DNA from: Lachnospiraceae bacterium
Lineage (GTDB): Bacteria > Bacillota > Clostridia > Lachnospirales > Lachnospiraceae
Assembly (NCBI GenBank): GCA_024698865.1
Contig: JAILQS010000163.1
Span: forward strand, 1 to 45,090
Reading direction: 5' to 3'
Length of the DNA stretch: 45,090 nucleotides
The first letter of the stretch is position 1, and every line of letters starts with the position of its first letter. The position numbers and the translations under genes are program-made. This document shows, one piece after another, positions 1 through 45,090 of the stretch. The notes beneath the pieces are model-generated. The model saw nothing but the letters and a program-made list of their open reading frames with translations. It searched no databases and was not told the origin of the DNA.

Positions 1-285
1 TAGAAGAATTAAGTAATCGTAAAACGACTTTCAAGCCCTAACTGATATATGCCCCGTTTTAGTACCTAGAAGAATTAAGTAATCGTAAAACAGGCTTTGC
101 GAAACAAAACTATACAATGCTGTTTTAGTACCTAGAAGAATTAAGTAATCGTAAAACCTTTCTATTCGCCAAAATCTTTGTTAGTTTTAGTACCTAGAAG
201 AATTAAGTAATCGTAAAACTAATGGCAATGGATTAAGAACGTGGGATAGGTTTTAGTACCTAGAAGAATTAAGTAATCGCAAAAG
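1..285 (+). CRISPR. Trailer end of a type II-like CRISPR array
   Basis: A 36-bp repeat beginning GTTTTAGTACC and ending AATCGTAAAAC occurs at 56-91, 122-157 and 184-219. The window opens inside another copy (1-25), and a final copy at 250-285 is degenerate, ending ATCGCAAAAG. Spacers are 26-55 (30 nt), 92-121 (30 nt), 158-183 (26 nt) and 220-249 (30 nt). The GTTTTAG start, AAAAC end, 36-bp repeat and 30-nt spacer are typical of type II arrays; this is family knowledge, since no cas gene is visible. Degeneracy at the right end marks the trailer, so the leader, cas9 and tracrRNA should lie left of the window and the array probably reads left to right. No spacer matches other sequence that I can see in the window. 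Confidence 0.96.
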
Positions 286-317
286 GATAATTAAAGTGGT
301 GACAGCAGGGAATGGCA

Positions 318-771
318 TATTATGCTGAGAGATCTTATCTCTAAGAAAAACAGGTGTAAGAATCACTTCATCAGGATTTATCTCTCGTTGATTAAACATT
401 TCAAGCAGTTCGTTAGGCAGCATCATTTTGCAAGCTTGAGTGGTGTAAGACCTCTGAGGCATTCCCTTGGTGAGCGGTTGATGTGGCTCATTATAAGGTT
501 CACATCCTATTGAGTTAAGTTGTAAAAAGATGTTCCCTTAGGACATATCTTTCAGATGTATTTGTGGTTTTTCTCACAATGAGATTTCTGCTAGGAACGC
601 ATTGGATTGAATTAATAGATGCTGGTTCGGATATAATTATCAACGCCACATTCGAGTTTATCCGAATGTTTAAAATTTACCACCTCTGTCTGTAAGTATT
701 AGTGGGAAGGTTTGGACAAAGATAAAAGTTGAAAGAGTCATATGCTTCCGATATTTAATTGTTTTAGACAT
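318..771 (-). pseudogene. Decayed IS30-family transposase, C-terminal half
   Basis: Reading the - strand from 771 downward gives FPLILTDRGGKF and a stop. The next frame gives LECGVDNYIRTSIY, a stop, FNPMRS, a stop, QKSHCEKNHKYI, a stop, KICPKGTSFYNLTQ, a stop, then DVNLIMSHINRSPREC. A further frame shift gives MMLPNELLEMFNQ and INPDEVILTP. The order TDRG, LExGxDN, RT, NPMxS, QK, CEKNH, PKGTSF, LTQ, HINxxPR and PDEVxLTP is that of the catalytic and C-terminal part of IS30-family DDE transposases. At least five in-frame stops and two frame changes show it is dead. The N-terminal half and terminal inverted repeats were not found. It fills most of the gene-free stretch between the CRISPR array and the palindrome. 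Confidence 0.8.
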
Positions 772-849
772 AGTTAATACCTCTTTTTTCTAGCAAAAGA
801 GGAAGCATAAAAATACACAGAACATAGTAATGGAAGGAAGTGTAGATTA

Positions 850-1003
850 GCCTCGCAGGCTGCCAAATGCTTTTCGAGACCGTTTTGGGTCTGTTCACTT
901 GGCGATTCACGAGCACAAAGTGCGAAGTGAGAGCTTAGTGAGCCTAGGGGACCCAAACCGTGCGAGAGCTTAGTCGAGAAAAGTATTTGGCATCCTGTGA
1001 GGC
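850..1003. repeat. Long imperfect palindrome, MITE- or REP-like
   Basis: Arms of 31 bp at 850-880 and 973-1003 are inverted copies with about five mismatches; their core is TGCCAAATGC against GTATTTGGCA. Inside them, CGTTTTGGGTC (881-891) pairs with GACCCAAACCG (950-960), and a smaller hairpin lies at 907-930 (TCAC and GCAC against GTGC and GTGA). Transcribed from either strand, this would fold into one long branched stem-loop. There is no convincing open frame in it. It resembles the dispersed palindromic elements common in Lachnospiraceae genomes, but no second copy is in the window, so calling it a repeat family is inference. Confidence 0.6.
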
Positions 1004-1013
1004 TTTTGTAAGA

Positions 1014-1045
1014 GTAAATTCCGGTAGATGTAGAATTTACTTTTT
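1014..1045 (+). terminator. Possible weak AT-rich terminator hairpin
   Basis: GTAAATTC (1014-1021) and GAATTTAC (1033-1040) form an 8-bp stem with an 11-nt loop followed by TTTTTC. The stem has little GC, so termination would be weak. It sits just right of the palindrome and upstream of the rplS promoter. It could instead be an end of the palindromic element. Confidence 0.3.
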
Positions 1046-1080
1046 CATTTAAGGCAAAAATTCTGGAACAAAAATAACAT

Positions 1081-1109
1081 TTGCATTTTCTGTTGAACTG
1101 TGTTAATAT
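1081..1109 (+). promoter_or_regulatory. Sigma-A-type promoter for rplS
   Basis: TTGCAT at 1081-1086 and TAATAT at 1104-1109 are separated by 17 bp. This predicts a start of transcription near 1116 and a leader of about 80 nt before rplS. A second, poorer pair (TTGAAC at 1093 and TATGTT at 1114, 15-bp spacing) overlaps it. Confidence 0.55.
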
Positions 1110-1127
1110 GTTTTATGTTGTGAAAAC

Positions 1128-1179
1128 GGTGTTCCTCTGTTAAGTTGTATAGAAATATACGGATATTATTAAGAACATC
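1128..1179 (+). promoter_or_regulatory. Structured rplS 5' leader, L19-leader-like
   Basis: An outer stem pairs GGTGTTCCT (1128-1136) with AAGAACATC (1171-1179), with one mismatch and one G-U pair. It encloses a perfect hairpin GTATA-GAAA-TATAC (1147-1160) capped by a GAAA tetraloop. The structure ends about 8 nt before the AAGGAGG ribosome site of rplS. Firmicutes rplS genes are known to carry a conserved L19 leader with proposed autoregulation. Membership of this sequence in that Rfam family is inferred from position and shape only. Confidence 0.45.
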
Positions 1180-1198
1180 AAATATTAAGGAGGTCGCA

Positions 1199-1546
1199 AT
1201 GAACGAAATTATTAAGAAAATCGAAGAAGCACAGTTAAAAGACAGTGTAGCAGAATTCAAAGTTGGTGATACCGTACGTGTATCAGCAAAAGTTATCGAA
1301 GGAACAAGAGAAAGAACTCAGGTTTTCGAAGGAACTGTTATTAAGAGACAGAACGGTGGAGCCAGAGAGACATTTACAGTTAGAAAATTCTCTAACGGAA
1401 TCGGTGTTGAGAAGACATGGCCTTTACATTCTCCAATCGTTGAGAAGATTGAAGTAATTCGTCGTGGTAAAGTTAGAAGAGCTAAGTTATTCTACTTACG
1501 TGACAGAGTTGGTAAGGCTGCAAAGGTAAAAGAATTAGTAAAATAA
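1199..1546 (+). CDS. rplS: Ribosomal protein L19
   Basis: This 115-residue protein is the usual length for bL19, which lies at the interface of the 50S and 30S subunits. The family core is clear: [13 protein letters not shown], then [17 protein letters not shown] and the basic C-terminal stretch [19 protein letters not shown]. The ATG at 1199 is preceded by AAGGAGG at a good distance; an upstream in-frame ATG at 1145 lies inside the leader and would add 18 non-family residues. The gene has its own promoter, structured leader and downstream terminator, so it is largely a single-gene unit. Its position before rbgA is the conserved Firmicutes order. Confidence 0.98.
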
Positions 1547-1553
1547 TTTCACG

Positions 1554-1584
1554 AAGGGACAAAGCCGATGGTTTTGTCCCTTTT
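1554..1584 (+). terminator. Rho-independent terminator of rplS
   Basis: AAGGGACAAA (1554-1563) pairs perfectly with TTTGTCCCTT (1573-1582) across a 9-nt loop, and the stem runs into a T stretch ending at 1584. It begins 8 nt after the rplS stop codon. Confidence 0.88.
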
Positions 1585-1638
1585 GAACTTTTAAGATAAT
1601 TTTGTTGGAGTTTGTGGCGATTTCGTTAGATTTCTTTA

Positions 1639-1667
1639 TTGAAGTTTGGAATTGAATCGGATAAGAT
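1639..1667 (+). promoter_or_regulatory. Sigma-A-type promoter for the lepB-rbgA cluster
   Basis: TTGAAG (1639-1644) and TAAGAT (1662-1667) are 17 bp apart, 31 bp before the signal peptidase start. With the rplS terminator just upstream, this is the best candidate for driving the genes from 1698 onward. Confidence 0.5.
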
Positions 1668-1697
1668 ATTTATAGAAAAATAGAAAAGAGATGAGTT

Positions 1698-2384
1698 ATG
1701 GAGTATATGCGACGTAGTAGCGGTAGCATCAGTTTTGCAAGCAAACCGCCAAAGAAAAAATTCAGTTGGAAATTGTTTCGAAGTATCATCATTTGGATTA
1801 TTGAGATTATCCTTATGATTTTTCTGGCACATCTGGTGCTTAAATATATTGCAGAAGAACTGACGATTTCAGGAGTCTCTATGGAGATGACGGAATATAT
1901 GAAAGATACGGAATATGGAAAAGACAGTAAAAGTTCTTTGGAAGATGGTGACCGGATTATCATCAATAAAGTTCTGTATCGTTTTTCACAGCCAAACCGT
2001 TTTGATGTGGTTGTGTTTGAGACCGGTGGCGTGGAGCACGATTATTACAATGTGAAACGTATTATCGGACTGCCGGGAGAGACGGTCAGCATTTCCAACG
2101 GAAAGCTGTTTATTAACGGCGAAGAACTTGAAAATGATGTAACAAAGGAAGAGATTAAGAACGGCGGTCTGGCGCAGGAGTCTGTCACATTGGATGACGA
2201 TGAATATTTTGTGCTTGGAGACAATCGTAACAAGAGTGAGGACAGCCGTTTTTCCAATATAGGTAATGTCAGCAAAGACAAGATTATCGGAAAGGCGTGG
2301 CTGAAACTGAAACCTTTCCACAAAATCAAAGGAGGAGACTACGAAACCTCCAAGAGTATTGGAACAAAGAAAACTACAGAATAA
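1698..2384 (+). CDS. lepB: Signal peptidase I, atypical box B
   Basis: This 228-residue type I signal peptidase would cleave signal peptides of exported proteins at the outer face of the membrane. A basic N-terminus is followed by one membrane segment at about residues 28-50. The catalytic Ser61 is in SGVSM, and the Lys general base is Lys120 in YYNVKRIIGLPGE. GDNRNKSEDSR near residue 175 is the family box E. Oddly, the usual SMxPTLxxGD reads SMEMT and then about 15 extra residues before LEDGD, so the box B proline is missing and the substrate-binding strand is lengthened. The ATG at 1698 has a modest AAAAGAG site. A second signal peptidase lies just past rbgA. Confidence 0.93.
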   Translation: MEYMRRSSGSISFASKPPKKKFSWKLFRSIIIWIIEIILMIFLAHLVLKYIAEELTISGVSMEMTEYMKDTEYGKDSKSSLEDGDRIIINKVLYRFSQPNRFDVVVFETGGVEHDYYNVKRIIGLPGETVSISNGKLFINGEELENDVTKEEIKNGGLAQESVTLDDDEYFVLGDNRNKSEDSRFSNIGNVSKDKIIGKAWLKLKPFHKIKGGDYETSKSIGTKKTTE

Positions 2385-2398
2385 ATTGGAGGATAAAT

Positions 2399-3241
2399 AT
2401 GCATTTTCAATGGTATCCCGGACATATGACGAAAGCCAGAAGGGCGATGCAGGAGGATATAAAACTAATCGATGTCGTGATTGAACTGGTAGACGCAAGA
2501 ATACCGTTTAGCAGCAAAAATCCTGATATTGACCAGTTAGCTAACAACAAATCACGCATTATTTTGTTAAATAAATATGATCTTGCAGATCCGGAAAAAA
2601 CCCAAAAATGGAAAGAGTGGTACGAAGCGAAAGGCTTCCATACCGCATTGGTGAATTCAAAGAATAAAAGCGGTGTGAAGACAGTTGCAAATGTTATCAA
2701 TGAAGCCTGTAAAGAGAAAATCGAAAGAGACCGTAAAAGGGGAATTCTGAACCGACCGGTACGAGCTATGATTGTTGGTATTCCGAATGTAGGTAAGTCT
2801 ACATTTATCAACAGTTTTGCCGGAAAGGCATGTGCCAAAACCGGTAACAAACCGGGTGTCACCAAAGGTAAACAATGGATTCGTCTTAACAAGCAGGTGG
2901 AACTTTTGGATACACCGGGAATCCTCTGGCCTAAGTTTGAGGATCAGACGATAGGTTTAAGGCTTGCTTTTATCGGTTCCATCAAGGATGAAATATTAAA
3001 TATTACTGAGTTGTCTTATGAACTGATTAAGTTTCTGATGGAGAGTTATCCGGGGGTTCTGGAGAGGAATTACGAACTGGAATCTATCGTGGATGAAATT
3101 GATGCATTGAATCAGATTGCAGAGCGGAGAAAATGTATTCAGAAAGGGAACGAAGTGGATCTTGACAAGGCAGCGAGATTGCTTTTGGATGATTTTAAGA
3201 GCGGAAGACTTGGGAAGATTACATTAGAGATGCCGGAGTAG
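2399..3241 (+). CDS. rbgA: Ribosome biogenesis GTPase RbgA/YlqF
   Basis: This 280-residue protein is a circularly permuted GTPase needed in Firmicutes for late assembly of the 50S subunit. The permuted order is visible: G4 NKYD at residues 58-61 comes first, then the G1 P-loop GIPNVGKST at 127-135, the G2 region around KPGVTKG and G3 DTPG at 171-174. The N-terminus MHFQWYPGHMTKA is a family signature and fixes the start at 2399, preceded by TTGGAGG. A longer in-frame reading from 2297 overlaps the upstream gene and lacks family similarity. The start is 14 nt after the lepB stop. Confidence 0.97.
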   Translation: MHFQWYPGHMTKARRAMQEDIKLIDVVIELVDARIPFSSKNPDIDQLANNKSRIILLNKYDLADPEKTQKWKEWYEAKGFHTALVNSKNKSGVKTVANVINEACKEKIERDRKRGILNRPVRAMIVGIPNVGKSTFINSFAGKACAKTGNKPGVTKGKQWIRLNKQVELLDTPGILWPKFEDQTIGLRLAFIGSIKDEILNITELSYELIKFLMESYPGVLERNYELESIVDEIDALNQIAERRKCIQKGNEVDLDKAARLLLDDFKSGRLGKITLEMPE

Positions 3242-3344
3242 AGATGCGGGATTGAATTTAAGACTGGCTGTTTGTTAGACTTAATGAGTGATTGATGAGT
3301 GAAAAGAGACAGGAATTCATACGAAAAGAAAGGGGAGACGGCTT

Positions 3345-4256
3345 ATGTATAAGGAAGATGAGATTGAGGAAAGCCTGGAGCTTTGTAAAGACATCGATAT
3401 CTATTTTGAAAGAAAAAATCCGTTTGAGCCGTTGGGACCCAAACCTGTAAGGCGTACGCCTCAATATAGCGAAGAAGATATCGCAGTAGCAAATGATGTG
3501 AAGGAAGAAAATATCACAGTAGCAAATGATGCGAAGGAAGACGCGGCAGTCAAAGGAACAGATCGTATTACGACAGCAGACAATAAGGTGGCTGATAATA
3601 TGGCAGTCAATCACACCAGAGAAAAGGTGGATGCCGCTAAGCACGCAAAGACAGAACTATCAATTGAAAAAGAAAAGAACACCATATTTGAAGCTGAGAA
3701 TTTGGAAGAACCAAAGAAAACAAGCAAAGTGGAAGAATACACAAAGTTCTTTTTGCAGATGGTAGGATGCTTTATCATTGCTTATCTTTGTGCATTTTTG
3801 ATTACTTCGTATGTTGTCCAGTTGGATTACGTAATGGGAACCTCAATGGAGAATACATTGATGAACAAAGACTGTCTGGTTGTTAATAAGTTTGTATATC
3901 ATTTTTCCTCACCGGACCGTTTTGATATCGTCATTTTCCCGCATGAGACCGATACGTATTATATCAAGCGAATTATCGGACTTCCGGGTGAAACAGTACA
4001 GATCAAAGAAGACGGTACCATCTGGATTGATGGTGAGTTGCTGGAAGAGAACTACGGGAAAGAACCGATTTTGAATCCGGGCAATGCGATAGAACCGCTG
4101 GAACTGGGGGACAATGAATATTTTGTGCTGGGAGACAATCGAAATGAAAGTTCAGACAGCAGATTTGATTCCGTGGGAATGGTGCATCAAAGAGATATTC
4201 TCGGAAAAGTTGTAGCGCGCGTATTCCCGTTCCAGAGGATGCAGACAATCGACTAG
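3345..4256 (+). CDS. lepB: Signal peptidase I with long cytoplasmic N-terminus
   Basis: This is a second type I signal peptidase, 303 residues long. About 130 polar residues precede the single membrane segment (about 135-158). This tail is charged and partly repetitive: VANDVKEE near 48 and VANDAKED near 59 are near copies. The peptidase part is canonical: GTSMENTL with Ser167, TYYIKRIIGLPGE with Lys208, and GDNRNESSDSRF. It is shorter in box B than the first copy and lacks that copy's insert. The ATG follows an AAGGGGAG site. The tail is probably disordered and cytoplasmic; its role is unknown. Confidence 0.94.
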   Translation: MYKEDEIEESLELCKDIDIYFERKNPFEPLGPKPVRRTPQYSEEDIAVANDVKEENITVANDAKEDAAVKGTDRITTADNKVADNMAVNHTREKVDAAKHAKTELSIEKEKNTIFEAENLEEPKKTSKVEEYTKFFLQMVGCFIIAYLCAFLITSYVVQLDYVMGTSMENTLMNKDCLVVNKFVYHFSSPDRFDIVIFPHETDTYYIKRIIGLPGETVQIKEDGTIWIDGELLEENYGKEPILNPGNAIEPLELGDNEYFVLGDNRNESSDSRFDSVGMVHQRDILGKVVARVFPFQRMQTID

Positions 4257-4275
4257 AACAAATGGAGAGATAGAA

Positions 4276-5034
4276 TTGGAAAGTATAGCAGAGATTACAA
4301 AAGCTTTTAAAAGTGCAAGCCCGGAGCAAATATCCGGTCTGATGGAGCAATTTGCAACGGATGAGCGAGCAGGCGTACAGAAATTGATTTTACAACAGAA
4401 GAAACAATTAGAGAAGCTTAATAAAGAAAGAGAACGTCTTTATAAGATGTCGGAGTTTGAACGAAAGTATAAGGATTATTCTTTTATTTGCGGAATTGAT
4501 GAAGTGGGAAGAGGACCACTTGCCGGACCGGTGGTTGCAGGTGCGGTTATTCTACCAAAGGATTGTGAGATTTTGTATCTGAACGATTCCAAGAAACTTT
4601 CCGAAAAACGAAGGGAAGAATTGTATGTTGAGATTAAGGAGAAAGCGGTTGCCTATGCCACCGGTGTCGCGTCCTGGGAAGTGATTGATGAGATTAATAT
4701 CTTAAATGCCACCTATGTTGCGATGCGGGAGGCAATTTCCAAACTTTCGGTAGAACCGGATTTGCTATTAAATGATGCAGTGACAATTCCCAAAGTGAAT
4801 ATCAAACAGGTGGGCATTATACACGGAGATGCCTCCAGTGTATCCATTGCAGCAGCAAGCGTGCTTGCAAAGGTAGAGAGAGATCATATGATGGAGGAAT
4901 ACGATCGAAAGTATCCCGGCTATTCATTTGCTAAGAATAAAGGTTACGGAACAGCAGAACATATCGAGGCGCTTCGTAAGCTCGGGCCTTGTCCAATACA
5001 CAGACGGTCATTTATTGGTAACCTCATTCCATAG
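4276..5034 (+). CDS. rnhB: Ribonuclease HII
   Basis: RNase HII nicks RNA embedded in DNA, including single ribonucleotides, and takes part in primer removal. The 252-residue length, including about 65 N-terminal residues before the catalytic core, matches the Bacillus type. Catalytic Asp75 and Glu76 are in ICGIDEVGRGPLAGP, Asp167 in LLLNDAV and Asp185 in IHGDASSVSIAAASVLAKV. The start is a TTG at 4276 with GGAGAG 6-12 nt upstream; there is no better ATG in frame. It follows the signal peptidase by 19 nt and precedes ylqG, as in the B. subtilis order. Confidence 0.97.
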   Translation: MESIAEITKAFKSASPEQISGLMEQFATDERAGVQKLILQQKKQLEKLNKERERLYKMSEFERKYKDYSFICGIDEVGRGPLAGPVVAGAVILPKDCEILYLNDSKKLSEKRREELYVEIKEKAVAYATGVASWEVIDEINILNATYVAMREAISKLSVEPDLLLNDAVTIPKVNIKQVGIIHGDASSVSIAAASVLAKVERDHMMEEYDRKYPGYSFAKNKGYGTAEHIEALRKLGPCPIHRRSFIGNLIP

Positions 5035-5066
5035 TAGTTTAAGGTATACGGAAAGGAAGTGAGAAT

Positions 5067-6470
5067 TTGTTTTCTGATAATATATTAGCAGGAGGATTTA
5101 CAGGGGCAAATATCTCATCCAAGACAGGGGAATTTGCAACCGGAAATATTGATCCATCCAATTACGCTACAAAAATTGCAGACAACAAATATGTTCCCAT
5201 CGGTGAGATGGAGGTTGGAAGTACATTTACCGGTAAAATTACAGACATACGCGGGAACGAAGTTACGATTGATACCGGCAGAGGGGAACTTCACGCCAAA
5301 ATTGCCGCAAGTGTCAATATTAATATCAACGAAGTCCGACAATTTGAAATTCGGGAAAACAGCGAGAATCGTTTTTTGATTGCGCCATTGGAGTCTGAAA
5401 GTTTTTCGCCTGAGACAGAAGCCGTATACAAAGCGCTGAATGCGCTCAACCTGCCGGCAACCGATAAAAATATAGACGTGGTTTTTGGACTTTTGAATCA
5501 CCAGATGGGGCTGAATAAGCAAAATGTACAAATGCTTCTTGCGGCAAGTTACAAGTTTCCGGATATGGAGATAGAAGATTTGATTTTTATGCAGAAAAAT
5601 CAAATCCCAATTACCGAGGAAAATGTAACGCATTTCCTTAATTACAGCAATAACAGCCAGACGTTATCCTCGGAGATTACACAGCTATCTGCGAATCTTT
5701 CCAATATGATTGGAGAGTTATTGCAAGAAGGTGCAAAAAGTCAGAGTATTTCAGACAATCCTGTATTAATGGATTTTATGAAAGAGGTTTTTTCTGAGCA
5801 GGAGATGGAGACACTGCTGTCGCGAGGAGACAGTCCGGATTTTACCGGGCAGCTCAAATTGTTGCTGGAAGAACACTGGGCGATAACGCCTGAGAATTTC
5901 AGTAAGTCCACACTGCAGGAGAACATCGCAAAGACGTTAGTGGATATGGAGTCACTTACGACTTTTCTAAAAAAGAGCAAAGAGGAATTTGCACTTTCCG
6001 AAGAAGGAGTAAAACAGGTTTTTGACGGTGGCAAAGCGGTAGCGGGCAATCTCAATTTTATGAATCTGATTAACCATACACTTCCGTACTTTCAGATTCC
6101 GCTTAAGTTTTTTGATCAGGTATCGAATGGAGAAATTTATGTTTTCTCGCAAAAGCGGACGCTGAGCGCGGGGGATGGTGTGCGACTTTTTTTAAGACTT
6201 GATATGGAGCATTTGGGGAAAACGGAAGTATTGCTATATCTTAAGGATAAGAATGTTTCGGCAGATTTTGCAATGGAACGGGAAGATGCTGTCGAAACCG
6301 TGAAAGAAAATATGGAGACATTGAAAAATAATCTTGCGAAAAAAGGATATGTATTGACCGATACTGTCCGTTTGAAAGAAGAAGAGGACAGATCCTTGTT
6401 TGATACGGCACTTTCGGAGGAAGGAGATTCCTTTGAAGTGAAACGATTTACCTTTGATCGAAGGATTTGA
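5067..6470 (+). CDS. FliK-like protein, YlqG type
   Basis: This 467-residue soluble protein starts at a TTG (5067) behind AAAGGAAG. I see no catalytic motif. A small beta-rich stretch near residues 50-110 (VGSTFTGKITDIRGNEVTIDTG) is followed by a long helical middle and a C-terminal domain (about 340-450) that resembles the hook-length-control FliK C-terminal fold, including LFLRLDMEHLGKTEVLLYLKDKNVSADF. Its place between rnhB and an FlhB-like gene is exactly that of B. subtilis ylqG-ylqH. FliK and FlhB are partners in flagellar export switching, so this pair may be a reduced version. No flagellar genes are in the window and the role is unknown. Confidence 0.7.
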   Translation: MFSDNILAGGFTGANISSKTGEFATGNIDPSNYATKIADNKYVPIGEMEVGSTFTGKITDIRGNEVTIDTGRGELHAKIAASVNININEVRQFEIRENSENRFLIAPLESESFSPETEAVYKALNALNLPATDKNIDVVFGLLNHQMGLNKQNVQMLLAASYKFPDMEIEDLIFMQKNQIPITEENVTHFLNYSNNSQTLSSEITQLSANLSNMIGELLQEGAKSQSISDNPVLMDFMKEVFSEQEMETLLSRGDSPDFTGQLKLLLEEHWAITPENFSKSTLQENIAKTLVDMESLTTFLKKSKEEFALSEEGVKQVFDGGKAVAGNLNFMNLINHTLPYFQIPLKFFDQVSNGEIYVFSQKRTLSAGDGVRLFLRLDMEHLGKTEVLLYLKDKNVSADFAMEREDAVETVKENMETLKNNLAKKGYVLTDTVRLKEEEDRSLFDTALSEEGDSFEVKRFTFDRRI

Positions 6471-6492
6471 TTGCTTAAAGGAGAGGATATCA

Positions 6493-6765
6493 ATGGAGAA
6501 GAAAAAAACAGCAGTCGCGCTTGAGTATGATCCGGGTGATCAGGCGCCGCGAATCGTAGCAAGTGGACAAGGTGCGATAGCGGATAAAATTATCAGTAAA
6601 GCACAGGAGTTCGCAGTACCGGTTCATAAAGATGAAAAACTGGCAGGTACATTGTCCAAACTCGAAATCGGTGAGTGCATTCCACCGGAGCTTTACGAGG
6701 TGGTAGCGGAAGTGCTTGTTTTTGTGGATCAGATGGATCGTATTAAGAGCAAGCTTACAAACTAG
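6493..6765 (+). CDS. FlhB-like cytoplasmic-domain protein, YlqH type
   Basis: This 90-residue protein matches the C-terminal cytoplasmic domain of the flagellar export gate protein FlhB: AVALEYDPGDQAPRIVASGQG, then VPVHKDEKLAGTLSKLEIGE and IPPELYEVVAEVLVFV. Full FlhB has four membrane helices and an NPTH autocleavage site; both are absent, since the protein starts directly with MEKKKTAVAL. The ATG at 6493 has a strong AAAGGAGAGG site; an upstream in-frame ATG at 6454 overlaps ylqG and is not supported. Family context suggests interaction with the FliK-like product of the gene before it. Confidence 0.88.
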   Translation: MEKKKTAVALEYDPGDQAPRIVASGQGAIADKIISKAQEFAVPVHKDEKLAGTLSKLEIGECIPPELYEVVAEVLVFVDQMDRIKSKLTN

Positions 6766-6840
6766 TTTCGCTCATTTTGTGAAATCTTAGTCAGAGATAA
6801 AGCATTGATTGTTAATGTAAAATAAGGGGAGGACAAAACT

Positions 6841-7206
6841 ACGGGGTATAATAAACGCAGAATCGGAAAGCAGTATGAGGAAATGGCTGCGAAATATCTG
6901 ACAGAGCAGGGCTATGTAGTGTTGGAAAAGAATCTGTTTACACCTTATGGTGAGATAGATTTAATTGCAAAAGAAGGGGAAACGCTCGTTTTTACGGAAA
7001 TCAAATATCGTAAGACAAAAGGATTTGGTGATGGTTTGCAGGCGGTGGATTGTCGTAAGCAAATGAGAATCAGCAAATCGGCGTTGTATTATTACACGTA
7101 TCATGGCTATGAAGAACAAAGAAGCTGTCGGTTTGACGTTATAGCGATTTTGGGCGATGGCGAACTGACACATATTAAAAATGCATTTGAATACATGGGA
7201 GGCTGA
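6841..7206 (+). CDS. YraN/UPF0102 nuclease-fold protein, probable ACG start
   Basis: UPF0102 proteins have a PD-(D/E)xK nuclease-like fold of unknown role. The core is visible: YGEIDLIAKEG, LVFTEIKYRK, then SKSALYYY and RFDVIAI. The first ATG in frame (6883) would remove the family N-terminus, but upstream codons without a stop encode GYNKRRIGKQYEE, which fits the usual R..G...E..A helix. No ATG, GTG or TTG lies in that segment. A strong AGGGGAGG (6825-6832) sits 8 nt before an ACG at 6841, which I take as the start, giving 121 residues. If wrong, the protein starts at 6883 with 107 residues. Confidence 0.85.
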   Translation, partial: TGYNKRRIGKQYEEMAAKYLTEQGYVVLEKNLFTPYGEIDLIAKEGETLVFTEIKYRKTKGFGDGLQAVDCRKQMRISKSALYYYTYHGYEEQRSCRFDVIAILGDGELTHIKNAFEYMGG

Positions 7207-7239
7207 TGAGAATGCATTTGACATTATGGAGGAAATGTT

Positions 7240-8118
7240 TTGCATGTAATATATCATAAAGAATATAGTGACAAAAAGGCGACGTTGTGCAATCAAAACG
7301 TCGTTCCGTTTTTTGAAATGGAGGGGCTTAGAGAAATTTCGTTTATTACACACGGTTTTTCGACAAAGCTTGGAGGTGTAAGCGAGAATGAGCTTTCATC
7401 CATGAACCTAAGCTTTACCAGAGGAGATAATCCGGAAAATGTCTATACGAATTACAGTCGCATATGTGAGGCGCTGAATGTGCCAAGGGAAAGTCTGGTA
7501 TTTAGCGATCAGGTGCACAGTACCAATGTTGTCCGGGTAGGCAAAGAAAATATATTAGGCAGCGTATCCGATACAAAACAGCCGCCACAGAAACTGTTAC
7601 AGGGTGTCGACGGCATGATTACAAATGAGCCGGGCGTTACGCTGGTGACTTTTTTTGCGGATTGCGTTCCGCTGTTTTTTGTAGATACAAAGAACAGGGC
7701 GATTGGACTGGTTCATTCCGGATGGAGAGGTACTGCCGGAAAGATAGGTGCCATTGCTCTTGAAAAGATGCGCAAGGAATTTGGCACGGATCCAAAGGAT
7801 GTGGTTGCAGCCATCGGACCTTCCATTTGCAAAGACTGTTATGAGGTAAGTGAAGACTTGCTGGAGGAATTTAGGGTGTCGTTTACAATGGAACAGTGCA
7901 AGCGAATATTCCAACCCAAAGGCAATCATAAGTATTTGTTGGATCTGTGGAAGGCAAATGAAATTCTAATATCGGAAGCGGGCGTTTTACCGGAGAATAT
8001 TTCCGTGAGCGGAGTGTGTACCTGTTGTAATCATGAACTATTGTTTTCACACCGCTATACGAACGGCAAACGTGGAAATCTGAATGCTTTCCTTTCTATA
8101 AATAGTGTTAAAATTTGA
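7240..8118 (+). CDS. pgeF: Purine nucleoside phosphorylase, PgeF/YlmD family
   Basis: This 292-residue protein belongs to the former multicopper-oxidase or laccase-domain family (DUF152). Members have been shown to be zinc-dependent purine nucleoside phosphorylases with adenosine deaminase activity, and E. coli YfiH is linked to peptidoglycan editing. The zinc ligands are in place: His93 in SDQVHSTNVV, Cys142 in FADCVPLFF and His159 in GLVHSGWRGT. The start is TTG at 7240 with GGAGGA 6 nt upstream. It closes the cluster; a new promoter region follows. Confidence 0.93.
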   Translation: MHVIYHKEYSDKKATLCNQNVVPFFEMEGLREISFITHGFSTKLGGVSENELSSMNLSFTRGDNPENVYTNYSRICEALNVPRESLVFSDQVHSTNVVRVGKENILGSVSDTKQPPQKLLQGVDGMITNEPGVTLVTFFADCVPLFFVDTKNRAIGLVHSGWRGTAGKIGAIALEKMRKEFGTDPKDVVAAIGPSICKDCYEVSEDLLEEFRVSFTMEQCKRIFQPKGNHKYLLDLWKANEILISEAGVLPENISVSGVCTCCNHELLFSHRYTNGKRGNLNAFLSINSVKI

Positions 8119-8147
8119 TGAACTCTCTTTTATTTTGACACTGAATA

Positions 8148-8156
8148 TGGTATAAA
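8148..8156 (+). promoter_or_regulatory. Extended -10 promoter candidate for the PPIase lipoprotein
   Basis: TGGTATAAA (8148-8156) is an extended -10 element 36 bp before the ATG. A TTGACA (8135-8140) lies only 10 bp upstream of its hexamer, too close to act as its -35. That TTGACA could pair with GATAAA at 8158-8163 (17 bp) instead. Which hexamers are used cannot be decided here. Confidence 0.4.
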
Positions 8157-8191
8157 TGATAAAGAATGAAAAGACAGAAATGAGGTTAATT

Positions 8192-9310
8192 ATGAAAAAG
8201 AAATTAGTAGCGCTCCTTATGGTTATGGCATTAGGAGTATTAGCAGTTGGTTGTGGGGACAAGAAAGAAGCATCTAAGGAAGCAGATTCCAAAGGTTCAG
8301 AGTACGATTTGTACGATGGTGAGGACTACAAAATTGATGAATGTGTAGAACTTGCTAATTACAAAGGGCTTGATATGGAAGTGACAGAAGTCGCTGACAG
8401 CGATGTAGATGCACAGATTCAGAGTGAACTTGAGAACAACAAGACATACAACCAGATCAAAGAAGGCAAAGTTAAAGACGGTGATACGGTTAATATTGAT
8501 TATGTCGGTAAGAAAGACGGCAAAGAATTCGACGGCGGTTCTGCTACCGGATATGATTTAACCATTGGTTCTAATACTTTTATTCCGGGATTTGAATCCG
8601 GACTTGTTGGAAAGAAAGTCGGAGAGACCGTAGATATCAACGTTACTTTCCCGGAAGAATACCAGAGTGAAGAACTTGCCGGACAGCCTGCAGTATTTAC
8701 TGTAACCATCAATTATATTCGCGGAGATGAAATTAAGCAGGAGTTAAACGACGAATATGTAACTGCCAATACAGAATATAAGACAGTAGACGAATATAAG
8801 AAAGCTACACGTGAGCAGCTTGAAACAAACAATCTGCAGAGCGGACAGTCTGCACTTTGGGGACAGGTAGTTTCTTCTGCAGTTATTATGAAATATCCGG
8901 ACAGCGAAGTGAAAAATGTTCTTAGCAATCTGAAAAACTATTGTGAGCAGATGGCTTCTATGTACGGTGTGAAACTGGATGAGTTCCTTTCACAGAATTT
9001 CCAGACAACCGAAGAAAACTTTGATAACGATATGTTAGATAATGCAAAACAGCAGGTTGCTGCCAAATTAGTAGCGCTTAAGATTGCAAAAGATAATGAT
9101 ATCGTTGTATCAGAAGATGAGTATGATAACAATCTTGCTTCTTATGTACAGGAGTATGGATATTCTTCCGCAGAAGAGATGGAGAATACCATTGGTACCA
9201 AAGAATTAAGACAGCAGATGTTAATTGAAAAAGCAATGAACTTTGTATATGATAACGCCAAGAGGGTTGACAAACCTGCAGAAGCTACAGAGAATACCGA
9301 CAACCAGTAA
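8192..9310 (+). CDS. Trigger-factor-like peptidyl-prolyl isomerase lipoprotein
   Basis: The 372-residue product starts with MKKKLVALL, a hydrophobic stretch and the lipobox LAVGC (Cys21), so it should be a membrane-anchored lipoprotein. Residues about 90-175 match the FKBP-type PPIase domain of trigger factor: VKDGDTVNIDYVGKKDGKEF, TFIPGFESGLVGKKVGE and TFPEEY. The rest resembles the helical trigger-factor C-domain. The N-terminal ribosome-binding domain is missing and replaced by the export signal. It probably folds or escorts exported proteins, like PrsA by analogy. The ATG at 8192 is preferred over an in-frame ATG at 8156 because the lipoprotein signal begins there. Confidence 0.9.
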   Translation: MKKKLVALLMVMALGVLAVGCGDKKEASKEADSKGSEYDLYDGEDYKIDECVELANYKGLDMEVTEVADSDVDAQIQSELENNKTYNQIKEGKVKDGDTVNIDYVGKKDGKEFDGGSATGYDLTIGSNTFIPGFESGLVGKKVGETVDINVTFPEEYQSEELAGQPAVFTVTINYIRGDEIKQELNDEYVTANTEYKTVDEYKKATREQLETNNLQSGQSALWGQVVSSAVIMKYPDSEVKNVLSNLKNYCEQMASMYGVKLDEFLSQNFQTTEENFDNDMLDNAKQQVAAKLVALKIAKDNDIVVSEDEYDNNLASYVQEYGYSSAEEMENTIGTKELRQQMLIEKAMNFVYDNAKRVDKPAEATENTDNQ

Positions 9311-9326
9311 ATTTTATTACAAATAC

Positions 9327-9360
9327 AAAAGCCACCGGGATTTGTTTCCGGGGGCTTTTT
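9327..9360 (+). terminator. Rho-independent terminator after the PPIase gene
   Basis: AAAAGCC.ACCGG pairs with CCGG.GGGCTTTTT around the loop GATTTGTTT, with one bulged position, and ends in TTTTT. It starts 17 nt after the stop at 9310 and separates this gene from the der cluster. Confidence 0.8.
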
Positions 9361-9398
9361 GACGAAAGAAGCAGGAAGCGATTAGAAAGTAGGTATTT

Positions 9399-10715
9399 AT
9401 GGCAGTTGGACATCTTATTAAAAGTGTAGAAGACGGCAGCATCGCCTGGGAGATGGAATTGGAACCGGGGGATCGTCTTTTACGGATTAACGGCAAAAAA
9501 ATATTGGATGTGTTTGATTATCATTATTACATCAAAGATACCTACCTTGAATTACTGGTGCTTAAGCCAAACGGAGAAGAGTGGGAATTAGAGATTGATA
9601 AAGAATACGATGAAGATCTGGGCATCGATTTTGAAGATGGCCTGATGGACGATTACAAGTCTTGCCATAACAAGTGTATTTTCTGTTTTATCGACCAGAT
9701 GCCACCGGGGATGCGTGAAACACTTTATTTTAAAGATGATGATGCACGTCTTTCGTTTTTGCAGGGCAATTATATCACGCTAACGAATATGAAGCAGGAA
9801 GACCTGGATCGTATCATTAAATATCGTCTGGCGCCGGTTAATATTTCCGTGCATACGATGAATCCCGAACTTCGTTGCAAGATGCTTAATAACCGGTTTG
9901 CCGGAGAAGCGCTCGACAAAATCAGACAGCTTTACGATGCGAAGCTTACGATGAATAGTCAGATTGTACTTTGCAAAGGCTATAATGACGGAGAGGAACT
10001 GGATCGAAGCATAAGGGAACTGATGGAGATGTATCCGTATATGGAGAGCCTGTCCGTTGTTCCGGTCGGGCTTTCCAAGTATCGCGAAGGTCTTGCAAAG
10101 CTTGAAAAGTTTAGTAAAGAGGACGCCAAAAAAGTGCTTTCGCAGATACATGCCTGGCAGGAAAAGTCGCTTTCAGAGAATAAAAGCCGCTTTGTGTTTG
10201 CAAGTGATGAGTGGTATCTGACAGCGGAAGAGCCGATTCCTAAGGCGGATTATTATGAAGGGTACGGCCAGTTGGAAAATGGCGTAGGTATGATACGAAG
10301 CCTGTTGGATGAAGTGGAGGAAGAGGTAAAACGACTTGAGAAAATGACCATTACCTGTAACCGCAAAGTCACCATTGCAACCGGAGTGCTGATTGCACCG
10401 ACCATGCAATCCATTGCGAAACAGATAGAAAGTGTGGTAGAAGGTCTTACAATTCAGGTGATTGCCATTCGGAATGACTTTTTTGGAGAAGATATTACGG
10501 TAGCCGGTCTTGTTACGGCTACGGATATTATGGCGCAGCTGGCGGATGTTGAGTTAGGAGAAAAGCTTCTTTTGCCGCAGGTTATGCTGCGAAACGGAGA
10601 GCGGGTTTTTCTGGATGATTACACAGTGGAGCAGGTAGAAACATCTTTACAAATTCCTGTTGGCATTGTACAATCTAACGGAAAGTCACTAGTAGAAATG
10701 ATTACACAAAAGTGA
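9399..10715 (+). CDS. DUF512 radical SAM protein (TIGR03279 type)
   Basis: This 438-residue protein has a PDZ-like N-terminus (GHLIKSVEDGSIAWEMELEPGD, about residues 4-75). A radical SAM cluster motif CHNKCIFC follows, with the CxxxCxxC spacing at about residues 88-95, then a barrel and a C-terminal DUF512 region. The family is widespread in Clostridia and Cyanobacteria, often next to der, and its reaction is not established. The ATG at 9399 has a weak AGTAGGT site. The stop is 10 nt before der, so the two are probably cotranscribed. It likely needs a 4Fe-4S cluster and S-adenosylmethionine. Confidence 0.9.
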   Translation: MAVGHLIKSVEDGSIAWEMELEPGDRLLRINGKKILDVFDYHYYIKDTYLELLVLKPNGEEWELEIDKEYDEDLGIDFEDGLMDDYKSCHNKCIFCFIDQMPPGMRETLYFKDDDARLSFLQGNYITLTNMKQEDLDRIIKYRLAPVNISVHTMNPELRCKMLNNRFAGEALDKIRQLYDAKLTMNSQIVLCKGYNDGEELDRSIRELMEMYPYMESLSVVPVGLSKYREGLAKLEKFSKEDAKKVLSQIHAWQEKSLSENKSRFVFASDEWYLTAEEPIPKADYYEGYGQLENGVGMIRSLLDEVEEEVKRLEKMTITCNRKVTIATGVLIAPTMQSIAKQIESVVEGLTIQVIAIRNDFFGEDITVAGLVTATDIMAQLADVELGEKLLLPQVMLRNGERVFLDDYTVEQVETSLQIPVGIVQSNGKSLVEMITQK

Positions 10716-10725
10716 GGTTATATAA

Positions 10726-12048
10726 ATGAGTAAGCCAATTGTAGCGATTGTAGGCCGTCCAAATGTCGGAAAGTCTACTTTGTTCAATGCTCTGGCGGGC
10801 GAGAAAATCTCGATTGTTAAAGATTATCCCGGTGTTACCAGAGATCGAATTTATGCGGATGTTGACTGGTTAAATAAAAAGTTTACGATTGTGGATACCG
10901 GAGGTATTGAACCATCTACGAAGGATGCGATGCTTGCGCATATGAGAGAGCAGGCTGAGATTGCAATTGCAACTGCGGATGTAATTGTCTTCATTACAGA
11001 TGTAAGAGACGGACTTTTGGATTCGGATTACGGTGTTGCCGATATGTTGCGCAAGTCCGGTAAGCCGGTTGTTTTAGTTGTAAATAAAGTAGACAACTTT
11101 GATAAGTATATGGCAGATGTATATGAGTTTTACAATCTGGGAATCGGTAATCCGATTCCAATTTCTGCTGCATCCATGTTAGGTCTTGGAGATATGCTGG
11201 ATGAAGTAATGGAGCATTTCCCAAAAGGCGCATTTGAGGATGAGGAAGATGAAAGACCACGTATTGCCATTGTTGGTAAACCAAATGTAGGTAAGTCTTC
11301 TATAGTAAATAAGCTGGTGGGCGAGAACCGCGTGATTGTATCCGATGTAGCCGGTACGACGCGAGATGCGGTGGATACACCGGTAAAATATGACGGAAGA
11401 GAATATGTTCTGATTGATACCGCAGGATTACGTAGAAAAGCGCGTATTAAGGAAGAACTGGAGCGTTACAGTATCATTCGTACTGTTATGGCGGTAGAAC
11501 GTGCAGACGTTGTTTTGATGGTCATTGACGCGACGGAAGGCGTAACCGAGCAGGATGCCAAGATTGCCGGTATTGCACACGAGCGCGGTAAAGGTGTTAT
11601 TATTTGCGTAAACAAATGGGATGCAGTCGAAAAAGACAATAAAACAATGAATGATTTTACCAAGAAAGTTCGCGAAACACTTTCATATATGAGTTATGCG
11701 GATATTATGTTTATTTCTGCAAAGACCGGACAAAGACTGGTGAAACTCTATGAGAGAATTGATAATATCATTCAGTTCCAGAATCTTCGTGTACAGACCG
11801 GTGTCCTCAATGAAATCGTATCCGAAGCCGTGGCTATGCAGCAGCCACCTTCAGATAAGGGACGTCGCCTGAAGATTTTCTACGTAACACAGGTTTCCGT
11901 GAAGCCGCCAACGTTTGTTATCTTTGTAAATGATAAGGAATTGATGCATTTTTCTTATACGAGATACCTGGAGAATAAGATTCGCGAAGCTTTTGGTTTT
12001 ATGGGTACACCGCTTAGATTTATTACGAGAGAGAGAAAAGATAAATAA
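10726..12048 (+). CDS. der: Ribosome biogenesis GTPase Der (EngA)
   Basis: Der is an essential double-GTPase that helps assemble the 50S ribosomal subunit. The 440-residue length is normal. The first G domain has GRPNVGKST at 10-18, DTGG near 60 and NKVD near 120. The second has GKPNVGKSS near 183-191, DTAGL near 232 and NKWD near 295. A C-terminal KH-like domain ends in FGFMGTPLRFITRERK. The ATG at 10726 follows a GTGAGGT site. It is flanked by the DUF512 gene and plsY in a tight cluster. Confidence 0.98.
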   Translation: MSKPIVAIVGRPNVGKSTLFNALAGEKISIVKDYPGVTRDRIYADVDWLNKKFTIVDTGGIEPSTKDAMLAHMREQAEIAIATADVIVFITDVRDGLLDSDYGVADMLRKSGKPVVLVVNKVDNFDKYMADVYEFYNLGIGNPIPISAASMLGLGDMLDEVMEHFPKGAFEDEEDERPRIAIVGKPNVGKSSIVNKLVGENRVIVSDVAGTTRDAVDTPVKYDGREYVLIDTAGLRRKARIKEELERYSIIRTVMAVERADVVLMVIDATEGVTEQDAKIAGIAHERGKGVIICVNKWDAVEKDNKTMNDFTKKVRETLSYMSYADIMFISAKTGQRLVKLYERIDNIIQFQNLRVQTGVLNEIVSEAVAMQQPPSDKGRRLKIFYVTQVSVKPPTFVIFVNDKELMHFSYTRYLENKIREAFGFMGTPLRFITRERKDK

Positions 12049-12069
12049 TACATTTGGGGAGAGAATACA

Positions 12070-12699
12070 ATGTTAGTGAAAATTGGAGTATGCCTTTTAA
12101 TCGGATATTTATTAGGATGTATTTCTTTTGGATATATTGTTGGCAAAATCAATCATATTGATATCAGGGAGAAAGGAAGCGGGAATGTAGGCGCTACGAA
12201 TACCTTGCGTTCTCTAGGATGGAAGGCGGGACTGATTACCTTTTTGGGAGATGGACTCAAAGCAATCATCCCTTTGTTCGTAATGCGTTTTGCCTTTGCA
12301 GATCTGGCACCGGATTGGCGTTTATATGCGTTATATCTTGGTCTTGGAGTTGTACTGGGACATAACTTCCCGTTTTGGATGGGATTTCGCGGAGGAAAAG
12401 GAATCTCTGCAACCGCGGGTGTGATTCTTGCATTAAGCGATCCAAGACTTACGCTTACAGCATTGGTGTTATTCATTATTGTTGTTGCAACAACCCGTTA
12501 TGTTTCGGTAGGTTCTTTGCTGGTGGTTTTATTTTTACCGCTGAATGTCTTTTTATTCTGGAAAGACAGCCCGTATTTTATACATATGATGATTGTGGCA
12601 TGTGTGTTTACCGCATTGGGATACATTCGTCACATTCCAAATATTAAACGTTTGCTTTCCGGCACGGAGAACAAACTGGGACAGAAAAAAGAGAAATAG
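12070..12699 (+). CDS. plsY: Glycerol-3-phosphate acyltransferase PlsY
   Basis: PlsY transfers an acyl group from acyl-phosphate to glycerol-3-phosphate, the first step of phospholipid synthesis in most Gram-positive bacteria. The 209-residue protein has about five membrane segments and the three family motifs: GSGNVGATNTLR near 38-49, a GHNFPFWMGFRGGKGISAT loop near 97-115, and a C-terminal helix pair ending in RHIPNIKRLLSGTENK. The ATG follows GGGGAGAG. It sits before gpsA, which supplies its glycerol-3-phosphate substrate. Confidence 0.97.
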   Translation: MLVKIGVCLLIGYLLGCISFGYIVGKINHIDIREKGSGNVGATNTLRSLGWKAGLITFLGDGLKAIIPLFVMRFAFADLAPDWRLYALYLGLGVVLGHNFPFWMGFRGGKGISATAGVILALSDPRLTLTALVLFIIVVATTRYVSVGSLLVVLFLPLNVFLFWKDSPYFIHMMIVACVFTALGYIRHIPNIKRLLSGTENKLGQKKEK

Positions 12700-12740
12700 T
12701 GTCAAATTGCACTAACGTATAATCAGAAGGAGGTAATGAC

Positions 12741-13745
12741 GTGAATGTAAGTTTACTTGGAGCTGGAAGCTGGGGTACCGCACTTGCGATTGTTCTCGCG
12801 AAAAACGGACATAATGTGAAGCTGTGGTCTGCACTTGAGGCTGAAATTAACATGTTAAAAGAGCACAGAGAGCACAAGGAGCGTTTGCCCGGTGTAATAC
12901 TTCCGGATAATATTGAAATCGAAAGTGATTTGGAGACGGCGTGTACCAATCAGGAATTAATTGTATTTTCTGTTGCATCGCCATTTGTACGAAGCACTGC
13001 CAAACTTGCAAAGGAGTTTATCAAGGAAGGACAGAAAATTGTAAATGTAGCAAAAGGAATTGAGGAAGCTACGTTATTTACCTTGTCACAAGTGTTGGAG
13101 GATGAAATCCCACAGGCGGACATTGCAGTCCTTTCCGGACCAAGTCATGCGGAAGAGGTAAGCAAAGGAATACCGACCACCGTTGTAATTGGTGCCAAGT
13201 CCAAAGAAACGGCAGAATTTATTCAGGATACGTTTATGAATGAATTCTTCAGGGTATATACCAGTCCTGACATTGTCGGAATCGAGCTTGGTGCTGCGCT
13301 CAAAAACGTTATTGCACTGGCGGCAGGCGTAGTAGACGGATTGGGATATGGAGATAATACCAAGGCTGCACTTATGACACGTGGAATGCACGAAATCAAT
13401 CAGCTTGGAGTTGCTATGGGTGGTAAACCGGAGACATTCTTTGGCTTATCCGGAATTGGAGATTTGATTGTTACCTGTACAAGTCTGCACAGCCGCAATC
13501 GTAATGCCGGATATCTGATTGGACAAGGCAAAACTGCAAAAGAAGCAATGGAAGAAGTAAAACAGGTAGTGGAGGGTGTGCATTGTGCAAAAGCGGCACT
13601 TGCCCTTGCTAAGAAATATAACGTAGATATGCCGATTGTAGAACAGGTGAATGAAGTTATTTTTAATGATAAGCCTGCCAAAGAGGCATTGTCTGTATTA
13701 TTTAGCAGAGATAAGAAAAATGAGAATTCTACGTTAGCATGGTAA
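12741..13745 (+). CDS. gpsA: Glycerol-3-phosphate dehydrogenase [NAD(P)+]
   Basis: GpsA reduces dihydroxyacetone phosphate to sn-glycerol-3-phosphate for phospholipid synthesis. The 334-residue protein has a Rossmann motif GAGSWGTALA at 7-16, VLSGPSHAEEV near 132, a catalytic-type Lys in GAALKNVIALAAG and the C-terminal NRNAGYLIGQG region. The start is GTG at 12741 with AAGGAGG 7 nt upstream. A TATAAT (12718-12723) lies in the 41-nt gap before it, without a matching -35, so it may only be chance. It pairs functionally with plsY directly upstream. Confidence 0.98.
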   Translation: MNVSLLGAGSWGTALAIVLAKNGHNVKLWSALEAEINMLKEHREHKERLPGVILPDNIEIESDLETACTNQELIVFSVASPFVRSTAKLAKEFIKEGQKIVNVAKGIEEATLFTLSQVLEDEIPQADIAVLSGPSHAEEVSKGIPTTVVIGAKSKETAEFIQDTFMNEFFRVYTSPDIVGIELGAALKNVIALAAGVVDGLGYGDNTKAALMTRGMHEINQLGVAMGGKPETFFGLSGIGDLIVTCTSLHSRNRNAGYLIGQGKTAKEAMEEVKQVVEGVHCAKAALALAKKYNVDMPIVEQVNEVIFNDKPAKEALSVLFSRDKKNENSTLAW

Positions 13746-13771
13746 TTTTTTTTGAATAGGAGTTGTTTATA

Positions 13772-14947
13772 ATGACAAAAGTAGATATTATTTCAGGATT
13801 TTTGGGAGCAGGAAAAACTACACTTATTAAGAAATTAATTGAGGAAGTGTTCAAGGGACAGAAAATCGTTTTAATCGAGAATGAATTTGGTGAAATCGGT
13901 ATTGACGGTGGTTTCCTGAAAGATGCCGGAATTAACATTACAGAAATGAATTCCGGATGTATTTGCTGTTCTTTGGTCGGAGATTTTGGAGAAGCTTTAA
14001 ATGAAGTAATTGAGACCTATCATCCGGACAGAATCATCATTGAGCCATCCGGCGTTGGTAAGCTTTCTGATGTGATTACAGCAGTGCTTAATATCAAAGA
14101 TAAAGACCAGATCACCATCAGCAGTCTGGTTGCAGTTTGTGATGCGACAAAGAGTAAAATGTATATGAAAAACTTTGGTGAGTTTTACAACAACCAGATT
14201 GAGTCTGCCAAGACAATTATTTTAAGTAGAACACAGAAGATGACAGATGACAAACTGGCTAAGAGTATGGAGCTTATCCGTGAACATAATAAAGATGCTG
14301 CCGTAATTACAACACCTTGGGATGAAATCACCGGAGCGCAGATTCTTGAAGCGATGGAGCGTAACAATCATTTAGAAGAAGAAATCATGCACGAGCACCA
14401 TCATGAGCATGATCACGAGCATGATCACGATCATGATCACGAGCATGACGGTGAGTGCAGCTGTGGTCATCATCATGACCATGACCATGACCACGAACAT
14501 GACCACGAACACCACGACCATGAGCATGACCACGAGCATCATCACGACCACGATGGCGAATGTAGTTGCGGCCATGACCATGACCACGACCATGACCACG
14601 AACATCACCATCATCATGACCATGACGGTGAGTGCAGCTGTGGACATCATCACGACCATGATGCAGATGAAGTGTTTGTTAACTGGGGTGTTGAGACGAT
14701 TCGCAAATTCTCTAAGGCAGAATTGGAGGGTATCTTAGCTAAATTGGCAGTTGAAGAAGACAATCCTTACGGAATTATTCTGCGTGCAAAGGGTATTGTA
14801 CAGTCTGACGGTGAAGGATGGTTACATTTCGATCTTACACCTGGTGAATATGAAGTACGTAACGGTTCTGCAGATTACACCGGACGTATTTGTGTCATCG
14901 GTTCTGAATTGAAAGAAGATGTATTGAAAGATTTATTTCAGATTTAG
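13772..14947 (+). CDS. G3E GTPase with long His-rich metal-binding loop
   Basis: This 391-residue CobW/COG0523-type protein is probably a zinc metallochaperone. The P-loop GFLGAGKT is at 9-16. The metal-binding GCICC motif is at 62-66 (Cys63, Cys65, Cys66). EPSG follows near 95, and the C-terminal CobW domain starts near residue 300. Residues 207-297 form an extreme His/Asp/Glu loop containing three GECSCGH units, far longer than in most family members. The ATG at 13772 sits 9 nt after AGGAG; a TTG at 13763 touches that site and is rejected. COG0523 proteins are usually tied to zinc scarcity, but I see no clear Zur operator upstream. Confidence 0.92.
   Translation: MTKVDIISGFLGAGKTTLIKKLIEEVFKGQKIVLIENEFGEIGIDGGFLKDAGINITEMNSGCICCSLVGDFGEALNEVIETYHPDRIIIEPSGVGKLSDVITAVLNIKDKDQITISSLVAVCDATKSKMYMKNFGEFYNNQIESAKTIILSRTQKMTDDKLAKSMELIREHNKDAAVITTPWDEITGAQILEAMERNNHLEEEIMHEHHHEHDHEHDHDHDHEHDGECSCGHHHDHDHDHEHDHEHHDHEHDHEHHHDHDGECSCGHDHDHDHDHEHHHHHDHDGECSCGHHHDHDADEVFVNWGVETIRKFSKAELEGILAKLAVEEDNPYGIILRAKGIVQSDGEGWLHFDLTPGEYEVRNGSADYTGRICVIGSELKEDVLKDLFQI
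14390..14662 (+). repeat. Intragenic low-complexity His-codon repeat
   Basis: About 270 bp of CAT/CAC, GAT/GAC and GAG/GAA codons are built from short units such as GACCATGACC and GAGCATGATC. Three longer units, GGTGAGTGCAGCTGTGG and variants, encode the GECSCGH boxes. The synonymous codons vary between copies, so selection seems to act on the protein. Length variation between strains is likely from the repeat structure. Confidence 0.9.
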
Positions 14948-14968
14948 TAGTCAGGAAAAGAGGTACGT

Positions 14969-15922
14969 ATGATTCGTAAAAGAGAGATACCGGTATATTT
15001 GTTTACCGGATTTTTGGAAAGTGGAAAAACTACGTTTATCAAAGAAACCCTTTTGGAAGGGGAGTTTGAGGATGGCGCCAGAACGCTGTATATTTCCTGT
15101 GAAGAAGGTATGGAAGAACTGGAACAGCCACTCCTTGATAAAAATAAAATCACCGCAGTAGAAGTGGAAGACGAAGACGATTTGAATACGATTGCCATGA
15201 AAAAATGGGAAGAAGAACACAGACCACAGAGAATTCTGATTGAATTTAACGGAACCTGGGATCTTGCTGATTTTATGGAAAACAAGCTTCCACCAAACTG
15301 GTTTGTGGTACAGGTTATTACCACGATTGACGCATCTACCTACGAAGTATATCTGGGTAATATGAAAATGATGATGTTAAATCAGTTTAAGGAAAGTGAT
15401 CTGGTAGTATTTAATCGTTGCGAAGCGGATATTGACAGAGGAAAGTTTCGTAGAAGCGTAAAAGCCGTGAACCGTAAAGCGCAGATTATATATGAAAATG
15501 CGGATGGAACCGTGGATCAGAACTTTGAGGAGCAGATGCCGTTTGATACGACCGGTCCCGAAATCGAAATTGTTGAAGAGGATTTTGGACTCTGGTATAT
15601 TCATGCGATGGATCATCCTGAGATTTATGAAGGAAAGTATGTCACCTTCAAAGGGATGTTCTATAAACCAAAGTCATCCAAACAGGATTTGTTTGTTCCG
15701 GGACGTTTTGCTATGACATGTTGCGCGGATGATATTGCATTTATCGGATTTGTCTGCCACGGCAAAGGGATTGAACAATTCCGCCAGAAAGACTGGGTGA
15801 AGGTGCGTGCACAGGTGCGCATCGAATATTGTAAGGATTACAAAGGAAAAGGACCTGTGCTTTATGCAGAAAGTGTGGAACCGGATGAACCTGCACAGGA
15901 TGAACTTGTATATTTCACCTAA
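14969..15922 (+). CDS. G3E-type GTPase fused to a DUF1980-like C-terminal domain
   Basis: This 317-residue protein begins with a CobW-like GTPase core. The P-loop is GFLESGKT at 14-21, a likely switch region is LIEFNGTWDL near 91, and the guanine-specificity region is VFNRCEAD near 147. The CxCC metal motif is absent; SCEEG stands at the corresponding place. From about residue 205, KYVTFKGMFYK, FVPGRFAMTCCADDIAFIGFVCHG and DWVKVRAQV resemble the C-terminal region of TIGR03943/DUF1980 (YcgQ) proteins, often zinc-linked. The start is 21 nt after the His-rich GTPase, so the two are likely one unit. A metal-handling role is inferred from the neighbour and fold. Confidence 0.8.
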   Translation: MIRKREIPVYLFTGFLESGKTTFIKETLLEGEFEDGARTLYISCEEGMEELEQPLLDKNKITAVEVEDEDDLNTIAMKKWEEEHRPQRILIEFNGTWDLADFMENKLPPNWFVVQVITTIDASTYEVYLGNMKMMMLNQFKESDLVVFNRCEADIDRGKFRRSVKAVNRKAQIIYENADGTVDQNFEEQMPFDTTGPEIEIVEEDFGLWYIHAMDHPEIYEGKYVTFKGMFYKPKSSKQDLFVPGRFAMTCCADDIAFIGFVCHGKGIEQFRQKDWVKVRAQVRIEYCKDYKGKGPVLYAESVEPDEPAQDELVYFT

Positions 15923-15943
15923 TAAATCAAAGGAGAAACTATT

Positions 15944-16201
15944 TTGGAAGAGATTTATACACTGATTGAAAACAAAATAAAAGAAGCCGGTTACGCGGGC
16001 GTGGTGGATGGATTTGAAATCTATCAGGAGATTTCTGACCAGATCGAAGGAAAAGAAAACGGCTCGTATCTTTTTATGGTGAAAAAGACGGATACCTGTT
16101 TCTTTGAATACAAAATAGATGTTTTTGACGAAGAGTTTAATTTGTCGTATATTGATATACATGAGGGAGAAAAGGTACTTCGTGTTGATTTTGACGAATA
16201 G
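15944..16201 (+). CDS. Small acidic protein of unknown function
   Basis: I do not recognise this 85-residue protein. It starts at a TTG (15944) with AAAGGAG 8 nt upstream and lies 21 nt after the GTPase fusion gene, so it is probably cotranscribed with the metal-handling pair. It is acidic, has no membrane segment or signal peptide, and shows an N-terminal helix (LIENKIKEAGYAG) followed by alternating strand-like pieces (GSYLFMVKKTDTCFFEYKI). Two cysteine-free halves argue against direct thiol metal binding, apart from one Cys near residue 52. Codon use resembles its neighbours. Confidence 0.75.
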   Translation: MEEIYTLIENKIKEAGYAGVVDGFEIYQEISDQIEGKENGSYLFMVKKTDTCFFEYKIDVFDEEFNLSYIDIHEGEKVLRVDFDE

Positions 16202-16270
16202 CAATCATTTATGTGACATTGTAACCTGCTATACTCATATCATAAAGAAATAGCGATGAGGAGTATAATT

Positions 16271-18001
16271 ATGAAGAATTTAAAAATAGTTTCCTATAAA
16301 ACAGCAATTATCCCTTCTAAGATGATTGCTGTCTTTATTTGCAGCCTGTTGATTGGCGCTTTTGGATTGGCAGGACTTAACGCAAAGGCGGCACAAAATA
16401 ATATTGGATCAGACCCTAAGGAAGAGAACAGTTTCCGTTATAAAGACGGAGAACGTATTGAAGATGAGATGCTGATAGAAGAGGATGGTTTATCTATCCG
16501 CTATAAGCCAAAGAAAGCGAATGCCAACGCATGGAAACTGGTAGACGGACAGTATTTGAGCAGCAATGGGAAACCGATTCCCGGAGCAATCGCAAAAGGT
16601 GTTGACGTCAGTTACCACAACGGAACAATTGACTGGGAGAAAGTAAAAGCAGACGGAATTGATTTTGCAATTATACGTTGCGGCTATGGAATGGACCAGA
16701 CGGATCAGGACGATAAGCAATGGGTGAATAATGCAAAGAAGTGCAGCGAACTTGGAATTCCGTTCGGCGTATATCTGTATTCCTATGCGAACACTTCCGA
16801 AAAAGCATTGAGTGAAGCAGAACATGTTTTACGCCTTGTAAAAGGGTATAAACTTTCCATGCCAATCTATTATGATCTGGAAGATACGATTGTTGAAAAA
16901 GCCGGAACTGCACAGATTCTTGAAAATACGAAAATTTTTACACAAAAACTGGAGAGTGCCGGTTATACCGTTGGAATCTATGCCAATCTGTATTGGTTCA
17001 ATACTTTCCTGACGGATGCCTATTATGATAAATATGAAAAATGGGTGGCACAGTATAATACCACCTGTAACTACACAAAACCGTACTATATCTGGCAATC
17101 CACAAGTGAAGGAACGGTAAGCGGTATCGGAAGCAAAAGCGTAGACCTAAACTTTATGTTAAATACGGCACCGGTATCGGCAAAAATTACAGGTATCAGA
17201 CAGACAGAGAATGGAAATGAAGTTACATTTATTCCGGGGATCGGAGCGACCTCTTATGATTTGTATCGTATGAATTCTGCCAATGTTTCTACGTATATAG
17301 CCAGCAAAGGTATCAACGAGAAAAAAGAATTCCTTGATACTACCGTTAAAAGCCTGAGTGGATATCGCTATTATATTGTAACGAAACGTGACTTCAAATC
17401 GCAAAAAGGCAGTGTGAAGACAGATGCCATCAAACCACTTGCAAAGACCTCGATTTCAGTAGCATATAACACGTACAATTCACTGAAAATCACCTGGAAG
17501 AAAATCAGTGGCGCCAATGGATATAAACTGTATCGAAAGAGCGGTACTACGTATAAATTAATTAAAACCTTAAGTGGCGAGACAAACTGTAGTTATATTG
17601 ATACAAAACTCACCTGCGGCAAAACGTATAATTATATTGTGCGTGCATATCAGACGCTAGGTGGTGTAAAGATACTTGGTAATGCAAGTATAAAAGGGAA
17701 AGATGCAACACCAAAACCGCCAAAGCCGGAGAAACTGACACTAAAGAATTCCGGACACTATATTAAAGTAAAATGGTCTAAAGTAAAGGGCTGCCATGGT
17801 TATCTGATTTACCGAAGAACAGGGACAAAGGGAAGTTTTACACGCATTAAGACAATCAGCAAATCCACAACACTTTCCTTTACCGACAAAACTGTAAAGA
17901 AGAAGAAAACGTATTACTATAAAGTCCGAGGCTACCGTACGGTTTCCGGCAAAAAAGTATACGGAGCTTATTCAAAAGCCTACAAACTCAAAGCCAAATA
18001 A
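16271..18001 (+). CDS. Secreted GH25 lysozyme with fibronectin-III-like tail
   Basis: This 576-residue protein has a signal peptide (about 1-40, ending near LNAKAA) and a GH25 muramidase domain from about residue 105 to 300. It should hydrolyse the beta-1,4 bond of peptidoglycan. Asp112 in KGVDVSYHNG and the Asp202-x-Glu204 pair in YYDLED fit the GH25 active site. Two or three repeats follow with the WKKISGANGYKLYRKSG and WSKVKGCHGYLIYRRTG patterns of fibronectin-III-like modules, common in Lachnospiraceae surface proteins. The ATG at 16271 is 7 nt after AGGAG; an in-frame ATG at 16256 overlaps that site. It ends at the hairpin before spoIVA. Confidence 0.92.
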   Translation: MKNLKIVSYKTAIIPSKMIAVFICSLLIGAFGLAGLNAKAAQNNIGSDPKEENSFRYKDGERIEDEMLIEEDGLSIRYKPKKANANAWKLVDGQYLSSNGKPIPGAIAKGVDVSYHNGTIDWEKVKADGIDFAIIRCGYGMDQTDQDDKQWVNNAKKCSELGIPFGVYLYSYANTSEKALSEAEHVLRLVKGYKLSMPIYYDLEDTIVEKAGTAQILENTKIFTQKLESAGYTVGIYANLYWFNTFLTDAYYDKYEKWVAQYNTTCNYTKPYYIWQSTSEGTVSGIGSKSVDLNFMLNTAPVSAKITGIRQTENGNEVTFIPGIGATSYDLYRMNSANVSTYIASKGINEKKEFLDTTVKSLSGYRYYIVTKRDFKSQKGSVKTDAIKPLAKTSISVAYNTYNSLKITWKKISGANGYKLYRKSGTTYKLIKTLSGETNCSYIDTKLTCGKTYNYIVRAYQTLGGVKILGNASIKGKDATPKPPKPEKLTLKNSGHYIKVKWSKVKGCHGYLIYRRTGTKGSFTRIKTISKSTTLSFTDKTVKKKKTYYYKVRGYRTVSGKKVYGAYSKAYKLKAK

Positions 18002-18005
18002 CAGT

Positions 18006-18034
18006 GAATAATATTTAACCCCCTTTCATATATT
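18006..18034 (+). promoter_or_regulatory. Sigma-E-like sporulation promoter for spoIVA
   Basis: GAATAAT (18006-18012) and CATATATT (18027-18034) are separated by exactly 14 bp. This matches the B. subtilis sigma-E pattern of a -35 like KMATAWW and a -10 like CATACAnT. spoIVA is sigma-E controlled in B. subtilis. Transcription would begin around 18041, just at the right arm of the overlapping terminator hairpin. The match is by eye. Confidence 0.5.
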
Positions 18035-18061
18035 GAAATAGATATGGAAGGGGGATTTTTT
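18019..18061 (+). terminator. Terminator hairpin holding the spoIVA ribosome site
   Basis: CCCCCTTTCATAT (18019-18031) pairs with ATATGGAAGGGGG (18042-18054) over 13 bp with one G-T wobble. It is followed by ATTTTTT (18055-18061), a standard intrinsic terminator 17 nt after the GH25 stop. The right arm GGAAGGGGG is also the only ribosome site for the GTG start of spoIVA at 18063. Transcripts reading in from the left would therefore both terminate and hide the spoIVA start. Confidence 0.85.
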
Positions 18062-18062
18062 C

Positions 18063-19553
18063 GTGAATCAGGAGACAAAGTTTAATCTGTATAGAGACAT
18101 TCAAAACAGAACAAATGGAGAAATCTATCTGGGAGTTGTAGGACCGGTAAGAACGGGTAAATCTACCTTTATCAAGCGTTTTATGAATCTTATGGTAATT
18201 CCGAATATAGAAAATGATGCTGACAAGGAAAGAGCGATTGATGAATTGCCACAATCCGCCGGTGGAACGGTGATTATGACCACAGAACCCAAATTTATAC
18301 CTAAGGAAGCGGTTGAAATAAATGTGGGAGTACCAATCCGGGTGCGTCTCATTGACTGCGTTGGATTCGTTGTGGAGGGTGCCGGTGGGGTTATGGAGGC
18401 AGAACAGGAACGCATGGTGAAAACGCCTTGGTCAAGTGAGGAAATGCCTTTTAGCAAAGCAGCAAGCATTGGAACGAAAAAAGTCATCAAAGACCATTCT
18501 ACAATCGGAATTGTACTTACGTGTGACGGCAGCTTCGGCGAAATTCCGCGAAATTCCTACGTTGCGGCGGAAGAAGAAATTATAAAGGATATGGAGCGTA
18601 TTCAAAAGCCGTTCGTTGTAGTGCTAAATACGATGAAACCGCTATCGGATGATGCAGCGCTTTTGGCAAAATCGCTACGGGAAAAGTATCAGGTGCCGGT
18701 TATTCCTGTAAACTGTGAGCAGTTAAGAGAGGAAGATGTTTTGCACATATTGAAAGAAGCACTGTCAATTTTTCCGGTACAAAAGCTAAATTTTTACCTG
18801 CCAAACTGGGTGGAAATCCTGAGTGATTCTCATCCGATCAAAGAAAAAATAATGCATTTGATTCGGCTGCTTGTGAAAGATGTAGACAAAATGAAAGACT
18901 TAAATACAGGGCTTTTGCAACGCGTAAAAGAAGAGATGGCAGAACCGGCATTTGACGTTTCCATTGACGCGATAAAAATGGAAAGCGGGGAAGCTGACCT
19001 TAAGATCGGACTCCCGAATGATATTTACTATGAGGTGCTGAGTGAACTTAGCGGAGTTGATATAGGTGGTGAGTATCAGTTAATACAGACACTTCGCGAA
19101 CTCGTATTACATAAAAAAGAATTTGAAAAAATGGAGGATGCATATGAGCAGGTGCGTTATTCCGGATATGGTGTGATTTCGCCGGGGGCGAAAGAAATTC
19201 AAATTGAGGAACCGGAGCTGATTCATCACGGCAATAAATATGGTGTAAAAATCAAGGCGTCTGCACCGTCCATTCATATGATTAATGCAAATATCGAAAC
19301 CGAGATTGCACCGATTGTCGGCAACAGGGAACAGGCGGAAGAACTGGTACGCTACATGGAAGAAAATGCGAAAGATTTGCCGGAGGGAATCTGGAATACG
19401 AATATTTTTGGAAAAACCGTCGGTCAGATGGTAGAGGAAGGGATTCGAAGTAAAATTGTAAAACTATCCGAGGAAAGTAGAATTAAACTTCAGGAAACAC
19501 TTCGTAAAGTGGTGAACGACTCTAATGGAGGAGTTATATTTATCATTATTTAA
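18063..19553 (+). CDS. spoIVA: Stage IV sporulation protein A, ATPase
   Basis: SpoIVA is an ATP-hydrolysing protein that polymerises on the forespore surface and forms the base of the spore coat. The 496-residue length is normal. The N-terminal NTPase domain has the Walker A motif GPVRTGKST near residues 27-35, then SAGGTVIMTTEPKFIP and LIDCVGFVVEGA. The C-terminal region ends in NDSNGGVIFIII, close to the family's usual end. The start is GTG at 18063 with AAGGGGG about 8 nt upstream inside the hairpin. It is the only clear sporulation gene here and marks the host as a spore former or recent descendant. Confidence 0.98.
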   Translation: MNQETKFNLYRDIQNRTNGEIYLGVVGPVRTGKSTFIKRFMNLMVIPNIENDADKERAIDELPQSAGGTVIMTTEPKFIPKEAVEINVGVPIRVRLIDCVGFVVEGAGGVMEAEQERMVKTPWSSEEMPFSKAASIGTKKVIKDHSTIGIVLTCDGSFGEIPRNSYVAAEEEIIKDMERIQKPFVVVLNTMKPLSDDAALLAKSLREKYQVPVIPVNCEQLREEDVLHILKEALSIFPVQKLNFYLPNWVEILSDSHPIKEKIMHLIRLLVKDVDKMKDLNTGLLQRVKEEMAEPAFDVSIDAIKMESGEADLKIGLPNDIYYEVLSELSGVDIGGEYQLIQTLRELVLHKKEFEKMEDAYEQVRYSGYGVISPGAKEIQIEEPELIHHGNKYGVKIKASAPSIHMINANIETEIAPIVGNREQAEELVRYMEENAKDLPEGIWNTNIFGKTVGQMVEEGIRSKIVKLSEESRIKLQETLRKVVNDSNGGVIFIII

Positions 19554-19647
19554 AAAAATGTGGAATTACAAACGGAGATAATTCATAAATATGCGAAATT
19601 AGTGTATAGTTTTATTGTTTTTTTACAAATACAACAAAAAAATGTAG

Positions 19648-19656
19648 TGTTATAAT
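19648..19656 (+). promoter_or_regulatory. Extended -10 promoter for the GH43 gene
   Basis: TGTTATAAT (19648-19656) is a perfect -10 with a TG extension, 31 bp before the ATG. No good -35 lies at 16-18 bp; TTTACA at 19622 is too far. The 133-bp gap after spoIVA is very AT-rich, which may help as an UP-like tract. Confidence 0.5.
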
Positions 19657-19686
19657 CAGAAAGAATGAAAAATGGAGGGTGAACAA

Positions 19687-22600
19687 ATGAAAAACAAAAA
19701 CTTGAAACACACTTTTTCACGTGCAGTCAGCATTGTGTTAAGTCTGGCAGTGTTAACCACGTCAGGTGCAGTGCAAAGTGCAGTTGGAAAGGCAGACACA
19801 ACGGCGAAGGAGCCGGTAATTTACTACGATTTCCATGAGGAAAGCGGTAGTGTGATTCACAATGTGGGGACAGCAGGAGAAACGTTTGGGGCAACAATCA
19901 ATGATGCCAAAAACGTAACTTGGACGAACGAGGCTGTCAAAGGCAGAGGGGCAGCATTACATAACGGAGGGTACTTTACCGTTAATCAGAATGCGCCACT
20001 CAAAAATCTTACAGATTTTACTCTATCTATGTGGGTAAATCTTGAGAAACAGAGTAACTGGCAGACTATATGCACCTTTGGAAGAGGACAGGATGCATAT
20101 TTGATTGTCACACCGCAAAGAGGCAGCGATGAAAACGGAGTTTCTGTCGTTATGAGTACGAATGGTAATCGTAACGGCGCAGAACAGCGCATTTCCTATA
20201 CGCAACAGAAAGAAAAACTGTCATGTAATACATGGCATTATATCGCATTTACTTTGAACAAAAATGTCGGTACTTTGTATGTAGACGGGGAAGCGGTAGC
20301 AACAAAAGATGACTTTACCATCAATCCGTCTATGCTTGGGGATACGACAGACAACTACATCGGTAAATCTACATATCCGGATCCGAATCTGGAAGGTGGT
20401 ATCGATGAATTCAAAATTTATGACTACGCCCTGAGTGCAGAGCAGATTAATACCGAGGCAAAAATAATGGCAGATAGCTGGATTACAGAGGATATGAACA
20501 GTATCAAATTAAATGACAGCTACGAAACAGACCAGACTGTGTGGGACTCTTTTGCCCTTCCTTTTGCGGCTAAAAATGGCAGTACGATTCAGTGGTCCGT
20601 AAATGATAAAAACTACGAAGAACCGGTATATACCGTTATAAGAGGAAAAGCAGGAGAAGCAGATCAGAAAGTAACACTGAAAGCCGATTTTTCGAAACTT
20701 GGCATTCATAAAACCAAAGAGTATCATCTGACCATTCCAAGCATTGATAAAGGGGCACAGGATAAGGATATTTTTGCAATCGGCGTTGGCAATCCGACAG
20801 TGCCGGCATACCTTGCAGATACAACCGTATATTATGATGAACAGACAGAACGGTTTATGGCGTTTGGTACAAACGACGGAAATGGTGCTGCAAATGTATA
20901 TCCAACGCAGATGTGGTATTCTACAGACTGCAAAAACTGGCATAACACACTGGTTGATTTTCCAAACGGCTGGGCAGGTGCGCTTTCCGATGCCGGACTT
21001 GGAAGTATCGACGATGCCGTATGGGCACCAAGTTTTGTTTATAATCCGGATACGCAGTATTATTATCTGTCGTACAGTTTGCATATGAAAACCTTTGTTG
21101 CAAAAGTTTCGCTGGAAGACATGAAGAAGTTTATGAATGGAACAATTGATTGTATTCCATGGAGTGATGCGAACGGATATATGTCCAATCAGATGCTTGT
21201 TCCGGAATATGACGCTCAGTTGTTTATTGACGAAGACGCGGAAGGTCATCATACGATGTATCTTTGCTACAGCGTATACAACGGTTCCAAAGGCGGATAC
21301 GATCTCGACCTCGTAAAATTCAAAGCAGATGCAACGACAGGAAATCTTTCCGTAGACAATTCGGATCCGGAACATTTTGAAAGAACATATGACGGTAATT
21401 ATACGAGATTTAGCGGAGCGTACAGATACCATACCTTTGGGGGACTTCGCAACGAATTTGAAGGATCATTTATTTATAAAGACAAAACAACAGGATTTTA
21501 CTATCTGATGTGGTCCGTTGATGCGAGCGAGACATACAACGTTCGATATGCGGTTTCCAAGGATGGAATCACAGGACAGTACAAGGAAATGAACCATTCT
21601 TTTGATGAACCGATCCTTTCCACCAATGCAACATCCAATATTTTAGGACCGGGACATCATTCCGTGTTTGATTATAAGGGACAGGCTTATATTGCATATC
21701 ACAGACAGCATTATCCGTTCGTAGACAGCAAAAGACAGACCTGTATTAATAAGATGGATTTTGTAACGGATGTGAATGCCAAAGATTATGGTGCCATCAA
21801 AAAAGTAATTCCTACCAACGAAGGTGTTGATATGGGAATTACAAATGAAAAGGCGGGTATGACAAACCTTGCTGTCGGCAAACAGACAAGAACTTCTTCT
21901 GTAAGAGGTTATGACATCAATGGAATGCATATTCCAAACTGTAACTCTACCGACATTTCCTTTGCGTTTGCAGGAAATTATGCAGTAGATGAAAACAACG
22001 CAACTCACTGGGATGCAGGTGTTGGAGTATCCAGACCATGGATAATTGTCGATTTGGGATACGATTGCAATATTGATTCCATCGAGACAACGTTTGAGTT
22101 TACAAGCAGAACTTACAAATACACCTATGAATATCTGGAGGAGAGTAAGGCAAAAGATCTGGATCATGCGAGCCTTTCCAAAGAATGGACAACTTATGTG
22201 GACAAAAAAGAAGACGGAGCACCAATGTCTCCGGTTGTAGATAAGAAAACCTCCGGCGCAAAAGCCCGTTATGTAAAACTCACAATTGAGGAAGCAGTCG
22301 GACTTCCAAGAACCGCTTGCGATAAAGATGCAGCGAATGCGACAAATGGAATCAGTGTTCTTGAGATGAAAGTTTACGGAACACCGTCTTTAAAGGAGGC
22401 AAATGATTTAAACCGAACGCTGGAGGCAGAGTCTTACTGGGAGAACTATGGTCTTGTAACTAGCTGTGATGAAAATGGCGCATTTGGAATGAAAGCAGAA
22501 AAAAATAACAGCTTCTTGAAAATTGAAGGAGTAAATCTTTCGGACGGTAGCGATCAGGTAACGTTAAAAACACTGAATGATGCAAATTCTACAGGTATAG

Positions 22601-24114
22601 TTGAATTGTATCTGGATAGCTTGAGCAATACTCCGATTGCAACGTTTGAAATTACAAAAGAGACATATAATGCAACAAGCGGTTTGTTAACGCAGAAGCT
22701 TAACAAAGCTGTGGCAAATGGAAAACATGACTTATATGTTTTGTTTAAGGATAATGCGACTTCTAAGGTTTCTTTAGGATTGAACTGGATTAAGTTTGGA
22801 GAAATCAAACCGGATACGGCAGTGCTTTATTCTTTGCTTTCGCAGGGAGACAACTTAAGTGGAAGATATCAGGAGTCTACTTTAAAAAGAGTAGAAGCAC
22901 AGATGCAGGCTGCAAGAAAACTGCTGGAGTCAAACAATTATACACAAAAACAGATTGACTCTACAACAGTAGCCTTAAGAGAAGCACTCAAAGGATTACA
23001 TAAAGTGGGTATTCGCGCCGATTATTATACACTGGATAATCATGGTGGCAATAGAGAAGATTTATACGACGGTGAACTGGAAGATGGCAATTTTGTAAAA
23101 ACAGCAACTGATGAGGACATCAATCATTCCAGCATGGAAACATTACTTGGTTTGAATGCGGGGACTTCTGATTTTGCCGGCGTCAGATGGACCGGTTGTA
23201 TCGTCCCTAAAGAAAGTGGAGACTACACGTTTGAAACCTATTCCGATAATGGAATTCGTGTTTATCTTGATCAAAACGGTGATGGCAAAATAGAGGATAA
23301 AGAAAATATCATCGACTGGTGGAGCTGTGGATGGGAAGAGAATCATTCTTCAGAAGCGATAGCGTTAGAAGCAGGAAAGTCTTACAGCTTTATGGTGGAA
23401 TATATTGAACTTTCCGGCGGTTCCATTGCTAAACTTTCCTGGAAACGGGACAATGGTTCTATGGAACCGGTGCCGGCAGATGTATTATTTATGCCAAAGG
23501 TAGATTATACACAGGCGGATACATTATTAAAGCAGTGTCAGACAATCAAAGCTTCGGATTACACCAAAGAATCCTATGCAGCCTTTGAAGAAAAATTAAT
23601 GCAATTAAAAGAGTATCGCAGTGATACACAGCTGTTGGCAGAAGATTTGCAAAAGGTTGTTACGGCAACACAGGAAGCAATGAAAGCACTTGTAAAGGAT
23701 ACAACCAAAGTGACGAATCCGAGTCCTTCCCCGGTAAAAACGGATAATCTGCCAAAATTAAAAGAGAAGTTCGTAACCGGAGGGATTCAGTACGCCGTTA
23801 CAAAGGCACATAAAACAAAAGGCAGTGTTTGTGTTGTGGCTATGAAGACAAAAACGAAGAAAACAGTTACGATTCCGGATACCGTAAAATACAAAGGCTA
23901 TCGTTTCAAAGTAACCGCAATAAAAGCAAAAGCATTTAACAAATGCAGTAAGACAAAGACCATTACGGTTAAAGCAAAAGGGATTACAAAAGTAGAAAAA
24001 AATGCATTTAAAGGAACAAACAAAAAAGCGACACTTAAACTGCCTAAGAGCTGCAAAAAGAAATACGGTAAACTTTTCAAAGGAAAAGGCTGTAAGAAGA
24101 TAAAATGGTATTAA
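19687..24114 (+). CDS. Secreted multidomain GH43 arabinanase-type enzyme
   Basis: This 1475-residue exported protein probably cleaves arabinan or related plant polysaccharide. In order: signal peptide (1-36); LamG-like domain (about 42-254); atrophied Ig-like domain (about 274-350); GH43 five-blade domain (about 365-700) with candidate catalytic Asp378 in LADTTVYYD, Asp442 or Asp443 before VWAPSF, and Glu592 in FEGSF; F5/8 discoidin domain (about 727-898); CBM6-like domain (about 908-1038); FIVAR helices (about 1045-1108); PA14 domain (about 1108-1268); second FIVAR (about 1272-1335); and a basic BspA/LRR_5-like tail (about 1361-1475). There is no LPxTG, so attachment is probably via the tail. 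The ATG at 19687 follows GGAGGGTG; an ATG at 19672 is upstream of that site. Confidence 0.9.
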   Translation: MKNKNLKHTFSRAVSIVLSLAVLTTSGAVQSAVGKADTTAKEPVIYYDFHEESGSVIHNVGTAGETFGATINDAKNVTWTNEAVKGRGAALHNGGYFTVNQNAPLKNLTDFTLSMWVNLEKQSNWQTICTFGRGQDAYLIVTPQRGSDENGVSVVMSTNGNRNGAEQRISYTQQKEKLSCNTWHYIAFTLNKNVGTLYVDGEAVATKDDFTINPSMLGDTTDNYIGKSTYPDPNLEGGIDEFKIYDYALSAEQINTEAKIMADSWITEDMNSIKLNDSYETDQTVWDSFALPFAAKNGSTIQWSVNDKNYEEPVYTVIRGKAGEADQKVTLKADFSKLGIHKTKEYHLTIPSIDKGAQDKDIFAIGVGNPTVPAYLADTTVYYDEQTERFMAFGTNDGNGAANVYPTQMWYSTDCKNWHNTLVDFPNGWAGALSDAGLGSIDDAVWAPSFVYNPDTQYYYLSYSLHMKTFVAKVSLEDMKKFMNGTIDCIPWSDANGYMSNQMLVPEYDAQLFIDEDAEGHHTMYLCYSVYNGSKGGYDLDLVKFKADATTGNLSVDNSDPEHFERTYDGNYTRFSGAYRYHTFGGLRNEFEGSFIYKDKTTGFYYLMWSVDASETYNVRYAVSKDGITGQYKEMNHSFDEPILSTNATSNILGPGHHSVFDYKGQAYIAYHRQHYPFVDSKRQTCINKMDFVTDVNAKDYGAIKKVIPTNEGVDMGITNEKAGMTNLAVGKQTRTSSVRGYDINGMHIPNCNSTDISFAFAGNYAVDENNATHWDAGVGVSRPWIIVDLGYDCNIDSIETTFEFTSRTYKYTYEYLEESKAKDLDHASLSKEWTTYVDKKEDGAPMSPVVDKKTSGAKARYVKLTIEEAVGLPRTACDKDAANATNGISVLEMKVYGTPSLKEANDLNRTLEAESYWENYGLVTSCDENGAFGMKAEKNNSFLKIEGVNLSDGSDQVTLKTLNDANSTGIVELYLDSLSNTPIATFEITKETYNATSGLLTQKLNKAVANGKHDLYVLFKDNATSKVSLGLNWIKFGEIKPDTAVLYSLLSQGDNLSGRYQESTLKRVEAQMQAARKLLESNNYTQKQIDSTTVALREALKGLHKVGIRADYYTLDNHGGNREDLYDGELEDGNFVKTATDEDINHSSMETLLGLNAGTSDFAGVRWTGCIVPKESGDYTFETYSDNGIRVYLDQNGDGKIEDKENIIDWWSCGWEENHSSEAIALEAGKSYSFMVEYIELSGGSIAKLSWKRDNGSMEPVPADVLFMPKVDYTQADTLLKQCQTIKASDYTKESYAAFEEKLMQLKEYRSDTQLLAEDLQKVVTATQEAMKALVKDTTKVTNPSPSPVKTDNLPKLKEKFVTGGIQYAVTKAHKTKGSVCVVAMKTKTKKTVTIPDTVKYKGYRFKVTAIKAKAFNKCSKTKTITVKAKGITKVEKNAFKGTNKKATLKLPKSCKKKYGKLFKGKGCKKIKWY

Positions 24115-24170
24115 TGCAGAGTGAAAATGAGTTAAAAATGTGTAAATTTCATTAAAAATAATATGCCTCC

Positions 24171-24198
24171 TTGACAAATAAAACGGTTGTGTTATACT
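24171..24198 (+). promoter_or_regulatory. Strong sigma-A promoter for the NlpC/P60 gene
   Basis: TTGACA (24171-24176) and TATACT (24193-24198) are 16 bp apart, with a TG extension at 24190-24191. The predicted leader is about 65 nt and ends with TTGGAGG before the ATG. No terminator is visible for the GH43 gene in the 56 bp upstream. Confidence 0.8.
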
Positions 24199-24269
24199 CT
24201 TATCGATGTAATATTTTTGTAACATTTATATTAGTAAATTAGAGACGTGATTTTAATTGGAGGTTATAT

Positions 24270-25421
24270 ATGAAAAGAATCATTATCAACGGGTTACTTG
24301 TTGCAATGATTGGAACAACAGCGGTTTTTGGTGGTTTTACAACTGCCGGTGCTGAGACAACAGCTTTTAGTTCACATGCAATAGCAGGAATCTCTGCAAG
24401 TTTGGATTCCTATGCCAGTGCAAATAAAGATTTGGATACAACAGTAGAATCCGGACTTGTACCGGAGGAATTTAAATTAAACCTCGTATACGACAGATTA
24501 GGTATTGCACAGGTTGATAATTACCTGAATATCCGTAAGAAACCGGATGAAGAAGGCAAGGTTGTAGGTAAGCTTACAAAGAATGCCGGATGTAATGTAT
24601 ACAAGATTAAGGATGGTTGGGCTAAGATTATTTCCGGCGGAATCAAAGGCTGGGTAAAAGAAGAATATCTTGTAACCGACGCGGATGCAGAAGAGTACGC
24701 TAAGAAGGTAGCAAAGAAAGTTGCTACGGTTACTACAGATACTTTGAAGGTAAGAGCACTTCCTTCTACGGAATCTAAGGTATATACTTTAGTTCCTGCG
24801 GACGAGGAGCTGGTTGTTGTAAAAGAAGATCTTACACAAAACTATGTAGAGCGTTTCTATAAGAAACACAAAGATGATAAAGATTATCTGCTGGAAGACA
24901 GCAATGCGAAACTTACTTATGAAGATTTGAAAGACTGGATCTGCGTCAAAATCGACAGTGAAAGAGCTTTCGTTAAAAAAGAATTTGTAGATATTTCTTA
25001 TAAGCTTTCCAGAGCATCCAAGTTCTCTGAAAAAGAACTTGCAGAGGCACAGATGAGTTCTGTACGTTCCCAGATGGTATCTTATGCATATCAGTTCTTA
25101 GGTAACAGATATGTTTACGGTGGTACAAGTCTTACGAACGGTACCGACTGCTCCGGATTTACAATGAGAATTTATGAGCATTTTGGATACGGTATCCCAA
25201 GAACTTCATCTGAACAGGCAGCGGCTTCTTCTCGTATCAGTTATGATCAGGTAAAACCGGGTGACTTGTTCTTCTATGGACATGGTAGTAGTGTAAGCCA
25301 CGTTGCAATGTACATTGGAGACGGAATGGTTATTCACGCAAGTAACGAAGCGACCGGTATTAAAGTGTCGAACGCTTACTACAGATCACCAATCAAGATT
25401 GGTAGATTTATTTACGATTAA
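24270..25421 (+). CDS. Secreted SH3b-NlpC/P60 peptidoglycan endopeptidase
   Basis: This 383-residue protein should cut within cell-wall peptides. It has a signal peptide (1-28, ending AGAET), two SH3b wall-binding domains (about 75-135, NYLNIRKKPDEEGKVVGKL; and about 145-250, TLKVRALPSTESKVYTL, with an insert), then a C-terminal NlpC/P60 domain (about 270-383). The Cys-His-His triad is visible: Cys294 in GTDCSGFT, His344 in SVSHVAMYIGDG and His356 in VIHASN. It has its own strong promoter and terminator, so it is monocistronic and probably well expressed. A role in daughter-cell separation or wall turnover is inferred. Confidence 0.96.
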   Translation: MKRIIINGLLVAMIGTTAVFGGFTTAGAETTAFSSHAIAGISASLDSYASANKDLDTTVESGLVPEEFKLNLVYDRLGIAQVDNYLNIRKKPDEEGKVVGKLTKNAGCNVYKIKDGWAKIISGGIKGWVKEEYLVTDADAEEYAKKVAKKVATVTTDTLKVRALPSTESKVYTLVPADEELVVVKEDLTQNYVERFYKKHKDDKDYLLEDSNAKLTYEDLKDWICVKIDSERAFVKKEFVDISYKLSRASKFSEKELAEAQMSSVRSQMVSYAYQFLGNRYVYGGTSLTNGTDCSGFTMRIYEHFGYGIPRTSSEQAAASSRISYDQVKPGDLFFYGHGSSVSHVAMYIGDGMVIHASNEATGIKVSNAYYRSPIKIGRFIYD

Positions 25422-25429
25422 TTTGGTTG

Positions 25430-25477
25430 GCACCAAAGCAAATAACTTTTGTTAATGCTTTGGTGCTGATTTTTTTG
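25430..25477 (+). terminator. Rho-independent terminator of the NlpC/P60 gene
   Basis: GCACCAAAGCA (25430-25440) pairs perfectly with TGCTTTGGTGC (25456-25466) across a 15-nt loop, followed by TGA and a run of T's to 25477. It starts 9 nt after the stop. Confidence 0.92.
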
Positions 25478-25511
25478 CATTCTTAATCCAAGGGAAGCGA
25501 CTTCGTTTATC

Positions 25512-25540
25512 TTGTTTTAAAAGGATATTTAGGGTATAAT
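25512..25540 (+). promoter_or_regulatory. Sigma-A promoter for the MutS-like cluster
   Basis: TTGTTT (25512-25517) and a perfect TATAAT (25535-25540) are 17 bp apart, giving a leader of about 70 nt. It follows the NlpC/P60 terminator and is the clear start of the unit that continues into rnhA, mutS and mutL. Confidence 0.75.
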
Positions 25541-25615
25541 TCACGTTGGGTATTTGCGTTTGAGTGATGTTACGAATTACCCGAGCGGATTACAGGAAAG
25601 GTTTTATTTATTGAA

Positions 25616-27211
25616 ATGAGAAAAAAGAGGCTGGATAATTTAAAACAGTACTGGGGAGTACCATCAAAGGAAGTATATTCCAAAGAACAGTTCTCAAAAA
25701 TAGAAAAGTATTTTGTTTCAAAACACAAGGATGATTATTCGTTAGACCAGGTGACCTGGGATGATCTGGATATGGACAGCATTTTTTCATTGTTGAATCA
25801 TACAAGCAGTTCAATCGGTGAGGAGTATTTGTATGATGTTTTGCATCGACAAATGGTAGGACAGGGAGAGCTTGATCAAAGAGAGCAATTGATTCTTTTG
25901 TTCGAATCGGAGGAAGATATCCGTTATCAGACAATGGGTGCGCTTAGAAGGATGGGAAAGACAAAGAAGATTTCCATTTTCGAATACATTATGAAAAGTC
26001 AGGAGAGACTCCATTTGAATCCAAAACTGGATTTGTTTTGTGGAGTAGGCTTTTTGGGTTCGTTTATAAGCCTGTTCCAAAGCTTTGGCAGCTACAAATG
26101 GAAACTTCCGTTGTTTGTATTTTTTGTGGCTTTTAACATTATCAGTTATTATCGCAAGAAAGCGAAAGTGTTTGATTATATGTACATCTACGCATATATT
26201 TTGCGTATGATGGACGCCGGTAAAAGCATTTTAAAACTGGAGCATGAAATCCTTGCACCGTATCAGCAACGCATAAAGAGTGCATTAAAGGGATTGGGCA
26301 AATTTCAAAGAGGCTCCTTTTTAGTACAGGCAGGTAATTTTTCCGGAGATCCCCTTGATATTTTTATGGATTATCTGCGTATGTTGTTACACTTCGATTT
26401 GTTAAAACTGGTTTCGATGGGGAGAGAAATCGGACGACATCAATACGAACTGGTTGTATTGTATGAGGAACTCGGCAAACTGGATGCAATGATTTCTGTT
26501 GCGGGTTTTCGTGAATACTTAAAGGGTGACTATTCGATTCCGGTATTTTTAGAACAGAAAAATCCGTTTTTGGCGATGGAAGAATTGTATCATCCGTTGA
26601 TTTTGCATCCTGTGAAAAACTCTATTGTTTTGCAGGGAGATATTATGTTGACGGGAAGCAATGCTTCCGGCAAGTCCACTTTTTTAAAGGCAGTTGCAAT
26701 CAATGCAATTCTGGCGCAGACAATTAATACCGCGCTTGCCAAAAAATACGAAGGTGTATTTTTTAAAACGGTTTCATCTATGTCAATCCGGGATAATATA
26801 TTATATCGGGAGAGTTATTATGTGGCTGAGATTAAAAATCTCAAACGTATCCTGGACGGATTCACCAAGGAAGTACCAACGCTTTGCTTTATTGATGAGG
26901 TTTTGCGTGGTACCAATACGATTGAGAGAATATCTGCTGCCAGCGAGATATTAAAAAAAATCAGCACATCTAATGCAGTTTGTCTGGTTGCCACACATGA
27001 TGGGGAATTAACAAAACTGTGCGAGGATTATTATACGAATTATCATTTTAGTGAAAAAATTGAGGAAGGCGATGTCGTGTTTGATTATTGTCTGAAGCCG
27101 GGAGTGGCGACTTCGAGCAATGCGATACGTCTGTTAGAAGCATTTGGCTTTGACTCTGATATTATAGAAGCTGCAAAAGCGCGAATGGAAATGCTTTTGC
27201 ATGGAGGATGA
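25616..27211 (+). CDS. Membrane MutS-like ATPase
   Basis: This 531-residue protein has the MutS ATPase domain at its C-terminus: Walker [10 protein letters not shown] at 347-355, Walker B LCFIDEV with Asp427 and Glu428, and LRGTNTIER. The N-terminal mismatch-binding domains of MutS are absent. Two hydrophobic segments (about 139-155 and 163-180) suggest anchoring to the membrane, with a helical lever region between. Such MutS-related proteins occur in Firmicutes and Bacteroidetes with unknown role; mismatch repair is not implied. The ATG at 25616 has a poor site: AGGAAAGG ends 14 nt upstream, so an ATT at 25610 is a possible alternative start. Its stop overlaps the SD of rnhA. Confidence 0.88.
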
Positions 27212-27213
27212 AT

Positions 27214-27690
27214 ATGAAAGTTGAAATTTATACAGATGGTGCGGCGAGAGGAAATCCGGATGGACCGGGTGGATATGGAGTCGTACTGAATTATACCGAT
27301 TCCAAAGGTAATCTGCATGAAAGGGAGTATTCGCAAGGATACGTTAAAACGACCAACAATCGTATGGAACTGATGGCGGTTATTGTTGGTCTGGAGGCGT
27401 TAAATAAGCCTTGCGATGTGGATTTGTATTCCGATTCACAATATGTTGTGAAGGCGTTCAATGACAATTGGATTGCGGGTTGGATAAAAAAAGGGTGGAA
27501 ACGTTCCAAAAATGAACCGGTGAAAAACGTAGATTTGTGGAAACGACTATTAAAAGCGATGGAACCGCATAACGTTAATTTTATCTGGGTGAAGGGGCAT
27601 GCAGGACACGTGCAAAATGAGAGATGCGATGAACTGGCGACAACTGCTGCCGACGGAACGGACTTAATTGATGATGTAATAACGGAATAG
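27214..27690 (+). CDS. rnhA: Ribonuclease HI
   Basis: This 158-residue enzyme cuts RNA in RNA-DNA hybrids. The catalytic acids are visible: Asp in [11 protein letters not shown] (residue 8), Glu in NRMELMAVI, Asp in LYSDSQYV and Asp in NERCDELA. It is the bacterial type without an N-terminal hybrid-binding domain. GGAGG at 27203-27207 lies 6 nt before the ATG at 27214; an ATG at 27208 touches the SD and is rejected. The upstream stop is 27209-27211, so translation is probably coupled. With rnhB the window carries both RNase H classes. Confidence 0.97.
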
Positions 27691-27701
27691 ATGAGGGGAA
27701 T

Positions 27702-30383
27702 ATGAGTACGAACATAACGATGAATGACAGTATAGATTTTGAAAAACTGACTCCTATGATGCAAAAGTATCTGGAGACGAAAAATGAATACAAAGACTGC
27801 ATTTTGTTTTACCGTTTGGGTGATTTTTATGAAATGTTTTTTGATGATGCATTGTGTGCTTCCAAAGAATTAGAAATCACGCTTACCGGAAAAGCATGTG
27901 GTCTCGAGGAAAGAGCGCCTATGTGTGGCGTTCCTTTTCATGCGGCGGAAGGGTATCTGAATAAGCTTGTTAGCAAGGGATACAAAGTTGCAATTTGTGA
28001 GCAGGTGGAAGATCCTAAACTTGCAAAAGGATTGGTAAAAAGGGAAGTAATTCGTATTGTTACTCCCGGAACAAATGTAAATACACAGGCACTGGATGCT
28101 TCGAAAAACAATTATTTGATGAGTATTGTGTATACGACGAATGCATATGGGTTATCCGTAGTAGATATTTCTACCGGTAAATTTCTTGTTACCGAAGTCG
28201 ATAGTAAGCGTAAACTTATCGATGAAATCAATAAGTTTATGCCATCGGAGATTATTTGTAATGAGTCATTTTTTGTTTCCGGTGTAGATATTGATGATAT
28301 CCGTAATCGTTTGAATATATCCGTTTCCGCGCTGGAACCGTGGTATTATGACGACAGTCTTTGTGAGAGGGCGCTGCTTAATCATTTTGAAGTAGGGGTA
28401 TTGGATGGAATTGGCCTTAGAGATTATTCGGTTGGTAGAATTGCGGCAGGTTCTATTTTACAGTACCTTGCTAAGACCCAGAAAATCAATCTGATTCATT
28501 TGACGGGCATTACACCGTATGCAAGCAATGATTATATGATGCTCGACAGCGCAACCAGACGCAATCTTGAGTTGGTGGAAACGCTTCGGGAAAAACAAAA
28601 GAGAGGGTCTTTACTTTGGATTCTTGATAAGACCAAGACGGCAATGGGAGCCAGACTTTTAAGAAGCTATGTGGAACAGCCTCTCAAGAAAAAAATTGAG
28701 ATTGAGCGACGTCTGGATGCAATTGAGGAACTCAATGCCAATATGATTACGCGCGAAGAACTGCGGGAATATCTGAACCCGGTGTATGATTTGGAGCGAT
28801 TAATCAGTAAAGTAAGTTATCAGAGTGCGAATCCAAGGGATTTGATTGCGTTCAAAACCTCTTTAGAAATGCTTCCATCCATTAAATTTTTGCTGAAGCA
28901 TTTTCAATCACCACTGCTTCATGAATTGTACGAGAAACTCGACCCACTGCAGGATATATTTACCCTGATTTCTGAGGCGATTATTGACGAACCTCCAATT
29001 AGTATGCGGGAAGGCGGAATCATCAAGGAGGGATACTTTGAAGAAGTGGATACCCTTCGAAAAGCCAAGACAGAAGGAAAAGACTGGCTTGCGCAACTTG
29101 AAGAACGTGAGCGTGAAGCTACCGGTATCAAGAACTTGAAAGTCAAATACAACAAAGTGTTTGGATATTATCTGGAGGTTACGAATTCCTATAAAGACCT
29201 GGTGCCAATGGAATGGGCGAGAAAACAGACTTTGACGAATGCGGAACGATATACGACGGATGAACTTAAAAAGTTGGAAGATACCATTCTTGGTGCAGAA
29301 GATAAGTTATACAACCTGGAATATAATCTGTTCGCGCAGGTGAGGGAGACGATTGCAGAAGAAATCCTGCGCATCCAGCAGACAGCCAAGGTAATTGCGC
29401 AGTTGGATGTATTTGCTTCACTTGCCGTTGTGGCAGATAAAAATAATTACGTTCGTCCCGGAATTAATGAAGAGGGCGTGATTAACATTAAAAACGGACG
29501 ACATCCGGTCGTAGAAAAAATGATTAGTAATGATATGTTTGTTGCAAACGATACATATCTGGACAATCAGGACAAGCGAATTTCTATTATTACAGGACCG
29601 AACATGGCAGGAAAGTCAACGTATATGAGGCAGACCGCCCTGATTGTACTGATGGCACAGCTGGGTTCCTATGTACCTGCGGATAAAGCAGACATCGGAA
29701 TCGTAGATCGCATATTTACAAGGGTTGGCGCATCGGATGATTTGGCAAGCGGACAAAGTACTTTTATGGTTGAGATGACTGAGGTTGCTAATATTTTGCG
29801 AAATGCCACGAAAAACAGTTTGTTGATTCTGGATGAGATTGGACGCGGAACGAGTACTTACGATGGATTGAGCATTGCATGGGCAGTGGTGGAACATATC
29901 AGCAATCCGGATATTCTGGGTGCCAAAACACTGTTTGCGACGCATTATCATGAACTTACGGAACTGGAAGGAAAACTTGGCAGTGTAAACAATTATTGTA
30001 TTGCGGTAAAAGAACAGGGTGACGATATTATTTTCCTGAGAAAAATAATCAAGGGCGGCGCAGATAAGAGTTACGGAATTCAGGTGGCAAAGCTTGCCGG
30101 TGTTCCGGACAGCATATTAAAGCGTGCGAAAGAAATAGTAGAACAGTTATCGGAAAATGATATTGCGGAAAAAACAAAAGCTATTCTGGAAGAAGAGAAA
30201 CATACGGAGCAGGAGGATGAGCAGGTAGGGTTCCAGATGTCTATTTTCGACACGATCAGCAGCACAAGTTCTGCGGAAGATATAGTGTTAGAGTTACGAG
30301 AGTTAGATATTACCAATATGACGCCGTTAGACGCGTTAAATAAGCTCTACAAGATTCAAAAGAAGGTAAGAGAGCGCTGGTAA
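27702..30383 (+). CDS. mutS: DNA mismatch repair protein MutS
   Basis: MutS recognises mismatches and starts repair with MutL. The 893-residue protein is full length. The mismatch-reading motif FYRLGDFYEMF (GxFYE type) lies near residues 31-41, followed by connector, lever and clamp regions. The ATPase domain has GPNMAGKST near 632-640 and LLILDEIGRGTSTYDG. The C-terminus contains a helix pair and an acidic stretch before VGFQMSIFD, a likely sliding-clamp-binding element. It starts 12 nt after rnhA with GAGGGGAA upstream. Confidence 0.98.
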   Translation: MSTNITMNDSIDFEKLTPMMQKYLETKNEYKDCILFYRLGDFYEMFFDDALCASKELEITLTGKACGLEERAPMCGVPFHAAEGYLNKLVSKGYKVAICEQVEDPKLAKGLVKREVIRIVTPGTNVNTQALDASKNNYLMSIVYTTNAYGLSVVDISTGKFLVTEVDSKRKLIDEINKFMPSEIICNESFFVSGVDIDDIRNRLNISVSALEPWYYDDSLCERALLNHFEVGVLDGIGLRDYSVGRIAAGSILQYLAKTQKINLIHLTGITPYASNDYMMLDSATRRNLELVETLREKQKRGSLLWILDKTKTAMGARLLRSYVEQPLKKKIEIERRLDAIEELNANMITREELREYLNPVYDLERLISKVSYQSANPRDLIAFKTSLEMLPSIKFLLKHFQSPLLHELYEKLDPLQDIFTLISEAIIDEPPISMREGGIIKEGYFEEVDTLRKAKTEGKDWLAQLEEREREATGIKNLKVKYNKVFGYYLEVTNSYKDLVPMEWARKQTLTNAERYTTDELKKLEDTILGAEDKLYNLEYNLFAQVRETIAEEILRIQQTAKVIAQLDVFASLAVVADKNNYVRPGINEEGVINIKNGRHPVVEKMISNDMFVANDTYLDNQDKRISIITGPNMAGKSTYMRQTALIVLMAQLGSYVPADKADIGIVDRIFTRVGASDDLASGQSTFMVEMTEVANILRNATKNSLLILDEIGRGTSTYDGLSIAWAVVEHISNPDILGAKTLFATHYHELTELEGKLGSVNNYCIAVKEQGDDIIFLRKIIKGGADKSYGIQVAKLAGVPDSILKRAKEIVEQLSENDIAEKTKAILEEEKHTEQEDEQVGFQMSIFDTISSTSSAEDIVLELRELDITNMTPLDALNKLYKIQKKVRERW

Positions 30384-30399
30384 AGAAAAGGAGGTTATT

Positions 30400-32220
30400 A
30401 TGGGCATTGCAATTCTGGACGATGCAACCATTAATCAAATAGCCGCAGGGGAAGTGGTAGAGCGTCCGGCATCTGTCGTAAAGGAACTGGTAGAAAATGC
30501 GATTGATGCCGGAGCAACCGCAATCACCGTTGAAATAAAGGAAGGTGGCGTGGCACTGATTCGTATTACGGATAACGGACAGGGAATCTCAAAAGAGGAG
30601 GTTCCTATCGCATTTTTACGTCATGCAACCAGCAAGATTCGTGAAGTAACCGATTTGTTTACAACGGACAGCTTTGGGTTTCGAGGTGAGGCGCTTGCAA
30701 GCATTGCCTCCGTTTCACAGGTAGAACTTATAACCAAAACGAAAGATAAACTTACGGGTACCAGATACATCATCGAAGGTGGTGTAGAAAAAGAAATCGA
30801 AGAAATCGGATGCCCGGACGGAACTACCTTTTTGATGCGGAATCTGTTTTTTAATACGCCGGCCAGAAAGAAATTTTTGAAGTCATCAACAACAGAAGGC
30901 AGCTATGTCAGTGCTTTGATTGAAAGAATTGCTATTTCCAATCCGAATGTTTCCTTTAAATTTATACTAAACGGGCAAATAAAACTGCAAACTGCAGGAA
31001 ACGGTAATATTAAAGATATTATTTATCAGGTATACGGAAGGGATGTGACGAATGAAATCATCCCGGTAGATTTTGAAAAGGACGGTATTTCTTTGCGGGG
31101 GTTCATCGGTAAACCCGTAATTTCCAGAGGAAACCGTAATTATATGAATTATTATGTGAATGGACGTTATGTGAAAAATTCGGTGGTAAACCAGGCAATA
31201 GAAGAAGCATATCGTCCATATATGATGTTACACCGTTATCCGTTTACGGCACTTATGATAGAGGTGGATAAAAAAGAGGTGGACGTCAATGTGCATCCGG
31301 CAAAACAGGAAGTGCGTTTTCACAATCGTCAGGAAGTTTTTGACGGAATCTATCATTGTATTAAGGACGTGTTGGCTCAGAAAGATATGTTTGTACATAG
31401 TACATTTCACAGTGCAAAGCCGGACAGTATTAAGGCAGAGACGGCGAAAGTGATGACAGAAAATAAGGACATAGAAAACGCTACAGGTAAAGAAGTTGAG
31501 CCGGTATCTCATATAATTCCGGAACCGTTTGAGGTTCATCGACGGGAAGAGGTGTTGAAGGAAGAAACGGTTTTTGAAGTAGAAGAAAAACCGGTGCAGA
31601 TGCAGTTATTTGAAAAAGACGGGTGGCTGAAAAAAGAAACGATAAAGAGTCAAAAGATTATCGGACAGGTTTTCTCAACCTACTGGATTGTTGAATTTGA
31701 AGGTCAGATGTATATTATTGACCAGCATGCGGCGCACGAAAAAGTGTTATATGAAAAAACGATGAAGCTTTTAAAAGAACAAAAAACAGCGTCGCAGTTA
31801 CTCGAACCGCCGATGATTCTGACGTTAAATTTACAGGAGGAACAGGCGTTAAATGCAAATCTTGGCTACCTCGAAAAACTTGGATTTGAAATTGATCCGT
31901 TTGGGGGAAAAGAATATGCAATTCGTGGCGTTCCTGCTAATCTGACTAACGTGGGCGAAAAAGAATTGTTCATGGAGCTTTTGGATGATCTGGTTTCCAT
32001 GGATACCAAAAGGGATCCCGAAATCCTATTGGACAGAGTTGCAACGATGTCTTGTAAAGCTGCGGTAAAAGGCAATAATAACTTAAGTTATCAGGAAGCA
32101 GAGGAACTGATCCGGCAGTTGTTATCACTTGAAAATCCATTCCATTGCCCACATGGAAGACCAACGATTATTACGATGAGTAAATACGAGCTCGACCGCA
32201 AGTTTAAAAGAATATTATAA
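30400..32220 (+). CDS. mutL: DNA mismatch repair endonuclease MutL
   Basis: MutL couples mismatch recognition to strand incision. The 606-residue protein has a GHKL ATPase domain (ELVENAIDAGA, DNGQGI and GFRGEALASIASV) in the first 330 residues, a variable linker rich in Glu and Lys, and a C-terminal endonuclease domain with DQHAAHEKVLYE and CPHGRPT. These motifs mark the nicking form found in bacteria without MutH, so strand choice should not rely on dam methylation. The ATG follows AAAGGAGG and lies 17 nt after mutS. Confidence 0.98.
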   Translation: MGIAILDDATINQIAAGEVVERPASVVKELVENAIDAGATAITVEIKEGGVALIRITDNGQGISKEEVPIAFLRHATSKIREVTDLFTTDSFGFRGEALASIASVSQVELITKTKDKLTGTRYIIEGGVEKEIEEIGCPDGTTFLMRNLFFNTPARKKFLKSSTTEGSYVSALIERIAISNPNVSFKFILNGQIKLQTAGNGNIKDIIYQVYGRDVTNEIIPVDFEKDGISLRGFIGKPVISRGNRNYMNYYVNGRYVKNSVVNQAIEEAYRPYMMLHRYPFTALMIEVDKKEVDVNVHPAKQEVRFHNRQEVFDGIYHCIKDVLAQKDMFVHSTFHSAKPDSIKAETAKVMTENKDIENATGKEVEPVSHIIPEPFEVHRREEVLKEETVFEVEEKPVQMQLFEKDGWLKKETIKSQKIIGQVFSTYWIVEFEGQMYIIDQHAAHEKVLYEKTMKLLKEQKTASQLLEPPMILTLNLQEEQALNANLGYLEKLGFEIDPFGGKEYAIRGVPANLTNVGEKELFMELLDDLVSMDTKRDPEILLDRVATMSCKAAVKGNNNLSYQEAEELIRQLLSLENPFHCPHGRPTIITMSKYELDRKFKRIL

Positions 32221-32234
32221 AGGCAGGTAATCGT

Positions 32235-33179
32235 GTGAAAAAACCACTTATTATTTTGACAGGTCCAACGGCTGTCGGCAAAAGTAAACTTTCGATTTCT
32301 CTTGCAAAAGCAGTCGGGGGACAGATTATATCTGCAGATTCCATGCAGGTGTATGAAAAAATGGATATCGGAACCGCGAAAATCACACCCAAAGAGATGG
32401 ATGGTGTGAAACATCATTTGATTGATATTATGTCTCCAAAAGAAGAATTTAACGTCGCACTGTTTCAGAAATTTGCATATCAGGCGATGGAAACGATTTA
32501 TGCAGAGGGGGATATTCCGATTATTGTCGGTGGCACCGGGTTTTACATTCAGGCGGTGTTATACGACATTTCATTTAATGAAGGAGAAGAAGAACGCCCG
32601 GTTCGGCACAGGCTTGAGGAAGAGGCAAAGCAGCTTGGAAAAGAGGCTTTGTGGAAACGGCTATTGGAGGTGGACGAGGCTTCGGCAAATGCCATACATC
32701 CAAACAACATAAAACGTGTCATTCGTGCACTGGAGTTTTACGAGCTGACCGGCGAGAAATTTTCTTTGCATAATGAAAATGAACGACAGAAAGAATCCCC
32801 GTATGCATTCAAATATTTCGTATTGAGCGACGAGAGAAGTAAGCTCTATCAAAGGATTGAACAGCGAGTGGATTTGATGGTTGAGCAAGGGCTTGTAGAG
32901 GAAGTGCGTAAACTCAAAGAGATGGGGTGTACGAAAGATATGGTTTCCATGCAGGGACTTGGTTACAAGGAAATACTTGCGTATCTGGATGGTGATTGTT
33001 CACTTGAGGACGCAATCTATAAGATTAAACTGGAAACCCGCCATTTTGCCAAAAGACAGCTTACGTGGTTTCGACGCGAAAAGACGGTAGAATGGATAGA
33101 TAAGAGTCAATATGATTCTGAAGAAGATATTCTGAAAGATATGATGCAACAATTACGTAAAGAAGGTATCGTTTCGTAA
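32235..33179 (+). CDS. miaA: tRNA dimethylallyltransferase MiaA
   Basis: MiaA adds a dimethylallyl group to A37 of tRNAs that read U-starting codons. The 314-residue length is normal. The P-loop GPTAVGKS is at 10-17, with SADSMQVYEKMDIGTAK near 35, GGTGFYI near 101 and the C-terminal HFAKRQLTWFRRE region. The start is GTG at 32235 behind GGCAGGT. MutL-miaA adjacency is common across bacteria. Confidence 0.98.
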   Translation: MKKPLIILTGPTAVGKSKLSISLAKAVGGQIISADSMQVYEKMDIGTAKITPKEMDGVKHHLIDIMSPKEEFNVALFQKFAYQAMETIYAEGDIPIIVGGTGFYIQAVLYDISFNEGEEERPVRHRLEEEAKQLGKEALWKRLLEVDEASANAIHPNNIKRVIRALEFYELTGEKFSLHNENERQKESPYAFKYFVLSDERSKLYQRIEQRVDLMVEQGLVEEVRKLKEMGCTKDMVSMQGLGYKEILAYLDGDCSLEDAIYKIKLETRHFAKRQLTWFRREKTVEWIDKSQYDSEEDILKDMMQQLRKEGIVS

Positions 33180-33223
33180 GAATATTAATACACAGAAAAT
33201 AACGATGTAAGGAAGTTAGAGTT

Positions 33224-34507
33224 ATGGAACAGTTAGAAAATTTATATGAGAAAACCGGCATTTCCAAAGAGGTACTTGATTTTAGTAAGAAAATTTTAAG
33301 AGATTTAGAAGAAAGATTTGAAGAAGCGGATAAAGTAGCTGAGTATAATCAGTTAAAGGTGATTGCAGCCATGCAGAAAAACCGCGTGAGTGATATTCAC
33401 TTTGCGGCAACAACCGGATATGGCTATAATGACCTGGGAAGAGAAACACTTGAAGCGGTCTATGCTGATGCTTTTCACGCAGAAGCTGCACTTGTTCGAC
33501 CGCAGATTACGTGTGGAACGCATGCGCTTACGGTTGCGCTTGCTGCAAACTTAAGACCGGGAGATGAATTGCTTTCTCCGGTTGGAAAGCCATACGATAC
33601 ACTGGAAGGTGTTATCGGAATCAAAGAAACGAAGGGGTCTTTGGCAGAGTATAATATCAGCTATCGACAGGTTGATTTGTTGCCAAATGGAGATTTTGAT
33701 TATGAAGGCATTAAAAATGCAATCAAAAGCAATACCAAAATGGTGACAATTCAGCGTTCCAAAGGTTATGCAACAAGACCGACGTTGTCCGTAACAAAAA
33801 TCGGAGAACTGATTCGGTTTATCAAAGATATTCGAGAAGACATTATCTGTATGGTCGACAATTGCTACGGGGAATTTGTGGAAGTAATGGAACCTACAGA
33901 CGTGGGAGCAGATTTGTGTGTCGGTTCCCTTATTAAAAATCCGGGAGGCGGACTGGCTTCTACCGGAGGTTATATCGTCGGCAAAGAAGAATATGTCGAT
34001 AACTGTGCGTATCGCCTGACTACGCCGGGACTTGGTAAAGAAGTAGGTGCTACACTTGGTATTAATCAGCAATTGTTCCAGGGATTCTTTATGGCGCCGA
34101 CCGTAGTTTGTGGAGCTTTAAAGAGTGCAATTTTTGCTGCAAATATATACGAAAAACTCGGTTTTAAAGTAGTTCCGAATGCTACGGAACCGCGATATGA
34201 TATTATTCAGTCTGTAACTCTGGGAAGCAGGGAAGGAATGATTGCGTTTTGCGAGGGGATTCAGGCAGCTGCACCGGTGGACAGTTATGTAAAACCGGAG
34301 CCGTGGGCAATGCCGGGATATCATTCAGATGTCATTATGGCTGCAGGCGCGTTTGTTCAGGGCTCTTCGATTGAACTGAGTGCAGACGGACCGATTGAAC
34401 CGCCGTTTGCTGTTTATTTTCAGGGCGGACTTACCTGGTATCATGGGAAACTTGGAATCATGATGTCGCTTCAAAAAATGATCGAAGCGGGATTAATTTC
34501 CCTGTAA
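33224..34507 (+). CDS. PLP enzyme of the YnbB (Alum_res) family
   Basis: This 427-residue protein belongs to the PF06838 group, annotated as aluminium resistance or methionine gamma-lyase-like; the true reaction is unsettled. It has the fold of cystathionine-type PLP enzymes. The cofactor Lys is likely Lys238 in SLIKNPGGGLASTGGYI, with the PLP-phosphate-binding Asp in MVDNCYGEF. The ATG at 33224 follows AAGGAAG. In B. subtilis ynbB also lies near miaA and hfq; hfq is not present here. Likely part of the same unit as miaA, 44 nt upstream. Confidence 0.88.
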   Translation: MEQLENLYEKTGISKEVLDFSKKILRDLEERFEEADKVAEYNQLKVIAAMQKNRVSDIHFAATTGYGYNDLGRETLEAVYADAFHAEAALVRPQITCGTHALTVALAANLRPGDELLSPVGKPYDTLEGVIGIKETKGSLAEYNISYRQVDLLPNGDFDYEGIKNAIKSNTKMVTIQRSKGYATRPTLSVTKIGELIRFIKDIREDIICMVDNCYGEFVEVMEPTDVGADLCVGSLIKNPGGGLASTGGYIVGKEEYVDNCAYRLTTPGLGKEVGATLGINQQLFQGFFMAPTVVCGALKSAIFAANIYEKLGFKVVPNATEPRYDIIQSVTLGSREGMIAFCEGIQAAAPVDSYVKPEPWAMPGYHSDVIMAAGAFVQGSSIELSADGPIEPPFAVYFQGGLTWYHGKLGIMMSLQKMIEAGLISL

Positions 34508-34519
34508 AACATTCTTCAA

Positions 34520-34549
34520 TTGTAGTATACATTAACGGCATTTTATGTT
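34520..34549 (+). promoter_or_regulatory. Promoter candidate for radC
   Basis: TTGTAG (34520-34525) and TATGTT (34544-34549) are 18 bp apart in the 92-bp gap before radC. The hexamers are imperfect. No intrinsic terminator is seen for the YnbB-type gene, so read-through is also possible. Confidence 0.4.
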
Positions 34550-34574
34550 AAAATGTCTGTTAGGGTTTGTAATT

Positions 34575-34592
34575 TTTCCTGCGCACAGGAAA
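34575..34592 (+). promoter_or_regulatory. Hairpin covering the radC ribosome site
   Basis: TTTCCTG (34575-34581) pairs perfectly with CAGGAAA (34586-34592) over a CGCA tetraloop. The right arm overlaps the AGGAAAGG ribosome site of radC (34587-34594), whose ATG is at 34600. It would compete with ribosome binding. It is not followed by T's, so it is not a terminator. Confidence 0.5.
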
Positions 34593-34599
34593 GGATAGA

Positions 34600-35295
34600 A
34601 TGATAAAAAATCATTTTACAGTTAAGGAATTACCATTTGAACAACAACCGGATGAAAGATGCTTAAAGGACGGTGGGAGAAGTCTTACAAATGCGGAACT
34701 TCTGGCGGTGATTATCCGTACGGGAACAAGTAACGCACGAGCTACCGATCTGGCAGAACATTTGCTCAAAAAAGTAGAGCAGGATGGGCTGGCAGGTCTT
34801 TATATGCTTACAGCAAAAGACATCATGAGCGTCCGCGGTATGGGAAAAGTGAAAGCAGCACAGATGCTTGCAGTCATTGAACTTTCCAAACGTATATCAA
34901 AAGCGGTTTTTAAGAAAAATGGTCCGTATAATTCCCCCGAATTGTTGGCAAAGTATTATATGCAGGATATGCGGTGTCTTATGAGAGAACAGGTTGTTCT
35001 TGTTATGATGGACGCAAAAAGTTGTATCATAAAGGATGAAATCATATCCGTTGGAACAGTGGATGCATCCATATTATCTCCACGCGAGGTATTTATAAAA
35101 GCACTGGAATATCAGGCGGTATTTATTGTATTACTACACAATCATCCAAGCGGTGATCCGACGCCGAGTGGCGAAGATATAAGGATCACACAAAGAATTG
35201 AAAGAGTTGGACAAATGATTGGAATAAAACTAATGGATCACATCATAATCGGGGATAATAGATATGTAAGTATGAAAGAGAAAGGGATGTTATAA
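34600..35295 (+). CDS. radC: RadC-family JAB/MPN protein
   Basis: This 231-residue protein has an N-terminal helix-hairpin-helix region (SVRGMGKVKAAQ near 80) and a C-terminal JAMM metalloprotease-like domain with HNHPSGD (His180, His182, Asp186). The name RadC is historical; a direct repair role is not supported and the biochemical role is unknown. The gene commonly sits directly before mreB, as here: its TAA overlaps the mreB ATG by one base, so translation of the two is probably coupled. Confidence 0.96.
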   Translation: MIKNHFTVKELPFEQQPDERCLKDGGRSLTNAELLAVIIRTGTSNARATDLAEHLLKKVEQDGLAGLYMLTAKDIMSVRGMGKVKAAQMLAVIELSKRISKAVFKKNGPYNSPELLAKYYMQDMRCLMREQVVLVMMDAKSCIIKDEIISVGTVDASILSPREVFIKALEYQAVFIVLLHNHPSGDPTPSGEDIRITQRIERVGQMIGIKLMDHIIIGDNRYVSMKEKGML

Positions 35296-36332
35296 TGTCT
35301 AGAAGAATGTATGGTATTGATCTTGGCACAAGTCAGGTTAAGATATTAAAAAAAGGAGTAGGTGTGGTTTTAGACCAGAAGAATGTCATTGCGATTGCGA
35401 ATAAGAACAGCATTATTGCGACCGGTGATGATGCTTATGAGATGTTCGAAAAAGCACCTGCGAATATCAATGTTTCTTATCCGGTTCAGTTTGGTGTAAT
35501 TGCAGAAATAAAATATATGCAATTATTACTGAATGAATTTTTGAAACATACGGTATCCAGAACGAAAGGTTTTGGTGGTGGTGCGGACTTTTTGATTGCA
35601 GTACCTTCAGACATCACAGAAGTGGAAAAACACTCCTTCCACGACTTGATTGCAGCCAGTGAAGTGAAAGCGAAAAATATTCTACTCGTTGAAAAGCCAA
35701 TCGCTGCAGCACTTGGAATGGGATTGGATATTTTCCATGCCAATGGTGTGATGGTTGTAGACATCGGAGCAGCAACAACGGAGATTTCTATTTTGTCTCT
35801 GGGTGGAATCGTACTTAGTAAACTGATTCCAATCGGAGGAAACCGTCTGGATGAATCTATAAAGACGTTCATTAAAAAACGTTACAATCTTGTAATCGGA
35901 GATAAAACAGCAGAGTATATCAAGAAGGAACTTGTCAGCGCATTTCCAAAGGAGAAAGAATCGTTATTTGCCTGTGGAAGAAATGTGGTTACCGGACTTC
36001 CTTGTGAGATGGAGATTTATTCTTCAGAAGTAAATGAAGTTGTAAAAGAGCATCTGGTTACCATTATTGAATCCGCAAGAATGATTCTGGAGAGAACGCC
36101 ACCTGAAATTTCCGCTGATATTTACAGAGCCGGAGTTTATGTTACCGGCGGAACTGCTAATCTTCATGGATTGGCAGATTTGTTCCACAATGAAACAGAT
36201 CTCAAAATTAATCTTGCAGAGGACGCAGAGAATACCGTTGCACTTGGACTCGGAGTACTTATGAAAGAAATGGAATCCGGTAATAAGCTTGCAAATAATG
36301 TGATTCACACAATCAGCAAGAGAAGAAAGTAA
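35295..36332 (+). CDS. mreB: Rod-shape protein MreB
   Basis: MreB is the bacterial actin that organises lateral wall synthesis. The 345-residue protein has the actin-fold motifs: phosphate loop GIDLGTSQVKI near 7, MVVDIGAATTEISIL near 151 and VYVTGGTANLHG near 285. Some positions differ from standard MreB, such as LDQKNVIAI and CGRNVVTGLP in place of the usual RGRDLxxGLP. The ATG at 35295 overlaps the radC stop; the usable ribosome site is AAAGGGATG inside radC. It heads an mre block continuing to mreC and mreD. Confidence 0.94.
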   Translation: MSRRMYGIDLGTSQVKILKKGVGVVLDQKNVIAIANKNSIIATGDDAYEMFEKAPANINVSYPVQFGVIAEIKYMQLLLNEFLKHTVSRTKGFGGGADFLIAVPSDITEVEKHSFHDLIAASEVKAKNILLVEKPIAAALGMGLDIFHANGVMVVDIGAATTEISILSLGGIVLSKLIPIGGNRLDESIKTFIKKRYNLVIGDKTAEYIKKELVSAFPKEKESLFACGRNVVTGLPCEMEIYSSEVNEVVKEHLVTIIESARMILERTPPEISADIYRAGVYVTGGTANLHGLADLFHNETDLKINLAEDAENTVALGLGVLMKEMESGNKLANNVIHTISKRRK

Positions 36333-36353
36333 TCGCTTGGAGAGGAGTTAGTT

Positions 36354-37226
36354 ATGCGAAGAGACAGAAGATCCTCGTCAGCAACACCAAAGGTTTTAGT
36401 ATTGGCACTGTCGGTGTTGTGTCTGGTTCTTATATTTGTATCATATCAGTTTGCAGATGCGGTAGCACCTGTAAAAAATGTAGTTGGCGAAATTGTATTT
36501 CCAATGCAAAAAGGAATTAACCTGCTTGGAAGTGGAATTTCGGGAACAACGGATTATTTTACGTCCAAACAGAAGCTTTTGGATGAAAACAAAAAAATGA
36601 AAGAAGAGCTGGATAGCCTGAAATATCAGAATGGAATTTTGCAACAGGATTTTTCCGAGTTAGACAACCTGAGAGAATTATACTCTCTGGATGATGCATA
36701 TTCTTCTTATCCTACAAAGGCAGCGAGAATCATTAGCAGAGACAGCAACAACTGGTATAACCAGTTTACTATTGATAAAGGAACCGGTGATGGAATTGCC
36801 GTAAATATGAACGTTATAGCCAATGGCGGTCTTGTGGGAATTGTTACGGATGCCGGCAAACACTGGGCAAAGGTGCGTGCAATTATTGATGATAAAAGCA
36901 ATGTCAGCGGTATGGAAGTTAAGAATTCTGATATTTGTAATGTTAAGGGCAATCTCAAACTTTTGGATTCCGGAAACATTATTTTGGATATGGTTGACGT
37001 GGATGCGGCAATCAAAGAAGGTGATACCATTGTTACCTCCAATATCAGTGACAAATTCCTGCCGGGTATCACAATCGGTACGGTGACATCTTTGAATAAT
37101 GATGATTCCAATATGACAAAGTCAGGTGAAATCAAACCGGTTGTATCTTTTGATTCACTGAAAGTAGTATTGGTTATTACAACCTTGAAAGAGGAGCTTC
37201 CTAAGGAAGCACTTAATTATAATTAG
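36354..37226 (+). CDS. mreC: Rod-shape protein MreC
   Basis: MreC links MreB and MreD to penicillin-binding proteins outside the membrane. The 290-residue protein has a basic N-terminus (MRRDRRSSSATP), one membrane segment (about 13-33), a coiled coil (about 65-105, KQKLLDENKKMKEELDSL) and two beta domains after ARIISRDSNNWYNQFTIDKG. GNVKGNLKLL-type and SDKFLPGITIGTV segments are family typical. The ATG follows GGAGAGGAG. The gap to mreB is 21 nt. Confidence 0.95.
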   Translation: MRRDRRSSSATPKVLVLALSVLCLVLIFVSYQFADAVAPVKNVVGEIVFPMQKGINLLGSGISGTTDYFTSKQKLLDENKKMKEELDSLKYQNGILQQDFSELDNLRELYSLDDAYSSYPTKAARIISRDSNNWYNQFTIDKGTGDGIAVNMNVIANGGLVGIVTDAGKHWAKVRAIIDDKSNVSGMEVKNSDICNVKGNLKLLDSGNIILDMVDVDAAIKEGDTIVTSNISDKFLPGITIGTVTSLNNDDSNMTKSGEIKPVVSFDSLKVVLVITTLKEELPKEALNYN

Positions 37227-37240
37227 TCAGGAGGATAAAA

Positions 37241-37738
37241 ATGAAGCGTTTTATCGGAACGGCGTTAGTAATATATCTGGCGTTCATTCTTCAAACGACG
37301 ATTTTTCAAAGTTTGTCGCTGGCGGATGTTTCTCCTAACATATTATTGATTGTAACCGTGTCGTTTGCATATATTCGTGAAAACCGGGACGGAATATGGA
37401 TTGGATTTTTCAGTGGCTTACTGATGGATGCGATGTATGGAGAAGTTCTTGGTCTGTATGCGCTGATTTTGATGATAATCGGATTTGTAATCAGCATAAT
37501 ACCGAAGGATTATTTTACGGACAACATTTTTGTACCAATGATATTAGTTGGGGGAAGCGACTTTTTCTATGGGTTTTCCTACTTTGTCTTTGAGTTTTTA
37601 TTGCGGGGAAGAACGAGTATGATATTCTATTTTTCCAGAATCGTACTTCCCGAAATTGTATATACGGTCATTGTTTCCATCGTTTTATACAAATTGTTAT
37701 ATATATTAGATGATAGATTAGAGGGTAAGGAGGTTTAG
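37241..37738 (+). CDS. mreD: Rod-shape protein MreD
   Basis: MreD is the integral-membrane partner of MreC. The 165-residue protein is about five membrane segments with few charged residues; VSFAYIRENRDGIWIGFFSGLLMDAMYG is the conserved region (first part near residues 46-60, GLLMD near 65). The ATG follows CAGGAGG, 14 nt after mreC. Its end lies 2 nt before the TTG of the PBP gene, whose ribosome site is inside mreD. Confidence 0.93.
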   Translation: MKRFIGTALVIYLAFILQTTIFQSLSLADVSPNILLIVTVSFAYIRENRDGIWIGFFSGLLMDAMYGEVLGLYALILMIIGFVISIIPKDYFTDNIFVPMILVGGSDFFYGFSYFVFEFLLRGRTSMIFYFSRIVLPEIVYTVIVSIVLYKLLYILDDRLEGKEV

Positions 37739-37740
37739 AA

Positions 37741-40587
37741 TTGGAATTTTTAAAGAATCTGTTCGAAAAATTTGCAGAAAATAGATTGCTACCAATTTCT
37801 CTGATTTTATGCCTTTTGCTTTTCAGTCTGGTAAGACAATTATACGGTCTGCAGATTTTAGACAGTGCGTCGGATACTTCCACTGCTACATATACCAATG
37901 AAAAGAAAATTGATGTGCCTAGTACCAGAGGTAACATTTATGATAGAAACGGTGTGTTGCTTGCAACGGATGAGTTAACTTATTCGGTAACGATTATAGA
38001 CACCGGAGAATTAGAAACGAACGAAGAAAAAAATGAAATGATAAAGCATCTTGTAGAAATACTGGATGCGCACAAGGTAAAATATAACCTTCCTTTGTTC
38101 ATTAAGGTGACAAAGAACGGGGAATATAAATTTACCGTAGAAGATAACGTATTGACACGATTCAAAAAAGATGTCTACGGCATCAAATCCGGCGAAGAAC
38201 TGAATGCCGAGCAGGAGAATGCAACGGCAAAAGATGTGTTCGATTATCTGAATACGGATCAGAGTAATCTGAGTCCGAAGTTTGGTGTGCCGGAAACCTA
38301 TGAACCGGATATGGCTGTAAAAGTGTTGGCGATACGATACGCGTTATATTTAAAACGTTATCAGAAATACATGGCAGCTACCGTGGCTACAGATTTGAAT
38401 GAGGAAGCCGTAGCTGCAATCAATGAAAATTCCGCTGATTTACCGGGGGTAAAAGTCGAAGGTGTTACACATAGGGTTTATCATGACAGTGAGTACTTTG
38501 CTCACATTGTTGGATATACCGGACAGATAACATCAGATGAATACAGTGAATTTTCTGAGAACGGTCAAAGTCAGTTCTATACGTATGATGACCAGATTGG
38601 ACGCTCCGGAATTGAAAAAGAGTACGAGAGTTATTTGCATGGAATCAAAGGAACCAAAACGGTTTCCGTAGATGCGGATTATCGTATAACCGGTGAGGTA
38701 GACAGCAAGAAATCCATCGCGGGAAGTGATGTTTATCTGACTATAGATTCGGAGCTGCAGAAAGCCTGCTATAAAATACTGGAACAAAGAATTGCCGGTA
38801 TTTTGCTTTCAAAAATTACAAACAGTCACGACGAAGGAACAAAAGGAACTTCAGCGGCAGGTATTATGATTCCGATTTATGATGTATATGCCGCATTGAT
38901 TAATAATAATGTGATTGATACGTCTCTTTTTAAAGAGAAGAAAGCTTCGGACCTGGAAAAGAGTATTTATTCCAAATACCAGAGTGAGAAGGATGCTGCT
39001 TTCTCCAAAATCAAACACGGTCTGGACGCTGATATCAAGTCAGATACGTACCTTGATGAGGAGACAAAGAGTTATTTGTCCTATATTTATTCGATGTTAA
39101 AAGAGAAGGATATTATTCTCACAAAAAATATTAATATCGAAGATGAAACGTACGTAGCTTTTGGTAACGATGAAGTTTCGCTCAGCGAGTTTTTACAGTA
39201 CGCGCTTTCCAAACAGTGGATTGATACAACCAAACTGGACAATCTGGACCAGCAGTTTTACAGTACGGAAGAATTGTATGAACAACTGGTAGACTATATT
39301 TTAAGAGAACTGAAGGATTCTTCGGAATTTGATAAGTCCGTTTATAATTATATGATTCAGTCTGAGAAAATCAGTGGTAAGGACGTATGTTTATTACTTT
39401 ACGAACAGGGTGTACTTAAGGATGAAGATGGCACACAGAGCAAACTCAGATCCGGCACATTATCTTCCTATGAATTTATGCGAAATATGATTCGTACACT
39501 GAAGATTACACCGGATATGCTGGCGCTTAAGCCTTGTTCCGGTTCCATTGTAGTTACGGACGCCAAAAAGGGAGAAGTGCTTGCACTTGTAACGTATCCA
39601 AGTTATGACAATAACAAACTTGCCAACAGCATTGATTCGGATTATTATTCTAAATTACAGTCCGATTCCTCTTATCCAATGTTGAACCGTCCGTTGCAGC
39701 AAAAAACTGCGCCGGGTTCTACCTATAAGATGGTAACTGCTGCCGCAGCACTGGATACGGAAGCTATAAGTATTAACCAGAAAATTCAGGATAAACTCGT
39801 ATTTGATAAGATTCCTCTGAATCCAAAATGCTGGAGTTCAACCAGTCACGGTAATATTGATATTGTCGACGCCTTACAGGTTTCTTGCAACTATTTCTTT
39901 TATGAAGTAGGATATAATATGAGTCTGGACAGCAAAGACAACTATGAAAGTACCATTGGACTTAAGAAGCTTCGTAAGTATGCAACAATGTTTGGTTTCA
40001 ATACCAACTCGGGAATTGAACTTCACGAAGCGGATCCAAATATTTCAGATGAAGACTCGGTTCGTTCCGCAATCGGACAGGGTACGAACAGTTTTACACC
40101 GTCACAGATTGCAAGATATGTAACAACTCTTGCGAACAAGGGAGATTGTTTTGACCTGACCATTATTTCCAAAGTAATGGATTCCAACGGTAATCTGGAG
40201 TTGCAAAACGAAGCGAAGCTCCATAACAAAGTGGATCTGGATTACAGTATCTGGGCTACGATCAAACAGGGTATGTATAAAGTAGTAAATGGCCCAAACA
40301 GTTCTATTTCCAAACTGTTTGAAAAGTTAAAACAAAAGGTTGCAGGTAAAACCGGTACTGCGCAGGAGAGTAAGAAAGATCCGAACCATGCGTTGTTTGT
40401 ATCGTATGCACCGTATGAAGACCCCGAAATTGCTGTTACAGTCGTTATTCCGAATGGATACACATCAAGTAACGCTGCCGAGGTTGCGCGAAATGTTTAT
40501 AAGTATTATTTTGCTAAAGACAAATCGAAGATTAATCTGGACGGAGATGTAACACTTCCGGAGTTGGATACGACGATTTCAGATTAA
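37741..40587 (+). CDS. Class B penicillin-binding protein, elongation type, with large insert
   Basis: This 948-residue transpeptidase cross-links peptidoglycan with RodA. It has an N-terminal membrane segment (about 17-37), the dimerisation motif TRGNIYDRNG near 59-69 and the transpeptidase boxes: Ser660 in APGSTYKMV, SCN at 715-717 and KTGT at 870-873. Typical PBP2 proteins are 600-720 residues. The excess is mainly an insert of about 240 residues (about 353-598) between the pedestal and the catalytic domain, without a motif I recognise. The start is TTG at 37741 with AAGGAGG upstream. The place after mreD is that of mrdA in many bacteria. Confidence 0.93.
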   Translation: MEFLKNLFEKFAENRLLPISLILCLLLFSLVRQLYGLQILDSASDTSTATYTNEKKIDVPSTRGNIYDRNGVLLATDELTYSVTIIDTGELETNEEKNEMIKHLVEILDAHKVKYNLPLFIKVTKNGEYKFTVEDNVLTRFKKDVYGIKSGEELNAEQENATAKDVFDYLNTDQSNLSPKFGVPETYEPDMAVKVLAIRYALYLKRYQKYMAATVATDLNEEAVAAINENSADLPGVKVEGVTHRVYHDSEYFAHIVGYTGQITSDEYSEFSENGQSQFYTYDDQIGRSGIEKEYESYLHGIKGTKTVSVDADYRITGEVDSKKSIAGSDVYLTIDSELQKACYKILEQRIAGILLSKITNSHDEGTKGTSAAGIMIPIYDVYAALINNNVIDTSLFKEKKASDLEKSIYSKYQSEKDAAFSKIKHGLDADIKSDTYLDEETKSYLSYIYSMLKEKDIILTKNINIEDETYVAFGNDEVSLSEFLQYALSKQWIDTTKLDNLDQQFYSTEELYEQLVDYILRELKDSSEFDKSVYNYMIQSEKISGKDVCLLLYEQGVLKDEDGTQSKLRSGTLSSYEFMRNMIRTLKITPDMLALKPCSGSIVVTDAKKGEVLALVTYPSYDNNKLANSIDSDYYSKLQSDSSYPMLNRPLQQKTAPGSTYKMVTAAAALDTEAISINQKIQDKLVFDKIPLNPKCWSSTSHGNIDIVDALQVSCNYFFYEVGYNMSLDSKDNYESTIGLKKLRKYATMFGFNTNSGIELHEADPNISDEDSVRSAIGQGTNSFTPSQIARYVTTLANKGDCFDLTIISKVMDSNGNLELQNEAKLHNKVDLDYSIWATIKQGMYKVVNGPNSSISKLFEKLKQKVAGKTGTAQESKKDPNHALFVSYAPYEDPEIAVTVVIPNGYTSSNAAEVARNVYKYYFAKDKSKINLDGDVTLPELDTTISD

Positions 40588-40618
40588 TTTCGTACATAGT
40601 TTTATTGGAGGTAAAGCA

Positions 40619-41287
40619 TTGGATAATTCCGTAATCATCAAAGGAACCAAATCAGGCATTATAGTTGTATTGAATGCCGTAATTACGTTTGAGGAATTAA
40701 AAGAAGCGTTTATCAAGAAGTTTGAAGAGGCTTCCGATTTTCTTGGAAGTACACAGGTGGCAGTTAGTTTTGAGGGAAGGGCACTGAGTCTGGATGAAGA
40801 AAAAGAATTGCTTTCGCTGATTTCAAAGCATTCCAAATTAAGAGTTGTCTGTCTTGTGGAAACCGATCCACTGAAAGAACAAAAGATGGAGAAAGCATTG
40901 GGAGAAAAACTTCTTGAAATTGAAAAGAATACCGGTCAGTTCTACAAAGGAAATCTGCGCTCCGGTCAGGTAGTGGAAGCCGAGCACAGCATTATCGTGC
41001 TGGGAGATGTAAAAGCCGGCGCTAAGATTATTTCGACAGGCAATATTATTGTGCTGGGAACTTTGTCAGGAACGGCATTTGCCGGTTCTAAAGGGAACAC
41101 CAATGCATTTGTACTTGCTTTGGATATGCGGCCGACACAAATCAGGATTGCATCTTTGATTGCAAGATCTCCGGACAATCCGGTCAAAGAGAAAGAGAAA
41201 AAGACCAAGATTGTTTACGTGGAAGATGGAAACATCTACATGGAAGAATTTAATAAGAATGTACTGGATGACATTCGCTTAAATTAA
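40619..41287 (+). CDS. minC: Septum-site protein MinC
   Basis: MinC blocks FtsZ assembly away from mid-cell. The 222-residue protein has an N-terminal FtsZ-inhibitory domain (about 1-95) and a C-terminal beta-helix that binds MinD (about 110-200). The latter shows RSGQVVEAEHSIIVLGDVKAGA and GNIIVLGTLSG, with GPSKGN-type AFAGSKGNTNAFV. The start is TTG at 40619 after GGAGGT. It begins the min block 31 nt after the PBP gene. Confidence 0.96.
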   Translation: MDNSVIIKGTKSGIIVVLNAVITFEELKEAFIKKFEEASDFLGSTQVAVSFEGRALSLDEEKELLSLISKHSKLRVVCLVETDPLKEQKMEKALGEKLLEIEKNTGQFYKGNLRSGQVVEAEHSIIVLGDVKAGAKIISTGNIIVLGTLSGTAFAGSKGNTNAFVLALDMRPTQIRIASLIARSPDNPVKEKEKKTKIVYVEDGNIYMEEFNKNVLDDIRLN

Positions 41288-41323
41288 TATATAATTATAA
41301 AAAATGATTGGAGGACCATATTA

Positions 41324-42115
41324 ATGGGAGAAGTAATTGTTGTCACATCCGGAAAAGGAGGCGTTGGTAAAACTACTACAACTGCCAATGTCGGAACCGG
41401 TTTAGCCAAATTGGATAAGAAAGTAGTATTGATTGATACAGATATCGGACTTCGTAATCTGGACGTAGTAATGGGATTAGAGAACCGAATCGTATACAAT
41501 CTTGTAGACGTGGTAGAAAATAACTGTCGAATTCGTCAGGCGTTAATTAAAGATAAGAGATATCCAAATCTTTATCTTTTGCCTTCTGCACAGACAAGAG
41601 ATAAATCTGCCGTAACACCGGAGCAGATGAAAAAACTTGCAGATGAGTTAAGAGAAGAATTTGATTACATAATCATGGACTGCCCGGCAGGAATTGAGCA
41701 GGGATTCCAGAATGCAATTGCAGGAGCGGACAGCGCATTGGTTGTCACTACACCTGAGGTATCTGCAGTGCGTGACGCAGATAGAATTATTGGATTATTG
41801 GAAGCAAATGAGATGAAGAATACACACCTGGTTGTAAACCGTCTGAGAACCGATATGGTAAAAAGAGGCGACATGATGTCCAGCGATGATGTGGTAGAGA
41901 TTCTTGCAGTAGACTTAATCGGTGTAGTTCCGGATGATGAAAACATTGTTGTCGCTACAAACAACGGTGAACCGCTTGTAGGCAGCAATTCACTTGCAGG
42001 ACAGGCATATATGAATATTTGCCGTCGTCTGTTAGGAGAAGAGGTTCCGCTTCTTGATTTGAATGCAAGAAATGGAATTGTGAACAAATTAGCAAGCTTA
42101 TTCAAGAAGAACTAA
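41324..42115 (+). CDS. minD: Septum-site ATPase MinD
   Basis: MinD is a membrane-cycling ATPase that recruits MinC. The 263-residue protein has the deviant Walker A motif GKGGVGKTT at 10-18, with the signature Lys11. DTDIGLRNLD and MDCPAGIEQGFQNA follow, and the protein ends in an amphipathic helix, GIVNKLASLFKKN, for membrane binding. The ATG follows TTGGAGG. It is 36 nt after minC and 13 nt before minE. Confidence 0.98.
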   Translation: MGEVIVVTSGKGGVGKTTTTANVGTGLAKLDKKVVLIDTDIGLRNLDVVMGLENRIVYNLVDVVENNCRIRQALIKDKRYPNLYLLPSAQTRDKSAVTPEQMKKLADELREEFDYIIMDCPAGIEQGFQNAIAGADSALVVTTPEVSAVRDADRIIGLLEANEMKNTHLVVNRLRTDMVKRGDMMSSDDVVEILAVDLIGVVPDDENIVVATNNGEPLVGSNSLAGQAYMNICRRLLGEEVPLLDLNARNGIVNKLASLFKKN

Positions 42116-42128
42116 GGAGGAATCAACA

Positions 42129-42407
42129 GTGAAGTGGACAGATATTTTTAAGAAAAAAAGTTCAAGTAACGTTGCAAAAGACCGTTTGAAACTTGTGTTG
42201 GTTTCCGACAGAGCAAATTGTTCACCGGATATTATGGATCAGATTAAGAATGATATTATCAATGTCATTTCCAAATATGTTGAGATTGATACCGAAGGGT
42301 TTGATATCAAAATTACACAGGTGGAATCTGAAGAAAATGAAGGAACTGTTCCGGCATTGTTTGCCAATATACCAATTAAGGATATGAGAGCACCTAAGAA
42401 CAAGTAA
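42129..42407 (+). CDS. minE: Cell-division topological factor MinE
   Basis: MinE stimulates MinD ATPase to give pole-to-pole oscillation and protect mid-cell. The 92-residue protein has an N-terminal membrane-binding helix (WTDIFKKKSSSNVAKDRLKL) and the strand VLVSDRANCSPDIM. The start is GTG at 42129 behind AAGGAGG. MinE means the host uses the oscillating Min system rather than the Bacillus DivIVA-MinJ one, which fits Clostridia. Confidence 0.97.
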   Translation: MKWTDIFKKKSSSNVAKDRLKLVLVSDRANCSPDIMDQIKNDIINVISKYVEIDTEGFDIKITQVESEENEGTVPALFANIPIKDMRAPKNK

Positions 42408-42439
42408 TAAAGCGATAACTTATAGATGGTGAGATTTTT

Positions 42440-43594
42440 ATGTTTGATTTTTTTGATTATGATTTTAAAAGATACAATTATACATTGCTACTGGTTGTAA
42501 CGCTGTTAAGTTTTGCCGGTGCATATTTTGTTATGTGTGCCAGTGGAACCGATGCGGGAATGTCCATGTTTCGCAAACAATTAATCGGTATGTTTCTGGG
42601 ACTTTTTATGGCAGTCGGTATTTCATTGATTGATTATCATTTGATTTGCCAGTTTACGGTGGTTTATTATATCGTCGTAACACCGATGGTAGCTGCAACC
42701 AAGTATTCACCATGGGGAACCGATCTTGGAACCAAGTCTTTTCGATGGATTAATGTTTTCGGAATTAAATTTCAGCCTTCCGAAGTGTGTAAGGTTATGT
42801 TAATTCTGGCACTTGCAGCATTTTTTACTAAGTTTAAAAAGCGAATTAACAGAGTGCCTACCATCTTACTCGCAATTACAATTATGATGGTTCCGACCTT
42901 CTTTATTCTTACACAGTCGGATTTGTCTTCGAGTGTCGTTATAATGTTCGTATTTGCAATGATGATATTTTTTGCGGGCTTGAGCTATAAGATTATATTA
43001 CCGGCACTGGCGGCAGGAGTACCGTTATTTTTCATCGTTTACTGGTATATACAACAGCCAAACCAGAAATTATTAAATCCGTACCAGGTAGAGCGTATTA
43101 TTGGCTTCAAACATCCGGATTTGTATGCTTCAGAGACTATGTGGCAACAGAATCAGTCGGTGACGGCAATTTCTGCAGGCAAATTACTCGGAAAGATATT
43201 TACGGACAATCCGGTTCGCGCTTATCGAAAAGTAGGTGTCAATGAAAGTGATTTTATTTTTTCTGTCATAGGAGAAGAAGGTGGATTTTTAGGAAGTCTG
43301 TTGATTATCGCACTACTGGCAATTGTCGTAATTATTGCGTTAATGACAGCCAAAAATGCGAGCGATAGACTTGGAATGTTGATATGTGTTGGAATTGCCT
43401 CTATGTTTGCGTTTCAGACATTTGCCAACATAGGCGTTGCAACTCGTATGCTTCCAAATACAGGTTTACCGTTGCCGTTTTTGAGTGCCGGATTAAGTTC
43501 CATGTTAAGCAGTATGATCAGTATCGGTCTGCTTCTTAATATCGGACTTCAATCGAGAGTACGAAGTGACGGATTCTCTATGATGAATCAGTAA
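42440..43594 (+). CDS. rodA: Lipid II polymerase RodA (SEDS family)
   Basis: RodA is the SEDS glycosyltransferase that polymerises glycan strands along the side wall with a class B PBP. The 384-residue protein has about ten membrane segments. Family motifs include the KSFRWI-type GTKSFRWINVFGIKFQPSE near 94, TQSDLSSSVV near 155, DFIFSVIGEEGGF near 272 and TGLPLPFLSAGLSSML near 345. The ATG at 42440 has a weak GGTGAG site. Its placement after minE is typical for Lachnospiraceae-type Clostridia. Confidence 0.95.
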   Translation: MFDFFDYDFKRYNYTLLLVVTLLSFAGAYFVMCASGTDAGMSMFRKQLIGMFLGLFMAVGISLIDYHLICQFTVVYYIVVTPMVAATKYSPWGTDLGTKSFRWINVFGIKFQPSEVCKVMLILALAAFFTKFKKRINRVPTILLAITIMMVPTFFILTQSDLSSSVVIMFVFAMMIFFAGLSYKIILPALAAGVPLFFIVYWYIQQPNQKLLNPYQVERIIGFKHPDLYASETMWQQNQSVTAISAGKLLGKIFTDNPVRAYRKVGVNESDFIFSVIGEEGGFLGSLLIIALLAIVVIIALMTAKNASDRLGMLICVGIASMFAFQTFANIGVATRMLPNTGLPLPFLSAGLSSMLSSMISIGLLLNIGLQSRVRSDGFSMMNQ

Positions 43595-43622
43595 TAATCT
43601 AACATAATCGGAGGTAAAAAAC

Positions 43623-44036
43623 ATGAATATAGGTTTTGTGGCGCATGATAATAAAAAGAAACTGATGCAGAATTTATGCATCGCCTATCGTGGAATTCTT
43701 TGTAAACATACATTATTTGCAACAGGCACCACCGGAAGACTGATTGAAGAGGTTACAAACCTGACGGTGCATAAGTTCCTTGCCGGTCATTTGGGAGGGG
43801 AACAGCAGTTAGGCTCTCAAATTGAACATAATATGATGGATGCGATTATTTTTTTGCGGGATCCGTTATATAAAAAATCACATGAACCGGAACTAAGTAA
43901 TGTTATCAAATTATGTGACGTACACAATATACCTGTAGCTACCAACCTGGCAACAGCCGAGCTTTTGATTAAAGCACTCGAAAGAGGGGATTTGGAGTGG
44001 CGTGAGGTCGTTAAGAGTACAAATCAGGAAGAATAG
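43623..44036 (+). CDS. mgsA: Methylglyoxal synthase with Glu at the catalytic Asp
   Basis: MgsA converts dihydroxyacetone phosphate to methylglyoxal and phosphate, a bypass used under phosphate stress. The 137-residue protein has AHD at 7-9, the phosphate-binding GTTG near 35, FLRDPL with Asp80, His87 and NLATAELLI. However, the usual GPLGGDQQ is GHLGGEQQ: codon GAA at 43800-43802 puts Glu60 where the E. coli catalytic base Asp71 sits, and the Pro before it is His. The rest of the active site looks intact, so it may be active with altered kinetics, or not. The ATG follows GGAGGT. Confidence 0.94.
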   Translation: MNIGFVAHDNKKKLMQNLCIAYRGILCKHTLFATGTTGRLIEEVTNLTVHKFLAGHLGGEQQLGSQIEHNMMDAIIFLRDPLYKKSHEPELSNVIKLCDVHNIPVATNLATAELLIKALERGDLEWREVVKSTNQEE

Positions 44037-44048
44037 AGGGGATGAAAA

Positions 44049-45056
44049 GTGTTGAAAAACAAGGTATTTGCAGTTGTCTTAAGTCTAATATTGGTGTTTG
44101 GTGTTACAGGATGCGATATCGCCGGACTTGGAGAAGATAAAGCGGAGAATTATTTTGAGAACAGCTTTAAAAAGTATTCGCCAAAGAAGATTGTTACCTA
44201 TCAGCCACCGGTAGATATTTCAGAAACATCGATTGCCCCTTTTTCTAAAGATTTGTGTGTGATTTCTCCGAAGGATGTAAAAAGCACAGATCCGCTGTTA
44301 AATGCTGCCTCAACACTGATTTTCGACCAGACGTCAAAGGAAGTTCTTTACGCCAATGGAATCTACGACAAGCTGTATCCGGCAAGTGTTACCAAAATTG
44401 TCTCAGCATTAGTTGCCTACAAATATGGTAATCCCGACGACATTGTAACGTTTAGTTATGCTGCTTCACACATTACCGAACCGGGGGCTAAGCTTTGCGG
44501 TTTTATGGAAGGAGACAAGATTCGCCTGGGAGATTTGATTGAGTGTATGTTAATCTATTCCGGAAATGATGCTGCGCAGGCAATTGCAGAGCATATCGGC
44601 GGAAGTGTGGAAGGCTTTGCTGATATGATGAATCGTGAATGCAAGGAGCTTGGTGCGACCCATTCTAATTTCGTAAATCCACACGGGCTTCATAACGAAA
44701 ATCATTATACGACAACGTACGATATGTATATCGTTTTTCAGGAACTGCTTAAGAATGATGCATTTGTGGAAACCGTGCATAAGTCCTCCTATGTAGCGGT
44801 ATATACCAATGCATTAGGAGAAACCGTAGATAAGACCTTTGAGACGACCAATCGTTTCCTGCTTGGAACGATGAGTTCACCGGAAGGAGTGACCGTAATC
44901 GGCGGTAAAACCGGTACTACGGGACTGGCAGGTTCCTGTCTGATTCTTTATAGTAAAGGGGCGGATAATCATGATTATGTGTCCGTTGTTTTCAAAGCAG
45001 ATAATGCAGATGATTTGTATAATCAAATGTTTCATTTGATGGAATTTGAACGGTAA
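44049..45056 (+). CDS. Lipoprotein D-Ala-D-Ala carboxypeptidase
   Basis: This 335-residue low-molecular-weight PBP trims the last D-Ala from peptidoglycan stem peptides. The signal MLKNKVFAVVLSLILV ends in the lipobox GVTGC (Cys23 region), so it is lipid-anchored, unlike DacA proteins with a C-terminal amphipathic anchor. The three boxes are present: PASVTK (SxxK), YSGNDA (SxN) and GGKTGTTG (KTG). GTG at 44049 or TTG at 44052 is the start; both follow GAGGGGAT. It lies 12 nt after mgsA, probably in the same unit. Confidence 0.92.
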   Translation: MLKNKVFAVVLSLILVFGVTGCDIAGLGEDKAENYFENSFKKYSPKKIVTYQPPVDISETSIAPFSKDLCVISPKDVKSTDPLLNAASTLIFDQTSKEVLYANGIYDKLYPASVTKIVSALVAYKYGNPDDIVTFSYAASHITEPGAKLCGFMEGDKIRLGDLIECMLIYSGNDAAQAIAEHIGGSVEGFADMMNRECKELGATHSNFVNPHGLHNENHYTTTYDMYIVFQELLKNDAFVETVHKSSYVAVYTNALGETVDKTFETTNRFLLGTMSSPEGVTVIGGKTGTTGLAGSCLILYSKGADNHDYVSVVFKADNADDLYNQMFHLMEFER

Positions 45057-45090
45057 TTTATAAATATTACTGTTGTATTTCAGATAATTA

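Follow-up and report, generated by a model that had tools for sequence, protein, structure and literature searches.

A putative sporulation promoter set within a terminator-like hairpin over the spoIVA ribosome site in Lachnospiraceae

In most Lachnospiraceae, a family of common gut bacteria, the spore-coat gene spoIVA appears to be preceded by an element in which a SigE-like promoter lies inside a hairpin, the hairpin blocking expression from read-through transcripts and being bypassed when SigE initiates within it. From sequence comparison and folding models we put the probability of this reading at roughly three in four; spoIVA is probably read properly only if its transcription is started by the sporulation sigma factor. 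The reading draws on the observed sequence, covariation of the hairpin arms, promoter geometry, dependence on the orientation of the upstream gene and a linked U-tract, together with a predicted fold. The arrangement would be a compact answer to the problem of silencing a sporulation gene situated only tens of bases downstream of another, and the element is conserved across one of the main families of gut spore-formers. The proposal predicts the start with nearly single-base precision and gives annotators a signature for further SigE genes. It also describes a regulatory trait that appears and vanishes with the orientation of a neighbouring gene.

The element was read in the window, that is, the whole stretch of 45,090 nucleotides analysed here, which comes from a draft genome of 2.5 Mb in 183 contigs. 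A GH25 gene and spoIVA are separated there by a 61-nt spacer, whose features are listed in Table 1. The stem has 13 pairs, one of them G-U, and the only spoIVA ribosome site lies within its right arm; a C stands between the T6 and the GTG. The initial annotation had described a 13-bp terminator stem whose right arm holds the sole ribosome site; direct reading and the MFE fold agree with it to the base, and the SigE-like promoter that it placed with the -10 in the left arm is likewise present. The hairpin is the MFE fold of positions 17990-18090 (-23.7 kcal/mol, z -2.81), with 4 of 200 shuffles equally good. At the motif level the ATA-type -35, the CATA-type -10 and the fixed spacing of a SigE promoter are all found. 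In C. difficile, where the SigE -35 motif is ATA, a SigE promoter has been mapped upstream of spoIVA and the gene is SigE-dependent (PMC3789822). Sequence and fold also show the features of an intrinsic terminator, a stable G+C-rich stem and a U-tract; a simple terminator scan overlooked this hairpin because the scan's loop limit is 8 nt.

Table 1. Features of the GH25-spoIVA spacer and its flanking genes, in window coordinates
Feature	Position	Strand	Basis and remarks
GH25 / fn3 cell-wall lytic protein gene	16256-18001	+	ORF; PF01183 E 2.5e-23; stop codon ends at 18001
SigE-like -35, GAATAAT	18006-18012	+	direct reading; 14 nt before the -10
Hairpin left arm, CCCCCTTTCATAT	18019-18031	+	predicted fold; swap test
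SigE-like -10, CATATATT	18027-18034	+	direct reading; overlaps the left-arm end and the loop
Loop, 10 nt	18032-18041	+	direct reading
Predicted SigE start, about 7 nt past the -10	18041	+	consensus spacing only
Hairpin right arm, ATATGGAAGGGGG	18042-18054	+	predicted fold
spoIVA Shine-Dalgarno, GAAGGGGG, the 3' part of the right arm	18047-18054	+	predicted fold; leader set
A between right arm and T tract	18055	+	direct reading
T6, terminator U-tract and part of the Shine-Dalgarno-to-start spacer	18056-18061	+	direct reading
spoIVA, GTG start at 18063	18063-19553	+	TIGR02836 E 1.6e-184; PF09547, PF20438, PF20439

We infer the following course of events. A polymerase reading through from the upstream gene would transcribe the whole hairpin and the U6, and most of the RNA would stop before the start codon; in RNA that passed the terminator, the ribosome site would be locked in the stem. 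Upon activation of SigE in the mother cell, on which expression in this organism would depend, initiation would occur between the arms, and the left arm would then go untranscribed, so that no terminator hairpin could form and the ribosome site would be free. For read-through RNA the folding model puts the cost of opening the ribosome site at about 16.5 kcal/mol, against 2.1 kcal/mol for RNA starting at 18041; among the remaining scored genes of the window the cost is at most 5.8 kcal/mol.

spoIVA is present in 161 of 250 Lachnospiraceae-family genomes. The leaders compared were those of 130 family spoIVA genes, one per genus, whose proteins are about 50-58% identical to SpoIVA of the window, and 49 from elsewhere in the class; calling of start codons and SigE sites was automatic throughout. 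Because the named loci overlap with this family set, they do not count as independent sampling. Alignments gave a common leader plan, [ACT]TA ... CCCCCTTG-CATATACTG-TAA-CAGTATA-CAAGGGGG-TATTTTT-ATG. At the thresholds for a strong hairpin, 8 and 12 kcal/mol, which are arbitrary, an opening cost of at least 8 kcal/mol was found for 84 of the 130 family spoIVA leaders versus 24 of 269 control genes from the same loci, and only 4 of the 269 controls, at least two of them spoIID, reached 12 kcal/mol. The median opening cost of the ribosome site was 14.1 kcal/mol in the family versus 3.1 in other Clostridia. The other Clostridia families, represented by the 49 leaders, have spoIVA but lack a hairpin of the Lachnospiraceae type, so the hairpin is dispensable for sporulation in general, a point that weighs against the insulator reading.

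The two arms fit each other better than shared ancestry alone would explain. When arms were swapped among genera, the duplex of an arm with its own partner had a mean energy of -19.9 kcal/mol versus -14.0 kcal/mol with the left arms of other genera (z -16.9), and none of 10,000 permutations reached the observed value. Column-wise covariation in 30 leaders agreed more weakly (score 0.173 versus 0.142 +/- 0.010, reached by 0 of 500 shuffles), and 8 of 16 stem pairs in these leaders have changes on both sides. In the alignment the lower arms change together, giving CCCCC, CCTCC and CCCCTTT types, and L010, L058, L078 and L137 keep the pairing around much longer loops (spans of 51-72 nt). RNAalifold recovered only 5 pairs from a mixed alignment because stem registers differ, and the swap test was used instead. 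Comparing sense with antisense folding energies gave no distinction between RNA and DNA, since hairpin-less leaders differed by the same 1 kcal/mol, and counts of G-U versus A-C were left unused as biased by the duplex model.

The promoter is kept along with the stem. A strict SigE-like pattern, [ACT]TA-N15..17-CATANNNT, occurs in 78 of 130 family leaders (60%) versus 2.7% of dinucleotide shuffles, and the CATA core in 81 of the 84 relatives that bear the hairpin. Judged by motif, the predicted start falls between the arms in all 64 leaders that have both features, and all bases that pair with the ribosome site lie upstream of it, so the predicted opening cost drops from 14.1 to 2.4 kcal/mol. 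The result was unchanged when the assumed start was shifted over +5 to +10. Even where the stem lies further upstream and the entire -10 is in the loop (L022, L023, L028 and L096), the start would still be between the arms, a position that is, as far as motifs place it, constant across genera. Arm complementarity in the swap test, the SigE-like motif, the predicted start between the arms and the dependence on a co-directional upstream gene described below strongly bear out the check set by the initial annotation, whether stem and promoter are both kept in relatives. The apex of the hairpin (18027-18046 in the window) is in many relatives a near-perfect palindrome, CATATACTG-TAA-CAGTATATG, which places a -10-like CATATACTG on both strands.

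Presence of the hairpin follows the orientation of the upstream gene. Hairpins of at least 8 kcal/mol were found in 0 of 13 leaders with a divergent upstream gene versus 80 of 110 with a co-directional one (Fisher 3e-7). ORF length served to call orientation, and divergent genes alone were checked one by one against Pfam; the 13 were counted as plausible, and 10 of them have clear Pfam support. Six further 'divergent' ORFs (L026, L051, L060, L073, L118 and L128), four of which carry strong hairpins, were set aside as probably spurious because they lack a Pfam match; with these six kept, 21% of 19 divergent cases reach 8 kcal/mol, and the orientation effect is weaker, not removed. At co-directional gaps below 70 nt, 97% of leaders have the hairpin, and the share falls with distance. 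That 30 of the 110 co-directional leaders stay below 8 kcal/mol speaks against the insulator reading. On a 129-protein tree with 11 independent pairs differing in orientation, the hairpin follows orientation in about 6 and opposes it in 0 (median p 0.03). One class-level locus, L220, has an apparently divergent upstream gene and yet scores 11.4 kcal/mol, so the orientation rule may not hold beyond the family.

The upstream genes themselves are varied (84 Pfam families overall), the commonest neighbour in the family being gpsA (22 of 109), with an ABC ATPase in 7 of 109; the element therefore goes with spoIVA, not with one particular neighbour. The initial annotation had described a terminator after the GH25 gene. 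The stem is there as it said, but the terminator is not specific to that gene: since the hairpin is kept beside spoIVA whatever gene lies upstream, we assign it to spoIVA. In the window, two cobW-type genes and the GH25 gene (12741-18001) separate gpsA from spoIVA; these genes look like an insertion that did not displace the spoIVA element. The T fraction of the spacer is 0.70 with the hairpin, 0.42 without it and 0.27 in other Clostridia; by sequence, a T-rich spacer found only alongside the hairpin fits the need of a terminator. The hairpin tracks the risk of read-through, and the data together support a device by which read-through RNA would be terminated or muted and which SigE initiation would bypass.

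A plainer account is that the hairpin is merely the intrinsic terminator of the upstream gene, squeezed against spoIVA, and that its masking of the ribosome site is incidental and has no effect. The co-directional upstream gene, the short gap and the U-tract are all as this account predicts, and it overlaps the insulator explanation rather than excluding it. We nevertheless consider it unlikely, since the hairpin keeps its fixed position relative to the -10 and the start codon also in 22 genomes with gaps of 110-515 nt, where a terminator would be free to lie anywhere, and since the lower stem is formed by the ribosome site itself.

Two other accounts make of the element a DNA site or a regulated leader. 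The inverted repeat could be an operator for a dimeric regulator acting on the SigE promoter; the apical palindrome is itself conserved, and spoIVA is a direct target of SpoIIID in B. subtilis and is repressed by it in C. difficile (PMC3789822). Against a fixed operator stand the co-varying lower arms, the variable loop length, an apex that, by eye, lacks the SpoIIID consensus, and a presence that follows the orientation of the upstream gene, which an operator would not need; we regard it as very improbable. Alternatively, the sporulation start could lie further upstream and the hairpin be a regulated leader, whether thermosensor, riboswitch-like or stabilising. A hairpin over a ribosome site can serve as such a device, and the fold was confirmed as the MFE structure. 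An Rfam covariance-model search of the element gave no family over threshold, only a chance CbSR9 match (19.6 bits versus a cut-off of 279), and a known riboregulator was judged unlikely. Nearly all relatives have a SigE-like -10 in or beside the left arm, the arms, at 14 kcal/mol, are too stable for an easily opened leader, and the hairpin is lost with a divergent upstream gene; of the explanations weighed here, we hold a regulated leader to be the least probable.

The insulator proposed for spoIVA has precedents. In phage T4, gene e (lysozyme), and also soc, 49 and I-TevI, have a late promoter inside a stem-loop that hides the ribosome binding site, gene e being the classic case; long transcripts fold the site away, and transcripts from the late promoter, which lies in the 5' strand of the stem-loop, lack that strand and are translated (PMC3014915). 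The likeness to gene e lies in a spoIVA site predicted to be paired in the longer RNA (16.5 kcal/mol in the window, a median of 14.1 in relatives) and in a stage-specific start placed between the arms by motif in 64 of 64 leaders. The systems differ in that the T4 genes are phage late genes and spoIVA is a bacterial sporulation gene with a SigE promoter, and in that the spoIVA hairpin would also serve, with its U-tract, as a terminator whose end lies right before the start codon. In B. subtilis, translation of spoIIG read-through RNA has been proposed to be blocked at sigG by a large hairpin, one that cannot form in PsigG transcripts (PMC5942855). This too would be a sporulation gene insulated from upstream read-through by a hairpin impossible in RNA from its own promoter; it differs in that sigG is a forespore gene under a SigF/SigG promoter, in that the case concerns a single gene, and in that the passages on sigG name no terminator role (PMC5942855). 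Among Lachnospiraceae sigG leaders, only 6 of 26 reach 8 kcal/mol, versus the 84 of 130 for spoIVA. The element shares with intrinsic terminators a G+C-rich stem followed by a T run and differs from them in that its right arm is the ribosome site, its T run is the spacer and its left arm holds a developmental promoter. A literature search with most subscription journals outside its coverage found no spoIVA with a promoter-in-hairpin arrangement. The principle is already known from T4 gene e and, as a prediction, from B. subtilis sigG; the literature searched gave no case of it at spoIVA throughout a family and combined with a terminator.

A covariance model of the spoIVA element also matched leaders of yabP, spoIID, csp-like subtilases and single cwlD genes in family genomes. 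yabP was confirmed by TIGR02892 and one of three spoIID loci (G058) by TIGR02870, below its cut-off; the remaining spoIID, csp-like and cwlD loci were named from their own sequences. In the survey at 8 kcal/mol or more, yabP scored 14 of 29 and cwlD 0 of 28, and cwlD was rejected as a group sharing the device, single matches aside, which counts against the insulator reading; spoIID start calls were too noisy for a rate. From these sequences, the arrangement is shared by at least yabP, occurs sporadically at spoIID, csp-like genes and others, and is not universal for SigE genes. Since the yabP and spoIID hairpins do not resemble the spoIVA one in sequence, the arrangement may have arisen more than once. 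Hairpins of the form CCTCCTAATATACTT...AAGTATRTTAGGAGG-TTTTTT-ATG, spoIVA-like in design, lie over the ribosome site in the yabP leaders L382, L391-L393, L396, L397, L400 and L406. Tentatively, Lachnospiraceae may possess a general insulation device for sporulation genes behind vegetative genes, with a compartment-specific promoter (SigE, perhaps SigF at a spoIIQ-like gene) inside a hairpin acting as terminator or over the ribosome site; translation would then be limited to RNA initiated by the proper sigma factor, and the device would be gained or lost as neighbours change.

The gene after spoIID in family loci such as L351, L355, L356, L360 and L373, which looks like spoIIQ, has a conserved leader hairpin of the GGTAAGAATATTACCGAGGTGAT type. 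A SigF-like -10 lies in its left arm and the ribosome site at or after its right arm, and the arms show paired changes (CGGT/ACCG, TCTGGC/GCCAGA). Another observation concerns spoIVA itself in other Clostridia families. In L471, L472-L473 and L474-L475, inserts of roughly 6, 22 and 39 kb interrupt spoIVA close to codon 400, and in each a large serine recombinase gene (547-550 aa, named from sequence) adjoins the 3' fragment. A literature search listed elements of this kind in sigK, spsM and gerE, and none of its titles or abstracts gave spoIVA as a target. The inserts look skin-like and are possibly excised during development.
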